Assembly (NCBI RefSeq): GCF_021021475.1
Contig: NZ_JAINWL010000001.1
Coordinates: 620,001-684,000 of the forward strand
DNA length: 64,000 nucleotides
DNA from: Citromicrobium bathyomarinum
GTDB taxonomy: Bacteria > Pseudomonadota > Alphaproteobacteria > Sphingomonadales > Sphingomonadaceae
Reading direction: 5' to 3'
Made by a program: the position numbers and the translations under genes. Shown here piece after piece: positions 1 through 64,000 of this stretch (within the stretch, counting starts at the first letter, position 1; every line of letters begins with the position of its first letter). Below the pieces are notes generated by a model. It was not told the origin of the DNA and searched no databases. It was given only the letters and a program-made list of their open reading frames with translations.

Positions 1-487
1 CCTTGCTGATCGCCTCGGGCACTTCGCGGGCCTTGCCGTGGCCGAAGCCGACGCGGCCCTGGCCGTCGCCAACCACCACGAGCGCGGCGAAACCGAAGCG
101 CTTACCGCCCTTCACCGTCTTCGAGACGCGGTTGATGTGAACCAGCTTCTCGATGATGCCGTCATCTTCTTCCTGACGACCACGATTGCCATCGCGGCCA
201 CCACGACCGCGACCACGGCCACCATCGCGGTTACCACCGCCACGATTATCGCCACCGCGACCACCACGCCCCTGGCGCGGCTGGCCCTCGGCACCCTGTG
301 CGGGGCTCTGGTTGTCAGCTGCTTCGGAAGGCGTGTCGGCGATCGCCGGCTCTTCCTTCGTCACCGCATGCTCGGTTTCCGCTTCCGCGACGTTTGCGTC
401 GGCCTTGGCCTTCGCAACTTCGGGGGTTTCGGGAACGCCGGGCGCCTGCTCGGGCGTGCTTTCGGTGTTGTTTTCGTCAGCCATCAT
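1..487 (-). CDS. rpsE: 30S ribosomal protein S5, C-terminus cut by window edge
   Basis: S5 lines the mRNA entry site of the small subunit and affects decoding fidelity. The visible 162 residues end in the S5 signature [16 protein letters not shown], preceded by [16 protein letters not shown]. Before the conserved domain there are about 105 extra residues: an acidic stretch, then a stretch of RGG/RGR/NRGG repeats (roughly residues 70-104). E. coli S5 has only about 10 residues there. The gene starts ATGATG inside the TGA stop of rplR, so the two are translationally coupled. The 3' end lies outside the window. Confidence 0.97.
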
Positions 488-831
488 CAGAACTCCAGCC
501 CGCCTTCACGGGCGGCATCGGCCAGCGCCTTGACGCGGCCATGGAACAGGAACCCGCCGCGATCGAAGACGACCGTGGTCACGCCCGCCTTCTTGGCGGC
601 GTCCGCGATGCTCGAGCCGACCGTCTTGGCGGCGTCGATATTCGCGGTCGAGCCTTTCACGCCCAGCGTCGATGCGCTGGCAAGGGTCTTGCCGGCGGAA
701 TCGTCGATGATCTGCGCGTAAATGTGCTTGCCGGTGCGGTGGACCGACAGGCGCGGCTTGCCACCGGCATTCTTGCGAAGCGCGGTGCGCACGCGCTGGC
801 GGCGACGTTCAAAGAGGGAAAGCTTTGCCAT
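487..831 (-). CDS. rplR: 50S ribosomal protein L18
   Basis: A 114-aa L18, the 5S rRNA-binding protein of the central protuberance. The family pattern is clear: [19 protein letters not shown] at the start, then [18 protein letters not shown] and the C-terminal [26 protein letters not shown] region. I chose the start at 831 because it gives the standard N-terminus; an in-frame upstream extension reads into rplF and is not conserved-looking. It lies 1 bp downstream of rplF and overlaps the rpsE start. Confidence 0.97.
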
Positions 832-832
832 C

Positions 833-1366
833 TTACTTCTTCTTCCCTTCCTTGCGGAAGATATACTCGCCCTGGTACTTGATGCCCTTGCCCTTGTACG
901 GCTCGGGCTTGCGCCAGCGGCGGATTTCAGCGGCGAACTGGCCAACGGCCTGCTTGTCGATCCCGCTGATGATGACCGTGGTCTGATCGGGCGTTTCCAC
1001 CTTCAGGCCTTCGGGCACGGTGAGGTCGACGTCGTGGCTGTAACCGAGCTGCAGCTTCAGGGTCTTGCCCTGGGCGTTCGCACGGTAACCGACACCGCTG
1101 ATCTGCAGCGTCTTGGAAAAGCCGTCCGTCACGCCTTCGACCAGGTTCGACACCATCGTACGCTGCATGCCCCAGTGGCTGCGCGCAGGCTTGCTGTCGT
1201 TGACCGGGTCGACCGCGATCGAGCCGTCTTCCAGCTTGTACGACACGAGGTCCGACAGGCCCATGGTGAGGGTGCCCTTGGGGCCCTTCACCGAAAGGGT
1301 GCCGTTATCGATCTTGGCCTCGACCCCACTCGGGATCGCAACCGGACGTTTGCCGATGCGGCTCAT
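833..1366 (-). CDS. rplF: 50S ribosomal protein L6
   Basis: A 177-aa L6, which binds 23S rRNA near the sarcin-ricin loop and factor-binding site. The N-terminus [19 protein letters not shown] and the C-terminal [20 protein letters not shown] are both standard, and the length is normal. Its ATG overlaps the rpsH stop (ATGA), the usual spc-operon coupling. Confidence 0.98.
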
Positions 1367-1761
1367 CAGAACACCTCCGCCAGCACTTCGCCACCGACGT
1401 TCTGGCTGCGGGCTTCCGCGTCGGAAAGCACGCCGCGCGGCGTCGAGACGATCGTGATGCCAAGGCCGTTGCGCACCGTCGGCAGCTCGCGGCTGGCCGA
1501 ATAGATGCGACGGCCCGGCTTGGACACGCGGGCGACATGCTTGATCGCAGGTTCGCCTTCGAAATACTTCAGTTCGATCCGCAGCGCCTTGTGCTTGCCG
1601 GTGTCGTCTTCGCTGTAGCCACGAATGTAGCCTTCGCGCTGGAGCACTTCGAGCACGTTCGCGCGCAGCTTGGACGCCGGCGAAAGGACGGAGTCCTTCT
1701 TCGCCTGCTGGCCGTTGCGGATGCGGGTGAGCATGTCACCCAGGGGATCGGTCATAGCCAT
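1366..1761 (-). CDS. rpsH: 30S ribosomal protein S8
   Basis: A 131-aa S8, which binds helix 21 of 16S rRNA and in E. coli is the translational autoregulator of the spc operon. It starts [18 protein letters not shown] and ends with the conserved [20 protein letters not shown] and GGEVLAEVF segments. It sits between rpsN and rplF in the standard order. Confidence 0.98.
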
Positions 1762-1772
1762 CTATCGATTCC

Positions 1773-2078
1773 TCACCAGCTCGACTTGGTCAGGCCAGGG
1801 ATCATGCCCTTGTTGCCCAGGTTCCGCAGTTCGATGCGGTTGATGCCGAACTTGCGGTAGTAGCCGCGCGGGCGACCGGTCGTGGAGCAGCGGTTGCGGA
1901 CCCGGGTCGGGTTCGCGTTGCGCGGGATTTCAGCCATCTTCAGGCGCGCGATGAGACGCTCGCTCTCGTCGAGCGAGGTATCGTCGGCAATCGCCTTAAG
2001 CTTTGCGTACTTGTCCGCGTACTTCTTGACGAGCTTCTTGCGACGCTCGTTCTTGTTGATGGAACTCAGTTTCGCCAT
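1773..2078 (-). CDS. rpsN: 30S ribosomal protein S14, zinc-independent form
   Basis: A 101-aa S14 of the long, zinc-independent type. It carries [19 protein letters not shown] and the terminal GLTKSSW, and lacks the CxxC pairs of the short zinc-binding form. It acts in the head of the 30S subunit. It is separated from rpsH by 11 bp and from rplE by 43 bp. Confidence 0.98.
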
Positions 2079-2121
2079 TGGACTTAAGCTCTCTTCGTTT
2101 CTTGCTTCAGCGGAGAGCGGC

Positions 2122-2698
<577 letters not shown>

Positions 2699-2706
<8 letters not shown>

Positions 2707-3019
2707 CGATGGTCTCCCCGGATTTCACGGCGACGCGCACTTTCTTGCCGTCGCGTTCTTCGATGCGCACGCGGGTCGGCTTGCCGTCCTTGGGATCGGC
2801 GAGAGCCACCTTGGCGATGTGCATCGGCGCTTCGTAGCGATCGATCCCGCCCTGCGGGTTCGTCTGGCTGGGCTTGCGGTGACGGGCGATCATGTTGACG
2901 CCTTCCACCACGACCTTGCCGTCTTTCGGCAGAACCTGGGCGACCGTACCGGTCTTGCCCTTGTCCTTGCCCGAAAGCACGACGACGTTGTCGCCCTTCT
3001 TGATCTTGGCCATGCCCAT
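2699..3019 (-). CDS. rplX: 50S ribosomal protein L24
   Basis: A 106-aa L24, an assembly initiator protein for the 50S subunit. The KOW motif is at the N-terminus ([20 protein letters not shown]). The first ATG at 3019 is favoured over the one at 3013, because a GGAGGTG Shine-Dalgarno lies about 7 nt upstream of it and it overlaps the rplN stop. Confidence 0.97.
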
Positions 3020-3387
3020 TACAGCACCTCCGGAGCAAGCGAGATGATCTTCATGAAGCCGCGGCCGCGCAATTCGCGCACCACCGGGCCGAAGATACGG
3101 GTGCCGATCGGCTCTTCGTTCTTGTTGACGAGCACCGCGGCGTTCGAGTCGAAGCGGATCACGCTGCCATCGGGGCGGCGGACATCCTTCTTCGTGCGAA
3201 CGATCACCGCACGGTGAACGTCGCCCTTCTTCACTTTCGCGCGCGGCTGGGCTTCCTTGACGGAAACCACGATCACGTCGCCGACGCTCGCGAACCGACG
3301 CTTAGAGCCACCCAGCACCTTGATGCACTGGACGCGCTTTGCGCCGCTGTTGTCCGCGACGTCGAGATTGGACTGCATCTGGATCAT
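3019..3387 (-). CDS. rplN: 50S ribosomal protein L14
   Basis: A 122-aa L14, which forms an intersubunit bridge. It starts [19 protein letters not shown] and shows the L14 signature [20 protein letters not shown] followed by [13 protein letters not shown]. Length and order are standard for the spc operon. Confidence 0.98.
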
Positions 3388-3448
3388 CGATCCGGTTCCT
3401 TCTCTTGGCTTGCCGGGACAGTTGCCCGGCAGTTCCTAAAACGTCTGT

Positions 3449-3742
3449 TTAGCTGTTGCTCGCGGCTTCGACGTCGAGGTCGGCATCAACCGCCTGCACG
3501 CCACCCGCGACGACCCGGTCCTTCACGGCCCAGGTCTTGGTCTTCGAGATCGGCTTGGTCTCTTCGATCCGCACGATGTCGCCGAGTTCGTACTCGTTCT
3601 TCTCATCGTGGGCGTGATACTTCTTCGAGCGCCGGATGATCTTCCCGTACAGCGGGTGCTTCACCTTGCGTTCGACAAGCACGGTCACGGTCTTGTCGGT
3701 CTTGGTGGAAGTGACCCGACCAATCAGAATACGCTTGGGCAT
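3449..3742 (-). CDS. rpsQ: 30S ribosomal protein S17
   Basis: A 97-aa S17, a primary 16S rRNA binding protein. It starts [19 protein letters not shown] and includes [30 protein letters not shown]. The C-terminus adds about 15 variable residues ([18 protein letters not shown]) beyond the conserved fold. Confidence 0.97.
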
Positions 3743-3752
3743 GGTCTACTCC

Positions 3753-3968
3753 TTACGCCTTGCTCTTCGCCGCAGCGGCGCGGGTGCGCTCGCTCTGCAG
3801 CGTCTTGATGCGCGCGATCGTCCGGCGGACCTCCTGAACACGAGCGGGACGCTCGAGCTGGTTGGTCGCTGCCTGGAAACGCAGGTTGAACGCCTCACGC
3901 TTGAGCTCGGTAAGCTCCGCGGTCAGCTGGTCGTCGCTCTTGGCGCGCAGATCTTCAGTGGTGCTCAC
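3753..3968 (-). CDS. rpmC: 50S ribosomal protein L29
   Basis: A 71-aa L29 located by the peptide exit tunnel, where L23/L29 form the docking site for nascent-chain factors. It has [26 protein letters not shown] and [15 protein letters not shown]. Translation starts at a GTG whose first base overlaps the rplP stop codon (TAGTGAG). Confidence 0.97.
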
Positions 3969-4402
3969 TATTCGCCTCCCAGGTGCGAGGTGTCGCCCAG
4001 ACGCGCGACAACCTTGGTCTTGATCGGCAGCTTCATGGCGGCACGTTCGAACGCTTCGGCGGCCAGCGGGCCGGACACGCCGTCGAGTTCGAACAGGATG
4101 CGGCCCGGCTTCACGCGTGCGGCCCAGTATTCGACCGAACCCTTGCCCTTACCCTGCCTGACTTCGGCAGGCTTCTTGGACACGGGCACGTCGGGGAACA
4201 CGCGGATCCAGAGGCGCCCCTGGCGCTTCATGTGACGCGTGATCGCACGGCGGGCCGCTTCGATCTGGCGAGCGGTGATCCGCTCGGGTTCCATCGCCTT
4301 CAGCCCGTAAGAGCCGAAGTTCAGTTCGGTACCGCCCTTGGCATTGCCATGGATCCGGCCCTTGAAGGCCTTGCGATACTTGGTTCGTTTCGGTTGCAGC
4401 AT
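3968..4402 (-). CDS. rplP: 50S ribosomal protein L16
   Basis: A 144-aa L16, which lies near the A-site tRNA elbow and organises the peptidyl-transferase region. It starts [19 protein letters not shown] and has [24 protein letters not shown]-type signatures. Length and neighbours match the S10 operon. Confidence 0.98.
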
Positions 4403-4423
4403 GGTTCTTTCCTAATCCTGCAA

Positions 4424-5119
4424 TCAGCGCGCCGGACGCACGCCGGAAGTCTGCGCTTCCATCATCAGGCGGTCCTGCGCGGTCGGATCGTGGGCGAGGA
4501 TCTCACCCTTGAAGATCCAGCACTTGATGCCGATGATGCCGTACGCGGTCAGCGCTTCGGCTTCGGCATAGTCGACGTTCGCACGCAGGGTGTGAAGCGG
4601 CACGCGGCCTTCGCGATACCATTCGACGCGCGCGATTTCCGCACCGCCGAGACGGCCGCCGCAGGTGATCCGGATACCTTCGGCACCCAGACGCAGCGCG
4701 GACTGCACGGCGCGCTTCATCGCACGGCGGAAGGCCACACGGCGAACCAGCTGGTCCGCAATGCCCTGCGCAACGAGCTTGGCATCGATTTCCGGCTTGC
4801 GGATCTCGACGATGTTCAGCTTCACTTCGCTTTCGGTCATGCGCGAAAGCGTCGTGCGCAGCTTCTCGATGTCGGCGCCCTTCTTGCCGATGATGACACC
4901 GGGGCGCGCAGCGTAGATCGAGATGCGGCACAGCTTGGCCGGACGCTCGATCACCACCTTCGAAATCGCGGCCTGCGGCAGCGAATTCACGATGTGCTTG
5001 CGGATCTCGATGTCTTCCTTGAGCAGCTTGGCATAGTCACGCCCTTCGGCGTACCAGCGGCTGTCCCAGGTGCGGTTGATCTGCAGGCGCAGACCGATCG
5101 GATTGCTCTTCTGGCCCAT
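4424..5119 (-). CDS. rpsC: 30S ribosomal protein S3
   Basis: A 231-aa S3 at the mRNA entry tunnel. The type II KH domain is visible with [15 protein letters not shown] at about residues 74-88. The C-terminal domain carries the [26 protein letters not shown] segment. It follows rplV with 1 bp between them. Confidence 0.98.
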
Positions 5120-5120
5120 C

Positions 5121-5498
5121 TTACGCTTCCTCGACTTCGCGCACGACGATGCGCAGGCGGCTGAAGGGCTTCAGGATGCGGGTCGACTTGCCGCGACCGC
5201 GCGTGTGAAACCGCTTCATCGTGATCGACTTGCCCACGCTTGCCTCGGCGACGACCAGTGCGTCGACGTCGAGATCGTGGTTGTTTTCGGCATTGGCGAT
5301 CGCGGAGGCGAGCACCTTGCTCGCGTCCTTGGCCATCGCCTTCTTCGAAAAGGCGAGGATGTTCAACGCCTCTTCAGCCTTCTTGCCGCGGATCAGCTCG
5401 GCAACGAGGTTCAGCTTCTGGGCCGACCCACGGATCGTGGTGCCAACTGCCAGCGCCTCGTTATCGGCGACGCGACGGGGAGCTTTCTGCTTGCTCAT
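5121..5498 (-). CDS. rplV: 50S ribosomal protein L22
   Basis: A 125-aa L22 whose hairpin lines the exit tunnel, where macrolide-resistance changes occur in other bacteria. The region [20 protein letters not shown] corresponds to the conserved tip of the hairpin. The N-terminus is about 12 residues longer than in E. coli. ATG overlaps the rpsS stop. Confidence 0.97.
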
Positions 5499-5773
5499 CA
5501 GCGCTTGCCCTTCTTGTCTGCGGCGTGACCCGGGAAGGTGCGCGTGGGCGCAAATTCACCGAGCTTGTGGCCGACCATCTCTTCCGAGACGGACACGGGA
5601 ATGAACTTGTGGCCGTTGTAGACGTTGAACGTCAGCCCAACGAACTGCGGCAGGATGGTGGAGCGGCGCGACCAGGTCTTGATCGGCGCGGTGCTGGCCT
5701 TTTCCTGTGCGTCCTCGGCCTTCTTCAGAAGGCTGAGTTCCACAAACGGACCTTTCCAAACGGAACGTGCCAT
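5498..5773 (-). CDS. rpsS: 30S ribosomal protein S19
   Basis: A 91-aa S19 of the 30S head, a partner of S13. It starts [20 protein letters not shown] and ends with the conserved [18 protein letters not shown]. The start at 5773 gives the standard N-terminus; an upstream in-frame extension overlaps the end of rplB and is not homologous. Confidence 0.98.
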
Positions 5774-5781
5774 TGCTGCGA

Positions 5782-6618
5782 TTACCTCTTCTTCTTCGCG
5801 TGGCGCGAACGGATGATCATCTTGTCCGTCTGCTTGTTCTTGCGGGTGCGGGCGCCCTTGGTCGGCTTGCCCCACGGGGTCACCGGATGGCGGCCACCGC
5901 TGGTCTTGCCTTCACCACCACCATGGGGGTGATCGACCGGGTTCTTGGCGACACCGCGGGTAAGCGGACGACGGCCCTTCCAGCGGGTGCGACCGGCCTT
6001 GCCGAAGTTCTGGTTCTGGTTGTCGGGGTTCGAGACCGCGCCAACCGTACCCATGCAATCGGCCCGCAGGTAACGCTGCTCGCCCGAGTTGAGACGCACG
6101 ATGACCATGCCACGGTCGCGACCGACCAGCTGGACGTAGGCGCCTGCCGAACGGGCGATCTGCCCGCCCTTGCCCGGCTTCATCTCCACGTTGTGGATGA
6201 TGGTGCCGACCGGCATGTTGCCCAGCGGCATCGCGTTGCCCGGCTTGGTGTCGACCCGCTCGCCCGCGATCACCTTGTCGCCAACGGCGAGGCGCTGCGG
6301 CGCGATGATGTAGGCCAGCTCTTCGTCGGCATACTTGATCAGAGCGATGAAGGCGGTGCGGTTGGGATCATATTCGATCCGCTCCACGGTGCCTTCCACG
6401 TCCCACTTGCGGCGCTTGAAGTCGATGTAACGATACTTCTGCTTGTGACCGCCCGCGATCCCGCGGCTGGTGACGTGGCCCTTGTTGTTGCGACCGCCGG
6501 TCTTGCGCTTGCCTTCGGTAAGCGCCTTGACCGGCTTGCCCTTGTAGAGCCCGGACTTGTCGACCAGGATCAGGCCGCGACGGGCCGGACTGGTCGGCTT
6601 GTAATTCTTGAGTGCCAT
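5782..6618 (-). CDS. rplB: 50S ribosomal protein L2
   Basis: A 278-aa L2, required for subunit association and peptidyl transfer. It has [12 protein letters not shown] at the start and the conserved C-terminal [15 protein letters not shown] containing the important His near position 230. The very basic C-terminus ([20 protein letters not shown]) is normal for the family. Confidence 0.98.
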
Positions 6619-6635
6619 GGTTCCGTCCTAGCTCC

Positions 6636-6944
6636 TCAGATGCCGCTCGTGACGTCGATGGAATCGCCGTCCTTGAGCGTCACGATCGCCTTCTTCATGT
6701 CGTTGCGACGGTAGGGCTTGCCCCGCCAGCGCTTGACCTTGCCCTTGGTGACGATGGTGTTCACCCCGGTCACCTTGACGTCGAACAGCGCTTCCACCGC
6801 ATCGCGGATCTGCGGCTTCGTGGCGTCGTTCGCCACCTTGAAGACCACTGCGTTGTTCTCGCTCGCGAGCGTCGCCTTTTCGGTGATGTGCGGCGCGAGG
6901 ATCACGTCGTAGTGCCGCGCGTCGATTTCCTGCTTCTTAGCCAT
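6636..6944 (-). CDS. rplW: 50S ribosomal protein L23
   Basis: A 102-aa L23 at the exit-tunnel rim, where trigger factor and SRP dock. It shows [17 protein letters not shown] and [23 protein letters not shown]. The start at 6944 gives the standard N-terminus and overlaps the rplD stop by 8 bp. Confidence 0.97.
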
Positions 6945-7560
6945 TGAAGCGCGCCTCCAGCTTTTCGACCGCATCCTTGGTGAGGACCAGCGTATCGTGC
7001 TTCAGGATGTCGTAGACGTTGGCGCCGATCGCCGGGATCACGTTGACGCCGGGCAGGTTGCCCGCAGCCATCTTGAAACCGTCGTTCACGCTTTCGCCGT
7101 CGATCACCAGCACCTTGCCGTTGAAACCGGCCTTTTCGAAGTGACCCTTGAGAGCCTTGGTCTTGGCGTCCTTCAGCTCGAGGCTGTCGACGATGACCAG
7201 GCCGTCCTTGGCCTTGCTCGACAGCGCCATGCGCAGGCCGAGCGAACGGATTTTCTTGTTCAGCGACGGGTTGAAGTCGCGCAGGCGGGCGCCGTGCGCC
7301 TTACCACCGCCGATGAAGATCGGAGCGCCGCGATCGCCGTGGCGAGCGCCGCCCGAACCCTTTTGGCGACCGAACTTCTTGCCGGTGCGGGCCACGTCCG
7401 AACGCTCACGCGTCGGGCGGGCGGTCGCGCGGCGCTTTTCCAGCTGCCACGTCACCACGCGGTGAAGGATGTCGGCGCGAGGCTCGACACCGAACACGGC
7501 ATCGTTGAGCTCGATCTCGCCGGCCTTACCGCCGTCGATTTTCTGTACCGCGATCTTCAC
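6937..7560 (-). CDS. rplD: 50S ribosomal protein L4
   Basis: A 207-aa L4 lining the exit tunnel. In enterobacteria it is also the autoregulator of the S10 operon. The loop region [23 protein letters not shown] is intact. Translation begins at a GTG ([11 protein letters not shown]), 2 bp after the rplC stop. Confidence 0.97.
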
Positions 7561-7562
7561 GA

Positions 7563-8402
7563 TCAGGACTCCTTGCCTTCGTCGGTGCCTTCGGCGTCAG
7601 CCCCGGCATCCTGCTGCTGCATCAGCTTTTCCTGCTGCTCGGGCGTCACTTCGGTGTGCACCTCGTGCTCCGCACCGCTCTCGACCAGGCCGGCATCGGC
7701 GTCGTCGCTCGAGAATTCGTCGGCGTTGCGGCGCATCGCACCGGGGAACGGCGCATCGGCCGGCATCGGCAGCTTCACCGCGTCTGCAACCAGCATCCAG
7801 CTGTTCTTCGCGCCGGGCACGGAGCCCTTGACGAACAGCAGACCGCGCTCGGTATCCGTACGGACGATTTCGAGGTTCTGCTGCGTGCGCTGACGGTCGC
7901 CCATGTGGCCAGCCATCTTCTTGTTCTTGAACACGCGGCCCGGATCCTGACGGTTACCGGTCGAACCGTGCGAACGGTGCGACAGCGAAACGCCGTGCGT
8001 GGCGCGCAGACCGCCGAAGCCCCAGCGCTTCATCGCACCGGCAAAGCCCTTGCCCTGCGTGTAGCCCTGCACGTCAACCTTCTGGCCGGCGATGAAGTGA
8101 TCGGCGGTGATCGTCGCGCCGACGGGAAGGAGCGCGTCCTCACCCTCGACGCGGAATTCCGCAACCTTCATCTTCAGGCCAACTTCCGCCTTCGCGAAAG
8201 CTTCGCGCTGCGACTTGTTGACGTTCTTCTGCTTCGCTTCACCCGAACCGACCTGGACGGACCAATAGCCATCACGGTCTGCGGTGCGGTTGGCGGTGAC
8301 CTGGCACCCTTCCAGAGCGAGCACGGTCACGGGAACGTGCCGGCCGTCTTCCTGAAACAGGCGGGTCATCCCGACCTTCTTGGCGATTACGCCAGTGCGC
8401 AT
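7563..8402 (-). CDS. rplC: 50S ribosomal protein L3 with acidic C-terminal extension
   Basis: A 279-aa L3 that organises the peptidyl-transferase centre entrance. The core is standard: [20 protein letters not shown], then [28 protein letters not shown]. The last 60 or so residues form an acidic, Gln-rich tail that E. coli L3 (209 aa) lacks; longer L3 tails occur in related alphaproteobacteria. The start at 8402 gives the standard N-terminus. An unusually long 322-bp spacer separates it from rpsJ. Confidence 0.96.
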
Positions 8403-8724
8403 CGTTAAACTCCTAAACCAGAGGCACGAAGGGACCATTCCCGCCGTGCGTGACGGGCCGTTATCAACGACCCCAGCCCGAAGTTTTGATGCATCGCCCG
8501 TCCGGGCTGATTGCGCCCATGCAACAAGGCATGAAGCGCGAGACGGGAGACGCAGCCCGGAGCATGCTCCGGCGGTATCTCAAGTGAAGAAGACCCGAAG
8601 ACCTTCCGAACGCGACCCTCGCAAAAGCGAGAACCCGTGCCGCACGAGGCGGACTTGAAAACTCGTCCGGTCGTTTAACGTCCGACCGGAAGGACCAGCG
8701 CCCGGCCTGGCCGGGCAGCCAAAA
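8403..8724 (-). other. Long rpsJ-rplC spacer with several hairpins
   Basis: In the S10 operon rpsJ and rplC normally lie a few tens of bases apart; here 322 bp separate them and no credible reading frame is present. Three inverted repeats stand out: GCCCGGCC/GGCCGGGC at 8700-8716, TCCGGTCG/CGACCGGA at 8666-8690 with a 9-nt loop, and CAGCCCG/CGGGCTG at 8474-8509. The spacer could hold a promoter, an attenuator or a processing site for the downstream ribosomal genes; none can be assigned from sequence alone. Confidence 0.55.
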
Positions 8725-9036
8725 TCAAGCCAGCTTGATTTCGACGTTCACGCCCGCGGCGAGGTCCAGCTTCATCAGCGCGTCGACCGTCTGGGCGTTG
8801 GGCTGCACGATGTCGAGCAGCCGCTTGTAGGTGCGCACCTCGAACTGCTCGCGCGACTTCTTGTCGATGTGCGGGCCGCGGTTCACGGTGAACTTCTCGA
8901 TGCGCGTCGGCAGGGGAATAGGTCCACGGATGAGCGCGCCGGTGCGGCGTGCAGTATCCGCGATCTCGCCCGTTGCCTGGTCGAGCACGCGGTGGTCGAA
9001 GGCCTTGAGGCGAATACGGATATTCTGTGCGTCCAT
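8725..9036 (-). CDS. rpsJ: 30S ribosomal protein S10
   Basis: A 103-aa S10, which in many bacteria also acts in transcription antitermination with NusB. It starts [20 protein letters not shown] and contains [31 protein letters not shown]. It follows the tuf terminator by about 60 bp. Confidence 0.98.
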
Positions 9037-9095
9037 GTCCTAGTCTACCGATGCGAAAGAGCCACGAAGAGCCACCCCGTCTGGGCCACCCTTCA

Positions 9096-9143
9096 AAAAT
9101 AAAGAACCGCCCCACCAAACCGAAGTTTTCGGTGAGGGGCGGC
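9096..9143 (-). terminator. Intrinsic terminator after tuf
   Basis: Reading the minus strand, CCGCCCC pairs with GGGGCGG, with an inner CCGAA/TTCGG stem. The stem is followed by TTCTTTATTTTT. Hairpin plus U-tract is a textbook Rho-independent terminator for the tuf transcript. Readthrough may still feed rpsJ 60 bp downstream. Confidence 0.8.
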
Positions 9144-9157
9144 CCTCGTGAAATCTG

Positions 9158-9186
9158 ACCGGCGGGGAATCGAATCCCCCGCCGGT
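9158..9186 (-). repeat. Strong GC hairpin between tuf stop and terminator
   Basis: A perfect 10-bp inverted repeat, ACCGGCGGGG/CCCCGCCGGT, with a 9-nt loop that reads GATTCGATT on the minus strand. It lies 14 bp downstream of the tuf stop and just ahead of the terminator. It may stabilise the tuf 3' end. The loop resembles a tRNA T-loop, but no tRNA is present. Confidence 0.6.
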
Positions 9187-9199
9187 GGAAGCGCCTATA

Positions 9200-10390
<1,191 letters not shown>

Positions 10391-10436
10391 TTCTCTTAAT
10401 ACCTCTGTCTTAAATGGGAATTTGTGCGGGAAAGAA

Positions 10437-10466
10437 GGCGGCGCCCGCTCAAAATCAGGCGCCGCC
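10437..10466 (-). repeat. Hairpin between fusA and tuf
   Basis: A perfect 9-bp inverted repeat GGCGGCGCC/GGCGCCGCC with a 12-nt loop, followed on the minus strand by TTCTTTCC. It lies in the 95-bp fusA-tuf spacer. The weak T-tract suggests partial attenuation or a processing signal rather than a full terminator. Confidence 0.5.
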
Positions 10467-10485
10467 CCTAAACCGATCGCTCGCC

Positions 10486-12618
<2,133 letters not shown>

Positions 12619-12738
12619 TGTCAATTCCTCGGAAGAGTCAGAGTGAGGGGGGAGCCGGATAAGCCACCCCCATATGGGGTCTTTTGTGACCGGTTGAAGA
12701 CGCGCCCGCCGTATGCGCGGCGCGCCCTGCCCCGGATC

Positions 12739-13209
12739 CTACCAGCGGTAGTGGCTGAACGCGCGGTTCGCATCCGCCATGCGGTGCGTGTCTTCGCGCT
12801 TCTTGACCGCGTTGCCGCGATTGTTCGCCGCATCCATCAGCTCGCCCGAAAGACGCGCCGCCATGGTCGTTTCCGGACGACCGCGCGCGGCGGTGATCAG
12901 CCAGCGGATCGCCAGCGCCTGCGCACGCTCGGGGCGCACTTCCACAGGCACCTGGTAGGTCGCACCGCCGACGCGGCGGCTGCGCACTTCGACCTGCGGC
13001 TTGATGTTGTCGAGCGCGGCGTGGAACAGTTCGACCGGGTTGGCCTTCGCCTTGGTCTCGACCGTGTCGAGCGCGCCGTAGACGATCTTTTCCGCGACGG
13101 CCTTCTTACCATCGAGCATCAGGTTGTTCATGAACTTCGAGAGCACCAGATCCTTGAACTTGGGATCGGGCAGGATTTCGCGCTTCTCTGGGCGACGACG
13201 ACGACTCAT
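12739..13209 (-). CDS. rpsG: 30S ribosomal protein S7
   Basis: A 156-aa S7, the primary binder of the 3' major domain of 16S rRNA and, in E. coli, the str-operon autoregulator. It starts [20 protein letters not shown] and has [23 protein letters not shown]. It lies between rpsL and fusA as usual. Confidence 0.98.
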
Positions 13210-13238
13210 TTCAGTGTCTCCAAAATCTCAGATACGTC

Positions 13239-13340
13239 GGCCCGGACCTGATCCGGGCCAGTGCTTTATTCTTCCTGCGAATCGCCTTCATGCGATGGGG
13301 CGCAAAGGAAGAAGCACCACCCCGGATCGCGTCCGGGGTG
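13239..13340. repeat. Two REP-like hairpins in the rpsL-rpsG spacer
   Basis: Two separate perfect stems lie in the 143-bp spacer: GGCCCGGA/TCCGGGCC (13239-13259) and CACCCCGGA/TCCGGGGTG (13318-13340), each with a 5-nt loop. The wording (CCCGGA...TCCGGG) matches the repeat seen at 55441-55522 in this window. They look like dispersed intergenic repeats lodged inside the str operon. Confidence 0.55.
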
Positions 13341-13352
13341 ACGGGGAATGGC

Positions 13353-13724
13353 TTACTTGGGCCGCTTGGCGCCGTACTTCGAACGGCTCTGCTTGCGGTC
13401 CTTGACGCCCTGCGTGTCGAGCACGCCGCGCAGCACGTGGTAGCGCACGCCGGGAAGGTCGCGCACACGGCCGCCGCGGATCAGCACGACGCTGTGTTCC
13501 TGCAGGTTGTGGCCTTCGCCCGGGATGTAGCTGATGACTTCGCGCTGGTTGGTCAGGCGAACCTTGGCCACCTTGCGCAGAGCCGAGTTCGGCTTCTTCG
13601 GGGTCGTCGTATAGACGCGGGTGCAGACGCCGCGCTTCTGCGGGTTCTGCTCCATCGCAGGGACCTTCGACTTGGTCTTCTGCGGGGTGCGGCCCTTGCG
13701 GACCAGCTGGTTGATCGTCGGCAT
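13353..13724 (-). CDS. rpsL: 30S ribosomal protein S12, with Arg88
   Basis: A 123-aa S12 at the decoding centre. [12 protein letters not shown] with Lys43 is intact. The second streptomycin-related loop reads [13 protein letters not shown], so position 88 (E. coli numbering with Met as 1) is Arg instead of the usual Lys. It is the first gene of the str operon here. No promoter could be assigned with confidence in the upstream spacer. Confidence 0.98.
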
Positions 13725-14128
13725 ATTAGTCCTTCGGTTAAACTAACCGGCCTCGTCAGGTCCGTTTGCCCTTCACAGCCGGATACGGCGCGAAAGCGCC
13801 ACCGGCTCAGGACAAACGGGCTTGAGCGGGACCGTCCATCTTGCTGGATGGCTTCGCGTGTGCGTTCGAATGAAGTGTATCGGGGTCGTCCATCGCGAGT
13901 CCCCGCGGAAGCTGGGACCTTGCCTCTGCCCGGCGCAGCGCCTGCGGCACGAGACCCCAGCGTGCGCTGGGGATCACGAACAAACGAGCCTGAAACGCTC
14001 CACCCGAACACGCCCGCAAGGGGCCATCCGGATTACTCTGACGGCTGCCCGGCCCTGGTGGGGCTCCGAAAAACGAAAAGGCCATCGCGAGTCGCGACAG
14101 CCCCGGGACAAAACCGGCAATGTTCAGC
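13725..14128. other. Spacer upstream of rpsL with REP-like palindrome
   Basis: No convincing gene is present between rpsL and the hypothetical gene at 14177. The region contains the palindrome CCCCAGCGTGCGCTGGGG (13955-13972), a motif style common in intergenic repeats of sphingomonads. The leader and promoter of the str operon should lie here, but no clear -35/-10 pair was found. Confidence 0.5.
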
Positions 14129-14204
14129 TCTATAAGCCTTGGCGGGAGCTAGCCCTCGCCTCGGTTGGTGGTGCGCTTAGTTGGATTTGGGGGCTGGGTC
14201 AAGG
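14129..14204. repeat. Imperfect direct repeat, copy 1
   Basis: The 63 bp from 14142 (GCGGGAGCTAGCC onward to TCAAGG) match 15182-15243 at about 84 percent, with one single-base gap. Weaker similarity begins a little earlier at a TATA-containing stretch. Copy 1 covers the last codons and the stop of the hypothetical gene at 14177-14635. Confidence 0.75.
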
Positions 14205-14635
14205 CCGTCGGTTGGCGGCGCGGCGCTCAATTGGCGCAAGTGTTCGGCAAGCGCCAACCCCAGATCCTGGTAGCGATACGGGCCGACGTGATATTCGGGT
14301 ACCGATCTCTCGGCCACCCCGAAAGGCAGGGTCGGCCCGGGCAGGTCGGGCGGATCAAGTGCGCCGCCCTCATCTTCCCACGCCTTCATCGGCTCCGCTG
14401 GCTCGCCAGCCTCCGATGGTTCGGTGTAGGAGCCATAGATGATGGTCGCGTGCCCCTGCGGCGGGGCGGGATTGCTGGCGGCACCGGCACTCGGTCGCAC
14501 GTCGCGCAACGCGCGGATGCGCTCGGCATATTCGGCAACCTTGGCGAAATGGTCGTCGCGCGCGGCGGTATCGCCGGAAGCACTGGCCCGCATGACTGCG
14601 GCCTGGTGCGCGTGAAGCAGTTCGTTCAGTTCCAT
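14177..14635 (-). CDS. Hypothetical protein with proline-rich C-terminal half
   Basis: A 152-aa protein that I do not recognise. The N-terminal 50 residues look helical (MELNELLHAHQAAVMRAS and HFAKVAEYAERIRALRDV). The middle and end are Pro/Gly-rich and acidic. No signal peptide or membrane segment is visible. The ATG has a good AGGGGG Shine-Dalgarno 6 nt upstream, which supports it as a real gene. It lies downstream of the cold-shock-like gene on the same strand. Confidence 0.6.
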   Translation of the reverse strand: MELNELLHAHQAAVMRASASGDTAARDDHFAKVAEYAERIRALRDVRPSAGAASNPAPPQGHATIIYGSYTEPSEAGEPAEPMKAWEDEGGALDPPDLPGPTLPFGVAERSVPEYHVGPYRYQDLGLALAEHLRQLSAAPPTDGLDPAPKSN

Positions 14636-14719
14636 GGAAAACCCCCTAAGTGCCGTGCAAACCGGTAAGGCAGCGGCCCCGGGCGCAGCGCATGCGCCGG
14701 ACCCGGGGCCGCCATCGGA

Positions 14720-14932
14720 TCAGGCCTTCTGGGGCTCCAGGTTGGTGGCCTGCGCCTTGGCACCGCTGACCTGCTTCGTTTCGTATCCGAAGCGCTGGCC
14801 CTGCTTGGGCTCGGCAGCGTCATCCTTGAGGTCGGCCTTGGAGAAAGCGAGCGCATCGCCGCCCTTTTCGGGGGTGATCATGCCACTGCCCTTGCCGGTG
14901 TCGTAGCTGTGAATCTTGCCATAATGAGTCAT
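14720..14932 (-). CDS. Cold-shock-domain-like protein with degenerate RNA-binding motifs
   Basis: A 70-aa protein aligned by eye to the cold-shock domain: GKIHSYDTGKGSGMITPEKGG corresponds to the CspA region [20 protein letters not shown]. The aromatic residues of RNP1 (KGFGFI) are replaced (KGSGMI), and RNP2 (VFVHF) reads ALAFS. The start at 14932 matches the family N-terminus. The fold is probable; nucleic-acid binding by the classic aromatic platform is doubtful. Confidence 0.75.
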   Translation of the reverse strand: MTHYGKIHSYDTGKGSGMITPEKGGDALAFSKADLKDDAAEPKQGQRFGYETKQVSGAKAQATNLEPQKA

Positions 14933-15181
14933 GATTTTATCTTTCGATTTCGCGCAGGCGTTCATCAGCGACCGCTTGTGCGCGGGCTAAGAGGCGAAAT
15001 GGAAAGAAGGAAGGGCAACTGGCCCTCGGGACCGTCGATCGCGACTGGTAGCTGACTAATAAATGGTGCCAATTCGCTCAGTTACAAGGTGCTGGTAGGA
15101 GCTACAGGCAAAGAAAACGGGTTATTACGTTTCTCGACGGGCTTGGGGTATTACTTTCTATGGTCCGCTGTATAGGCGCCC
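14933..15181. other. Spacer between cold-shock-like gene and repeat copy 2
   Basis: About 250 bp with lower GC than the flanking genes and no credible gene. It must contain the promoter for the minus-strand cold-shock-like gene, but I see no clear consensus pair. Confidence 0.45.
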
Positions 15182-15243
15182 GCGGGAGCTAGCCATCGCC
15201 TCGGTTGGCGGTGTGGGTGATTGGATTTGGAGGTGGGTTAAGG
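15176..15243. repeat. Imperfect direct repeat, copy 2, at the 3' edge of the RT gene
   Basis: This copy matches 14142-14204 (see copy 1). It ends exactly over the stop codon and last codon of the reverse-transcriptase gene. The arrangement is consistent with the RT cassette having been joined to DNA derived from the end of the neighbouring hypothetical gene. Confidence 0.7.
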
Positions 15244-16155
15244 CGCACTCTGACCATCATGCCCTTCGACCTGACGCCTCTGCGCAATACGCCCTGCGAT
15301 CTTCCGGTCGATCATTTCCCGCTCCTTCTCGCGAGAAGCCTGGCGTTGCGCTCGCAGTTCCGCCAACCGCTTGAACTGACGATTAGGCAATCGAAGACCA
15401 CCGTTGGTCACGATTACGCCGGTAATATCGGCGGGACGGCAAAAGAGACCAACCTCCTTGTCTCGGCGCAATCGCATACCGTGCTTGTGTACTATTTTCT
15501 TCACACCCCAGACGGCCTCACCCGGGATCACCGGGCCAGAAATTGTTAGGTCATCAGCGTAGACACTGTGAATGAGCCCCCGCTCGTCAACCAAACGCGC
15601 GATCTCATTCCACATTCCAACCTTTGAGTAGAAGGCTACGACCGGACTACAGGGCGAGCCTTGCGGCAAAGAACCATCCTTGGTGACCAATGACGTCAAG
15701 ATCGATGCAACATCCGGCGGGCAGTGGAGTTCATTCAAAAACATTCCGGCAACTGCCGATGTGGTGCAACTTGGGAAATAATCTGCAATATCCAGCATGC
15801 AGAAAGCGGTCGAGCCAAGATGTCTCGCCGCATTATCGACATATGATCGACCTTTGACCGGACTAAAGAGCCAATCAGGGGGGCGCGCACTGGATAATAG
15901 TCGGCCTATTCGGCGTTGAACCTGCTTGAGATGCGGATGCGGGATATCGATAGGCCGGAATGCGCGAGCCTCATCCGCATCCGGCTCTTCCGAGCGCCAC
16001 TCGTCACCCTTTTTGGACTTCCATCGCCGGACGTAAGGCAAGTCTAAATTTAAAGCAGCAGCCAGTGCCTCAGGCTTGAGCAACAAACGTTCAGCTAATA
16101 GCCTCCGATTTGAAATGCGAAATAGCGCATTTCCTCTAAGTGAAGCTACCTTCAC
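15238..16155 (-). CDS. Retron-type reverse transcriptase
   Basis: A 305-aa RNA-directed DNA polymerase. Visible motifs in order are: IDIPHPHLKQVQRRI (about 69-83), the retron NAxxH motif as NAARH (108-112), the catalytic Asp in LDIADYFPSC (D122), LPQGSPCSP (163-171), YADD (199-202) followed by LTIS, and ITGVIVTNGG (244-253) at the place of the retron VTG triplet. There are no maturase or integrase domains, so it is not a group II intron. GTG start overlaps the XRE stop (GTGA). The gene has clearly lower GC than its neighbours, suggesting transfer. Confidence 0.92.
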   Translation of the reverse strand: MKVASLRGNALFRISNRRLLAERLLLKPEALAAALNLDLPYVRRWKSKKGDEWRSEEPDADEARAFRPIDIPHPHLKQVQRRIGRLLSSARPPDWLFSPVKGRSYVDNAARHLGSTAFCMLDIADYFPSCTTSAVAGMFLNELHCPPDVASILTSLVTKDGSLPQGSPCSPVVAFYSKVGMWNEIARLVDERGLIHSVYADDLTISGPVIPGEAVWGVKKIVHKHGMRLRRDKEVGLFCRPADITGVIVTNGGLRLPNRQFKRLAELRAQRQASREKEREMIDRKIAGRIAQRRQVEGHDGQSAP

Positions 16156-16451
16156 CTTCCCTCTTCCGAGCGCGCCTCAATAAGCTGCAACAAGCTTAGA
16201 ACTTTTGAAGCGATGTTTTTGCGAATTCCTTCGCCAGATTTCGCACTTTGCACATTCTCTGAAAAGAAGATTATCTCAGATACCGGAATGCCGAATTCAG
16301 AAGAATATTTCTCCAGTAAATCAATAGAAGGGTTCTTCATTCCCTTCTCTATTTCAGAGATATGAGAACTTGAAGCCCCTAGGCGACTTGCAAGCTCATT
16401 CTGCTTCAGGTCGTTGAAAACTCGAATGAGCCGGAGAGCCTCTCCTAACAT
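16152..16451 (-). CDS. XRE-family helix-turn-helix regulator of the retron locus
   Basis: A 99-aa protein with a Cro/CI-type HTH: LRLIRVFNDLKQNELASRLGASSSHISEIEKGMKNPS covers helices 1-4 (about residues 6-42). A short C-terminal helical region follows. The ATG at 16451 is chosen because AAGGAG lies 6 nt upstream; an upstream GTG at 16496 lacks such a site. It is coupled to the RT by a 4-bp overlap. It may bind the palindrome at 16982-16998 and repress its own operon, or act as the effector, as proposed for retrons that pair an RT with an HTH protein. Confidence 0.88.
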   Translation of the reverse strand: MLGEALRLIRVFNDLKQNELASRLGASSSHISEIEKGMKNPSIDLLEKYSSEFGIPVSEIIFFSENVQSAKSGEGIRKNIASKVLSLLQLIEARSEEGR

Positions 16452-16492
16452 GGTAAACTCCTTTCCAAGCTCAGCTAGATATAGGTTAGCGA

Positions 16493-16681
16493 TCACTCAA
16501 AGAATTCGAAAACTCTCAGCGCGAACCGTAAGACACGATAGACACAGAAACCGACTTTGAGGGCCAGTCTCAGAGTTCGCGGATTTCTGAGCTGCCCCAG
16601 AAACCCGTTACGCTCTCGCCCGATTTTACTCGGTCGATCACGCGATCGCTGTTGTCGGTGTGAGTCAGAAGAATCAGACAT
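16493..16681 (-). CDS. Small basic peptide with hydrophobic C-terminal helix
   Basis: A 62-aa ORF with AAAGGA about 8 nt before its ATG. The N-terminal 25 residues are Ser/Arg/Asp-rich and polar. Residues 31-62 alternate Arg/Lys with Leu/Val/Phe (TLRLALKVGFCVYRVLRFAL and so on), which suggests an amphipathic, membrane-active helix. It lies 41 bp upstream of the XRE gene in the same direction. No homologue is known to me. It could be a toxin or effector of the locus, or a chance ORF overlapping non-coding RNA. Confidence 0.5.
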   Translation of the reverse strand: MSDSSDSHRQQRSRDRPSKIGRERNGFLGQLRNPRTLRLALKVGFCVYRVLRFALRVFEFFE

Positions 16682-16970
16682 ATCTAATTCCTTTCTTCGT
16701 TGGCCCCAGCACACAGCCCACCGCGGACTGCACTGACTGGGGGCTCTCACCCAACGAAGAGTCGGACCCGACAACTTCACCAAATATCTAGACGCGATAG
16801 CGGCTCTAGCTATCGCGTCTGCTTCCCCCGCGCGCCCTCGGACCCCCGGGGCCCGGCCTTGAGCGGAAAAAACGGTAGAGGCTAAGCCTCCTCGCTCCAT
16901 AATCGAAGCTCAGTATGAGAACTTGTTCCGAAGAACTCACATTCCCTACATAGCGGACGCTTTCCGCATT
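16682..16970 (-). ncRNA. Candidate retron msr-msd non-coding RNA region
   Basis: About 290 nt of non-coding, hairpin-rich sequence lies between the inferred transcription start and the small peptide gene, which is where retrons carry their template RNA. On the minus strand it contains GUUC-UUCG-GAAC (16936-16925), GAGGCT/AGCCTC followed by a T6 run (16890-16867), a perfect 12-bp stem AGACGCGATAGC/GCTATCGCGTCT with a 7-nt loop (16790-16820), and TCTTCGTTGG/CCAACGAAGA enclosing 47 nt (16694-16760). I could not fix the a1/a2 pairing or the branching guanosine, so the boundaries are provisional. Confidence 0.55.
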
Positions 16971-16976
16971 GCAAGG

Positions 16977-17005
16977 ATTATATTCGCTCTGAGCGAATTA
17001 TTTTC
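16977..17005 (-). promoter_or_regulatory. Promoter with palindromic operator for the retron-like operon
   Basis: A perfect -10 hexamer TATAAT lies at 16982-16977 (minus strand). Exactly 17 nt upstream is a weak -35 (GAAAAT). The spacer is filled by the palindrome ATTCGCTCTGAGCGAAT (16982-16998, 8-bp arms around one base). A dyad placed between -35 and -10 is a typical repressor site. The nearby XRE protein is the obvious candidate ligand, by inference. Confidence 0.65.
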
Positions 17006-17046
17006 ATCTGTCCTACTCCGCCACGTTCTGCAATCTACCTGCGGCT

Positions 17047-17757
17047 ATGCCCTCAGATGAGTCTTTCGATGGGTCCGCCGAGGACCGTCGCTCAAACACG
17101 CCCTCCCCGGCTCCACGCGATACAGGTTCCGCTTCGGGGCAAGCCGTCTGCCACCGGCGGACGGGTCGCCAGGCGACCTCCGCCGTGGCCTATACCGGTG
17201 ATCTGCCCGAGGACGACGATCCGCTGCTCTCCTTCGCGCCCTACCTGCACACACATCCGCGCTCCAACTCGATCACGCCCGAGCGGCAGCGGCGGTTCGT
17301 CGCCACGCTCGCCGCGACGGGGATCGTCACGCAGGCGGCGCGTTCCATCGGGAAGAGCGTGGAGGCGCTCTACAAGCTGCGCAGCAAGCCCGGGGCGGAA
17401 GGGTTCGCCGCCGCGTGGGATGCGGCGCTGGAGCGGGGGATGCAGCGGCTGGAGGATTGTGCGCTCGAACGCGCGCTCAAGGGCACGCCCACGCCGATCG
17501 TCTCGGGCGGGAAGCTGCTCGGCACGTGGGACAAGCCGGACAACCAGCTGCTGCGCTTCCTCCTCCAGCATCGCCTGCCCCAGCGCTACGGCATCCAGAA
17601 TCTCGGCCCCGGCCATCCGGTGTACGAGAGCATCCGCAAGGAGGTGCTGGAGGAACAGCGCCGCAAGGACGCGGTGAGCGAACAGGAAGTGTTCGATTCG
17701 CTCGAAAAGAAGCTGTCGCTGATCCGCGAGCGGTACGGGATTGCGGAGGGGAGTTAG
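17047..17757 (+). CDS. Conserved HTH protein, phage terminase small subunit-like
   Basis: A 236-aa protein. From about residue 75, ITPERQRRFVATLAATGIVT, then QAARSIGKSVEALYKLR, resembles the N-terminal HTH of phage terminase small subunits and a related protein common in sphingomonad chromosomes. The C-terminal part is helical and charged. The first 50 residues are poorly ordered and no strong Shine-Dalgarno precedes 17047, so the true start may be further in. No large terminase or other phage gene is adjacent, so its role is unknown. Confidence 0.7.
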   Translation: MPSDESFDGSAEDRRSNTPSPAPRDTGSASGQAVCHRRTGRQATSAVAYTGDLPEDDDPLLSFAPYLHTHPRSNSITPERQRRFVATLAATGIVTQAARSIGKSVEALYKLRSKPGAEGFAAAWDAALERGMQRLEDCALERALKGTPTPIVSGGKLLGTWDKPDNQLLRFLLQHRLPQRYGIQNLGPGHPVYESIRKEVLEEQRRKDAVSEQEVFDSLEKKLSLIRERYGIAEGS

Positions 17758-17782
17758 CGCCAGAGCGATCCCGTCCCTACAC

Positions 17783-17848
17783 CCGTTCGTCCTGAGCTTG
17801 TCGAAGGGCGACCGCGCCAACGCCCTTCGACAAGCTCAGGGCGAACGG
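17783..17848. repeat. Long inverted repeat between convergent genes
   Basis: Arms of 28 bp (17783-17810 and 17821-17848) match at 27 of 28 positions around a 10-nt loop. The arm wording CCTGAGCTTGTCGAAGGGCG is a dispersed intergenic repeat seen in many sphingomonads. It separates two convergent genes and could end transcription from both sides. Confidence 0.8.
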
Positions 17849-17898
17849 TGGGTGGGGAGGCGCGCTCAGAGCGAAGGGACTCGCAACAGTGGCCCGCC

Positions 17899-18585
17899 TC
17901 AGCTCTGCGCCCAGCGGCGCACGAGGTTGTGGTAGAGCTGGGTGAGCTTGAGCACCTGGTGGTCGGTCGCGCCGCGATCCGCGCTCAATGCCTGGACGCT
18001 GGTGTCGAGGTCGAACAGCATTTCTCGCGCCGCGTTGTCTGCCACCAGCGATTGCAACCACAGGAAGCAGCTCACCCGCTCGCCCCGCGTCACCTCGGCC
18101 ACGCGGTGCAGCGTGGTGGAGGGGTAGAGCAGCAGCGAACCGGCGGGGTACTTGTGGCTCTGCGCGGGGCTGTTGCCCTCCACGATCAGCTCGCCCCCGT
18201 CATACTCCTCCGGCGGGGTGAGGAACAGGGTCGCGGACAGGTCCGTGCGGATGCGCGCGCCGGTGGCCGCGTGGTAGCGCACGGCATTGTCGACGTGCAG
18301 GCCGAAGGTCTCGCCCACGCCGTAGCGGTTGAACAGCGGGGGGAAGACCGTGTGCGGCAGGGCGGCGGAAAGGAAGGTGGCGCTCTCCATCAGCGCGCTG
18401 CTGACCACCTGCTGGGCGGCGCGGGCGGCCTGCCCATCCTCGGGCAATTGCCGGTTGCGCTTGGCCTTGGCTGCGCCCGCGCCGCTGGTCGCGTTGCCAT
18501 CGACCCACGGCGCGGCGAGGAGGCGGGCACGCAGGTCCGCCGCCTCCTCGCTCGTGAGCACATCGGGGATGTGCAGCATCATCAT
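17899..18585 (-). CDS. PKHD-type Fe(II)/2-oxoglutarate hydroxylase (PiuC/YbiX family)
   Basis: A 228-aa dioxygenase. The iron ligands are visible as HVD (H97, D99) and H160 in TTLHRVAEVTRGER, and the 2-oxoglutarate-binding Arg is R170. The family Pro-4-hydroxylase fold ends with LVRRWAQS. The gene lies 20 bp downstream of a TonB-dependent siderophore receptor, the same pairing as fiu-ybiX in E. coli. The exact substrate of the family is not settled. Three consecutive ATGs (18585, 18582, 18579) are possible starts. Confidence 0.93.
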   Translation of the reverse strand: MMMLHIPDVLTSEEAADLRARLLAAPWVDGNATSGAGAAKAKRNRQLPEDGQAARAAQQVVSSALMESATFLSAALPHTVFPPLFNRYGVGETFGLHVDNAVRYHAATGARIRTDLSATLFLTPPEEYDGGELIVEGNSPAQSHKYPAGSLLLYPSTTLHRVAEVTRGERVSCFLWLQSLVADNAAREMLFDLDTSVQALSADRGATDHQVLKLTQLYHNLVRRWAQS

Positions 18586-18605
18586 CGCAGCCTCGCTTGC
18601 GCCTG

Positions 18606-20939
18606 TCAGAAGTTGGCGGTCAGCGTGAAGAAGGCCGACCGGCCCGGCGCGATATAGCTGAACGGCGAGCCGGAGCGATAGATCGCATCGTAATAGCGCT
18701 TGTCCGTCAGGTTGAGCACGTTGACCCGCGCCTCCAGATTGTCACTGATGCGATAGCGCGCGACCGCGTCGAACCGGGCGTATCCCGGCACCATCGCCGT
18801 GCCTGCGAGCTGGCTGCCGCCGTACATCTCGTCCTGGTAGTACACCTGGCCGCCGATCTCGAACCGGCTGGTGACCATCACCGTGGCGAGCAGCTGCGCG
18901 GTGTGCTGCGGGATGTTGGCGAAGCGGCGGCCGACATTGTCCGGGTTGGCCGATTCGGTGATCGTCGCATCGGTGTAGGTATAGCCGCCGAACAGCTGGA
19001 GCGTGTCGGCGATCGAGCCGGCGAAGGTCAGCTCCACGCCCTGGCTGCGCAGCGTGCCCACATTGGTGTAGGGCTGTCCGCGCCCTCCGCTTTCGCGCGC
19101 GTTCTCCTTCTCGATCCGGAACGCCGCCGCGGTCAGCAGCAGGTTGCCGCCGAACAGTTCCGCCTTGGCCCCCGCTTCCCACGAGGTGTTCTGTTCGGGC
19201 TGGAAGTCGATCGTGTCGGTGCTGATCCCGTCATAGCTCGCCCCCGCCCCGTCGAGCTGCTCGCCGCTGGGGTTCGAACTGGTCGCGTAGGAGACATAGA
19301 GGGTCGAGGAGGCGGAGGGCTTGTACACCGCCGAAGCCTGCCAGTTGAAGAAATCCGCGCTGTAGCTGAGCGATTGCGCAGGCTGCGGGCCGAAGAACCC
19401 GTCCGACGGGGGGCTGTAATAATCGACATCGAAGGTATCGAGCCGCCCGCCCAGGACCACGCGGAACGCGTCGGTAAACTTGATCGTGTCAACCAGATAG
19501 GCCCCGAAATTGCGCGCCTTGGTGACGGTCGGCCCGGTCTGGGTATCGGGCCCGATCGGGATCTCGTAGCCCAGCACGGGGTCCGGATCGAACAGGTCGT
19601 AGACGAACCCGCCCGGCACCGCGATGACATTGCCCTGCGCATCCTCGACCGCAGACGGCACGTCGAGCCGGTAGGCATCGATCCGCTCGTCGCTGAAATC
19701 ACCGCCGAGCACGATTTCGTGCGTAATCCCGCCGGTGCGCGCGGTCGCAGTCGCGTAAGTGCTGTTCGCCCAATAGGAATTGTTGCGCCAGCTGCTCTTC
19801 ATCGCCGGGCTGACGGTAAATTCGCTCTCTGGCACCGGCACGCCGCCGCTGCGCGGGCAGTCGCCGTTTGCATTGCGTTGCACGGTGCACAGCTTGGGCT
19901 CGCTCACCGCGTAGCGGTTCCAGGTCTCGCCATAGCGGGTGATCGAGTGGAACGAGAGGTCCGCAATCGGGCTCCATTCGATCTCGACCGTGCCGATGTC
20001 CGCGCCGTTGGAAATGAAGTCGCGGCCCACCACGCCGTAGAAATTGTCGCGATCGACCAGATAGGGCTGCTGCGTGGTCGAATCGAACGGGTGGCCGTAA
20101 TCGGGCACCCCGTCGAGGCGGTAGAGATAGTAGTCGGCATTGATGCTGAGCGTATCAGTGATCGCGAGCGTGCCCGCGATCGCCCCGCCGTAGCGGCGCG
20201 CACCAACATAGTCGCGGCCCGGCGTATCGGCATCGTGATACAGGCCGTTGACGCGGATCGCAGCCGCATCGCTCAGTTCGTAGTTCGCATCGATCGTGCC
20301 GCGATAATAATTCTCGGTCCCCACGCCGCCCTCGGCGACGACGAAGTCGTTGCCGAACTGCGCGCGCTTGGACTGCAGGCTGACCAGCCCGCCGGTGGTC
20401 CCACGCCCGCCGAACACCGCGCTGGGGCCCTTGATCACCTCGAGCTGTTCGACCGCGAATATCTCGCGGCTGGTCACGCCCGGATCGCGCAGGCCATCGA
20501 TATAGACGTCGTTTCGCGCCTCGAACCCGCGGATGAAGATACGGTCACCGAAAGCATTGCCACCCTCGCCCGTACCCAGCGTCACGCCCGGCGTACTGCG
20601 GACGATCTCGCGGAAGCTGGTCGCGCCGATATCCTCGATCACTTCCTTGGTGATGACCGTCTGCGACTTGGGCGTGTCGAGCACCGAGTCGGTGAATTTA
20701 CCGTCACTCGATTCCGCCTTGTAGGGCGCTTCGGGCTCCGCATTCACGTTCACGTCGGGGCGCTGGCCGGTGACAACGATATCGGGATTGCGCTGCTCGT
20801 CGGCGTGGGCCGGAACCGCGATGAACGCCGCGCCGAACGCGCCGGCGAGCAGCGCGGTGCCCTGTCCGCTGGCCGAGGGGCGACCGGCGGAGCGGCGGGT
20901 GGACGGGCGTGAACCACGGAAAAAATTGGAATCGGACAA
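18606..20939 (-). CDS. TonB-dependent siderophore receptor (Fiu-like)
   Basis: A 777-aa outer-membrane receptor. An Arg-rich N-terminus and hydrophobic stretch end with the signal-peptidase site AHA at about residue 47. The TonB box region DIVVTG follows, then the plug domain (SQTVITKEVIEDIG, FIRGFEARNDVYIDGLRD, VIKGPSAVFGGRGTTGG) and a beta-barrel ending in Phe. The likely substrate is a ferric catecholate. The only plausible start is a TTG at 20939; its GGGAGG Shine-Dalgarno is 7 nt upstream but is held in a hairpin. Iron regulation through Fur is likely, but I see no convincing box. Confidence 0.94.
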   Translation of the reverse strand: MSDSNFFRGSRPSTRRSAGRPSASGQGTALLAGAFGAAFIAVPAHADEQRNPDIVVTGQRPDVNVNAEPEAPYKAESSDGKFTDSVLDTPKSQTVITKEVIEDIGATSFREIVRSTPGVTLGTGEGGNAFGDRIFIRGFEARNDVYIDGLRDPGVTSREIFAVEQLEVIKGPSAVFGGRGTTGGLVSLQSKRAQFGNDFVVAEGGVGTENYYRGTIDANYELSDAAAIRVNGLYHDADTPGRDYVGARRYGGAIAGTLAITDTLSINADYYLYRLDGVPDYGHPFDSTTQQPYLVDRDNFYGVVGRDFISNGADIGTVEIEWSPIADLSFHSITRYGETWNRYAVSEPKLCTVQRNANGDCPRSGGVPVPESEFTVSPAMKSSWRNNSYWANSTYATATARTGGITHEIVLGGDFSDERIDAYRLDVPSAVEDAQGNVIAVPGGFVYDLFDPDPVLGYEIPIGPDTQTGPTVTKARNFGAYLVDTIKFTDAFRVVLGGRLDTFDVDYYSPPSDGFFGPQPAQSLSYSADFFNWQASAVYKPSASSTLYVSYATSSNPSGEQLDGAGASYDGISTDTIDFQPEQNTSWEAGAKAELFGGNLLLTAAAFRIEKENARESGGRGQPYTNVGTLRSQGVELTFAGSIADTLQLFGGYTYTDATITESANPDNVGRRFANIPQHTAQLLATVMVTSRFEIGGQVYYQDEMYGGSQLAGTAMVPGYARFDAVARYRISDNLEARVNVLNLTDKRYYDAIYRSGSPFSYIAPGRSAFFTLTANF

Positions 20940-20964
20940 AAAAAACCTCCCTGAAGCTGGGAGG
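20938..20964 (-). promoter_or_regulatory. Hairpin sequestering the receptor's Shine-Dalgarno
   Basis: On the minus strand CCTCCC (20964-20959), a 7-nt loop, then GGGAGG (20951-20946) and T8 (20945-20938). The 3' arm is the Shine-Dalgarno of the siderophore receptor, and the T-run leads directly into its TTG start. The element can be read either as an intrinsic terminator-attenuator or as a translational lock. Which of the two applies is inference. Confidence 0.6.
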
Positions 20965-21170
20965 CGCTATTGCGAGTGCGTAGCATTAGTGCAAGTCCAA
21001 TTCGGTACGGGCCGGTCTTTTCTTCCTCGCTGCATCGCTGATGCCACGATACCGCGCGCAAACGGCTGGCGGCGGGCGCATCCACACGAGCCGCCACGCA
21101 AACTGCCACGCAGGGCCATCGGCCCGGGTGGTTTGGGGTTTGCGGCAGCCAGCCTCTTGCTGACGGCGTT

Positions 21171-21920
21171 CTAGAGGAAGCGTCGCAGCGGTACTTTAGG
21201 GCCGGACGGAGGCTGCGGCCCCTCGTCGTCCATCTCCGGCTCGCGCTGCGGGGCAGGTGCGCCCGGGTCGGCCGGGGTCGGCCGGGTCATCACGCGCGCG
21301 CTCGGCCCCTCGCCTTCGACCAGCTGCATCAGCTTGGCAGGGGGCAGCGGGCGTTCGAAGCGGATACCCGCAACCTCTCCATCGATCCGCACCAGCGTGG
21401 CGTTGTGCAGCGCCTGCCCGCCCAATTCGATGGTGCACAAGGTGCCCGGCGCAATGCCCTGAAGCCCCTTCGCCGCGAGACCCGTCAACGAAATATCGGT
21501 CAGTTCGCCCCAATGGCCGCGGCAGGCGGCCCACACCCGCACCGGCACCCGCACCGGGATGCGCGTGGCGCGCTGACGGGGCACCGCAAGCGGCTGCGGC
21601 GGGCCGGAAATATTGGCGAGGCCCAGCCGGTTGCCCTTGACCCAGGCGACCCGCGCCTCGACCTGCGCGATCCCGTCCCACCAGTAGACGACCGCGTCGC
21701 CGGGATTCACCGCGACCAGCGCCTCCAGCATCGCGCCGCCATCGCTGACATTGCGCAGGATCGCAGGGTGCGCCTCTCCCCGAACCATCAGGCAGGCGAG
21801 TTTGAAGGTCGCAATCTGCCGTTCGTTCTTGCGGCGATCGCCCCCCTCGGCCACCTCGCCATGGCCCGCGTCGACCGCTTGGCCGCGCTGATAGTCGGCG
21901 ATGTTCGTCAAGTTCGACAT
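21171..21920 (-). CDS. Tandem PilZ-domain protein
   Basis: A 249-aa cytoplasmic protein. Two PilZ-like repeats are visible. The first is RRKNERQIATFKLACLMVRG with ILRNVSDGGAML (about residues 30-65). The second is RQRATRIPVRVPVRVWAACRG with LTDISLTGLAAKGL (about 115-155). The C-terminus is Pro-rich and disordered. PilZ domains bind cyclic di-GMP through RxxxR and DxSxxG. The second repeat has RxxR followed by DISLTG; the first has NVSDGG, so nucleotide binding may differ between them. Confidence 0.85.
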   Translation of the reverse strand: MSNLTNIADYQRGQAVDAGHGEVAEGGDRRKNERQIATFKLACLMVRGEAHPAILRNVSDGGAMLEALVAVNPGDAVVYWWDGIAQVEARVAWVKGNRLGLANISGPPQPLAVPRQRATRIPVRVPVRVWAACRGHWGELTDISLTGLAAKGLQGIAPGTLCTIELGGQALHNATLVRIDGEVAGIRFERPLPPAKLMQLVEGEGPSARVMTRPTPADPGAPAPQREPEMDDEGPQPPSGPKVPLRRFL

Positions 21921-22442
21921 TCCTGAAACCCATGGTGTCTCGGTTGGCACGGCGGGCGGACGCAAAGCCCCCCCCGCCGCTTTGCTAGCGGACCATGGTT
22001 AGGATCGGGTAACCGGCCGAATGGGTATTTGTGTGGCAGGCTTTGCCGCCACGAATTCTCTGCGAGCGCGGACCGGTGAGAGGCGCAGGGGCTGCCCTGC
22101 AGAACGCCGAAAAGGGGCCGGACGCACTGCAGGGCAGCCATGCTCCGCCCCGCTCGAGATCGCAGCGGGTGGAGCGACGATGGCAGACGCCCCGGAGCCA
22201 CGGGGTGATGGTGGCTCGCCGGGTTGGCCTTGGGGAAGGGTTCGGGAACGCCTGCCATGGTTTGTCTTATGCATCGGTCAAGCATTGCAAGGCAGTGTTT
22301 CACGGCGAACGTCACGTTACATGGCGGATAAAAAAGGATTTTCGTAACCAATATTGTGATATGCCCATGGCAGGCGAGCCAAATACTAACGCGAATTTTA
22401 ACTGTTACAGCGTGTCGGCTAGCCGGAAAGGCAGGCTGCGAT
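21921..22442. other. 522-bp intergenic region with 13-bp inverted repeat
   Basis: This divergent region between the PilZ gene and the winged-helix regulator contains no convincing gene. A perfect 13-bp inverted repeat, GGCTGCCCTGCAG/CTGCAGGGCAGCC, lies at 22090-22139 with a 24-nt loop. AT-rich stretches close to 22330-22410 may hold the promoter of the plus-strand gene. Confidence 0.6.
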
Positions 22443-24101
22443 GTGACCGCAGAGCCCGTTCCAGCATATGATTTCGCGGATGAACTTTCCGCCGAAGTCG
22501 CGCGGGTTCTTGCCGATCCGGCATTCGTAAAGGCACCCGTGCAATCGCGCCTGCTCAGCTATCTGTGCGAACAGACCCTGGCAGGGGAAGGTCCGCTAAG
22601 CCAATATGCTATCGCGGTCGACGGGCTGGGCCGCGAAGAAGGCTACGACCTGACCAGCGACAGCTATCCCCGGGTTCAGATATCGCGCCTACGCCGCAAC
22701 CTGACCGACTACTACACCCGCATCGCGCCGGGACACGGGCTCGCGGTCCATCTCGACAAGGGGGACTACCGGCTCCACCTTGCCCCGCCCGGGAAGGCCT
22801 ATCCGGAACGACTGGGCAACAGCCATGCCGAGCCGCAGGACGATGCCGACGCTGCGCGCACCGTGCCCTCCGATGCCGCACGCCCGGCACGCGGATCGCG
22901 TGATCTGCTGCTGCGCGCGGCAGGCGCACTCGCCGCGCTGGTGATCCTCGCCTTCGGCCTGTCCAACCTCTTCTCCGGGAGCTGGGGCGGCACAGGCTCG
23001 GCGGGCGCAGCAGCGCCGCGGATCGCGGTCGAGGTGGACATCGCCCCGCCCGCGCTTGGCAAGCTCGGCGACCCGCAACTGGCCGAGCATGTCCGCTTTG
23101 ACATGGAAAGCCAGGTCGCCGGTTCGTTTATCGCCACCCTCGCGCGCGCAGGTACCGCAGCCGATTACCGGCTGACGCTGCACAGCGCGCCCGCCCTCGA
23201 CGCGCCGGATCGCCTGCGGCTCGAACTGTTCGATCGCGAGGGGGCGCGCGCCTATGTTTCCACCCTTGCCCTGCCCGCCAACAGCGAGACGCTCGACGCA
23301 GTGCTTGGCGGGGAGCTGGCCCAGTTGCTGACCCCGGACGGACTGGTCGCGCAGCTCGAACTCAAGGCGCATGACAGAGCGAGGAGCGACTATCTGTGCT
23401 TCCTGCGATCAGAGAGCGCCGCGCGGCCGACCGTCACCTCGACACATATCTTGCCCGCCCTGCTCGACCGCTGTCTCGCGCGCTATCCGCGCAGCGATTA
23501 CGCGCCCCTCTGGCTCGCGCGCAAAGCCCTCCTCCTCTATCAGGCGGACCTGCGGCAGGGCCTGCCGATCCGCCGCGAGGGCGAGGCTTGGGATCTGACC
23601 ACCCGCGCGCTGGAGGCCGATCCCTTCAACAGCTACGCCAATGCGCTCGCCGCGCGGATCGTGCTCGCCGATGGGGAGTGCGCCGCTGCCGAAAGCTATT
23701 TTCTCAACATGATCGAGCGCGGTGGCTATTACCCCGTGCTCGCAGGGATGATCGCGACCGAGGCCGCGCCCTGCGGATCCGAGTTCGCGCAGGCCGCCGG
23801 CGACTGGCGCGCCCGGATCGGCGCGATGTCGCGGGGCAACCGGACGCTCGACCCGCTCAGCCAGCTCTACGTCATGCTCGCTGTTCTGGCGCTGGAGGAT
23901 CGTGCCACGGCCGAACGGCTCGCCAGCACCCGGCCGATCCAAGAATCCTCCGCCGATGTGGAAGGCATGCTCGACGAACTGATCCGCGCGGTCGAGAGTC
24001 GCGACTATGCGCGCTCCAACGCCACCGAGATCGAGGCGCATCTCGCCCGCTTCGTGTGGAACCCGCAGGCGCGCACCGCGATCATGCGCAGCTTGCGCTG
24101 A
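22443..24101 (+). CDS. Membrane-anchored winged-helix regulator with periplasmic TPR-like domain
   Basis: A 552-aa protein from the GTG at 22443, preceded by GGCAGG. Residues 10-100 resemble the winged-helix domain seen in CadC-like and TolB-linked regulators: VQSRLLSYLCEQTLAGE, YAIAVDGLGREEGYDLTSDS, RVQISRLRRNLTDYY and HLDKGDYRLHL. One transmembrane helix (AAGALAALVILAFGLSNLF) is near residue 160. The rest is probably periplasmic and helical-repeat-like (NPFNSYANALAARIVLADGE-type segments). The layout suggests a one-component sensor that binds DNA while anchored in the inner membrane. Signal unknown. Confidence 0.75.
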   Translation: MTAEPVPAYDFADELSAEVARVLADPAFVKAPVQSRLLSYLCEQTLAGEGPLSQYAIAVDGLGREEGYDLTSDSYPRVQISRLRRNLTDYYTRIAPGHGLAVHLDKGDYRLHLAPPGKAYPERLGNSHAEPQDDADAARTVPSDAARPARGSRDLLLRAAGALAALVILAFGLSNLFSGSWGGTGSAGAAAPRIAVEVDIAPPALGKLGDPQLAEHVRFDMESQVAGSFIATLARAGTAADYRLTLHSAPALDAPDRLRLELFDREGARAYVSTLALPANSETLDAVLGGELAQLLTPDGLVAQLELKAHDRARSDYLCFLRSESAARPTVTSTHILPALLDRCLARYPRSDYAPLWLARKALLLYQADLRQGLPIRREGEAWDLTTRALEADPFNSYANALAARIVLADGECAAAESYFLNMIERGGYYPVLAGMIATEAAPCGSEFAQAAGDWRARIGAMSRGNRTLDPLSQLYVMLAVLALEDRATAERLASTRPIQESSADVEGMLDELIRAVESRDYARSNATEIEAHLARFVWNPQARTAIMRSLR

Positions 24102-24905
24102 TCAGATCGACGCCTTGAGGTACTCGACCAGCGCGCGGACCTTCTTCTGCCGCCATTGCGGCGGCGGCGCGACCAGCCAGTAGGACCGGCGGCCTTCGAC
24201 CGGCCCTTCCTCCACGCGCACCCGCCCCGCATCGATCGCCTCGCTCGCCAGAGCGAAGGGCAGCCGGGCAGACCCCATCCCCGCGATCACGCTGGCAAGC
24301 GCCTGGCCCGCACTGCCAACCGCAATGCACGGCTCCGCGTCGGTATCGCGACCATCGCCGGGCCAGCCGACGCTGCGCCCCTTGGCATGCGGGCTGTCGA
24401 CCGGGCCGACGGTGACCCACAGCGGCTTGGAAATCTGCTCGCCGGGAAACTCTTCTGGCCCCTCGGCCAGCCAGATCGCGAGGTCGAGATTGGCCTCGGA
24501 GAAATCCGCCCGCTCGCGCTCGCGCAGCTGGAAGCGCACGCCGGGCCGCTCGGCCTGGAACGCGGCGAGGCGCGGGGCGAGCCAGCTTTCGAGGATGCCG
24601 CGCGGCGCGCCGATGGCGTAGCGATCGACCGCCTGCCCCGCCTGCATCGCGGAGACGCTTTCCTCGAACCGGAGGAAGCCCTCGCGCAGATTGTCGAGCC
24701 CGGCCTCGCCTTCCTCGGTCAGCTCCAGCCCCTTGCTGGTGCGGCGAAACAGCACGGTGCCGAGGTGATCCTCCAGCGCGCGGATCTGCTGGCCGACCGC
24801 GGCGGGCGTCACCGCCAGCTCGTCCGCCGCCTTGGTGAAGGAGAGGTGCCGCGCGGCGGCATCGTATACGCGCAGGGCGTTGAGGGGCAGGAGCGTGCGC
24901 TTCAT
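24102..24905 (-). CDS. LysR-family transcriptional regulator (GcvA-like)
   Basis: A 267-aa regulator. The N-terminal HTH reads LNALRVYDAAARHLSFTKAADELAVTPAAVGQQIRALEDHLG, with the usual FRR turn after it. The C-terminal substrate-binding domain has the GcvA-style WLAPRLAAFQ and DLAIWLAEG segments. The start at 24905 gives the normal LysR N-terminus. It is convergent with the winged-helix gene, with no spacer, and has no obvious target beside it. Confidence 0.92.
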   Translation of the reverse strand: MKRTLLPLNALRVYDAAARHLSFTKAADELAVTPAAVGQQIRALEDHLGTVLFRRTSKGLELTEEGEAGLDNLREGFLRFEESVSAMQAGQAVDRYAIGAPRGILESWLAPRLAAFQAERPGVRFQLRERERADFSEANLDLAIWLAEGPEEFPGEQISKPLWVTVGPVDSPHAKGRSVGWPGDGRDTDAEPCIAVGSAGQALASVIAGMGSARLPFALASEAIDAGRVRVEEGPVEGRRSYWLVAPPPQWRQKKVRALVEYLKASI

Positions 24906-25002
24906 ATCGCGCGCATCGCTAGCCAGCGAGGGCGCTTGCGGCAAGCCGGGTTACGCCAGAGCCACATCTGTGGGAACGGCGGCGCGGCCAAGATGCCTAT
25001 GC

Positions 25003-26527
25003 CTAGTGCGGGATCTGACACGCTTCCTCGGGTACGGCATCATTGATGGCCTTACGAATGGCTGCGTTTGCATTCGTCTGCGAGGCGAGGTCGGCTGAGG
25101 TCACACGCAAGTGCCGGCTGCCTTGCGCCCTTTGGTCCAGCCACCACTTGCGCCCTTCGGAAGCATCCAGGCCTGGCAGCAGAGACCTTGCAACCGCCAG
25201 CATCTCGCCGGGCGGAAGCAGATCACGATCCAGCGTCGCGGCATTGGCCAGCTGCAACGCCAAGTCGAAGTTCGCGGCTTCGTTCGCGCGGCCCGCACGT
25301 TGTTCGAGTTCCGCGATCAGGCTCTGCTTCGCCGCAGCCCATTCGGCCTCGGTGAAGCCGGTCTGCCCGATGTCGCACGCGGTTTGCACGAGGTTGGCGG
25401 CGGCTTCGCGCCAGCGACCCGGGACAAAGTCGTCCCACATGACCAGGAAGCGGAAATTGTTCGCGCCGTTCTCTATGAAGAACCCGTAGCTGCCAGCCGG
25501 GTAGGCTTCGCGGCCTGTCGCGAGGCGGTTGTTGATCACGCGCATCATCAGCAGGTCGAGCAGATCGGCTTCGGCCTGGCTCGCTCGCGATGTGAGCGGC
25601 TCGTATGGCATCGTGAGCGAGAATGTCGCGCCCTCGCGCGCGTAGCGCAATGCCGAGTGACTGACCGGTGCGATGCGCCCGCTATCGAATGTCGGGACGG
25701 GGGCGTGCTCCGGCGCGGGCCCTTCGCCCTGCCAATCGCCAAACTGCGCGTCGATCAGTGTCGCAATCTCGTCAGGATCGACGTCGCCGACGATCACGAT
25801 GGTGGTGTTTTCCGGCCGATAGAGGCGCTGATAAAGCGCGCGAACGGCGTCTGGGCTGGCAGTCGGCACGTCGTCGGAGTTCTGGGCATCGATCAAGTCG
25901 GTCGGCGATCCGGGAGCGATCGCCGCAATCAAACCAGCATGGATATCATTGCCAAGCCGCTTGTCCGCCATCTCGCGCATCACGGTGTCGCGCTGCTCGT
26001 CGATGATGTGTGCCGGAAAGAGGAGCTCGCTTGCAACCTCACGGTAGAGACCAAGCAATACGTCTAGATCGGCAGTCTGGTTGGTCCGGGAAACGACAAA
26101 GTAATCTGACTCTCGCCAGGTCGTGGTGCCGCCTGCCGGACTGGGCAAGGAAAGGGGAAAGCCGACCTGACGGAAACGACGAATTTGGTCGGGCGCGGAT
26201 CGCGTCGAACTGGCGAAGGCGAGATGTTCGATCAAGTGCGCCAGCCCGCGTTCCCCGGGTCGGTGTTCGGCAAGGAAGCCCCCTTTTCACCCGGACTCTC
26301 ATGGCCACCCCCGGTTCCGCTGACGTTCGCGGAAGAATGACATAGCGCAATCCGTTCGGCAGTTGCCCCCGCATAATGGGACGCCAACTCTCTTCAGGAG
26401 AAGTCGGCTTTTCCTGTTCGATCGCGGAAGGCTCGTCACCCGGACGAGCAAGCTCCTGTGCGAAAGCGCATGTCGAAGCCGTCAAGGCGACAAGAGACAT
26501 CAAGCGGACGGAAAACCTGGTCAACAA
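25003..26527 (-). pseudogene. M16 (insulinase-like) metallopeptidase, frameshifted
   Basis: A periplasmic zinc protease. A signal peptide follows the TTG start at 26527 (RFSVRLMSLVALTASTCAFAQ), with a strong AGGGAGAGGG upstream. LPNGLRYVILPRTSAEPGV leads into the active-site region GLAHLIEHLAF, but the two lie in different frames. The shift is at 26279-26287, a G5A4 run on the coding strand; removing one base restores VKGGFLAEHRPGERGLAHLIEH. The downstream part continues for about 410 codons with normal family sequence (ESDYFVVSRTNQTADLDVLL, PGSPTDLIDAQNSDDVPTA). It could be a real lesion or a homopolymer sequencing error. Confidence 0.8.
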
Positions 26528-26914
26528 AGCCCCCTCTCCCTTCAGGCTAGGTTGCTACACGAATATGATTATCGTTCCGAAAGAAAAGCATACGTCTCGC
26601 CAACAGAGCCAGCTTTCGACAATGCCCGTCTCGCAGCCAGCGAGTTAGTTTTGGCAGAAGCGGTATTCTGCGCCGGAATTGCCATGAGCATACATGCATT
26701 GAACGCTGCGAATTCATCTGCGCGGCCTCGGCTCCCACCATCGGTGGTCGCTTATGGACGCACAGCGCAAGCGCGGCGCTTGGGGCACCACATCCAGCCT
26801 TTCTGGCGGCCGACAGGCGAAGCAACCCGGGCTGGCCCAACGCTCCATCGCACCATATTGCCTAGTCCCGATCTGCGGCCGGTCGTCGCAACGACGATTG
26901 CCGAGCGCGCGCTC
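26528..26914. other. 387-bp spacer, no gene seen
   Basis: The spacer lies between apaG and the M16 peptidase. No reading frame here looks coding. GC is lower than in flanking genes, and there is a small palindrome CCACCATCGGTGG (26735-26747). It may hold the peptidase promoter or the remains of a lost gene. Confidence 0.5.
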
Positions 26915-27313
26915 TCAGTGCGCGGTGGCAGGCGCCGCGAGGGGGAAGAAGGGAATGCGCACCTCGATCGGGGAGCCGTCTTCGCGATGGAAGGTGTAGA
27001 AGCCCTCCATCGATCCGAAAGGCGTCGTCAGCGGGCAGCCGGAGACGTAATCATGGCTGCGTCCCGGGGTGAGCACCGGCTGTTCGCCGACCACACCCTC
27101 GCCATCGACATGGCGGACGAGGCCTTGCGCATCGGTGATCCGCCAGTGGCGGGTCATCAGCTGGACCCGCTCGCGCGAGGCGTTCTCGATCCGGATATGG
27201 TAGATCCAGAACCACTTGCCCGCTGCAGGATCGCTCTGCTCGGGCAGGAAATTGACCGTGACCCTGACGGTTATGTCTTCGGTCGTGGCGGCGTGGTCGA
27301 ACAGGTTCTTCAT
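26915..27313 (-). CDS. apaG: ApaG protein
   Basis: A 132-aa single-domain protein of the ApaG/FBOX-C-like beta-sandwich fold. The family pattern is clear: TVRVTVNFLPEQSDPAAGKWFWIYHIRIEN, then LMTRHWRITDAQG, VVGEQPVLTPG and GSMEGFYTF. ApaG has been linked to cobalt/magnesium sensitivity in Salmonella; its biochemical role is still unclear. Confidence 0.95.
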   Translation of the reverse strand: MKNLFDHAATTEDITVRVTVNFLPEQSDPAAGKWFWIYHIRIENASRERVQLMTRHWRITDAQGLVRHVDGEGVVGEQPVLTPGRSHDYVSGCPLTTPFGSMEGFYTFHREDGSPIEVRIPFFPLAAPATAH

Positions 27314-27408
27314 CACGATTCGCGAGCGTAATGCGATTTGGGCCGAGGGCAAGGCGGTGCGTCGTTTCTTGCCCACAGGCCGACGCGCAGCTTGCCCCGC
27401 CCCACAGC

Positions 27409-28680
27409 TCAGCTCTTGCCGAAATCCGCCCGCGTCCCGTGCGCGGAAATCGCGGCACACAGGCGGCGCAGCGCCACCGCATAGGCCGCCGTGCGCATGT
27501 CGGTGTCGCACTCCTGCATCACCTCGCGCACATTTTCGGACGCTTCGGCGATCGTGTCTTCCAGATAGTCGTCGACATCGTCGGAGTTCCAGTCGATCCC
27601 CTGCCGGCCCTGCACCCACTCGGCGTGGCTGATCGTCACCCCGCCGCCATTGGCGAGTATATCGGGCACCACCTCGATCCCCGCATCCTGCAAGGCTTTG
27701 TCGGCGGCGGGCAGGATCGGGCGGTTGGCGAGTTCGACGATCGCCTTGCACCTGAGCGCCTTGGCATCCTCCGCATCGGCGATCACTCCGCCCAGCGCGG
27801 CGAACACCAGCACGTCGCATTCGGTCGCCAGCACCTCCTCGGTATCGTCGGACGACTGCGCATCGCCCTTGCCATAGGCGGTGACCTTGCCTTTCTCCTC
27901 CTTCACCCGCGCCAGCGCCTCGATATCGAGCCCATCCGGGTCGGACACCGTGCCGGAGGAATCGGCAACCGCGACGATTTTGTGCCCCGCATCGGCGGCG
28001 GCCTTCGCGAACCACAGCCCGGCATTGCCGAAGCCCTGCAGCGCGACGGCCAGCCCGCCATCCTCGCCCAGCCCGGCAAGGTCGCGCATCTCCTCCAGCG
28101 CGATATGCGCGCCGCGCCCGGTCGCGGGCGTGCGCCCCGGCATGCCGCCCAGCGACACGGGTTTACCGGTGAAGGCATGCGGCTGGATCGAGCCCGCGAT
28201 CTCCGAATATTCGGAGACCATCCACGCCATCTCGCGCTCTCCGGTGGCGACGTCGGGCGCGGGCACATCGCGATCAGGGCCGAGAATCTTGGCCGTCGCA
28301 CGCACGTAGCCGCGCGCCACGCGCTCCTTCTCCATGGTCGAAAGGTCGTGCGCATCGACCTCGACCCCGCCCTTGCCGCCGCCGAAGGGCAGGCCCATCA
28401 GCGCGCATTTCATGGTCATCAGGAAGGCCAGCGTCTCGACCTCGTCCGAGTGGACGCTGGGGTGGAAGCGGATGCCGCCCTTGGTCGGCCCGAGCGCGGA
28501 GTTGTACCGGCAGCGCCAGCCTTTGAGCGCCAGCGCCGAGCCATCGTCGCGCCGGATATTGACCGAGGCGGACAGCGTCTCGATCGGGTTGAGCAGATGC
28601 GAGACGACCTCCTTGTCGAGCCCGACCATCTCCGCCGCCCGCGTCATCCGCTCCTGCGCAGCTTCGAGTAGTTCGCCCAT
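27409..28680 (-). CDS. Glu/Leu/Phe/Val-type dehydrogenase (glutamate dehydrogenase)
   Basis: A 423-aa oxidoreductase, cytoplasmic. The catalytic glycine-rich region is PFGGGKGGVEVD with the preceding GPTKGGIRFHP; the active-site Lys lies in these segments. The Rossmann domain has VALQGFGNAGLWFAKAAADAG. It most likely interconverts glutamate and 2-oxoglutarate; specificity for another amino acid cannot be excluded. The start at 28680 has AGGAG about 9 nt upstream, while an upstream ATG at 28710 does not. Confidence 0.9.
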   Translation of the reverse strand: MGELLEAAQERMTRAAEMVGLDKEVVSHLLNPIETLSASVNIRRDDGSALALKGWRCRYNSALGPTKGGIRFHPSVHSDEVETLAFLMTMKCALMGLPFGGGKGGVEVDAHDLSTMEKERVARGYVRATAKILGPDRDVPAPDVATGEREMAWMVSEYSEIAGSIQPHAFTGKPVSLGGMPGRTPATGRGAHIALEEMRDLAGLGEDGGLAVALQGFGNAGLWFAKAAADAGHKIVAVADSSGTVSDPDGLDIEALARVKEEKGKVTAYGKGDAQSSDDTEEVLATECDVLVFAALGGVIADAEDAKALRCKAIVELANRPILPAADKALQDAGIEVVPDILANGGGVTISHAEWVQGRQGIDWNSDDVDDYLEDTIAEASENVREVMQECDTDMRTAAYAVALRRLCAAISAHGTRADFGKS

Positions 28681-28896
28681 GTGTGTCGTCTCCTGTTTTT
28701 CTGCATTCACAGGAGAGAACGTGTGGGCGCGGCGGCGTTCCGGCGGTTCGCGGGGCGATGGCGCAGGGGAAGAAGGGAAACACCAGCCCCGGGCCCGACT
28801 GGAGCTGGTGCTTTTCCTGCGCGCATGTGCGGTACCACTGCCGCCCGCGCCCGGAATTCATTTCTCAAGATCGCAGCAACATGCTTAGCTCGCACC

Positions 28897-29205
28897 ATGC
28901 GGCTGACTATTCTCGCCTCGCTCGCACTTCTATCGACCCCGGTTACCACGGTAGAGGTATCCGCCCACCCCGGCGGGCTCGATGCCAAGGGATGCCATAA
29001 CAACCGCAAGACCGGCGACTATCACTGCCACCGGCAGCGGCGTGCAACCCGGCCCGCGAGTGGAAATTCGGTCGATGGCAGCGTCTATTTCCCGAACTGC
29101 ACCACCGCCCGGGCAGCGGGTTTCAGCAATATTCGTCGCGGGCAACCCGGCTATCGCCCGGAGCTGGACCGCGACGATGACGGGATTGCCTGCGAGTCGA
29201 ATTAG
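28897..29205 (+). CDS. Secreted Excalibur-domain protein
   Basis: A 102-aa exported protein. A signal peptide (MRLTILASLALLSTPVTTVEVSA) is followed by HPGGLDAKGCHNNRKTGDYHCH, a His/Cys-rich motif of small secreted proteins. The C-terminal Excalibur calcium-binding motif is the DRDDDGIACES end. The Excalibur fold binds Ca through the DxDxDG loop and holds a Cys pair. Function is unknown; nuclease or cell-wall associations occur in other proteins with this domain. Confidence 0.85.
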   Translation: MRLTILASLALLSTPVTTVEVSAHPGGLDAKGCHNNRKTGDYHCHRQRRATRPASGNSVDGSVYFPNCTTARAAGFSNIRRGQPGYRPELDRDDDGIACESN

Positions 29206-29245
29206 CCCGGCGATGGGGCCGCAAAAGTGGAGGCTTCAGCCCCGG

Positions 29246-30451
29246 TCAGAACCCCGCCGCGCCCAGCGCCCGGTCGATATCCTCGCGCAGATCCTCGATG
29301 TCCTCCAGCCCGACATTGATCCGCACCAGTCCCTCGGTCACGCCCATCTCGACGCGCGCCTCTTCGCTTAGGCCCGCATGCGTGGTGCTGGCGGGATGGC
29401 AGGCGAGGCTGCGCGAGTCGCCGATATTGTTCGACAGATCGACCAGCTCCAGCGCGTCGAGAAAGGCGTGCGCCTTGGCGCGGCTGCCGAGATCGAAGGC
29501 GAAGATCGGCCCGGTGGCGCGCATCTGCTTCAAGGCGAGCGCGTGGCGCGGGTGGCTTTCCAGCCCGGGATGCAGGATGCGCGGCACGCGCGGTTCCATG
29601 AATGCGCCCAGCGCAACGGCGTTCTGGCTCTGCCGGTGCGCGCGCAGGTCGAGCGTCTCCAACCCTTTCATCACCACCCACGCATTGAAGGGCGAGAGGT
29701 TGGGCCCGGTGTTGCGCTGGAACGGCAGCAGCACCTCGTCGATCCATTGCTTCGTCCCGCACACCGCGCCCGCGAGCACGCGGCCCTGCCCGTCCATCAG
29801 CTTGGTCGCGCTATACGCCACCACGTCCGCGCCGAACTCCATCGGCCGCTGCAGCGCGGGCGAGGCAAAGGCATTGTCGACCACGGTGGTAATCCCGTGC
29901 GTCTTCGCGACGCCGCAGACATGCTCCAGATCGACCACGTCGAGCGTCGGGTTGGCAGGCGTTTCGAAGAAGAACACCTTGGTGTTGGGGCGGATCGCGG
30001 CTTCCCACGCGGCATTGTCTGCGCTGTCGATGACCGTCGTCTCGATCCCGAAGCGCGGGAGCAGGTGGTCGACCAGCCAACGGCACGAGCCGAACGCGGC
30101 GCGCGCGGCAACGCAGTGGTCGCCTGCGGAAAGCTGGCACAGCAGCGCGGCGGTCATCGCGGCCATCCCGCTCGCCTGCACGCGGCATGCCTCGGCCCCC
30201 TCCATCAGCGCGATGCGTTCTTCCAACATCGCGACCGTGGGGTTCTGGAGGCGCGAATAGGTCATCCCCTCAGCCTCGCCCGCGAAGCGCGCGGCGACTT
30301 CGGCCGCATTGTCGTAGGTATAGCCCGAGGTGAGGAACAGCGCCTCGCTCGTCTCGCCATGCTCGGATCGCCATGTACCGCCGCGCACGGCCTGCGTTGC
30401 GGGGCGCCACTTGAAAGTGACGGAGCGATCCATTCCGGTGGTCTTCTTCAT
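29246..30451 (-). CDS. metZ: O-succinylhomoserine sulfhydrylase (MetZ-like, PLP enzyme)
   Basis: A 401-aa Cys/Met metabolism PLP-dependent enzyme. The PLP lysine is in YSATKLMDGQGRVL; GMTYSRLQNPTVAMLEERIA and FFETPANPTLDVVDLE are family signatures. Direct sulfhydrylation of O-succinylhomoserine to homocysteine is the usual role of this subgroup. A cystathionine gamma-synthase role cannot be ruled out. The start at 30451 gives the expected N-terminus and leaves a divergent promoter region before 30607. Confidence 0.9.
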   Translation of the reverse strand: MKKTTGMDRSVTFKWRPATQAVRGGTWRSEHGETSEALFLTSGYTYDNAAEVAARFAGEAEGMTYSRLQNPTVAMLEERIALMEGAEACRVQASGMAAMTAALLCQLSAGDHCVAARAAFGSCRWLVDHLLPRFGIETTVIDSADNAAWEAAIRPNTKVFFFETPANPTLDVVDLEHVCGVAKTHGITTVVDNAFASPALQRPMEFGADVVAYSATKLMDGQGRVLAGAVCGTKQWIDEVLLPFQRNTGPNLSPFNAWVVMKGLETLDLRAHRQSQNAVALGAFMEPRVPRILHPGLESHPRHALALKQMRATGPIFAFDLGSRAKAHAFLDALELVDLSNNIGDSRSLACHPASTTHAGLSEEARVEMGVTEGLVRINVGLEDIEDLREDIDRALGAAGF

Positions 30452-30606
30452 GGGGCCACCGGCTAGGCCCGTGCGCGCGTGCGGGCAAAAGGAAATTGCT
30501 TCTCGGCAGCCAAGCCACACTGCGTGGCCAATCGGCAACGCGGGCACCGCGATGATCATCGGCCCGCTTGTCGCCGTGCCTCGTCGCCCGTATCGCATGG
30601 CCCGCA

Positions 30607-31902
30607 ATGACCCGAGCGCACGCGACCCGCGTTCCTGCAAGCGACGATCCCTTGCTGGCCTGCCTCGGCCTGACGCTGGGCTTTTTCCTGCTGTGCCTGT
30701 GGCGGCTGTGGCTGCCCAGCGGGCCCTACTTCGATGAAATCCATTACCTTCCTGCCGCGCGCGAGCTGCTGACAGGGTTCGACTATCGCAACCCGGAACA
30801 CCCGCCGCTGGGCAAGGAGATCATCGCGGCCGGTATCTGGCTGCTGGGCGACGGGCCGTGGGGCTGGCGGATCTTCTCCGCGCTGGCGGGCGCGCTCGCG
30901 CTGTTTGCCGGGATGCGCGCGCTGTGGCACGCGAGCCACAGCCGCGATGCGACGCTGGCCTATGGCGTGCTGCTGGCGACCGGCTTCCTGCTGTTCGTCC
31001 ACGCGCAGATCGCGATGCTGGACATCTTCATGGCGGCCTTCTTCCTCACCGCGCTGTGGCTGTTCGCGAGCGCCTGCCGCCAGCGCCGCGAACCGCGCGC
31101 GCGGCTGGACCTGATCGCGAGCGGGATCGCGCTGGGCCTGTCGATGGCAGCCAAGTGGAACGCCGTGCCGCTCGCCCCGCTCCTCGGCCTGTTCTTCCTC
31201 GCGATGCGGATTGATGCTGGCACCTCGCGCGAACGTTTCGCCGACGGGGATGCCAGCCCGGTGCGCGGGGTCTCGCTGGTCGAGGCGGCGCTGTGGCTGG
31301 GCGTGTTGCCGCTGACGGTTTACTCCGCGACCTTCTGGCCCGCCTTCCAGGTCGAGAACGGGCCGTTCGCAGGGATGGACCTGCTCGGCGCGCATATGCA
31401 CATGCTGGAATTGCAGGAGAGCGTGAAGGAAGCGCATCCCTACCAGTCGACCTGGGACCAGTGGGTGCTGAACACCCGCGCGATCTGGTACCTGTACGAG
31501 GTCACCGACGGCGCGCAGCGCGGGGTGATGCTGATCGGCAATCCGCTGACCATGTGGCTTGGGCTCATCGGAGCCGCATGGTGCGCCTTCGCCGCGCCGT
31601 TCCGGCGCCGGGCCGACGCGGCCTTTGCGGTGACGCTCTACGCGGCGAGCATCGGCTTCTGGATCGTCGCAGCCAAGCCGATCCAGTTCTACTACCACTA
31701 TTTCCTGCCCAGCTGCTTCCTGCTCGCCTGCCTGGCGCTGCTGCTCGCGCGGCTGCGCGCGACGGGGTTCGGCTGGGCCTACTGGGCAGTGCTGGCGGGC
31801 AGCGTGGGCGTGTTCGTCTATTTCTACCCGATCCTGAGCGCGGCGCAGCTGTGGGGCGAGCAGGCGTTCAACCAGTGGATGTGGCTGGCTGGGTGGCGTT
31901 AA
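30607..31902 (+). CDS. PMT-family (protein O-mannosyltransferase-like) glycosyltransferase
   Basis: A 431-aa inner-membrane GT39-type enzyme with about 9-10 membrane helices. The first periplasmic loop carries the conserved acidic pair: GPYFDEIHYLPAARELL, then NPEHPPLGKEIIAAGIWLLG. This is the PMT signature, in which Asp-Glu binds the polyprenyl-phosphate sugar. It ends with a QPFNQWMWLAGWR-type C-terminus. The partner GT2-GtrA protein is convergent next door. The acceptor, protein or glycan, is not known. Confidence 0.88.
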   Translation: MTRAHATRVPASDDPLLACLGLTLGFFLLCLWRLWLPSGPYFDEIHYLPAARELLTGFDYRNPEHPPLGKEIIAAGIWLLGDGPWGWRIFSALAGALALFAGMRALWHASHSRDATLAYGVLLATGFLLFVHAQIAMLDIFMAAFFLTALWLFASACRQRREPRARLDLIASGIALGLSMAAKWNAVPLAPLLGLFFLAMRIDAGTSRERFADGDASPVRGVSLVEAALWLGVLPLTVYSATFWPAFQVENGPFAGMDLLGAHMHMLELQESVKEAHPYQSTWDQWVLNTRAIWYLYEVTDGAQRGVMLIGNPLTMWLGLIGAAWCAFAAPFRRRADAAFAVTLYAASIGFWIVAAKPIQFYYHYFLPSCFLLACLALLLARLRATGFGWAYWAVLAGSVGVFVYFYPILSAAQLWGEQAFNQWMWLAGWR

Positions 31903-31998
31903 GGCCTCCTCCCGCTTGACGGAGAGCTCAGGTAGGCGTGTACCCAGGCTGACGCCGAAGAACCCCCTCCCCATGAAGAGGGCAGAACCGGCTGCCCT

Positions 31999-33087
31999 TT
32001 AGACCCGCCCCCACACAAACCGGTTCGACAGCGCGTAATTCCACACCGCGGCGACCACGATCCCAGCCAGCGCGGCGAGCAGCCAGTAGGTGCCGCGCGC
32101 CTGCAGCAGGCTGGCCAGCGCGACATTGGCCAGCGCTCCGACCGAGCAGGCCACGCAGAACACCGCCCAGCCGCGCAGCACGGCGGGCACGCTGCGTAAG
32201 CGCTGGTCGCGGTAGGTCAGCCAGTTGTTGAGCCAGAAATTGAAGCTCATCGCGGCAAAGGTCGCCAGCGCCTGCGCGGCGGTGAAGCCGCTGCCCAGCA
32301 TCCGGTAGACGACCGCCAGCACGCTCAGATGGACCAGCACGCCCGCCCCGCCGACCGTGCCGAACAGCGCGAAACGCGTGGGCACGATCCGGCCGAGATG
32401 CCGCTCGTACAGGCCGACCAGAAACTCGAACGCCACCGCCCGGTCGAGCTTGCTCTCCCCCGCTTGCCGCGCGGCGAAATGCATCGGCACCTCGGCCACC
32501 CGCAGCCGCTGGGGCGAGGCGGACAGGATGTCGAGCAGCACCTTGAACCCGATCCCCGACAGACGCGGGGCGAGCGCGCGCAGCCGTGCGGTCTCCATCG
32601 CGAAGAACCCGCTCATCGGGTCGCTCAGCTCGACCCCGGTTAGCATCCGCGCGAGCCGGTTGGCCAGCCGCGATCCGCGTTCGCGCCGCGCGCTGGGCAG
32701 GCCATCCGCGCTCGCCCCCTCGGCAAAGCGGGAGGCGACCACCAGGTCCGCCGCGCCGCCGCGCAGGTGTTCGAGCATGTGCGGGATCAGCGCGGGGTCG
32801 TGCTGCAGATCGGCATCCATCACCACGACCACGGGCGCGGCGGTGGCGCACGCGCCCTCGATCACCGCCGAGGCAAGTCCGCGCCGCCCGATCCGCTGGA
32901 TGATCCGGATCTTGCGGTTGTGGAGCGCGATCTCGCGCAGCGCATCGGCGGTGCCGTCGGTGCTGTCGTCGTCGACGAAGATCGCTTCCCAGCGCAGTTC
33001 CGCCAGTTCCGCGTCGAGCTTTTCGATCAGCGGGACGATATTGTCGCGCTCGTTGAGCGTGGGCAGGATGACCGCGATTTCAAGCAC
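31999..33087 (-). CDS. GT2 polyprenyl-phosphate glycosyltransferase fused to a GtrA domain
   Basis: A 362-aa protein. Residues 1-225 form a dolichyl-phosphate-mannose-synthase-like GT2 domain: ILPTLNERDNIVPLIEKL, VDDDSTDGTAD, MDADLQHDP and SRFAEGA. From about 230 a GtrA-type domain with four membrane helices follows (FALFGTVGGAGVLVHL ... WNYALSNRFVW). It would charge a polyprenyl phosphate with a sugar on the cytoplasmic side and help flip it. This would supply the PMT-type enzyme encoded convergently at 30607-31902. Confidence 0.9.
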   Translation of the reverse strand: MLEIAVILPTLNERDNIVPLIEKLDAELAELRWEAIFVDDDSTDGTADALREIALHNRKIRIIQRIGRRGLASAVIEGACATAAPVVVVMDADLQHDPALIPHMLEHLRGGAADLVVASRFAEGASADGLPSARRERGSRLANRLARMLTGVELSDPMSGFFAMETARLRALAPRLSGIGFKVLLDILSASPQRLRVAEVPMHFAARQAGESKLDRAVAFEFLVGLYERHLGRIVPTRFALFGTVGGAGVLVHLSVLAVVYRMLGSGFTAAQALATFAAMSFNFWLNNWLTYRDQRLRSVPAVLRGWAVFCVACSVGALANVALASLLQARGTYWLLAALAGIVVAAVWNYALSNRFVWGRV

Positions 33088-33115
33088 TCAGGTGTGACCC
33101 CCAATGGCCGAAAAG

Positions 33116-33712
33116 TCAGGCAATCCGCGCCAGCCGCTCCAGCAGCCGACCGCGCGCGGCCATAGCATCGCCATGCCGCTCGGCAAGCAGGTAGCGCTCA
33201 AGCGCGGGGCCGAGCGCACCCAGCGCGGCGAGCGTTTGCGGCAGATCGCCCGCCTCGGGCTTCATCCCGCCATAGCCAAGCTCGCGCAGCAGCAGCACCT
33301 CGTAGGAGAGCAGCGCGGGTGCCCAGCCGCGTGCGGAGGGCGCATGGCAGATCGCATCGAGCAATCCGCCCAGCGCATCGTAGAGGCTGGGATAGGGATT
33401 GCGCTCGGGCAGGGTCGAGGCGGTCAGCGCCGTGACCCACAAAATCGCAGCGGCGGGCAGCGGCTCGTTCAGCCACGGCGCGCGGCTGGTCACCAGCTCG
33501 ACCTTGCCGAAGGGCAGTTGGCTGGCCGAGCGTGCGCGGATATCCGCCTCCACGCTGTTGCCTGGGATCACGACGGGCCGCAGCCGCCGCCCCTGCCCAC
33601 CCGCGACATAGGCCGCGACCATCCCCGCCTCTTGCGTAAGCGCGCGCAGGATCACTGCATTCTCGCCATGCGGGCGCGCAGCGAGAACGATTGCGGGGGC
33701 CTTCAGCTGCAT
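33116..33712 (-). CDS. recO: DNA repair protein RecO
   Basis: A 198-aa RecO, shorter than the E. coli protein (242 aa). The OB-fold N-terminus has IVLAARPHGENAVILRALTQEAGMVAAYV and GRRLRPVVIPGN. The C-terminal helical region has LLSYEVLLLRELGYG. The zinc-finger cysteines found in some RecO proteins are absent. It loads RecA with RecR in gap repair. It lies just upstream (in coding direction) of the GT2-GtrA gene. Confidence 0.92.
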   Translation of the reverse strand: MQLKAPAIVLAARPHGENAVILRALTQEAGMVAAYVAGGQGRRLRPVVIPGNSVEADIRARSASQLPFGKVELVTSRAPWLNEPLPAAAILWVTALTASTLPERNPYPSLYDALGGLLDAICHAPSARGWAPALLSYEVLLLRELGYGGMKPEAGDLPQTLAALGALGPALERYLLAERHGDAMAARGRLLERLARIA

Positions 33713-33833
33713 GAGTTACCGGCGTACGCGCTGCGGCGGATTCGTGGTCGTATGGAGCGAGCGCCGAGCATCGGTGCGGACTAGCGGGTCGCTGCCGGTT
33801 TGGCGAGATTGTGCTGGCCTGAAGGTCGGTTGG

Positions 33834-33853
33834 GCCCCTGCCTGCGCAGGGGC
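33834..33853. repeat. Small intergenic palindrome
   Basis: The stem GCCCCTGC/GCAGGGGC encloses a 4-nt loop, between recO and the next gene. The wording is that of a common dispersed repeat in sphingomonads. It could act as a terminator stem but lacks a T-run. Confidence 0.5.
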
Positions 33854-33873
33854 GACGATCTGTTTCGCGAAGC

Positions 33874-34110
33874 CTACCCCGCCATTGCCTCATTCGACGC
33901 CTTGACCGCCATCGAGCGCGGGCGGGCCATCGACCAGTTGGCCTGCATCCGCACCTCCGGATTTGGCGCGCACCAGATTTCTCCGGTGGCGTCGATCGCG
34001 GTCACCCACAGCAGGTTGTGTTCCTGCCCGTAGTCGATGACGCCCAGCGCATAGCCGTCTCCCTTGCCCAGGACATGGAGCGGGATTGGGGGATCGAGTT
34101 GTGTGAACAT
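33874..34110 (-). CDS. Conserved hypothetical protein
   Basis: A 78-aa protein starting MFTQLDPPIPLHVLGKGDGY and containing FAVIDYGQEH-like sequence (GVIDYGQEHNLLWVTAIDATGEIWCAPNPEVR). The beta-rich pattern and the conserved Trp/Asn-Pro motif suggest a small folded protein. I have seen similar proteins of unknown function in sphingomonads. No signal peptide. Confidence 0.65.
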   Translation of the reverse strand: MFTQLDPPIPLHVLGKGDGYALGVIDYGQEHNLLWVTAIDATGEIWCAPNPEVRMQANWSMARPRSMAVKASNEAMAG

Positions 34111-34262
34111 GGCGCGACAACCTCTCTTGCAGCGAGAGAACGCACGCAAAGGCCGGGCGCACCCGATCCAACATTTCATAGATTTCGATGCAAAAGCGGT
34201 GGCTTACCGCCAGCGGGCGGAGTTACTTGCGTTTGCCTTCCAGCGCATCGAGCCGCGGCGCT

Positions 34263-34685
34263 TCAGCGCGTCGCAAACTGCTGATATTCGTCCAGCGCCT
34301 GCCAGCCGAGCCAGGGCTCGTCATGTTCCATCCAGATATGCGCGATCGGTCGCTCTCCCGGATCGTCGTCCAGGGTGGCGACGCGCAATACCAGCTGGTC
34401 GGAACCATCGAGCATGGCGGCCAGCTGACTGCCGCACACCGAACAGAACATGCGATGCTTGCCTGCGGAGGATTCGAACTGCGAGAGCCGGTTCTCCCCC
34501 CGGGTCCATCGAAACTGGTCACGGCGAACCCGGGCAACAGTTGCGAAGGGTGCCGAATGCGCTTTGCGGCATGTTCGGCAATGACAATGGCCGATCGGCC
34601 CATCGAGCCGGTCAAGCTCGAACCCGATAGCCCCGCAAAGGCAGCTCCCCCTCAGCGCGGGTTTTGCGTCCCGTGTTCCCGCCAC
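34263..34685 (-). CDS. GFA-family (Mss4-like) zinc protein
   Basis: A 140-aa protein with the glutathione-dependent formaldehyde-activating fold. Zinc ligands are CLCG near residue 16, CHCRTCRK near 34-41 and FCSVCGS near 80-86. Members bind zinc and in some cases help glutathione adduct formation; many have no known activity. It starts at a GTG and overlaps the end of the hydroxylase gene by 34 bp, so the two are probably co-transcribed. Confidence 0.88.
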   Translation of the reverse strand: MAGTRDAKPALRGSCLCGAIGFELDRLDGPIGHCHCRTCRKAHSAPFATVARVRRDQFRWTRGENRLSQFESSAGKHRMFCSVCGSQLAAMLDGSDQLVLRVATLDDDPGERPIAHIWMEHDEPWLGWQALDEYQQFATR

Positions 34686-35506
34686 ATCTCGACTCCCCTG
34701 TCTTGCACACTCGTGTCCTGTACATTCCGGTCGTGCGCAATGGCGTTCCGCGCATCACCGCCGTCTCGCGAGGTTACTTCGCGGAAGACCTCCTTGTAAC
34801 GCGGATGCTCGGTGCCCATCAACCGGTCCCACCAGGTAAAATAGAGGCCGAAATTGTGCCGGAAATGACCGGTGTGGTGCAGGTCGTGATGCGTGGTCGT
34901 GGTGAATTGATCGAGAACGACGTTGTCGACGGTAAACCTGGGGAGGATTTCAACGCCGGTGTGACCGAGCACGTTTCGGGTCAATGCGAAGATCACGAAG
35001 ACCTGCACGACAGCCACAGGCGTGCTGACGATCCCGAACCACAGCGGGAAGAACGCCGCATGTACGACCGCTTCCGGGATATCGAACGAATAGGAGGCAA
35101 ATGGCGTCGGGGTGACGGACTTGTGATGCGTGAGATGGAAACGCCTGAACACTTTGGGGTGATGAAACAGCCTATGGCTCCAGTAGAAATAGGCGTCATG
35201 CACCACCAGCATCAGCACGAATACGCCGGCGCATTCCAAAATCGTCGCCCGACCACTGGTGTCGAGATGCATCCAGCCCTGTGATGAGCCGATCAGAACA
35301 ATATACGCGCTAAGCGAGAAAACGACCAGACACACCAGCGACTGCCCGATCTCGCGGCGATAATCGTGCCACCCGATCCGTTGCCGACGGATCACCCTTC
35401 CGCGGAACCGAGTGCGGCCCACGGCGATGGCGAGCAGCCAGGCAGCGGTCGCAAACGCGAAATAAAGCGCCAAACGACCTTCGAAAACGAGCCAGAAATC
35501 AGACAA
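34652..35506 (-). CDS. Sterol desaturase/fatty acid hydroxylase family protein
   Basis: A 284-aa integral membrane diiron enzyme with about four helices. Histidine clusters are HDAYFYWSHRLFHH, RRFHLTHHKS and THHDLHHTGHFRHNFG, the standard set for the superfamily. Substrates range over sterols, carotenoids and fatty acids. Translation starts at a TTG with GGAGGTG 6-7 nt upstream. It faces away from the iron-oxidase operon across a shared AT-rich control region and may belong to the same pathway (inference). Confidence 0.9.
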   Translation of the reverse strand: MSDFWLVFEGRLALYFAFATAAWLLAIAVGRTRFRGRVIRRQRIGWHDYRREIGQSLVCLVVFSLSAYIVLIGSSQGWMHLDTSGRATILECAGVFVLMLVVHDAYFYWSHRLFHHPKVFRRFHLTHHKSVTPTPFASYSFDIPEAVVHAAFFPLWFGIVSTPVAVVQVFVIFALTRNVLGHTGVEILPRFTVDNVVLDQFTTTTHHDLHHTGHFRHNFGLYFTWWDRLMGTEHPRYKEVFREVTSRDGGDARNAIAHDRNVQDTSVQDRGVEMWREHGTQNPR

Positions 35507-35691
35507 ACCGGCACCTCCGATGTATTTTTCAGATCACAACCTCTCACTTCACCTAATCAAGAGCGCGCAATAAATATAATATAATTACCTCCGGAACGGT
35601 TGCTAAGTAACATTCATTATCGACTTTCTTGCTGTTGCCACCACCGAACCCGAACGCCAGCCTGTGGTCATTCGATCGGGGGGAGCATTCA
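35507..35691. promoter_or_regulatory. AT-rich divergent control region
   Basis: This 185-bp stretch separates the minus-strand hydroxylase and the plus-strand seven-gene operon. It contains an AT-rich core with TATAAT at 35575-35580 and an imperfect dyad GTTGCTAAGTAAC at 35599-35611. A convincing -35 was not found for either direction. A shared regulator of both units is possible but unproven. Confidence 0.5.
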
Positions 35692-36345
35692 ATGCAAGCT
35701 GAACAGGTGCGGTCGCTTCGCGCGACAGCGGATCGGGCGATCGAAGACTTCGCCGACAACAAGGTAATAAAGGCCATCAAGGCGGGCGAATGGACGCGTG
35801 CGGATTACCAGTCGTTACTTTTGACGATATTCCCGCAGGTCCATCAGGGCACAATGTCCTTTGCGCTGGCCGCGGGGAACTGCGCGACCCGGCATTCCGC
35901 CGTGCGCGAGTTTCTCGTCCACCACGCTGAAGAGGAAATGCTGCACTACCAGTGGATCGCCGACGACCTGCGCTCGATAGGCTATTGTGGCCCAGACCCG
36001 CGCACGCTTCTGCCCGGCCCGCATGTGCAGGCCTATATCGCCTTCAACTTCTACAACGCGCATCACTTTCCGCCGTCCCGCATCGCCAGCTCGCTGGTCC
36101 TTGAAGGGCTGGGTGCAGCGCTCAAGGCCGAAGACCTTCTGCCCTTCCTGGAGAAGGAGGGCCTGACGCCTGCGAATTTCTCCTTCTTCCTCTCTCACGC
36201 CACCACCGACAAGCAGCACATCCAGGATCTGTGGGACGTGATCGCCGAAATCGAGATCGACGACGAAGGGTTCGAGTGGTTCCTGCACGCATGCCGAACC
36301 GCCGGATTCTACTACAAGTCGATGTACGACAGCACGATCGACTAG
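35692..36345 (+). CDS. Heme-oxygenase-like diiron oxidase family protein
   Basis: A 217-aa all-helical protein of the iron-containing redox / PqqC-TenA fold. The ligand pattern fits heme-oxygenase-like diiron oxidases: EEEMLH (E80-E82, H85), a Glu in LVLEGLG (E138), and HATTDKQH (H169, D173, H176). Known members include UndA, SznF, BesC and CADD, which cleave C-C bonds or oxidise N in fatty or amino acids. The ATG at 35692 has GGGGGGAG upstream. It is the first gene of the operon. The substrate is unknown. Confidence 0.85.
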   Translation: MQAEQVRSLRATADRAIEDFADNKVIKAIKAGEWTRADYQSLLLTIFPQVHQGTMSFALAAGNCATRHSAVREFLVHHAEEEMLHYQWIADDLRSIGYCGPDPRTLLPGPHVQAYIAFNFYNAHHFPPSRIASSLVLEGLGAALKAEDLLPFLEKEGLTPANFSFFLSHATTDKQHIQDLWDVIAEIEIDDEGFEWFLHACRTAGFYYKSMYDSTID

Positions 36346-36356
36346 CGGGGGCGGCG

Positions 36357-37016
36357 ATGGATTTGCATCAGCAGGTGGAAACGATCGACGTGCGCATTCG
36401 CGAGGGCGCGTGCGCAGGCGAATTCGCCGCTGCCGTGCGCGAGCTGTGGCAGGACATTTATGTCGCCGAACTCGGCTGGGTCACCGGAGAGGCGATCCGT
36501 CACAACGACGAATACCACGAATACTCGACCTATGTGCTGATCGATCTGGTCCGCGACGGAGAGCCGATCATGCCGGTTGCCACGGCTCGGATCGTGGAGG
36601 ATTCGCAGCAAGGCCTTCCGATCGAGCGCTTCCTGCCACTCGGCCCGCTCAAGGAAGACCGGCACCTCATCGAAGTGCAGAAACTCATGGTCCGGCCCAG
36701 CTTCCGGTCGCGGCGGTTCCCCTCCGCCCCGCTTGGGCTGATGTCGCTGATCATGCAGCGCTCGATGCAGTTCGCGGTGACGAACAATGCATCGATGATC
36801 ATCGCCGATGTCTTCGACGATCCCCAAGTCAGCCCGATAGGCCCGCTCAGGCAGATCGGCTTCGAGCAGATCGGCGTACCTTTTGTCGACACCGAACTGG
36901 GATCGCCAGTGGCCAGCGTCGCAATGGCGATCAGCCGGGGCATGTTTTTGCGCTCGCTGGTCGGCGGTGCCGATACGACCATGCTGCGCTTTCTTCGCGG
37001 CGAACTCAGCCGGTGA
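36357..37016 (+). CDS. FeeM-like N-acyltransferase (GNAT/autoinducer-synthase fold)
   Basis: A 219-aa acyltransferase-like protein. The core reads LIDLVRDGEPIMPVATARIV, then LIEVQKLMVRPSFRSRRF and MIIADVFDDPQ, as in N-acyl amino acid synthases such as FeeM and the related LuxI fold, which use acyl-ACP donors. No LuxR gene is near. It follows the diiron oxidase by 11 bp. The likely reaction is attachment of a fatty acyl chain to an amine; donor and acceptor are not known. Confidence 0.72.
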   Translation: MDLHQQVETIDVRIREGACAGEFAAAVRELWQDIYVAELGWVTGEAIRHNDEYHEYSTYVLIDLVRDGEPIMPVATARIVEDSQQGLPIERFLPLGPLKEDRHLIEVQKLMVRPSFRSRRFPSAPLGLMSLIMQRSMQFAVTNNASMIIADVFDDPQVSPIGPLRQIGFEQIGVPFVDTELGSPVASVAMAISRGMFLRSLVGGADTTMLRFLRGELSR

Positions 37017-37056
37017 GAATGAACCGAGCCCTGTGGCTCCGACTTAGGAGGTTTCA

Positions 37057-37743
37057 ATGCCAAACGCGCTTTCGATCGGCCAGCCGGGTGATCCGCTCTA
37101 CGACGCGGTCGCCACGATATACGTCAATTTCTATCTCTCCGAACTGCGCATCATAGATCTGTGCGCCAGGTGGATACCAAGGCGGCATATCACGCGCGAG
37201 AAGTACTATCTGGTGCATCATGCCAACGACGAGGTTCGTCACGCCGAGCTCTTCAGGAAGGCGTTCGAAAACCTCGGGGGCACGATCGACGAAGCAGCAA
37301 TCGAAAAATACCAGGTCAGGGACATGGAGGATCGCTTCGACCGGCTGTTCCGGTCCGATGACGAGATCGAAGTGCTGATCGGCCTCAACATGTACGCCGA
37401 AGGCGTCCTCGCGATGATGGAATTGCGCCAGCTCGGAAAGAACGCCCCCGAACTGTTTCCAGATTTCCTGCAGATCGCCCAGGACGAGAAAACCCATCTG
37501 GCTTTCGGAGCGAAGGTGCTCGGCCGGATTCTGGAGGATGAGCCAGAACAGCGTCAACGCGCGACCGAGATCGCGCGCGGCTACCGGGAACATCTGGGCT
37601 CTTACCTGGCCACTACCGTATCCGACATGATCGATTTCGGGGTGTCGATCAGCGCACTGGACGAGGATTACCGGCAGCAGGCGATCGAACTCTACGAAGA
37701 GATCATGGACCGCATCAATATCGATGTGCGCCTGGTGCACTGA
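37057..37743 (+). CDS. Ferritin-like diiron protein
   Basis: A 228-aa four-helix-bundle protein. Metal ligands can be placed at E29, E59/H62 (DEVRHAE), E115 (AEGVLAMM) and E144/H147 (DEKTHLAFG), the E...ExxH...E...ExxH ferritin-like pattern. It could be an oxygenase or oxidase acting on a carrier-bound or small-molecule substrate, or an iron-storage-like protein. A strong AGGAGG precedes the ATG. It lies in the middle of the seven-gene operon. Confidence 0.8.
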   Translation: MPNALSIGQPGDPLYDAVATIYVNFYLSELRIIDLCARWIPRRHITREKYYLVHHANDEVRHAELFRKAFENLGGTIDEAAIEKYQVRDMEDRFDRLFRSDDEIEVLIGLNMYAEGVLAMMELRQLGKNAPELFPDFLQIAQDEKTHLAFGAKVLGRILEDEPEQRQRATEIARGYREHLGSYLATTVSDMIDFGVSISALDEDYRQQAIELYEEIMDRINIDVRLVH

Positions 37744-37791
37744 CGCATCGACGACACGCCGACGGGTTGGCCCCTTCATCCGGATAGCTTG

Positions 37792-38796
37792 ATGAACCAC
37801 GCAAACACCAGTCTTCCCGACCGCCAGCGCGAAGTCCGCGAATACCTGGGGCCGGACCGCGTGCGCGCGCTCCAGCGGCCGATCCGGGTGCTGGACTACG
37901 GCATGATCATTGCGCTTCCGGCGCTTTCGATCGCCGTTCTGGCAGCATGCTTCCTCGTCCAGTCGCCGGTCGCGCTGGTGCTTCTGACACTCGCGCAGGG
38001 CGCCATCTTCCAGCTGTTCGGGCTGCTGAATCACGAATTCTTCGTCCACCGCAAGGTCGGCGGGCGGTTTGGTCATGGCCTGTCCATGCTCTTCACAGCC
38101 CCGATCCAGCTCAGTGCGACACGCTACGCCGATGCCCACTGGGCACATCACGAGAACGTGGTCACGCCCGAGGATTCCGAAGCTTACAAGAGCGACATCG
38201 ACACCCGGCTCAAGCGGTATCTGTTTATGACCGCAATCGGCACCAAATGGGCCGCATCCGGCAAGATGGGCGTAGGACGCGCGCCCTATTTCGCGCTCCG
38301 TCGGCCCACCGCGAGGGCGATTTCACGCGCGCGCGTGGAGGCGACCTTGTCGGCGCTGATCCTGGTCGGTGCGGTTGTCGCGGCGTTCTTCGCACCCAAG
38401 GCGATTCTGTTCGGATATCTGCTGCCTTTGCTGCTGGTCCTGCCCGCACTCAATGCGATCCGCATCCTCATCGAACATGCCGAGATTCAGCCCGATAATC
38501 CGTTTTCGATCGCGTCTAGATTTCGCTGCGGTGTGTTCGAAGAGATCCTATTCCTGTTCGATTCGGGCGAATATCATCTGATCCATCATTTTCTGCCCAA
38601 TGTGCCGTTTTACCGGATGCGTACCGCACGCGCCGCGCTGCACGACTTTTTCGATAATCGCGATGTTCGCCGCACGCGTGGTTGGTGGCGCCTGCTGCGA
38701 TCCTGGTACTTGGGCAATCGCAGACACGGAACGTGGTGGTCCGCCCAAACCGCGCCAGTGGCAAAGTCCACCATCGTCGGAGGGCGGCAGGGATGA
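37792..38796 (+). CDS. Membrane fatty acid desaturase
   Basis: A 334-aa integral-membrane desaturase. Three histidine boxes are visible: HEFFVH (81-86), HWAHH (116-120) and HLIHH (262-266), plus a further EH at 229. Two hydrophobic hairpins separate them. Members insert double bonds or hydroxyls into acyl chains. The last four bases overlap the start of the next gene. An in-frame TTG three bases upstream is an alternative start. Confidence 0.88.
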   Translation: MNHANTSLPDRQREVREYLGPDRVRALQRPIRVLDYGMIIALPALSIAVLAACFLVQSPVALVLLTLAQGAIFQLFGLLNHEFFVHRKVGGRFGHGLSMLFTAPIQLSATRYADAHWAHHENVVTPEDSEAYKSDIDTRLKRYLFMTAIGTKWAASGKMGVGRAPYFALRRPTARAISRARVEATLSALILVGAVVAAFFAPKAILFGYLLPLLLVLPALNAIRILIEHAEIQPDNPFSIASRFRCGVFEEILFLFDSGEYHLIHHFLPNVPFYRMRTARAALHDFFDNRDVRRTRGWWRLLRSWYLGNRRHGTWWSAQTAPVAKSTIVGGRQG

Positions 38797-39968
38797 AAGC
38801 GATCCTCGAAGAACTCAACGATACCCAGATCACCGCAGAGCTGGCGGCAATTGGGCGACTCTCGCCGGTCCAGTCGGCCAAGCTCAATGCGCTTTTCGCG
38901 TATTGCATGGCGCTGAAGGCGAAAAATCTGGCGCTGATTAAGGATCACGGCTTCTACATTGCGGGAGCCGAGTACAACAGCAAGCAGGCGATAGACCTTG
39001 ACGGTCACATCCCCGCAAGGCTCGCCCAAGCCGATCTCGATCTGTTTTCCATGCACGGCGTTGCCGGCCCTTTCAGGTTGATCGACGACGCCGAGGCGCG
39101 CGATCTGGAACGCCACATCGAAGACCTGGCCTTCTCACGCGACAACCCGGTCTATCGTCTTATCGCCGGCAGGGATCGCGCGGAAGCGGACCTGCTGCTC
39201 GAAGAGCGAGACGTCATTCTGGGCGTGAACATGTTCATGTTCGACACGCGGGTTCGCGCGATCTTCAGCGATCCGGATTTGCTTGGAACGGTCAAGGATC
39301 TCATCGCGACGGACCGCGTCACCTGCTGGCGTTCACAGATCTTCCGACAGATGCCGGACGGGTCGCGCACCTTCTATCATCAGAATGTCGATTTTGCGGA
39401 TATGAGCCGCCACCCTTCGTTTGCGCACCGGTCCGGGAAACGGTTCGAACCGAACTCGGCGCTCTCGATCTGGATTTCGCTGAGCGACTCGACGATCGAG
39501 TCCGGGACGATGTCGATTCTGGCGGGGAGTTTCGTCGACACCCGCGCCTACGATCTTCAGAAATACTTCCTGAACAACATCGATCACATGTTGAATGCGG
39601 TTTCCTTCTTCCCCCCCATACAGATCCGGGAGATGCTGAAAATATTCCTCTTTTCCCGAGGCGGCCATCGGGGAAAGTCGAAGGTGCTGATGATCCTCGC
39701 GCAATTCTTCTACGAGGACTTGTTCCAGGGCGAGTTCACCGAAATTCCCTTCATCGCAAAGCCAGGCGAGTATTACGCGTTCACATCTTTCAACCTGCAC
39801 GGCTCGCGCCCCACCGCGCCGGGCCTGCGCCGCTCGACCTTGGTGGGCCGCTACGTCGACGACCACAGCGTCGATGTCGGCGACAACGACTTCATCCTTC
39901 CGATCAAGGGCGGCGGGGTGCCGGTATCGCCGGCCGGTGAAGGATTTATCGCAAAGCTGAATGCATGA
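38793..39968 (+). CDS. PhyH-type Fe/2-oxoglutarate enzyme with HxN in place of HxD
   Basis: A 391-aa protein of the phytanoyl-CoA dioxygenase family. The segment WRSQIFRQMPDGSRTFYHQN aligns with the family WHSQ...WHQD motif, so the proximal pair is H196 and N198 instead of His-x-Asp. The distal ligands are H336 in LHGSRPTAPGLRRSTL with the 2-oxoglutarate Arg at 346/347. Loss of the carboxylate is the hallmark of Fe/2OG halogenases, which carry Ala or Gly there; Asn is unusual. The start at 38793 overlaps the desaturase stop (ATGA). Confidence 0.82.
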   Translation: MKAILEELNDTQITAELAAIGRLSPVQSAKLNALFAYCMALKAKNLALIKDHGFYIAGAEYNSKQAIDLDGHIPARLAQADLDLFSMHGVAGPFRLIDDAEARDLERHIEDLAFSRDNPVYRLIAGRDRAEADLLLEERDVILGVNMFMFDTRVRAIFSDPDLLGTVKDLIATDRVTCWRSQIFRQMPDGSRTFYHQNVDFADMSRHPSFAHRSGKRFEPNSALSIWISLSDSTIESGTMSILAGSFVDTRAYDLQKYFLNNIDHMLNAVSFFPPIQIREMLKIFLFSRGGHRGKSKVLMILAQFFYEDLFQGEFTEIPFIAKPGEYYAFTSFNLHGSRPTAPGLRRSTLVGRYVDDHSVDVGDNDFILPIKGGGVPVSPAGEGFIAKLNA

Positions 39969-41149
39969 GGCCGCAGCCGGCTCTTGCGCGTTCCGCTCGT
40001 GCCGCGGCAGAACCATGGCCAAAAGCGCTTAAGCAGGCCCGAACTCAAGCCGAACTGGCGCGCTACGGCCGCTATCGCTGGTGGGTGCGCGCTTTCTGGG
40101 AGATTCGCTTCTTCTTCCCCAAATGGCGACTGCCCGCGTCCTTTCCACGCGCGCCGATAGCTGCGGGCCAGCGTGCGGCCGACGATATCACGCTGGTTTT
40201 CGGCGGCGATGTGATGGTCAAAACCGGCGATCGGCCGGTTGTATTCGCCCCCTCTCTGCAGGAGACCTTGGGCTCCGCAGACATGTTCTTCGGCGCTCTG
40301 GAGGCTCCTGTCGTTGCGCGTGATCGGGATGAAGCGGTGCGCTATCCGCGCGGGCTGACAATGCCCCCTTTCGCGATGCCACTGGAATTCCTCGAACGGC
40401 AATGCGCGCTGGCCGGACTGGCACCGGAGCGCGTCTGCCTGTCCGTCGCAGCCAATCATGCCGGTGATCTGGGTGTCGAGGCATTCCATCATGGCTGCGC
40501 GCTGCTGAAAACTAGGGGTTTCCAGATCGTCGGCGAGCACGTGGCGGATGGTCGCCTGGCCGATATCGTGCAGATCGGCGAGCTGCGGCTCGCCATTCTG
40601 GCGTGGACGCGCTGGATGAATGACGATCCCTTCGAGTGGGAACGGCCGGGGGTCAATCGCCAATTCCATGTGGATGCGAGCGATCTCGCTGCGGAGCTGA
40701 CGGATCGGCTTGCCGGATTGGCGATCGCGCTGCCGCATTGGGGTTACGAGATGCGGACAGAACCCTTGTCGGCCAATCGTCAGCTGGCCACCGACCTGCG
40801 CCGCGCAGGCTTCGGTCTGATTGTCGGTAGCCACCCGCATATGCTGCAACCGCTAGATTATCAGCGCGGTACGCTGTGCGCTTATAGTCTGGGCAACTTC
40901 ACCTACACCTTGTCGAACATCGCGAAGCCCGGACGATCGTGGCGTAGCTGCCTGAGCGGGTTACTCGAAGTCAGCGTGAGCCGAACCACGGGCGCGATTT
41001 CCGGGTATCGGCTGATCCCAATCGTCGAAACATTCGATGGCGAGGACTGTCATCTCGTCCGCCTCGATGAGTACGACGGTCCGCTCAAGAGCAGTTATGA
41101 TGCGATGGTTGCCAACCTTTTCCCACCATCCGATGCAAACCATGGGTGA
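39965..41149 (+). CDS. CapA-family metallophosphoesterase-like protein
   Basis: A 394-aa protein of the PGA_cap (CapA) family. Motifs: LVFGGDVMVKTGD at about residue 78, AANHAGDLGVEAFHHG near 160, LPHWGYEM near 258 and VGSHPHMLQPLDYQ near 288, matching the metallophosphatase GD, NH and GHxH pattern. No clear signal peptide is present, unlike capsule-synthesis CapA. It overlaps the PhyH gene by 4 bp and the MFS gene by about 8 bp. Its role in the operon is unknown. Confidence 0.85.
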   Translation: MRPQPALARSARAAAEPWPKALKQARTQAELARYGRYRWWVRAFWEIRFFFPKWRLPASFPRAPIAAGQRAADDITLVFGGDVMVKTGDRPVVFAPSLQETLGSADMFFGALEAPVVARDRDEAVRYPRGLTMPPFAMPLEFLERQCALAGLAPERVCLSVAANHAGDLGVEAFHHGCALLKTRGFQIVGEHVADGRLADIVQIGELRLAILAWTRWMNDDPFEWERPGVNRQFHVDASDLAAELTDRLAGLAIALPHWGYEMRTEPLSANRQLATDLRRAGFGLIVGSHPHMLQPLDYQRGTLCAYSLGNFTYTLSNIAKPGRSWRSCLSGLLEVSVSRTTGAISGYRLIPIVETFDGEDCHLVRLDEYDGPLKSSYDAMVANLFPPSDANHG

Positions 41150-42377
41150 GCCGGCTGCAGCCCGGGACTCCATGCGCCTGCCACCGCCCTTGCTCGCCTT
41201 TTTCCTCTCGGCCCTGGCCGGGACGATTGGTCACGCCATGTTCGTCTACGGTATCGTGGTGATCCTCACCGACGCCGGCGACGGCGCGCTGCAGGCATCG
41301 ATTGTTTTCGCGGTAGCCTTCCTGGTGATGGGACTGATGACTCCGGTGCGTGGTTTTCTCGGGGATGTGGTGCCAATCGCTCGCCTGATCCGTAACTGCG
41401 GGTTCGGTATGGCACTGGCGGCGCTAGCATTTGCACTGGCAGTTCCCCTTTCCCCGGCCCCGTCCGTCCTGTTTGTTGCGGCGCTGTTGTCCAGTGCGCT
41501 CTATGGCTATGCCGCGGGGGGCGTCGCGGGCAACAGGATCGCGATGGTCGCACTGGTCACGTCGCGAACGGCCACGCCGACGATCATCCTGTCGATGATG
41601 ACGGTTTTCGGCTTCACCTTCGGCCCCCTGCTATATGCCGTCGGGCGGGTCCAGTTCGGGGATTTCGCGGCGATGATGATCGTCGCCGCCATACTGCTGC
41701 TATCCGCGCTCAGCCTTCCGCAACCCGATGGGCAGCACGAAGCGAGCGGCGGCGACCGGTCCGGCGCAATGCGCGGTATCCTGGACGGCGTGGCGCATAT
41801 ATTCAGCAACCGGTCGCTTTGGCAGGCACTGCTACTCGGCATCGTTCCCACGCTGTTCGTTCTCGGCCCGGTGCAATCGGTCATGCCGCAGATGCTCGCG
41901 AGCGCATTTCCGGGCAAAGAAATTTTCCGCGGCCTGGTGTTCGTCGCGCTCGGGCTCGGCACGCTGGTCGGCGGGATCGTGAGCACCCGGTTCGCGCAAT
42001 CGCCCTCGCGGCAATCCCTGGTGATCTATGCAAGCCTACTGGCCTGCGCGGCGATCGTAGCGGCCACATCATTCCTGTCGCAGGTCAGCGTGCTGGTGCT
42101 GATCTTCATCTGCGGGATAGGCCTGGGCGTACCACACGCGATCGTGCCCGTGATTCTGCAAGACCGGGTCGATAACAGCATGCGCGCACGAACGATGGCC
42201 GCGCTGACGTTGAAATTGACCGGAGTTCCAGCGATCGGTGCCGCACTGTGCGGCATCCTGGCCAGCGCATCGAACGCGCGCTTTGCTCTGCTGGTCCTGG
42301 GTTGCTGCGGATTGGCCACCGGCCTGCTGCTTGCCCGCTTCGACAGGCCATCGCAATCCGCCTCTGCGATCGACTAG
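41142..42377 (+). CDS. MFS transporter
   Basis: A 411-aa, 12-helix major facilitator. The first helices are LLAFFLSALAGTIGHAMFVYGIVVIL and the loop 2-3 region has VRGFLGDVVPIARL. It is the last gene of the operon and probably exports its product. The exact start is uncertain: ATGs at 41133, 41142 and 41172 are in frame, with no strong Shine-Dalgarno at any. 41142 is taken because it overlaps the CapA stop. Confidence 0.85.
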   Translation: MGEPAAARDSMRLPPPLLAFFLSALAGTIGHAMFVYGIVVILTDAGDGALQASIVFAVAFLVMGLMTPVRGFLGDVVPIARLIRNCGFGMALAALAFALAVPLSPAPSVLFVAALLSSALYGYAAGGVAGNRIAMVALVTSRTATPTIILSMMTVFGFTFGPLLYAVGRVQFGDFAAMMIVAAILLLSALSLPQPDGQHEASGGDRSGAMRGILDGVAHIFSNRSLWQALLLGIVPTLFVLGPVQSVMPQMLASAFPGKEIFRGLVFVALGLGTLVGGIVSTRFAQSPSRQSLVIYASLLACAAIVAATSFLSQVSVLVLIFICGIGLGVPHAIVPVILQDRVDNSMRARTMAALTLKLTGVPAIGAALCGILASASNARFALLVLGCCGLATGLLLARFDRPSQSASAID

Positions 42378-42507
42378 TCCTTGATCCCAAGTTCATTCCG
42401 CCCCGGATTCTCTCGCGACGAAGCAGCGCGCGCATAGGCGGCGCGTGTCCATCCACGGTCGAGGGGTTTGACGACAACGGCGCTACGCGCCCGCGAGCGG
42501 GGCAGAG

Positions 42508-42753
42508 TTACTTGCCCTTGCCTTCCAGCGCATCGAGCCGCTTTGCCAGCGCCTCGTTCTCTTCGCGGGCCTTGGCGGCCATCGCCTTGACCGCCTCGAA
42601 CTCCTCGCGGCTGACGAAGTCGAGCCCGCCGACCGTTTCCTTGATCCGCTCGCGCGCGCTCTGCTGCGCCTCGCGGGTCATCCCGGCAAAGGTGCCCGCG
42701 GCACCGTTCACCAGCTTCACGAAATCGGCGATCATGGGGTTCTGGCTCTGCAT
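42508..42753 (-). CDS. ubiK: Ubiquinone biosynthesis accessory factor UbiK
   Basis: An 81-aa BMFP/YqiC-like protein. An amphipathic N-terminal helix is followed by VSREEFEAVKAMAAKAREENEALAKRLDALEGK, the coiled-coil typical of the family. It assists ubiquinone synthesis in the Ubi metabolon. Its 3' end lies beside the end of the convergent MFS gene, with a 130-bp spacer. Confidence 0.88.
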   Translation of the reverse strand: MQSQNPMIADFVKLVNGAAGTFAGMTREAQQSARERIKETVGGLDFVSREEFEAVKAMAAKAREENEALAKRLDALEGKGK

Positions 42754-42809
42754 GGGGCGAGAGATGGCGCGTGGGCTCCGGTTTGTCCAGAGCCACGCGC
42801 GCTCCCCCG

Positions 42810-43364
42810 TTAAAGATCGATCCGCTGGATCGCGCCGGTCGTGTCGGCTCCGTCTGCTTGGGGATTGAGCTCACGTATCTCGTAATTGAGATACGCGGCG
42901 AAGCAGACCCAGGCGAGATAGGGCACCAGCAGCAGCGCCGCGATCTTCCGTACGCGCAGGAACAGGATCATCGTGATCAGGATCATCACCGCCATCGCGA
43001 CGATCACGATCAGCGCATAGGTGATCTCGTGCTGGCCGAAGAACAACGGGGTCCACGCGAGGTTGAGCGCGAACTGGACGATGAAGGCGGCGATCGCGAT
43101 GCCCCGGCCCTTGGCGCCCCAGGCGGAGCAGACCAGCGCGAAGGCAAGGCCCATCATCACGTAAAGGATGCCCCACACGATCGGGAACAGCGATGCATCG
43201 GGATAGAAATCGGGCTTGGCCAACGCGGCGAACCAAGGATCGCCCTCCCCCGTTCCAGCCAGCTGGCCCGAAAGGAAGCCAAGCAAAACAATGGCAGGAA
43301 CGCAGAACAGCGCCCAGCGGATAAAGCTAGCGCGCAGCTGCGCGCGTGAGGCCAGCGTGGTCAT
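42810..43364 (-). CDS. TspO/MBR family tryptophan-rich sensory protein
   Basis: A 184-aa membrane protein with five helices. The signatures are KPDFYPDASLFPIVWGILYVMMG and LNLAWTPLFFGQHE. TspO binds tetrapyrroles and affects porphyrin or light responses in alphaproteobacteria. The start at 43364 has GGAGG 5 nt upstream. The C-terminus is slightly longer than usual (LNPQADGADTTGAIQRIDL). Confidence 0.92.
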   Translation of the reverse strand: MTTLASRAQLRASFIRWALFCVPAIVLLGFLSGQLAGTGEGDPWFAALAKPDFYPDASLFPIVWGILYVMMGLAFALVCSAWGAKGRGIAIAAFIVQFALNLAWTPLFFGQHEITYALIVIVAMAVMILITMILFLRVRKIAALLLVPYLAWVCFAAYLNYEIRELNPQADGADTTGAIQRIDL

Positions 43365-43472
43365 CAAACCTCCAAACGGGGAATATCTGCGATTCGCCTT
43401 GCCGGGCGTATACCTTAACAACAAGCAAGTTGCAGACATTATACCGAATTGGCACGCGGGCCGCGTTTACCA

Positions 43473-44210
43473 TTAACCGCGCGATGCGCTGATCAGGAAT
43501 TCGACATTGCCCTTGGGCCCGGTGATCGGGCTTTCGACGATTCCCTGCACCTGCCAGCCGCTCGATTCGAGCCACGCGCGCGCCTCTTCGCACACCCGCG
43601 CATGCAGCGCCGGGTCGCGCACCACACCGCCCTTGCCGACTTCCTCGCGCCCGACCTCGAATTGCGGTTTGATGAGGGAGACGAGGCGGCATTGCGGGGC
43701 GGCGAGTTCCAGCGGGCGTTCAAGCACCTTGGCCATGCCGATGAAGCTGGCATCGCACACCACCCAGTCGCAGGATGCATCGATCTGCTGGGACGTGAGG
43801 ATGCGCGCGCTGGTCTGTTCGAGCACGGTCACGCGCTCGTCCTGCCGCAGCTTCCACGCGAGCTGGTTGGTCCCGCTGTCGACCGCGAACACGCGCGCCG
43901 CGCCGCGTTGCAGCAGCACGTCGGTAAACCCGCCGGTCGAGCTGCCGATATCCATTGCAACCGCGCCGGCCGGGTCGAGATCGAACGCGTCGAGCGCATG
44001 GGCCAGCTTCATCCCACCCCGGCTGACCCAGGGATGATCGCGCCCGCGCACCTCCAGCTCGGCATCCTCGGCCAGTGGCTGGCCGGGCTTGGCGATCTTG
44101 GTCTCGCCTGCAAAGACGACGCCCGCCATCACCAGCGCCTGCGCGCGCGCGCGGCTCTCCGCGAGGCCCCGGGACACCAGCAGCTGATCGACACGCATCT
44201 TCTTCGCCAT
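43473..44210 (-). CDS. tlyA: TlyA-family rRNA 2'-O-methyltransferase
   Basis: A 245-aa protein: an S4 RNA-binding domain (MRVDQLLVSRGLAESRARAQALVMAG), then an FtsJ-like methyltransferase with DIGSSTGGFTDVLLQRGA and KPQFEVGREEVGKGGVVRD. TlyA methylates 16S and 23S rRNA cytidines and underlies capreomycin sensitivity in mycobacteria. The start at 44210 matches the family N-terminus. Confidence 0.93.
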   Translation of the reverse strand: MAKKMRVDQLLVSRGLAESRARAQALVMAGVVFAGETKIAKPGQPLAEDAELEVRGRDHPWVSRGGMKLAHALDAFDLDPAGAVAMDIGSSTGGFTDVLLQRGAARVFAVDSGTNQLAWKLRQDERVTVLEQTSARILTSQQIDASCDWVVCDASFIGMAKVLERPLELAAPQCRLVSLIKPQFEVGREEVGKGGVVRDPALHARVCEEARAWLESSGWQVQGIVESPITGPKGNVEFLISASRG

Positions 44211-44263
44211 GGCGGGCGTGATAATCATGGACCCGTCCGGCGTCCAAGCGCATTATCAGGGGC

Positions 44264-44818
44264 ATGAGCAAACCCCGCGTCTTTTCCCCCGCCCGTATCG
44301 CCCTGGCCCTCTCGCTGCTGGCGGTGACCTGCTGCCAGACGCCAGAGCCTCCGCCACCCGCGCCGGTACCCGCTCCGCCGCCGCCCCCGGCTCCCACGCC
44401 GCAGCCCGTCCCGCCGCCGGCGGAGAACTGGATCGACCGCCCGCAGACGCCGGGCGACTGGAGCTATCTGGTCGAGCCTGGCGAAACGCTGGCAATCTTC
44501 GGCACGCCCGGCGCGACCAAGCTGGCCATCGTGTGCGAGGTCGCCACCCGCAAGGTCGGCATTGTCCGCGCCACTTCCGTGGCCGAACAGGGCGAAGTCG
44601 CGATGCGGATCAGCACCGAGACAACCTCGCGCCCGATGATGGCGAAGCCCGCCTCGGGCTCGCCTGCACGGGTGCTGACGACGCTGGACGCGCGCGACCC
44701 GCTGCTCGACGCGATGGCGATCACGCGCGGGCGTTTCGCGGTGGAAGTGGAAGGCGAGCCCGGCCTCTACGTGCCCGCCTGGGCCGAAGTGACGCGGGTG
44801 ATCGAGGATTGCCGCTAG
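44264..44818 (+). CDS. Secreted protein with proline-rich linker
   Basis: A 184-aa protein. A signal-peptide-like N-terminus (PARIALALSLLAVTCCQT) could be a lipobox-type site at Cys23/Cys24. About 35 residues of Pro-rich spacer follow, and then a compact beta-rich domain (NWIDRPQTPGDWSYLVEPGE ... AWAEVTRVIEDCR). I do not recognise the domain. It is divergent from tlyA with a short spacer. Confidence 0.7.
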   Translation: MSKPRVFSPARIALALSLLAVTCCQTPEPPPPAPVPAPPPPPAPTPQPVPPPAENWIDRPQTPGDWSYLVEPGETLAIFGTPGATKLAIVCEVATRKVGIVRATSVAEQGEVAMRISTETTSRPMMAKPASGSPARVLTTLDARDPLLDAMAITRGRFAVEVEGEPGLYVPAWAEVTRVIEDCR

Positions 44819-45052
44819 GCGCACTGCGCTGCTGGCGAAGAACCGTCGATTTGGGCAAGGTGAGGCAAGCCGGCCCGGCGCGATTTACGCCGCGTCGCCG
44901 TTCATTTCGCGAGCGCACAAGTATGACGGGGAAAAACATATTTACAAGGCTTGTGCTGGCGAATCGCATGACTCAAAAAGGTGTCTGAGGGCGACGGCCC
45001 ACGTCGCTTCTCGGCCCCCGGTGATACGGTGCGGGTCTTGGCTTACAAGCGC
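44819..45052. other. Spacer downstream of the secreted-protein gene
   Basis: About 230 bp with no convincing gene. A 21-codon ORF at 44922-44987 lacks a Shine-Dalgarno and is not called. The promoter of the small transcript at 45053 should lie here; I see no clean -35/-10 pair. Confidence 0.45.
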
Positions 45053-45125
45053 GAAAGGAGGTGATCCGATGTCTCATGGTTCAGCAGAGAGGTCGGCAAG
45101 TTTCCGCGCGGAGCACTATCGGTAA
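45053..45125 (+). CDS. 18-codon ORF behind a 15-nt perfect anti-16S Shine-Dalgarno
   Basis: GAAAGGAGGTGATCC (45053-45067) is complementary over 15 nt to the usual 3' end of bacterial 16S rRNA. One base later an ATG (45069) opens the peptide MSHGSAERSASFRAEHYR, ending in TAA at 45123. Normal Shine-Dalgarno matches are 4-7 nt, so this is exceptional. The peptide has no Leu, Ile or Val, so it is not a classic ilv attenuator. Either the peptide or the ribosome-binding RNA itself may be the functional part. Confidence 0.6.
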
Positions 45126-45151
45126 AGTCGCATACCCTTAGAGGCTTCGTG

Positions 45152-45216
45152 AGCGGCACTTCCTGGCCGCTGACCATGAAAGGGCAGTCTCTCCGACGGG
45201 CAGAGGCTGCCCTTTT
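45152..45216 (+). terminator. Hairpin and strong intrinsic terminator before ilvE
   Basis: AGCGGC/GCCGCT (45152-45171) forms a first small stem. Next, AAAGGGCAG (45179-45187) pairs with CTGCCCTTT (45207-45215), extended inward by CTCT/AGAG, and runs into TTTT. It ends the short transcript that carries the 18-codon ORF and insulates ilvE. Confidence 0.85.
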
Positions 45217-45338
45217 CATTTGCTGCAGGCGCGTAACTTATGAAAAGTTTTTTGCCTCAATCGTGAAATTTTTTGCAAAACCCCTTGCCCCGGGCGGTGC
45301 ACGCGCATAACCGCCTCGGCCAAGGAGATATGAGCCCT

Positions 45339-46454
45339 ATGGCCGACGCGCCGATGACCGATTTCGCCCACCTGCCCCACCCCGCCCCCGTGCCGTCCGA
45401 AACCCGCGACCAGGCGCTGGCGGACCCCGGATTCGGGTCGATCTTCACCGATCACATGGTGACGATTCGCTTCGACGCGGACCGCGTGGAGCGCGGCGAG
45501 GATGGCTGGTACGACGCGAAGCTGTGCCCGCGCGAGGCGATCCCGCTCGATCCGGCGGCCGCCGTGCTGCACTACGCGCAGGAAATCTTCGAAGGGATGA
45601 AGGCCTACCGTTGGGAGGATGATTCCGTCGCACTGTTCCGGCCCGAACAGAACGCGCGCCGCCTCAACGCCAGCGCGCGCCGGATGGCGATGCCCGAACT
45701 GCCCGAGGAACTGTTCCTCGAATCGATCCGCCAGCTGGTCGCCAAGGATCGCGACTGGATGCCGACGGTCGAAGGCGGATCGCTCTACCTGCGGCCCTTC
45801 ATGTTCGCGACCGAAGCCTTCCTCGGCGTGCGCCCGGCGCGCGAATATCTGTATTGCCTGATCGCCAGCCCGGTCGGCAGCTATTTCAAGTCGGGCGTGA
45901 AGCCGGTCGACGTGTGGGTCAGCCGCGATCACACGCGCGCGGCCCCCGGCGGCACCGGCGCAGCGAAGACCGGTGGCAACTACGCCGCCAGCCTCGTGCC
46001 GCTGGCCGAGGGGACGAAGCAGGGCTGCCAGCAGACCGTCTTCCTCGATGCAGTCGAGAAGAAATGGATCGAGGAACTGGGCGGGATGAACCTGTTCTTC
46101 GTGTTCAAGGATGGCAGTGCGATCACCCCGCCGCTGACCGGCACGATCCTGCCCGGCATCACCCGCGACAGCCTGATCCAGATGCTGCGCGACGAAGGCC
46201 TGCAGGTGCGTGAGGAGCCCTATTCGATCGACCAGTGGCACGCCGATGCGGCCAAGGGCGACCTGATCGAGACCTTCGCCTGCGGCACCGCCGCGGTCGT
46301 CACCCCGGTGGGCAGCGTCAACGGGCCCGACGGCACATTCACCATCGGCACCGGAGGCACCGGCCAGCTGACGCAGAAGATGCGCGACCGTCTGGTCGGC
46401 GTGCAGATGGGCACCGCGCCCGATCCGCATGGCTGGGTGATGAAGCTGGACTGA
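45339..46454 (+). CDS. ilvE: Branched-chain amino acid aminotransferase
   Basis: A 371-aa class IV PLP aminotransferase of the eukaryotic-like BCAT type. The PLP lysine is in GAAKTGGNYAAS. Other signatures are YAQEIFEGMKAYR, LYLRPFMFATEAFLGV and FACGTAAVVTPVG. It catalyses the last step of Leu/Ile/Val synthesis. ATGs at 45330 and 45339 are possible; the AAGGAG at 45322 is too close to the first, so 45339 is preferred. TTTTTTGC occurs twice in the upstream region, 21 bp apart (45248, 45269). Confidence 0.93.
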   Translation: MADAPMTDFAHLPHPAPVPSETRDQALADPGFGSIFTDHMVTIRFDADRVERGEDGWYDAKLCPREAIPLDPAAAVLHYAQEIFEGMKAYRWEDDSVALFRPEQNARRLNASARRMAMPELPEELFLESIRQLVAKDRDWMPTVEGGSLYLRPFMFATEAFLGVRPAREYLYCLIASPVGSYFKSGVKPVDVWVSRDHTRAAPGGTGAAKTGGNYAASLVPLAEGTKQGCQQTVFLDAVEKKWIEELGGMNLFFVFKDGSAITPPLTGTILPGITRDSLIQMLRDEGLQVREEPYSIDQWHADAAKGDLIETFACGTAAVVTPVGSVNGPDGTFTIGTGGTGQLTQKMRDRLVGVQMGTAPDPHGWVMKLD

Positions 46455-46472
46455 GGTCGTGCGCCCGTCACA

Positions 46473-47231
46473 ATGCCGATGCATGGTGAAACGGTGAAGT
46501 CGCTCGCTGCTCTTTGCCGACTTGCTGCACTCTCGTGCACGATAGCAGCCACTTCACCGGTGCATGCACAGGAGACGCCGCCGCTCGAAACCGAGGGCCC
46601 CACTCTGTACGAGATTGGGCAGACGGTGAAGGCCTTGGCATTCGACAGCAGGCGCTTTTTTGAATCAGAAGGCGGCTCCAGACCATTTCTTACCGCCTAT
46701 TATGGTGGCGATGATTACGACTATCCCGTCTATGCATTCGCCCTGAAATACGACTGGATTTGCCAAGGGCCGCAGAGCGATCGGACCTGCGCAACCAGGA
46801 TCGCCGCCCGCATGGTCCCCGCAGCCGAACTCCCCAACGAGCAGCGGCCGCGATGGGCAGCAACCGCGCTGCTAGGCGAGCTTCGCCGGCGGGGCGCGTT
46901 CAGCCGGGCTTCGATTGCCGAGCATCTGTCCGACGCAGGCGCACGATGGCTGGAAGCCGACGTATCATCGTGCCCGACGGCCCGCCATCTGATCCTCCCC
47001 AGACTACGTGCCGATTGGTTCCCGTTCGAAATCACGGACGCGCGTCCCGCTCTGCCGCCAATGCATGCCGATACCGTAACCGTCGAATATTCGTGGGATG
47101 GCGCGACCGCCCGGTACAGCGGACCTGTGGCCGAAGGGTCTCCGGCAGAGTGGGCAAACCAGCTGGTCAGCGCACTCGAACCATGCTGGAAAGCCGCAGA
47201 GGCGACAGCACCGTGGAAGGTCGCACGCTAG
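46473..47231 (+). CDS. Hypothetical exported protein
   Basis: A 252-aa protein with a signal peptide (LAALCRLAALSCTIAATSPVHAQ). The mature part has four cysteines (WICQGPQSDRTC, SSCPTARH and a late C) and a beta-rich look. I do not recognise it. It follows ilvE closely and may be co-transcribed. Confidence 0.65.
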   Translation: MPMHGETVKSLAALCRLAALSCTIAATSPVHAQETPPLETEGPTLYEIGQTVKALAFDSRRFFESEGGSRPFLTAYYGGDDYDYPVYAFALKYDWICQGPQSDRTCATRIAARMVPAAELPNEQRPRWAATALLGELRRRGAFSRASIAEHLSDAGARWLEADVSSCPTARHLILPRLRADWFPFEITDARPALPPMHADTVTVEYSWDGATARYSGPVAEGSPAEWANQLVSALEPCWKAAEATAPWKVAR

Positions 47232-47299
47232 ATCAACATTCATGCCTGGCCCGCATGACCAGACGATTAGGGGAACTGACGCCCCAGGCAGAGGCAGCG

Positions 47300-48538
47300 T
47301 TACGCGCGGCTTTCCAAGGTCGGCGGAGGCACCTCGCCTTTTCGGCTCCCTGCAAGCCGCACAAGGTTTCGCCCCGCCTGCTTCGCTTCGTAGAGTGCGG
47401 CATCGGCGCGCTCGATGATTGCGGTGGGCGAGCGATCGGCGCGATTGCGCAGCGCCACGCCCATGCTGACGGTTACGGACCGGCGGCGGTCGCCACCGAT
47501 TACTGCGCGCTTCGCTATCGCGCTGCGAACCTTGTCTGCCAGAGTCAGCGCCGCGTGCTCATCCATGTTTTCCAAGACGGCGATGAATTCCTCTCCGCCG
47601 AAGCGCGCCACTGTCCGCCCCTCGCCGGAGAGATCTTTCTCCAGAAGCCGGGCGACCTGCACCAGCGTGCGATCGCCCGCGATATGACCGTAGGTATCGT
47701 TGAACCGCTTGAAGTGATCGACGTCGATCATCACCACCGCCAGCTCCATGTGGGCAGCGAGCGAGGTTTCGAAGACGGTATGGAACACGCGCTCCAGGTG
47801 GCGGCGGTTGGGCAGACCGGTCAACTCATCCATGTCGGATAGGGCCCGCAGTCGCTCGTTCGCCTCCATCAGCCTGCGCGAGGCGACTTGCGCGCGCAGT
47901 GCATAGAGAAAGTTGCGATCTTTCAAATGGGCGGTGCGCAGCGGCAGCAGCAGGCTCATCGCTCCGCTGGCACTTATGAAACCGACCAGGATGGCGGCCT
48001 CCTGCCCAAGCTCCGGGGTCGATGCCCACACGCCCCACAGGACTGCGATCGACAACGCGGCCATCAGCGCCAGCCATGGCAACCGCAGCGGAAGAACGAC
48101 GACCGCCATCGCCAAAAGCAGGCCCGATGCCATCACATATTCCTGCATCTCGCGGATCGCGACATGCATTCCGAGATAGCCCGCGACGCCGACGAATGCC
48201 GGAACCGCAAGAAGCGTGGTCCAGCGCTGCGCTTGCCAGCTGCCATAGAATGCAGCTGCGATGGCCAGCAGATAGAGCGGAGCGACGAGTCCCAGCCGCA
48301 GGGGCAGCGCGGCCTCGAAAACCCGGGGCCCGGCCGTATAGTCGAGCAGGAGGCACCCAATACACCATATCAGCCCCATGGCGTTCAGAAACGCCAGCTC
48401 ACGCCGGCGGCGGCCCATCTTGTGCGAATACCACATCTGCCTGAGCGGTTCGGGCCACGCACGAAAGGGCAGCCCCCTTTCGGCAGCATGCTCGATCTCC
48501 TCGTCGAGAGTGGCGTGGATTCCCAGTTCAGGTCGCAT
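47300..48538 (-). CDS. Membrane GGDEF diguanylate cyclase
   Basis: A 412-aa protein. The N-terminal half has about six membrane helices (from LAFLNAMGLIWCIGCLLLDY to SASGAMSLLLPLRTAHLK). The GGDEF domain follows, with DMDELTGLPNRRHLERVF, IDVDHFKRFNDTYGH and the active loop ARFGGEEF. The I-site RxxD, normally five residues before the loop, is absent (SGEG instead), so product inhibition is unlikely. It makes c-di-GMP; the PilZ protein at 21171 is a possible receptor. Confidence 0.92.
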   Translation of the reverse strand: MRPELGIHATLDEEIEHAAERGLPFRAWPEPLRQMWYSHKMGRRRRELAFLNAMGLIWCIGCLLLDYTAGPRVFEAALPLRLGLVAPLYLLAIAAAFYGSWQAQRWTTLLAVPAFVGVAGYLGMHVAIREMQEYVMASGLLLAMAVVVLPLRLPWLALMAALSIAVLWGVWASTPELGQEAAILVGFISASGAMSLLLPLRTAHLKDRNFLYALRAQVASRRLMEANERLRALSDMDELTGLPNRRHLERVFHTVFETSLAAHMELAVVMIDVDHFKRFNDTYGHIAGDRTLVQVARLLEKDLSGEGRTVARFGGEEFIAVLENMDEHAALTLADKVRSAIAKRAVIGGDRRRSVTVSMGVALRNRADRSPTAIIERADAALYEAKQAGRNLVRLAGSRKGEVPPPTLESRA

Positions 48539-48579
48539 CGCCCCATTGTAGCGGGGAACTGGTTAAGGCGTTGTTCGCG

Positions 48580-49467
48580 CTAGAGTCTCGAGCGCACGAG
48601 AAACCTTTTCGTGAAGGTCTCGCTGGGCCGCAGGACCAGAATCGACACCCCCGCCACCGCGATCGCGCCGCCCACGAGCAGGGGAACGCCGACAGGATCG
48701 CCCGTCAGCCACGCGCCCAGCGCCACGGTCATCAGCGGATGCAGCAGGGTGAAAGGCACGACCAGGTTGGCATCGTGATCCTTCAGCGCGTTGAAGTAGA
48801 TCACATGAGCATAGACCGACACCACCAGCCCGGCGAAGATCAGGCAGCCGAGCACCTGCCACGGATGCGCTGCGAGCGGCGCGACCAGATCGCGCTCGGT
48901 CGCGAGCGAGAACGGCAGCAGCACCACGAAAGATGCAAGCGCAGACCACGCCTGGAGCGGCTTGCCCCCAACGTCGATCTTCTTGACGTAGACCGCCCCC
49001 AGCGCCCCGACGAGGCACGACAGCCCGATCCAGCCGAGCCCGGCCGAACTCTGAAGGCCCGAGGGGGATGAGATCGCGATCACCACCCCGCCGATCGCCA
49101 GCGCAATGCCGACCCCGCGCCGCCAGCCGACATCCTCGCCCAGCAGCACGATCGCCAGCAGCACGGTCATCGGTGCGCCCGACAGGCTGACGATCCCGGC
49201 GGTCGACGGATCGGCATAGGACAGGCCGATCGCGAACAGCGCGAAAGACCCGCCGCCGATGGCAAGCCCGACGGCAGCGACCAGCGGCCAGTTGCGCGGG
49301 AGCGGGCGCAGCAGCTGGAACAGCACCAGCAGGGTCAGCAGTGCGCGCAGCGCGGCGTAGAACAGCGGCGGCATTCCCAGATCGTCCACCGCGACCTTGC
49401 TGACCACCACGTTGAGCGCCCAGAGCAAATTCACGAGGATCAGCAGGAGAATCGTGCGGGCGGGCAT
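48580..49467 (-). CDS. EamA/DMT-family transporter
   Basis: A 295-aa inner-membrane protein with ten helices in two EamA repeats (LLLILVNLLWALNVVVSKVA and GWIGLSCLVGALGAVYVKK). Such proteins export or import amino acids, nucleotides or related metabolites. The ATG at 49467 gives the expected short N-terminus. Confidence 0.88.
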   Translation of the reverse strand: MPARTILLLILVNLLWALNVVVSKVAVDDLGMPPLFYAALRALLTLLVLFQLLRPLPRNWPLVAAVGLAIGGGSFALFAIGLSYADPSTAGIVSLSGAPMTVLLAIVLLGEDVGWRRGVGIALAIGGVVIAISSPSGLQSSAGLGWIGLSCLVGALGAVYVKKIDVGGKPLQAWSALASFVVLLPFSLATERDLVAPLAAHPWQVLGCLIFAGLVVSVYAHVIYFNALKDHDANLVVPFTLLHPLMTVALGAWLTGDPVGVPLLVGGAIAVAGVSILVLRPSETFTKRFLVRSRL

Positions 49468-49560
49468 GGTCCGCGCGTTAGCGGCAGGCAGGGTGCGGGG
49501 CAAATCGGCCTACCGCGGCAGGCGCACGCATAGCGGACCACCCGGCAGAGCGTGGGCGCG

Positions 49561-49956
49561 TTACTTCTTCGGAGACTTCGGTGCCTCGATCGCGGCCAGA
49601 TCCTGCATCGCGCGCGAGTAGATATCCATCTCCCGGCGTTCCGCGTCCGTCACCACGCCATCCTCGCCGTAACTCGCCGCCAGCAGGCCGATCCTCGCCT
49701 GTGCGCGGTCGAGCTTGCGCTTCTCGCGCTTGGTCAGCTGTCGGCTCTCGCGCAGCTTGTCGAACTCGCTGTCGGTCTTGCGCAGATCGCTCAGCACCGC
49801 GACGGCGTTCTCGTCCGGACCCGGCGCACTGCGCAGCTCCTGATAGGAGCCTGTATTGGGGAGCGCGACGCGGCCCATGCCGGTGTCGGCGCACGCGCCA
49901 AGCGCAAGAGCGAGTACCGGAGCGGCGGCAACCAGAAGGCGATGAGGCTTGTTCAT
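49561..49956 (-). CDS. Hypothetical lipoprotein
   Basis: A 131-aa protein with a lipoprotein signal (VLALALGAC; the lipidated Cys is at residue 22). The mature part is helical and charged (DLRKTDSEFDKLRESRQLTK and KREKRKLDRAQARIGLLAA). No known family is apparent. Confidence 0.7.
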   Translation of the reverse strand: MNKPHRLLVAAAPVLALALGACADTGMGRVALPNTGSYQELRSAPGPDENAVAVLSDLRKTDSEFDKLRESRQLTKREKRKLDRAQARIGLLAASYGEDGVVTDAERREMDIYSRAMQDLAAIEAPKSPKK

Positions 49957-50014
49957 GACGGTCTCCCTGCTGGCCGCGAAACTCCGCCCGGGCGCATGAA
50001 TTGCTGATTAACCG

Positions 50015-52087
50015 CTAGCTTTCCGGGATGTTCGCTTCGATCTCTGCCAGCCACAGGTCGGCGACCGCATCGCTGGGTGCGCGCCAGTCGCCGCGCGGGC
50101 TGAGCGCCCCGCCCATCGAGACCTTGGGACCGTTGGGCATCGCGCTGCGCTTGAACTGGCTGAAGCCGAAGAAGCGGCGGCAGAACACGGCCAGCCACTT
50201 GCGGATCGTCGCGAGGTCGTAGGCCTGCTTCGCCTCGTCGGGGAAGCCCAGCGGCCACTTTCCGCTCTCAGCGTCCTTCCACGCATGCCACGCCAGAAAC
50301 GCGACATGGCTGGGCGACTGGCCATGGCGGGCGATGTGGTGAAGGAAGAAATCGTGCAGCGCATAGGGGCCGATATGGTCCTCGGTGCTCTGGATCGCGC
50401 CGTCGGCCCCTGCGGGGACCAGTTCGGGGCTGATCTCGGTCCCCAGCACATCCTCCAGCACCTCGTTCAGGTCGTGGCTGAACTGGTCGGTCTCGATCAT
50501 CCAGCGCATCAGGTACTGGATCAGCGTCTTGGGCACGCCCGAATTGACGCCGTAATGGCTCATCTGGTCGCCCACGCCGTAGGTGCACCAGCCCAGCGCC
50601 AGTTCGGACAGGTCGCCGGTGCCGATCACGAAGCCGCCGTGGTGGCCCGCCAGCCGGAACAGGTAATCGGTGCGCAGCCCCGCCTGCACGTTCTCGAACG
50701 TGGTGTCGTACACCTCCTTCCCGTCGGCGAAGGGGTGACCGATGTCTTTCAGCATAAGCTGCGCTGCGGGCACGATGTCGATCGTCTCGGCAGTGATCCC
50801 CGCCGCGTCCATCAGTTTGAGCGCATTGTCCTTCGTCCGGTCGGAGGTGCCGAAGCCGGGCATGGTATAGCCGCGGATGGTCTCGCGCGGCAGGCCCAGC
50901 CGGTCGCACGCGACGCACGCGACCAGCAGCGCGTGGGTCGAATCGAGCCCGCCCGAAATGCCGAGAACAAGGCTCTTGGGCCTGGTCGCCTCGATCCGCC
51001 GCATCAGCGCATCCACCTGGATGTTGACCGCCTCGTAGCAATCCTCGTGCAGGGTATCGGGATCGTCCGGCACGAAGGGGAAACGGCGCACCGGGCGCTT
51101 GAGGCCCCACCCGCCGACCGTCTCCGCAGCGCGCATATTGTGGGTGAAGGTGACGCGCCGATACCAGTCTTCGGGGCGGCCCGCCGCCTCACTCGCATCG
51201 TGGAAAGTGCCGTTCTGGGTGCGGTTGTTGACGATCCGCTGCGTGTCGATGTCGATCACACACAGTTCCGCGCCGCGATCGAAGCGGACGCTTTCCTGCA
51301 TCAGCTCACCCAGCTCGTAGATCACGCCCTGCCCGTCCCACGCGAGGTCGGTGGTGCTCTCGCCGTGCCCGCTTGCCGAATAGGCATAGGCGCACATGCC
51401 CCTGCTGGAGCTGGAGGCGCAGTGCAGGTGGCGGTCGCTCGCCCGCCCGATGGTGACGGGCGAGGCGGACAGGTTGGCGAGGATCGTCGCCCCCGCCATC
51501 GCGGCCATCATGCCCGGCGGCTGCGGAGCCCAGAAATCCTCGCAGATCTCGACCCCGAAGACGAAGCCGGGAAGGTTGTCCGCGGCGAAGATCACATCGG
51601 TTCCGAAGGGCGCCTCGTGCCCCGCAATCGTCACCTCGAGCCCCTGGCAATTATGCCCGCGCGTGAACTGCCGCTTCTCGTAGAACTCGCGGTAATTGGG
51701 CAGGTAGCTCTTGGGCACCACGCCCAGCAGGCGGCCATCGGCGATCGCCAGCGCGCAGTTGTACAGGCGCGATCCGCGCCGCACGGGCGCGCCGATCACC
51801 AGCACCGGGGTCAGCCCGGCGCTTTCCTCAATAATCCGAGCGACCGCCGTTTCGGCCGCATCGATCACCGCGCTCTGCAGATGCAGATCGTCGATCGCGT
51901 AGCCGGTAACGCACAGTTCGGGATAGACCGCGAAGTCGACCCCCGCCTCGTGCGCGTCGCGCGCGATCTGGACGATGCTCTTGGCATTGCCGGAGACGTC
52001 CGCCGGGCGCACGCAGGGCGTGCAGGTCGCAACGCGCACGAAGCCGTGCGTGTGCAGGTCGAAGAAGGGGTGTGCGCTCTGGCCCAT
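50015..52087 (-). CDS. nadE: Glutamine-dependent NAD+ synthetase
   Basis: A 690-aa two-domain enzyme. The N-terminal nitrilase-type glutaminase has Glu57 (YPELCVTGYAID), Lys in VVPKSYLPNYREF and Cys in GVEICEDFW. The C-terminal synthetase has the ATP-binding SGGLDS (GISGGLDSTHALL). It amidates nicotinic acid adenine dinucleotide with ammonia channelled from Gln. The start at 52087 agrees with the family; the upstream extension is not conserved. Confidence 0.95.
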   Translation of the reverse strand: MGQSAHPFFDLHTHGFVRVATCTPCVRPADVSGNAKSIVQIARDAHEAGVDFAVYPELCVTGYAIDDLHLQSAVIDAAETAVARIIEESAGLTPVLVIGAPVRRGSRLYNCALAIADGRLLGVVPKSYLPNYREFYEKRQFTRGHNCQGLEVTIAGHEAPFGTDVIFAADNLPGFVFGVEICEDFWAPQPPGMMAAMAGATILANLSASPVTIGRASDRHLHCASSSSRGMCAYAYSASGHGESTTDLAWDGQGVIYELGELMQESVRFDRGAELCVIDIDTQRIVNNRTQNGTFHDASEAAGRPEDWYRRVTFTHNMRAAETVGGWGLKRPVRRFPFVPDDPDTLHEDCYEAVNIQVDALMRRIEATRPKSLVLGISGGLDSTHALLVACVACDRLGLPRETIRGYTMPGFGTSDRTKDNALKLMDAAGITAETIDIVPAAQLMLKDIGHPFADGKEVYDTTFENVQAGLRTDYLFRLAGHHGGFVIGTGDLSELALGWCTYGVGDQMSHYGVNSGVPKTLIQYLMRWMIETDQFSHDLNEVLEDVLGTEISPELVPAGADGAIQSTEDHIGPYALHDFFLHHIARHGQSPSHVAFLAWHAWKDAESGKWPLGFPDEAKQAYDLATIRKWLAVFCRRFFGFSQFKRSAMPNGPKVSMGGALSPRGDWRAPSDAVADLWLAEIEANIPES

Positions 52088-52182
52088 TGCTGGCTCAGCG
52101 TGTGCCCGGATGGCGCGCGGGGCACAAGGGCTCACACAAGGGGCGCCGCACGAAACGATCCGCGAATGGCCCTTCGGGCACG

Positions 52183-53205
52183 CTAGGCCGTCAGCGGCAA
52201 GCGCGCCAGCGTCACGCGGCAGCCATGCTCGTCGACTTCGATGTCCTGCTCGGCCCTGGCCTGGTGCGCGAAGGTGCGCATCAGGCTCTTGCCCAGCCCG
52301 CCATCGGCATCGCTGTTGGCGGCGGTGCCCGCACCATTGTCGCGCACTTCCAGCCGCCAGTCATTGGTCGACCCGGCAAGCACGATGGTCAGCTCCCCAT
52401 CGCGGCCGTCGCCGAAGGCGTATTTGGCAGCATTGGTCAGCGCTTCGTTGAGGAACAGGCCGATCGCCACCGCCTGGTCGCGCGGCAGCGGGATCGGCGC
52501 GATCCGGCATTCGACCTTCACGTTATCGTCGAAGGACGCGTGGACCAGATGGTCGACCACATCCTCCAGATAACTCGCCATATCGATCGCGCCTTCCTTG
52601 CGGTCGGCCCCGTCCACCGCCAGCTGCGCATAGGCGCGGCTGAACGAGAACACGCGATTGGCGGCATCTTCCAGCGCGGCGGCGGCGGCGGGATTGTTCT
52701 GCCGGCGCTTCTGCAGCTCGATCATGCTGGCGACCAGCGCGAAGTTGTTTTTGGTGCGATGCTGCAGTTCGGCCATCAGCCACCGCCGCCGTTCCAGCGA
52801 TTCGTGCAGCTCGGCCTCGCGCACGCGGACCGCCGCGCGGAATACCTCGGCGAGAGCGACCACGACGCAGGATGACAGGAAGTTGATCAGCACGCGCGAC
52901 TGATCGCTCGCCACCTCGAACGCGAACGACCCGTGAAATGGCAGCACGACGTACCACGCCCACAGGAAGGCAACGATCAGGCAGATGATGCCGGCCAACA
53001 GCCGCCCGAACAGCGTGGCGATCAGCACCATGGGGTAAACCAGCGCGAAGGGGCCTGCATTGGGAGCGACGATATCGATGAGCGTGCGAAGGCCGATCAT
53101 CGCCAGCGCCAGCGCAAGACCGAACAGAACTTGCGCGACAAGCGGTGGAAAATTCCCAGGCAGGAAATTGGCCGCGTCGACAGCGGTCAGCTTATGGTTG
53201 GGCAA
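52183..53205 (-). CDS. Sensor histidine kinase, HisKA_2/HWE-like
   Basis: A 340-aa membrane kinase. The N-terminus has three or four helices in a KdpD/DUF4118-like arrangement. The phospho-acceptor region is LMAELQHRTKNNFALVASMI, and the ATPase domain has IGLFLNEALTNAAKYAF and LEVRDNGAG. These kinases often feed general-stress regulators in alphaproteobacteria; no receiver is adjacent. It starts at a TTG with GAGGGA 6 nt upstream. Confidence 0.88.
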   Translation of the reverse strand: MPNHKLTAVDAANFLPGNFPPLVAQVLFGLALALAMIGLRTLIDIVAPNAGPFALVYPMVLIATLFGRLLAGIICLIVAFLWAWYVVLPFHGSFAFEVASDQSRVLINFLSSCVVVALAEVFRAAVRVREAELHESLERRRWLMAELQHRTKNNFALVASMIELQKRRQNNPAAAAALEDAANRVFSFSRAYAQLAVDGADRKEGAIDMASYLEDVVDHLVHASFDDNVKVECRIAPIPLPRDQAVAIGLFLNEALTNAAKYAFGDGRDGELTIVLAGSTNDWRLEVRDNGAGTAANSDADGGLGKSLMRTFAHQARAEQDIEVDEHGCRVTLARLPLTA

Positions 53206-53320
53206 ATGCGTCCCTCTTTCGCGCCTATCCCACCAGATTCGGCGCTGACAATGCTACCCCACCCCTAGCATCGAGTTTACGCGGACGCGATTGCGCCATG
53301 TTAGTTTTGCGAAAAAAACG

Positions 53321-54334
53321 TCAGGCGGCGAGGATGTCGTGCGGGGACGGCGCATCTTCGAGGAATTCGATCAGCCCGCGCTCCTCACGCGCGAGCCACT
53401 TGGTCCGCCGGGGCAGTTGCAACCCCTCGCGCCATTCGCCCTGCCGGTCCATCAAATCGAAGATCGCCGGGTGAATATAGCTCTTGCGGGTGATCGCGGG
53501 CGTATTGCCCAGCCGTTCGGCGACCGTCTCCGTCACGGTCTTGATGGTCAGATCATCCTTCGCCCCCGCCAGCAGTCCGAATGCCATCGCGCTCGCATGC
53601 CAGGTGCGGAAGTTCTTGGCGCTGAAATCCTCGCCCATGGTCTCGCGCAGATAGGCGTTGACGTGACTGGAGGTGACATCGCGCACCGCAGCCTCCCCAT
53701 CGGCGGCAGGATCGACAAAGGAGAACAGGTCCTGCCCGTCGAGATCCTGCATCTGGCGGACGATCTTCGCCAGATGAGTGTCGGTCAGTTCGAGATCGCG
53801 GTGTTTGCCCGACTTGGCGCGGAAGCGGAACCGCAGTGTCTTGCCGCGCACCGTGACATGGTGGCTCTTGATCGTGGTCGCGCCGAAACTGCCATTGTCG
53901 CGCGCATAGGTGTCGTTCCCGATCCGGATCGCGCCCAAGTCGAGCAGCCGCACCACCCCGGCCAGCGCGCGCGCCAGACCCAGATCGCGCGCACCCAGAT
54001 CGTCGACCACCCGCTTCCTCAATAGCGGCAGGCGTGCACCGAAGGCGAGGCAGCGGTCGAACTTCTCGCTCTCCCGGCTGGCACGAAATTGCGGGTGATA
54101 GCGATATTGCTTGCGCCCCTTCGCGTCGTATCCGGTGGCAAGGATGTGCCCGTTGGGCGCGGGGCAGAACCAGCAATCGCTATAGGCGGGCGGCAGAGCG
54201 ATCGCATTCAGACGTTCGCGCTCTGCCGCGTCGCGGATCAGCTCGCCATCCGGGTCGTAATAGGCCCAACCGCGCCCGGCACCCTTGCGGGTGATGCCGG
54301 GCAGGCTGTCGTCGACGAAAATGAGCTTTTCCAT
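53321..54334 (-). CDS. DNA topoisomerase IB
   Basis: A 337-aa poxvirus-like type IB topoisomerase. Conserved parts are GRGWAYYDPDGE, KGRKQYRYHPQF, RIGNDTYARDNGSFG and the C-terminal KSYIHPAIF with the active-site Tyr. It relaxes supercoils through a 3'-phosphotyrosyl intermediate. Bacterial members are accessory to gyrase and topoisomerase I. Confidence 0.93.
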   Translation of the reverse strand: MEKLIFVDDSLPGITRKGAGRGWAYYDPDGELIRDAAERERLNAIALPPAYSDCWFCPAPNGHILATGYDAKGRKQYRYHPQFRASRESEKFDRCLAFGARLPLLRKRVVDDLGARDLGLARALAGVVRLLDLGAIRIGNDTYARDNGSFGATTIKSHHVTVRGKTLRFRFRAKSGKHRDLELTDTHLAKIVRQMQDLDGQDLFSFVDPAADGEAAVRDVTSSHVNAYLRETMGEDFSAKNFRTWHASAMAFGLLAGAKDDLTIKTVTETVAERLGNTPAITRKSYIHPAIFDLMDRQGEWREGLQLPRRTKWLAREERGLIEFLEDAPSPHDILAA

Positions 54335-54558
54335 GAGGTTACATCCGCAGGAGGTGTTGTTGGAACGACTCCCTCACCGCGCGGCGGTTCCCGGCGATCG
54401 CCGTTCGCAGCCAGCGCGGTTGCGGAAGCGATAGGAAACTTTGCGCGCTGCGCAGATCATCTTGCCGGCCCAGGCGGGGCGCCGCGCTTGCGCTCGCCTG
54501 CGCAGAGCCCACCTTGTCGCCATCGATGCCTGCCCCATTTGCGATAAGGAATTGCCCG

Positions 54559-55419
54559 ATGAGCGAATATACGCCCCCCAAGGTCTGGACCCACGATGCG
54601 GAGAACGGCGGAAGATTCGCCAATATCAACCGCCCCACCGCCGGTGCGCGCGAGCAGCGCGAGCTGCCCAAGGGCGACAACCCGTTCCAGCTCTACTCGC
54701 TCGCAACGCCCAACGGGGTGAAGGCCTCGATCATGCTGGAGGAGCTGCTGGAGGCGGGCCATCCGGCGGAATACGACGCCTACACGATCAATATCGGCGA
54801 TGGCGACCAGTTCGGCTCCGGCTTCGTCGCGATCAATCCCAATTCCAAGATTCCCGCGCTGGTCGACCGGACCGGGGTTGAAGCGATCCGGGTGTTCGAG
54901 AGCGGCGCGATCCTGCTCCACCTCGCGGAGAAATTCCGCGCCTTCCAGCCCACCGGGCAGGCACGTGCGGAAATGCTCAGCTGGCTGTTCTGGCAGATCG
55001 GCAGCGCGCCCTTCATCGGCGGCGGCTTCGGCCACTTCTACGCCTACGCGCCCGAGAAGTTCGAATACCCGATCAACCGCTACGCGATGGAGACCAAACG
55101 CCTCTTCAGCGTCGCCGACCAGCGGCTGGGCGAGAGCCGCTTCCTTGCGGGCGAAGATTACACGATCGCCGATATCGCCACCTTCGCGTGGCTCGCGCCC
55201 TTCGTGGAAGGCAATATCTATAACGACGCGAAGACCTTCCTCTCGATCGACGAATACGCCAACGTCGCGCGCTGGGTCGAGGAGATCGCCGCGCGCCCCG
55301 CGGTGCAGCGCGGACGGATCGTGACCAAGGTGTGGGGCGATGAGGATTCGCGGCTGCGTGAACGGCATTCGGCGGCGGATTTCGAGGGCAAGGTGCTGAA
55401 GCCCAGCAAGCCGGTCTAA
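54559..55419 (+). CDS. yghU: Glutathione S-transferase of the YghU type
   Basis: A 286-aa GST-superfamily protein. The long N-terminus FANINRPTAGAREQRELPKG is typical of YghU. Thioredoxin-like residues (QLYSLATPNGVKASIMLEEL) are followed by the all-helical C-domain with FIGGGFGHFYAYAPEK. YghU binds two glutathiones and reduces organic disulfides and hydroperoxides. The start at 54559 has AAGGA upstream. Confidence 0.92.
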   Translation: MSEYTPPKVWTHDAENGGRFANINRPTAGAREQRELPKGDNPFQLYSLATPNGVKASIMLEELLEAGHPAEYDAYTINIGDGDQFGSGFVAINPNSKIPALVDRTGVEAIRVFESGAILLHLAEKFRAFQPTGQARAEMLSWLFWQIGSAPFIGGGFGHFYAYAPEKFEYPINRYAMETKRLFSVADQRLGESRFLAGEDYTIADIATFAWLAPFVEGNIYNDAKTFLSIDEYANVARWVEEIAARPAVQRGRIVTKVWGDEDSRLRERHSAADFEGKVLKPSKPV

Positions 55420-55440
55420 GCTCACTTCCAAATCCCTTCG

Positions 55441-55522
55441 TCGCCCCGGACTTGATCCGGGGTCCCGCTTTTTCGGGTGCAGCGCCAGAAGAAGCGGGAT
55501 CCCGGCTTGAGGGCCGGGATGA
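55441..55522. repeat. Nested inverted repeats between convergent genes
   Basis: CCCCGGA/TCCGGGG, an outer TCCCGCTT/AAGCGGGA pair and CCCGGC/GCCGGG form a cruciform-like block in the 123-bp gap between yghU and argE. The wording (CTTGATCCGGGGTCCCGC) is a well-known dispersed repeat in this order of bacteria. It probably serves as a bidirectional terminator. Confidence 0.75.
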
Positions 55523-55542
55523 CCATGTGCGATGTCGGGGGA

Positions 55543-56694
55543 CTACCCCAACCTCTCCGCCAGCCGCTGCATGAAAGTCGCACCCTTCTCCAGCTCCGAC
55601 AGCGCGATCCATTCATCGGGCTGGTGCGCCTGCTCGATCGAGCCGGGGCCGCAGATCACTGTCGGGAACCCCGCCGCCTGAAACTGCCCGCCCTCGGCCG
55701 CGAAGGCGACCTGACCGGGCGGGCTGTTCTCACCCGTCAGCGCGCGGACGAAGGCAACCGCATCCTCGCTGCCCTGCGGCGTCATCGGCGGGGTACCCGC
55801 GTGCTGCTCCACCTGCACGCCAGCGTCTGGGAAGCGACTCTTCAACTCGGTATCCAGCGCCTCGCAGCGTGCCTTGAACGGCGCGAGGATCGCCGCGGCA
55901 TCCTCGCCCGGCGGGCAGCGCAGGTCGAACTGGAAGCGTGCGTGCCCGGCAAGAATGTTCGACGCGGTGCCACCCTCCATCACGCCGATGGTCAGCGTCG
56001 CCTGCGGCGGGTCGAAGCCGTTGTCCGGGTCCGCCCGCGCACGCAATTCCTCCGCCAGCGCCAGCAGCTCGTGCATCAGCCCGACCGCGACGGCGTTGGC
56101 TGAAATCCCGTGATCGACCAGCGAGGAATGCGCGGCATGCCCGCGCACGCTGACTTCGTGCACCGCGATCCCCTTGTGCCCGGTGATGATGCCCATCAAG
56201 CTCGGCTCGCCCACGATGGCGAGGCGCGGGGACGGGATATCCTGCGCCATCCGCGCGATCATTGCAGGTGCACCCTGGCAGCCGACCTCCTCGTCATAGC
56301 TCAGCGCCAGATGCACCGGCAGCTTGCCCGCGACGAAGCGCGGCACGAAGGCAAGCGCGAGGGCGATGAAGCCCTTCATGTCCGCCACCCCGCGCCCGAA
56401 GAGCTTCCCGTCCGCCTCGCGCACGGTCCACGGATCGCTCGACCAGTCCTGCCCGTCTACCGGGACCACGTCGGTGTGGCCCGACAGGATCAACCCGCCT
56501 TCGACCTTCGGCCCGCAGGTCGCGAACAGGTTCGCCTTGCGCCCGTCGTCGTTGGGCACCCGCTGCGATTCGACGCCGTGGCGGGCGAGATACGCCTCGA
56601 CCCATTCGATCAGCGCGAGATTGCTGTTGCGAGAGGTCGTGTCGAACCCGATCAGCGTGTCGAGGATTTGGCGGGCAGTGGCGAGATCGGTCAT
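55543..56694 (-). CDS. argE: Acetylornithine deacetylase
   Basis: A 383-aa M20-family metallohydrolase. Metal ligands and catalytic residues are in LSGHTDVVPVDG (His, Asp), GRGVADMKGF, DEEVGCQGA (catalytic Glu) and VGEPSLM. It removes acetyl from N-acetylornithine in arginine synthesis. A GTG six bases upstream (56700) is an alternative start. Confidence 0.9.
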   Translation of the reverse strand: MTDLATARQILDTLIGFDTTSRNSNLALIEWVEAYLARHGVESQRVPNDDGRKANLFATCGPKVEGGLILSGHTDVVPVDGQDWSSDPWTVREADGKLFGRGVADMKGFIALALAFVPRFVAGKLPVHLALSYDEEVGCQGAPAMIARMAQDIPSPRLAIVGEPSLMGIITGHKGIAVHEVSVRGHAAHSSLVDHGISANAVAVGLMHELLALAEELRARADPDNGFDPPQATLTIGVMEGGTASNILAGHARFQFDLRCPPGEDAAAILAPFKARCEALDTELKSRFPDAGVQVEQHAGTPPMTPQGSEDAVAFVRALTGENSPPGQVAFAAEGGQFQAAGFPTVICGPGSIEQAHQPDEWIALSELEKGATFMQRLAERLG

Positions 56695-56778
56695 CGTCAC
56701 GGCTTACCGTGCCCGCTGCACCATGGCACCCCTTCACATTGCCGTTCGCAACGCTATAGGGGCGCACTCGCCTGCTGA

Positions 56779-56853
56779 TGGGGTGTAGCCAAGCGGTAAG
56801 GCACCGGTTTTTGGTACCGGCATGCGCAGGTTCGAATCCTGCCACCCCAGCCA
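56779..56853 (+). tRNA. tRNA-Gln (TTG anticodon)
   Basis: The acceptor arms TGGGGTG/CACCCCA pair fully. The anticodon stem CCGGT/ACCGG encloses a TTTTGGT loop with anticodon TTG. The T-arm is GCAGG-TTCGAAT-CCTGC. The 3' CCA is encoded. It decodes CAA. Confidence 0.95.
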
Positions 56854-56890
56854 GGCTTTTGCGACGCCAAAGCGCCCTATCGCTTGGCCG

Positions 56891-58762
56891 CTAAGCGTCT
56901 TCCAGTGATTCGATCTGCTCGCCCAGCGCGAGCCATTCGGCTTCGGCCTTGGCCAGCGCGTCGCTCACCTCGGCGCGCCGGATCAGCAGGTCGTCCATTG
57001 CGATCCCGGCGAGATGCGCGGGCGCGCTGGCGGGATCGCACATCGCCTCGTCGATTTGCGACAGGCTCGCCTCCAGCTTGGCCATCGCCTTCTCCGCCGT
57101 AGCCAGTTCGGACTTGAGGAAGCGCGCCTTCGCGCGAGTCTTGCCGGGATTCGCGGGGGCTGGCTTTGCGGGGATGGAGCCGGACGACTTCTTGGGCTGG
57201 TTACGGCCCATCACGAAGTCGATGTAATCGTCCATGCTGCCCGAATATTCCTTGGCGGTGCCGCCATCGACCAGCATCAGGCGATCCGCCGTCAGCTCGA
57301 CCATGTGGCGATCGTGGCTGATCAGGATGACGGCGCCGGAATAGTCGTTGAGCGCCTGCACCAGGGCCTCGCGCGCATCGACGTCGAGGTGGTTGGTCGG
57401 CTCGTCGAGGATCAGCAGGTGCGGCGCGTCGCGGGTGATCAGCGCCAGTGCCAGCCGCGCGCGTTCCCCGCCGGAGAGTTTCTCCACCTTCTGCGTCGCG
57501 CGCGGGCCGGAGAAGCCGAACCGGCCCAGCTGTGCGCGCACGGCGGCGGGCGTCTTGCCTTCCATCGCGCGCGACATCAGCTCCAGCGGCGTCTCGTCGC
57601 TGGCGAGCTCTTCCACCTGATACTGGGTGAAATAGCCGACCTTGAGCTTGCCCGGCGCGTTCATCGCACCTTCGACCGGGTCGAGTTGCGAGGACAGCAG
57701 CCGCGCGAGCGTGGTCTTGCCGTTGCCGTTGCGCCCGAGCAGACCGATCCGGTCGTCCGCGTCGATCCGCATATTGAGCCGCTTTAGGATCGGCGGTGCA
57801 TCGCCATAGGCCACCGCCGCCCCGTCGAGCGTGATCATCGGAGAGCGCAATTCGCCGGGAGAGGGAAATTCGAAGCTGAGCGAGGGGTCTTCCATCAGCG
57901 CGGCGATCGGCTGCATCTTGGCGAGCATCTTCGCGCGCGCCTGCGCCTGTTTGGCGGTGGAGGCGCGGGCGCTGTTGCGCGCGACATAGTCCTGCAGGCG
58001 CGCACGCTGCGCATCCTGCGCGGCCTTGGCCGACTCCAGCTGCGCCGCGCGCTCGGCACGCTGTTTCTCGAACGCGTCGTAGCCGCCGGTATAGATCGTC
58101 AGCTGCCCGCCCTGCAGGTGCAGGATGTGGTCGACCACGTTGTTCAACAGATCGCGTTCGTGGCTGATCACCAGCAGCGTTGCGGGATAGGACTTGAGGA
58201 AGTTCTCCAGCCACAGCGTCGCTTCGAGATCGAGGTGGTTCGACGGCTCGTCGAGCAGCAGAATGTCGGGCTCGGAAAACAGCAGCGCACCCAGCGCGAC
58301 GCGCATCTTCCACCCGCCCGAGAAGCTGGACAGCGGGCGGTGCTGCATCTCTTCATCGAAGCCCAGCCCGCTGAGAATCTTCGCCGCGCGCGCAGGCGCG
58401 GTGTAGGCGTCGATCGCCAGCAGCCGCTCGTGCACTTCGCCCAGCCGGTCGACATCGGTGCAGGTGTCCGCCTCTTCGAGCAGGCTGGCGCGCTCGACAT
58501 CGGCGGAGAGCACGGCCTGTTCGGGCGTGATCGCTCCGTCAGGCGCTTCCTGCGCGATATAGCCGATGCGCGCCTTCGACGGCTTGCCGATCGATCCGTC
58601 GTCGGGCTCGATCTCGCCGATCAAGGTCTTCATCAGGGTCGACTTGCCCGCCCCGTTGCGACCGATCAGCCCGACCCGCGCGCCCTGCGGAATCGTCGCG
58701 CTGGCGCGTTCGAGAATGGGCCGGCCGCCAAGCCGGACAGTGATACCGTCGATCGTAAGCAT
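56891..58762 (-). CDS. ABC-F family ATPase (YheS/Uup-like)
   Basis: A 623-aa soluble protein with two ABC domains. Walker A motifs are GRNGAGKST (about 36-44) and GRNGNGKTT. Walker B strands end in LLLDEPSNHLDLE and LILDEPTNHLDVD. Signatures are SFSGGWKMR and LSGGERAR. A linker between domains and a C-terminal coiled coil (residues 540-620) are typical. ABC-F proteins act on ribosomes in translation quality control. The tRNA-Gln gene precedes its 3' end. Confidence 0.93.
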   Translation of the reverse strand: MLTIDGITVRLGGRPILERASATIPQGARVGLIGRNGAGKSTLMKTLIGEIEPDDGSIGKPSKARIGYIAQEAPDGAITPEQAVLSADVERASLLEEADTCTDVDRLGEVHERLLAIDAYTAPARAAKILSGLGFDEEMQHRPLSSFSGGWKMRVALGALLFSEPDILLLDEPSNHLDLEATLWLENFLKSYPATLLVISHERDLLNNVVDHILHLQGGQLTIYTGGYDAFEKQRAERAAQLESAKAAQDAQRARLQDYVARNSARASTAKQAQARAKMLAKMQPIAALMEDPSLSFEFPSPGELRSPMITLDGAAVAYGDAPPILKRLNMRIDADDRIGLLGRNGNGKTTLARLLSSQLDPVEGAMNAPGKLKVGYFTQYQVEELASDETPLELMSRAMEGKTPAAVRAQLGRFGFSGPRATQKVEKLSGGERARLALALITRDAPHLLILDEPTNHLDVDAREALVQALNDYSGAVILISHDRHMVELTADRLMLVDGGTAKEYSGSMDDYIDFVMGRNQPKKSSGSIPAKPAPANPGKTRAKARFLKSELATAEKAMAKLEASLSQIDEAMCDPASAPAHLAGIAMDDLLIRRAEVSDALAKAEAEWLALGEQIESLEDA

Positions 58763-58843
58763 CGCGGGCCCATAGCAGCACTGTCGCCCGGCCCCAATGA
58801 CCGGAATCGCGGTTGGGCTGGAATTCGGGACTTTCTGGCCGAG

Positions 58844-60664
58844 CTAGCGCTCGTGCTGGCGGATCACCTCCAGAAACGCGTCCCCATAGGCCTCAAGCTT
58901 CTTCGCCCCTATGCCGGGCAATTCGCCCAGCAGGGCGCGGGTCTGCGGGCGCAATCCGGCCATGTCGCGCAGCACCGAATCGTGGAAGATGACGTAGGGT
59001 GGAATCTGGTTTTCCTTCGCGATGTCGCGCCGCAGCGCGCGCAGCGCGTCGAACAGAGGGTCGCCCACGGGGTTGAGCGCCTGACCCGAGCCTGCCCGGC
59101 TGCCGCGCTTTCCGCCTGCCCGCTTGGGCGGAATGACCAGATCGAGCGGTTCTTCACCCTTGAGAAAACCCCGCGCCTCGGGGCCCAGCATCATCCCGCC
59201 ATGCTCGGTCGACAGCAGCGCGCCGCGCACCAGCAGTGCGCGGTGGACCGGCTTGAGCAGCGCGGCTTCCTCCCCCTCGACGATGCCGAAGACCGACAGC
59301 TTGTCGTGCCCCTGGGACCGGCTGCGTTCGCTCGACTGGCCGATAAGGATGCTCTCGACATAGCCCGCGCCGTACATCTGCCGGGTGCGCGCCACGGCGG
59401 AGAGGTATTTCTGCGCCACCACCGTCGCGTCGACCGCCTTGGGCGGATTGAGGCAGTTGTCGCAATTGCCGCAGGTCTCGGGCGGGTTCTCGCCGAAATG
59501 GCGCAGCAGGATCGCGCGGCGGCATCCGGCAGTCTCGACCAGCGCGCCAAGCGCCGCGAGCCGCGCGCGCTCGCCCTGCTGGCGGGCCTCGCCGACCTCG
59601 CCGATGCGCATGCGTGCCTTGGCGAAATCGTCCGCACCCCAGAATAGCTCCGCGGTTGCCGGGTCGCCATCGCGGCCCGCGCGGCCGGTTTCCTGGTAAT
59701 AGGACTCGATCGACTTGGGCAGGCCCGCATGCGCGACGAAGCGCACGTCGGGCTTGTCGATTCCCATCCCGAAGGCGACCGTGGCGCAGATCACCATGTT
59801 CTCGCTCGCGACGAACGCCGCCTGGTTCGCCGCGCGTACCTCGGGCGGCAGGCCCGCGTGGTAGCAGCGGACCTCGCGCGTCCCGTCGGACAGGGACTCC
59901 GCCAGCCGCTCGGTCGCGGCGCGGGTCTGCGCGTAGACGATGCCGGGGCCGGGGTTCTCCGCGAGCAACCTGCGCAGCTGCTGCGTCAGCGAATCGCGCG
60001 GACGAATGGTGTAGCGGATGTTGGGCCGGTCGAACCCCGCGACGATGAGGCCGTCGGGCGCGATCCCCAGTTGGGTCAGGATGTCGGACCGGGTGTGCGC
60101 ATCCGCCGTCGCGGTCAGCGCGAGGCGCGGCACGTCCGCGAATTGGTCCATCAGCGGGCGCAGCAGGCGATAGTCGGGCCGGAAATCGTGCCCCCATTCG
60201 GACACGCAATGCGCCTCGTCGATCGCGAACAGAGATATGCGGCACTGCGCGAGCAGGTCGCGGAAATGGCCCTGGCTCGCGCGTTCGGGCGCGACGTACA
60301 GCAGGTCGAGCTCGCCCGCGCGCAGGCGCTGGACGGTTTCGGCGCGGTTTTCGTCAGCGCTGGTCAGCGTGGCCGCGCGAATCCCGTTGGCGCTGGCGCT
60401 GCGCAACTGGTCGTGCATAAGCGCGATCAGCGGGCTGATGACCACGCAGGTCCCCTCCAGCATGGTCGCGGGCAGCTGGTAGGTCAGCGATTTGCCCGCG
60501 CCTGTGGGCATCACCGCGAGCGTCGACTGGCCCGCCATGACGCGGTCCACGACCTGCTCCTGGACACCCCGGAACGACCGGAATCCGAAAACTTCGTGCA
60601 GCTTGTCCAGCAAGTGCGGAGCATCGGCTGCGCTCGGGACGGAGTTACGCGGTTGGGCGGTCAT
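58844..60664 (-). CDS. recQ: ATP-dependent DNA helicase RecQ
   Basis: A 606-aa SF2 helicase. Motif I is MPTGAGKSLTYQLPA, motif II DEAH in FAIDEAHCVSEWGHDFRPDY, motif V CATVAFGMGIDKPDVR and motif VI QETGRAGRDG. The zinc-binding RQC region has C...CGNCDNC and an HRDC domain ends the protein (GLRPQTRALLGELPGIGAKK). An ATG at 60676 is an alternative start. Confidence 0.95.
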   Translation of the reverse strand: MTAQPRNSVPSAADAPHLLDKLHEVFGFRSFRGVQEQVVDRVMAGQSTLAVMPTGAGKSLTYQLPATMLEGTCVVISPLIALMHDQLRSASANGIRAATLTSADENRAETVQRLRAGELDLLYVAPERASQGHFRDLLAQCRISLFAIDEAHCVSEWGHDFRPDYRLLRPLMDQFADVPRLALTATADAHTRSDILTQLGIAPDGLIVAGFDRPNIRYTIRPRDSLTQQLRRLLAENPGPGIVYAQTRAATERLAESLSDGTREVRCYHAGLPPEVRAANQAAFVASENMVICATVAFGMGIDKPDVRFVAHAGLPKSIESYYQETGRAGRDGDPATAELFWGADDFAKARMRIGEVGEARQQGERARLAALGALVETAGCRRAILLRHFGENPPETCGNCDNCLNPPKAVDATVVAQKYLSAVARTRQMYGAGYVESILIGQSSERSRSQGHDKLSVFGIVEGEEAALLKPVHRALLVRGALLSTEHGGMMLGPEARGFLKGEEPLDLVIPPKRAGGKRGSRAGSGQALNPVGDPLFDALRALRRDIAKENQIPPYVIFHDSVLRDMAGLRPQTRALLGELPGIGAKKLEAYGDAFLEVIRQHER

Positions 60665-60798
60665 GGCGGCGGCCATGCCAGATCGGCCGGAGCCAGAGAA
60701 GCACCTGCCCCGCGACACCCCCGAATTGATCTTGCGCAATGCCCGCGCGCCGCAGCCGCGCTAGCGCCACCCGAAACGAGCGATCCAGGGATACAGCA

Positions 60799-61971
60799 AT
60801 GCGCGATTTCGATATCATCGTGGTCGGGGCCGGGCCCGCCGGACTTGCCTTTGCCCGTGGGCTGAAGGGCAGCGGGCTGACCGTCGCGCTGGTCGAACGG
60901 CAGCCGGCAGAGGTGCTGGCGGAGCCGCCGGTCGATGGGCGGGAAATCGCGCTCACCCACAGATCGGTTGCCACGCTGGAGCGGCTCGGTGCGTGGAGCC
61001 ACATCGCGCCCGACCAGATCTTCGCGCTGCGCGCCGCACGGGTCTATAATGGCCGCTCTCCGCTCGCGCTCGGCTTCGATGCCGACGGCGGGCCTCAGGA
61101 CCGGCTGGGGTGTCTCGTCTCCAACCATCTGATCCGCCAGAGCCTGTTCGACGCGATGGAGGGGCAGGATGGCGTCACCCTGCTCGCGGGTACCGGGGTC
61201 GAACATGTCCATGCCGATCGCGCAGGTGCGCGGGTGACGCTGGCCGACGGACGCACCCTGACCGCGCGGCTGCTGGTCGCCGCCGATTCGCGCTTTTCCG
61301 CGGTTCGCGAACAGCTGGGCATTTCTGCGGAGATCAATCGGCTGGGCAAGTCGATGCTGGTCGTGCGGCTCTCGCACGAGAAGGCCAATCACGGCATTGC
61401 GACCGAATGGTTCGATCATCGCCAGACGATCGCGATGCTGCCGCTGGGCGAGCATATGTCGTCCGCCGTGCTGACCCTGAAGAGCGCCACGATAGAGCGG
61501 ATCGCGGCCTACCAGACCGAAATTCTCGCTGCCGAGATCGAGGACCGGTTCGACCGCCGATTGGGGACCATGCAGTTCGTCTCCGGACCGCACGTCTATC
61601 CGCTGGCAACCACCTATGCGCGCCACTTCGTCAGCGACAGTTCAGCCTTGATCGGCGATGCGGCGGTTGGAATGCATCCGGTCACCGCCCACGGCTTCAA
61701 CCTCGGCCTGCAATCGGCGGCCACGCTCGCCAGGCTGGTGCGCGGTGCGGCGCAAAAGGACCGACCCATCGCATCGCCACTGTTGCTGCGACGCTACGAA
61801 ACGCGCCATCGGCTGGCCACCAGGCCGCTTTATAGTGGCACCAACCTGCTGGTGCACCTATATACCGCAGAAAGCCCCCGCGCGCATGTCGCACGGCGGG
61901 CCGCACTGGAGGCGGCGGCGCATTTCGCCCCTCTCAACACCGCGATTTCGCGGATGCTGTTGCGACACTGA
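60799..61971 (+). CDS. UbiH/UbiM-type FAD monooxygenase
   Basis: A 390-aa flavoprotein hydroxylase. The dinucleotide motif DIIVVGAGPAGLAFARGL is at the N-terminus; the second FAD motif is ALIGDAAVGMHPVTAHGFNLGLQ, which is the ubiquinone-hydroxylase signature. It probably introduces a ring hydroxyl in ubiquinone synthesis; UbiM is the closest class seen in alphaproteobacteria. A 2-bp gap follows to the desaturase. Confidence 0.88.
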   Translation: MRDFDIIVVGAGPAGLAFARGLKGSGLTVALVERQPAEVLAEPPVDGREIALTHRSVATLERLGAWSHIAPDQIFALRAARVYNGRSPLALGFDADGGPQDRLGCLVSNHLIRQSLFDAMEGQDGVTLLAGTGVEHVHADRAGARVTLADGRTLTARLLVAADSRFSAVREQLGISAEINRLGKSMLVVRLSHEKANHGIATEWFDHRQTIAMLPLGEHMSSAVLTLKSATIERIAAYQTEILAAEIEDRFDRRLGTMQFVSGPHVYPLATTYARHFVSDSSALIGDAAVGMHPVTAHGFNLGLQSAATLARLVRGAAQKDRPIASPLLLRRYETRHRLATRPLYSGTNLLVHLYTAESPRAHVARRAALEAAAHFAPLNTAISRMLLRH

Positions 61972-61973
61972 CC

Positions 61974-63056
61974 ATGGCAAGTGCCACCATCGCCCCACGG
62001 AAGATCGACAAGACAATGCTGTTAGCCCCTGCCCCCGGATCGGAAGACAAGGAAATGCTGCGTCAGGCAGCAATGCTGACGCGCGACCTGCATACGCCCA
62101 ACCCGATGATGTACTGGGGCGATTGCTTCGGATCGGCGGCGATCGGCTATGCCGCGCTGCTCGGCGCGATTGCCAGCGGGAATGCCTGGCTGACCGCCGC
62201 GCTCGTGCTGGTCTCGATCCTGACGCTGTATCGAGCGGCGCTGTTCATTCACGAGATCACCCATCTCGACCATCGCAAGCTGCCCGGCTTCCGCCTCGCT
62301 TGGAACATCGGGATCGGTGCGCCGCTGATGCTGCCCTCGTTCCTCTACGAAGGCATCCACGCGGTTCACCACTCGCGTGCGCATTACGGGACGGAGCGCG
62401 ATCCGGAATATCTCCCGCTCGCGCACATGCGCCCGTGGACGCTGCCGCTGTTCACCATCGGCGCGGTCGCGATGCCCGCTCTGATGTTCCTGCGCTTCGG
62501 TATTCTCGGCCCGCTGTCGTGGATGATCCCGCCGCTGCGGCGCGTGATCGTCGAGCGGTTCTCCGCGCTCGAAGTGAACCCGGCCTACCACCGCCCCACG
62601 CCCGAGGGTGACTTCGCGCGCCGCTGGAAGGTGCAGGAGGCTGCGGCCAGCGTGGTCGCGGTCACCATCCTTGCGACCACCGCGCTCGGCATTCTGCCGC
62701 TGCGTGCCTTTGCACTGTATTGCGCGGTCGTCGCGGGCGTCGCGCTGCTCAACCAGACGCGCACGCTTGTCGCCCACCTGTGGGAGAATGATGGCGAGCA
62801 ATTGTCGCTGACCGATCAGTATCGCGACAGCACCAACGTGCCCGCCGCCTTCCCCGGCGTGCTGTGGGCACCGGTCGGCCTGCGCTTCCACGCGCTGCAC
62901 CACCTGCTGCCCCGCCTGCCCTACCATTCGCTGCCCGAGGCGCACCGCCGCCTGAGCGCCGCGCTGCCCGAGACTTCGGCCTATCCGCAAGCCAATTACG
63001 GCTCGCTCGGCTCGCTGCTCAAGCGGCTCGGCATGGCATCGCTGCGCCGCCACTAG
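61974..63056 (+). CDS. Membrane fatty acid desaturase
   Basis: A 360-aa integral-membrane enzyme. Histidine boxes are HEITHLDH, HAVHHSRAHYG and HALHHLLPRLPYH. Hydrophobic pairs lie between them. Co-transcribed with the flavin hydroxylase (2 bp apart), it may act on acyl chains or another lipid; the link to quinone metabolism is inferred from position only. Confidence 0.85.
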   Translation: MASATIAPRKIDKTMLLAPAPGSEDKEMLRQAAMLTRDLHTPNPMMYWGDCFGSAAIGYAALLGAIASGNAWLTAALVLVSILTLYRAALFIHEITHLDHRKLPGFRLAWNIGIGAPLMLPSFLYEGIHAVHHSRAHYGTERDPEYLPLAHMRPWTLPLFTIGAVAMPALMFLRFGILGPLSWMIPPLRRVIVERFSALEVNPAYHRPTPEGDFARRWKVQEAAASVVAVTILATTALGILPLRAFALYCAVVAGVALLNQTRTLVAHLWENDGEQLSLTDQYRDSTNVPAAFPGVLWAPVGLRFHALHHLLPRLPYHSLPEAHRRLSAALPETSAYPQANYGSLGSLLKRLGMASLRRH

Positions 63057-63066
63057 GCGCGCACCG

Positions 63067-64000
63067 CTACCCCTCGATCAGGACGAAGGGCGCCCAGGCA
63101 AACGGGCTGTCCGCGCCTTCTATCTTGCTGTCCTTTCGCAGGGTCCGGATCGCTTCGCGCAGTGCATCGGTTTTGGACATGCCCTTGCGGTAATTGAGCA
63201 CCGCCTGCGAGCTGACAAAGGCGGCAATATCGTCGCGCACCTTCCAGTGGGACACCAGCAGATCGCGCGCGCCCGCCTGCCGGAAAGCATGCGCAAGGCC
63301 GGAAAAGGCCGGAAGCCCGCCGCCCATCCCCGCCGCGCTGTCGCACGATGACAGGATGATCCATTCCGCCCGCATGTCGAGCTGGGCGATCTCGCTTGCG
63401 GTCAGCACGCCGTCGTCTTCCCCGGTGTCGCCCTGCGCATCGCCGGGCGAAAGCACCAGCGCGGGCTCCGCAATCCCCTCGATCTCGCCCGCGACGATGC
63501 CGTGGGTCGCGATCACCACGATCTCCGCGCGGGCGGTCGCTTCCTGCCGGATCGCCGCCTCGCTCGCATCCGGGCCGATATAGAGGCGCTGGCTGCGCCA
63601 CGGAGCGGATGCCGCGATCGAGCGGATCTCCTGCGCGGTGCCCGGCAGCGCGGGCAGCGCGGCAAGAGCGTTCACGTCGATCGCGGTGCGCGAGAAATAG
63701 TCGGCGATCCGCGCGGGCGCGCCATCGGGCGAGAGCGTGGCGGTGGCCAGGGCCGGGACCGCCCGGGTGAACGGGGACGGCGCGGCAAAGGCGACCAGGC
63801 TCAGCGGGCCCTGATCGGGCTTCCGCTCCTCCGGCTCCCACGCAGACAGGCCGGACAGGTAGCTGAGCGAAAAACGGTCGAGCAGCCAGCCGTTCCCGGC
63901 ATCCCCACCCCACCCCTGCAACAGCGAAAAGGGGAGCGAAGCGAGCGGACCGTTGGCGTAGATCTTGAGCGAGCGAGTCTCGCCCAGCTGCGCCATGACC
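63067..64000 (-). CDS. CHAT-domain protein, 5' part cut by window edge
   Basis: About 311 residues, the C-terminal part of a larger protein. The CHAT (caspase-like) domain shows LKIYANGPLASLPFSLL, the catalytic His in VVIATHGIVAG and the catalytic Cys in WIILSSCDSAAG, followed by GGLPAFSGLAHAFRQAGARDLLVSHW and DSPFAWAPFVLIEG at the end. The reading frame stays open to base 64000. CHAT proteases often carry N-terminal TPRs and act as effectors in caspase-like signalling or defence; the missing part would decide. Confidence 0.88.
   Translation of the reverse strand, partial: VMAQLGETRSLKIYANGPLASLPFSLLQGWGGDAGNGWLLDRFSLSYLSGLSAWEPEERKPDQGPLSLVAFAAPSPFTRAVPALATATLSPDGAPARIADYFSRTAIDVNALAALPALPGTAQEIRSIAASAPWRSQRLYIGPDASEAAIRQEATARAEIVVIATHGIVAGEIEGIAEPALVLSPGDAQGDTGEDDGVLTASEIAQLDMRAEWIILSSCDSAAGMGGGLPAFSGLAHAFRQAGARDLLVSHWKVRDDIAAFVSSQAVLNYRKGMSKTDALREAIRTLRKDSKIEGADSPFAWAPFVLIEG

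Follow-up and report, generated by a model that had tools for sequence, protein, structure and literature searches.

The locus at positions 15238-17008 of the window (the whole stretch of 64,000 nucleotides of Citromicrobium bathyomarinum DNA that was analyzed) is, judged by its sequence, a genuine type VI retron, with a reverse transcriptase (RT) of a kind linked to phage defense. Comparison with dozens of relatives points to a template RNA that extends into the beginning of a gene for a small peptide, and we consider it an even call whether retron RNA and toxin messenger are here one and the same molecule.

Gene Content and Retron Type

The first-pass annotation had described a retron-like locus with a non-coding RNA, a peptide, an XRE protein and an RT. 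All of these elements were found on the minus strand, where they are transcribed in the order palindrome over TATAAT, hairpin-rich leader, 62-aa peptide gene, XRE gene and RT gene, and the locus was identified as type VI by the PADLOC models RT_VI and HTH_VI. The genes, the promoter and the cassette edge are:

16982-16998, no strand assigned: operator-like palindrome ATTCGCTCAGAGCGAAT at the promoter (family motif; genome search)
16977-16982, minus strand: -10 box TATAAT (sequence)
16493-16681, minus strand: gene for a small cationic, amphipathic peptide of 62 aa with a net charge of +8, the proposed toxin (conserved position; pN/pS)
16152-16451, minus strand: XRE/Cro-CI helix-turn-helix (HTH) protein, 99 aa from ATG 16451 (PADLOC HTH_VI; Pfam HTH_3; Shine-Dalgarno (SD) sequence and alignment)
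15238-16155, minus strand: type VI retron RT, 305 aa, GTG start (PADLOC RT_VI; motifs; PDB sequence matches)
15160-15237, no strand assigned: second copy of a repeat with its first copy at 14127-14204, left edge of the retron cassette (blastn against hotspot loci)

The GC content was, as annotated, lower than in the flanks, with 55.5% in kilobase 15-16 and 49.6% in kilobase 16-17; the other 62 kilobases range from 56.7 to 70.9%.

The RT was matched best by RT_VI (269.8 bits), with RT_III-A next (123.2 bits). Retron RTs carry the motifs NAxxH, YxDD and (V/I)TG, and the annotated NAARH, LPQGSP, YADD and ITG were all present. ITG is not a distinguishing variant, because I, V or L occupies the same place in relatives. 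Residues N108, H112, D122, D201 and D202 were invariant among 29 aligned RTs, and the catalytic aspartates are kept. A sequence profile of these 29 RTs matched the retron RTs Ec67, Ec86, Ec78 and Kva2 in PDB at 2e-39 to 8e-28. An origin as a group II intron RT was rejected, since PDB entries labeled as such were matched at E 1.6e-6 or worse compared to 3e-38 for Ec86. Maturase, DGR and Cas partner domains were absent and RVT_1 was the only Pfam domain in the RT (E up to 0.1), with no further intron domain, which argues against a group II intron, DGR or CRISPR RT. Placement by tree put the 49 RTs with an HTH partner on one side of a 100/100 branch among 69 RTs; as the other 20 RTs were gathered with the same profile, this is not a full retron phylogeny.

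The HTH protein matched PADLOC HTH_VI with 109.8 bits and also Pfam HTH_3. Its gene and the RT gene share a 4-nt overlap (GTGA), which is the coupling reported previously. The GTG start of the listed HTH open reading frame (ORF; 16152-16496) was rejected on the basis of the SD sequence and of the alignment with relatives; ATG 16451, which is located behind aaaggag and gives a protein of 99 aa (MLGEALRLIRV) matching the relatives, is the likelier start.

Relatives were collected by PADLOC RT_VI searches of 396 genomes of the order (74 matching at 1e-3, many of them weakly), 397 genomes of the family (19 at 1e-50) and 385 genomes of the class (8 at 1e-50). A single RT used as query against genome contigs returned zero relatives, and an alignment query returned 35 loci in named genomes and five in viral contigs. 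Copies included, 67 loci had the HTH gene beside the RT gene, with L008 left out as a duplicate of L001; L071 and L074 are cut by the contig end, leaving 65 loci with enough upstream sequence. A candidate small ORF was located directly before the HTH gene in all 65 (short in L010, with 38 aa). The same was true for all 13 loci of a second set, from six phages (Burkholderia, Escherichia, Pasteurella, Yersinia, Klebsiella, and Shewanella) and seven plasmids (Acetobacter, Scytonema, Sphingobium, Azospirillum, Agrobacterium, Microvirga, and Acinetobacter), one of which is cyanobacterial; L116 of this set is a close relative of L036 of the first set and hence not independent, and L109 is likewise close to L112. 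A 14th locus, Ligilactobacillus L117, was left out because it is cut at the record start. Pseudomonadota, an Ignavibacteriota MAG, a cyanobacterial plasmid, and phages are represented among the loci compared.

A possible new subtype had been suggested on the strength of the peptide, the coupled order and the ITG triplet. With the small ORF present in every one of the 65 loci, a new subtype by gene content was rejected; the relatives examined share the same ordinary layout. The gene content is that of the known type, and nothing in it differs from type VI retrons in the scheme of Mestre et al. (2020) and by PADLOC RT_VI and HTH_VI: the locus shares with them the clade of the RT, an overlapping XRE gene immediately upstream, a gene for a small protein and a structured leader. 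A small auxiliary protein gene in the operon, listed as a type VI feature in the available text of PMC8541194, is present at the locus.

Chromosomal Setting

The flanks of the site end near 14204 and resume near 17008, and the site lies 5' of genes that we take, from their translations, to be rpsL, rpsG, and fusA. Genome G476 of the same species carries another type VI retron (L042/L099), belonging to another clade, at the same site. Other members of the genus were found to have a Drt6 RT (L100), GmrSD and RelA/SpoT genes (L101), a gene for 259 aa that matched no Pfam model (L102), a PifA-like KAP NTPase accompanied by other genes (L103), DUF4062 (L104), a UG36 RT (L105) or a ThsB-like TIR protein (L106) there. 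From this content the site looks like a defense hotspot, and the hotspot is the best support, of an indirect kind, for an anti-phage role of the retron.

Between the cassette ends at 15238 and 17008 no effector candidate besides the peptide was found. A CSD-like gene at 14720-14965 (26.2 bits for PADLOC CSD_V; 21.2 bits for the Se72 effector of NCBIfam, where the cut-off is 82) was set aside as effector, as it is located in the neighboring segment and is present at 94% identity in G439 without the retron.

Structure of the Retron RNA

The non-coding RNA had been placed before the peptide gene as a separate block ending at 16682. A hairpin-rich leader with a promoter is indeed located there, but the block is not separate: the predicted RNA reaches to about 16651, inside the peptide ORF. 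Its parts, all on the minus strand, are:

16934-16941: a1, 5' arm of an inverted repeat (TGTGAGTT), pairing with a2; the operator starts 56 nt before it (cross-family pairing)
16930-16921: conserved CGGAA.AAGT beside a1, with a candidate priming G at 16929/16928 (alignment A3; putative priming role)
16776-16933: msr-like part of 158 nt with several hairpins (alignment A3)
16790-16820: hairpin AGACGCGATAGC...GCTATCGCGTCT (97.5% paired; both-sided changes at 8 of 12 pairs)
16768-16775: x, GTTGTCGG, partner of x' in the peptide ORF (100% paired; z 10.1 over 49 loci)
16667-16767: predicted msd template of 101 nt, a long hairpin followed by the SD sequence and start codon of the peptide (covariation; span)
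16759-16751 and 16703-16695: arms of the msd hairpin stem (97% paired; both-sided changes at 9 of 15 pairs)
16659-16666: a2, 3' arm of the inverted repeat (GACTCACA), nt 16-23 of the peptide ORF (cross-family pairing)
16651-16658: x', CCGACAAC, nt 24-31 of the peptide ORF, directly 3' of a2 (cross-family pairing)

Both a1:a2 and x:x' join the leader to adjacent segments of the peptide ORF, and they cross as a pseudoknot. An Rfam scan of the window returned one tRNA only and no retron RNA family.

Comparative folding, proposed along with the first-pass annotation, showed more pairing than expected by chance. Six helices from L001, comprising 48 pairs, were followed through 10 close relatives (alignment A3), and standard pairs were found in 95.4% of the 476 cells, compared to 35-47% for controls with slid partners. 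Changes on both sides were seen at 29 of the 48 pairs; the shuffled mean was 14.0, and none of 500 shuffles reached the observed number. The x:x' helix was paired in 100% of these cells, with both-sided changes at four of its eight pairs. At 83.6% paired, a1:a2 was the weakest of the six helices, which speaks against the one-molecule reading. When leaders and ORFs were swapped among the 10 closest relatives, x:x' was significant (57/20000) and a1:a2 was not (2468/20000).

The swap test was widened to 49 loci after this result. Divergent groups have unrelated letters at like places, as in L007 (CTTCAGCATCG with TGATGCTGAGG), L036 (TTCTCGTTCAG with CTGAACGAGAA) and L013 (CACAATCGA with TCGATTGTG). 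Over the 49 loci, cognate combinations of leader and ORF beat swapped ones with z 5.6 for a1:a2 and z 10.1 for x:x' (each 0/5000 permutations), while control regions at ORF nt 61-97 gave z 1.0 and -0.3. A scan along the leader found signal at -300 to -200 (z 3.4 and 3.3) and at -100 to -40 (z 7.5), a weaker one at -60 to 0 (z 2.2) and none in between. An a2 directly adjoining x', at a joint score of 30 or higher, was found in 40 of the 49 loci; permuted data gave 15.0 ± 2.9 loci and at most 26 of 49 in 5000 permutations, the windows and limits of this count and of the swap test having been fixed after the helix list of the divergent groups was viewed. The nine loci missed were L010, L011, L015, L016, L017, L047, L066, L083, and L085. 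With a lower limit for x, L010, L011, L047, and L085 pass and L015-L017 still fail; the latter share one clade with L014, which fits the layout.

In the phage and plasmid set, which was collected later and for which the limits were looser (leader to -180, x score 15), the joint layout was present in 11 of 13 loci (0/20000 permutations), L110 and L119 being the misses. Single swapped pairs of leader and ORF reach the same score in 30% of cases for the 49 loci and in 27% for the 13, so the evidence resides in the set and not in single loci, and the script's choice of helix is doubtful in some cases (L045, L046, L048, and L089). A structured RNA bounded by a1 and a2, a feature of retrons, was in this way found across the family and more weakly in the ten closest relatives alone.

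For the distances between elements, a1, x, a2, and x' were placed by script, which makes a1 doubtful in some loci, e.g., L089. In 55 of 62 loci, the span from x to a2 measured 67-119 nt (median 86) and that from a1 to x 120-220 nt (median 168); as modeled, these would be plausible sizes for msd and msr, respectively. The x-to-a2 stretch holds a hairpin, the ribosome-binding site of the peptide and its start codon. Its widest predicted pair closes 3-17 nt before the start codon in 45 of the 55 loci and runs past it in 10. The start of a2 is in most loci some 12-24 nt inside the ORF, close to the edge of the footprint of an initiating ribosome. As the stretch contains the SD sequence and start codon and a2 lies inside the ORF, a2 is coding and the predicted msDNA would be antisense to the translation start of the peptide. 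The priming site and the msd ends were carried over from other retrons: in the accessible part of PMC8989520, retron RTs prime from the 2'-OH of a conserved guanosine adjacent to the a1/a2 repeat, and host RNase H1 is needed for proper termination of reverse transcription.

Promoter and Operator

The annotated promoter of the leader was recovered as TATAAT at 16982-16977 together with the palindrome. The motif TTCGCYnnnRGCGAA was found upstream of a1 exactly in 24 of the 49 loci, with at most one mismatch in 34 and with at most two in 43, the numbers expected from shuffles being 0, 0.05, and 1.35. At most two mismatches were also found in 11 of the 13 phage and plasmid loci. The form WTTCGCTnnnAGCGAAW occurs a single time in the genome from which the window was taken. 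Of 26 loci for which a1 was written out, 23 carry the motif with two mismatches or fewer, and in these the distance from operator start to a1 start was 47-60 nt (median 57); this spacing played no part in choosing a1 and thereby supports its assignment. The palindrome abuts the -10 box, which fits self-repression by the HTH protein through this candidate operator.

The Peptide

The 62-aa gene was found as annotated, from ATG 16681 to the stop at 16493, with the SD sequence aaagga at 16694-16689. In the 49 non-redundant loci the peptides are 38-66 aa long (median 57), and all 49 have a net positive charge (median +9). The most hydrophobic window of 19 residues sits in the later part of the peptide, with a mean hydropathy of at least 1.0 in 37 of 49 and of at least 1.6 in only 14 of 49; the peptides therefore need not be transmembrane and look amphipathic. 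A chance ORF was rejected: in 18 related pairs, beyond ORF nt 45, codon positions 1, 2, and 3 differed 170, 117, and 238 times, and pN/pS was below 1 in 17 of the 18 (L006/L037 is the exception, at 1.05). The peptide of the window had no model match in Pfam, NCBIfam, PHROGs, or PADLOC, and neither did those of four relatives in NCBIfam, PHROGs, or PADLOC; the PADLOC type VI models cover RT and HTH protein, and none matched the peptide. From its character and setting we infer that the peptide is a toxin.

Possible Control of the Peptide by Reverse Transcription

The comparison places the a2 arm between about codons 4 and 12 of a peptide that is conserved, cationic and amphipathic. In the one-molecule reading, which we hold at even odds, the RT would prime from the guanosine 2'-OH beside a1:a2 and copy the RNA just 5' of a2, running back over codons 5 to 1, the start codon, the ribosome-binding site and the hairpin, perhaps as far as x. 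The resulting msDNA would be antisense to the translation start of the toxin, and each round of reverse transcription would mask one toxin message or, with the help of RNase H, destroy it. Reverse transcription and peptide translation would compete for the same RNA, with the HTH protein repressing the retron promoter, and the membrane toxin would be kept off until a phage disturbs the complex. Phage action on RT, msDNA, or RNase H would free toxin translation. The peptide would attack the inner membrane, and the cell would stop or die before phage release. More tentatively, as a possibility short of a probable one, reverse transcription would itself be the antitoxin. Type VI retrons would then be self-consuming toxin messengers, over whose start codon the RT writes antisense DNA, and a stalled RT, lost msDNA or blocked RNase H would switch the toxin on without a protein-protein release step.

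Control could instead act at the protein level, with RT, msDNA, and HTH protein binding the peptide or a peptide assembly and holding it inactive, in which case the overlap with a2 would save space or time expression. This agrees with the retron model in the available text of PMC12548924, where a complex of RT, ncRNA and RT-DNA sequesters the effector. A toxin held in such a way does not require the overlap, which counts against the one-molecule reading, and the peptide ORF precedes the HTH and RT genes in the 65 loci. We nevertheless regard protein-level control as rather unlikely, since it does not account for the retention of two separate, like-spaced helices within the ORF of most relatives, nor for the presence of SD sequence and ATG in the x-to-a2 span. 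The pseudoknot that brackets the SD sequence and start codon, and the position of a2 close to the edge of an initiating ribosome, would be accounted for if RNA structure alone controlled translation as in type I toxin-antitoxin systems, the pseudoknot closing the peptide start and the RT serving as a sensor that opens or closes the fold and makes little msDNA. The retained catalytic aspartates and the msr-msd order of the elements (a1, hairpins, hairpin stretch of 67-119 nt, a2) speak against this, and we think it unlikely. It is quite improbable that the peptide is non-toxic, i.e., a leader or accessory peptide that sets HTH and RT expression or a membrane anchor of the complex. Such a role would suit the lack of matching family models and the moderate hydropathy of most members, but not the pN/pS values, the cationic-amphipathic character held constant over very divergent sequences, the location in a defense hotspot or the lack of another effector candidate in the cassette.

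Relation to Known Systems

Type I toxin-antitoxin systems such as hok combine a short membrane-active toxin with a long structured leader and 5'-3' pairing over the translation start, and their antitoxin is an antisense RNA. The proposed mechanism shares the plan of toxin and leader with hok-type messengers, whereas the antisense would here be RT-made DNA on the message. To our knowledge, the canonical retron ncRNA, e.g., that of Eco1/Ec86, excludes the start codon of the effector. Canonical retrons such as Eco1/Ec86 (PMC8989520, accessible part) likewise have an a1/a2-bounded RNA with msr and msd, RT homology and a candidate G near a1; they differ from the present locus, whose a2 belongs to a coding sequence and whose a1:a2 is crossed by a second helix. 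The type VI-like retrons of Peduoviridae and Shewanella phage MuM16-1, as far as the available text of PMC8541194 goes, have the same gene order with a small ORF before the regulator gene. The a2/x' layout was present, as here, in five of the six phage loci tested (not in L110). RT identity was 30-37% among the matches listed, and those retrons are phage-carried, whereas the present one resides in a chromosomal hotspot. DRT2 also combines an RT with a neighboring pseudoknotted RNA and ties reverse transcription to a toxic gene; according to the visible text of PMC12039810, reverse transcription after infection assembles the toxic gene, whereas here it would prevent translation of a toxin. An a2 within the ORF of a toxin, an msd that covers the start of one, a crossing x:x' helix and a common operator were not found among the matches listed, in titles and visible abstracts of mainly open-access literature; such silence is weak evidence that they are absent from it.

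For the whole of type VI, the comparison yields a candidate for the effector, a model of the RNA with its ends, an operator and a principle of control that can be tested. If the proposal is true, a search for msDNA confined to the non-coding leader would misplace it, and copying the message of a toxin would be a new way for an RT to control that toxin.

Retron Genes Elsewhere in the Genome and in Relatives

The genome carries a second retron RT (L002, C1:448617-449447), for which the PADLOC model RT_II-A was the top match with 379 bits, followed by RT_I-A with 289 bits. The type VI RT gene on plasmid pR24_2 of Microvirga terrae is immediately followed by one whose annotation reads TIR-domain protein (L120 2369-3328). 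In the Shewanella phage MuM16-1, a cationic 48-aa ORF unannotated in the record precedes the regulator gene (L113 824-970). The peptide ORF of locus L010 (931-1047) stops early, giving 38 aa compared to 61 aa in the relative L047, and this may represent a natural loss.

The Chromosomal Site of the Retron

Features of the site
14127-17008: candidate hotspot, 5' side of the presumed rpsL-rpsG-fusA genes
14127-14204 and 15160-15237: repeat of about 78 bp, two copies, flank segment neighbouring the retron
14177-14635, minus strand: 152-aa gene adjoining the cold-shock-like gene
14720-14965, minus strand: 81-aa cold-shock-like protein

The cold-shock-like protein bears a weak resemblance to the effectors of type V retrons (PADLOC CSD_V, 26.2 bits; NCBIfam Se72 effector, 21.2 bits, under the cut-off). 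For the adjoining 152-aa gene, neither NCBIfam nor PADLOC gave a match.

The segment neighbouring the retron has 94% identity in the related genome G439, where a TIR gene replaces the retron. Another genome of the same species has a different type VI retron at this site. Comparison with related genomes revealed that the defence genes differ from one genome to another between constant flanks. The region, next to genes we take from their translations to be rpsL, rpsG, and fusA, looks like a defence hotspot.
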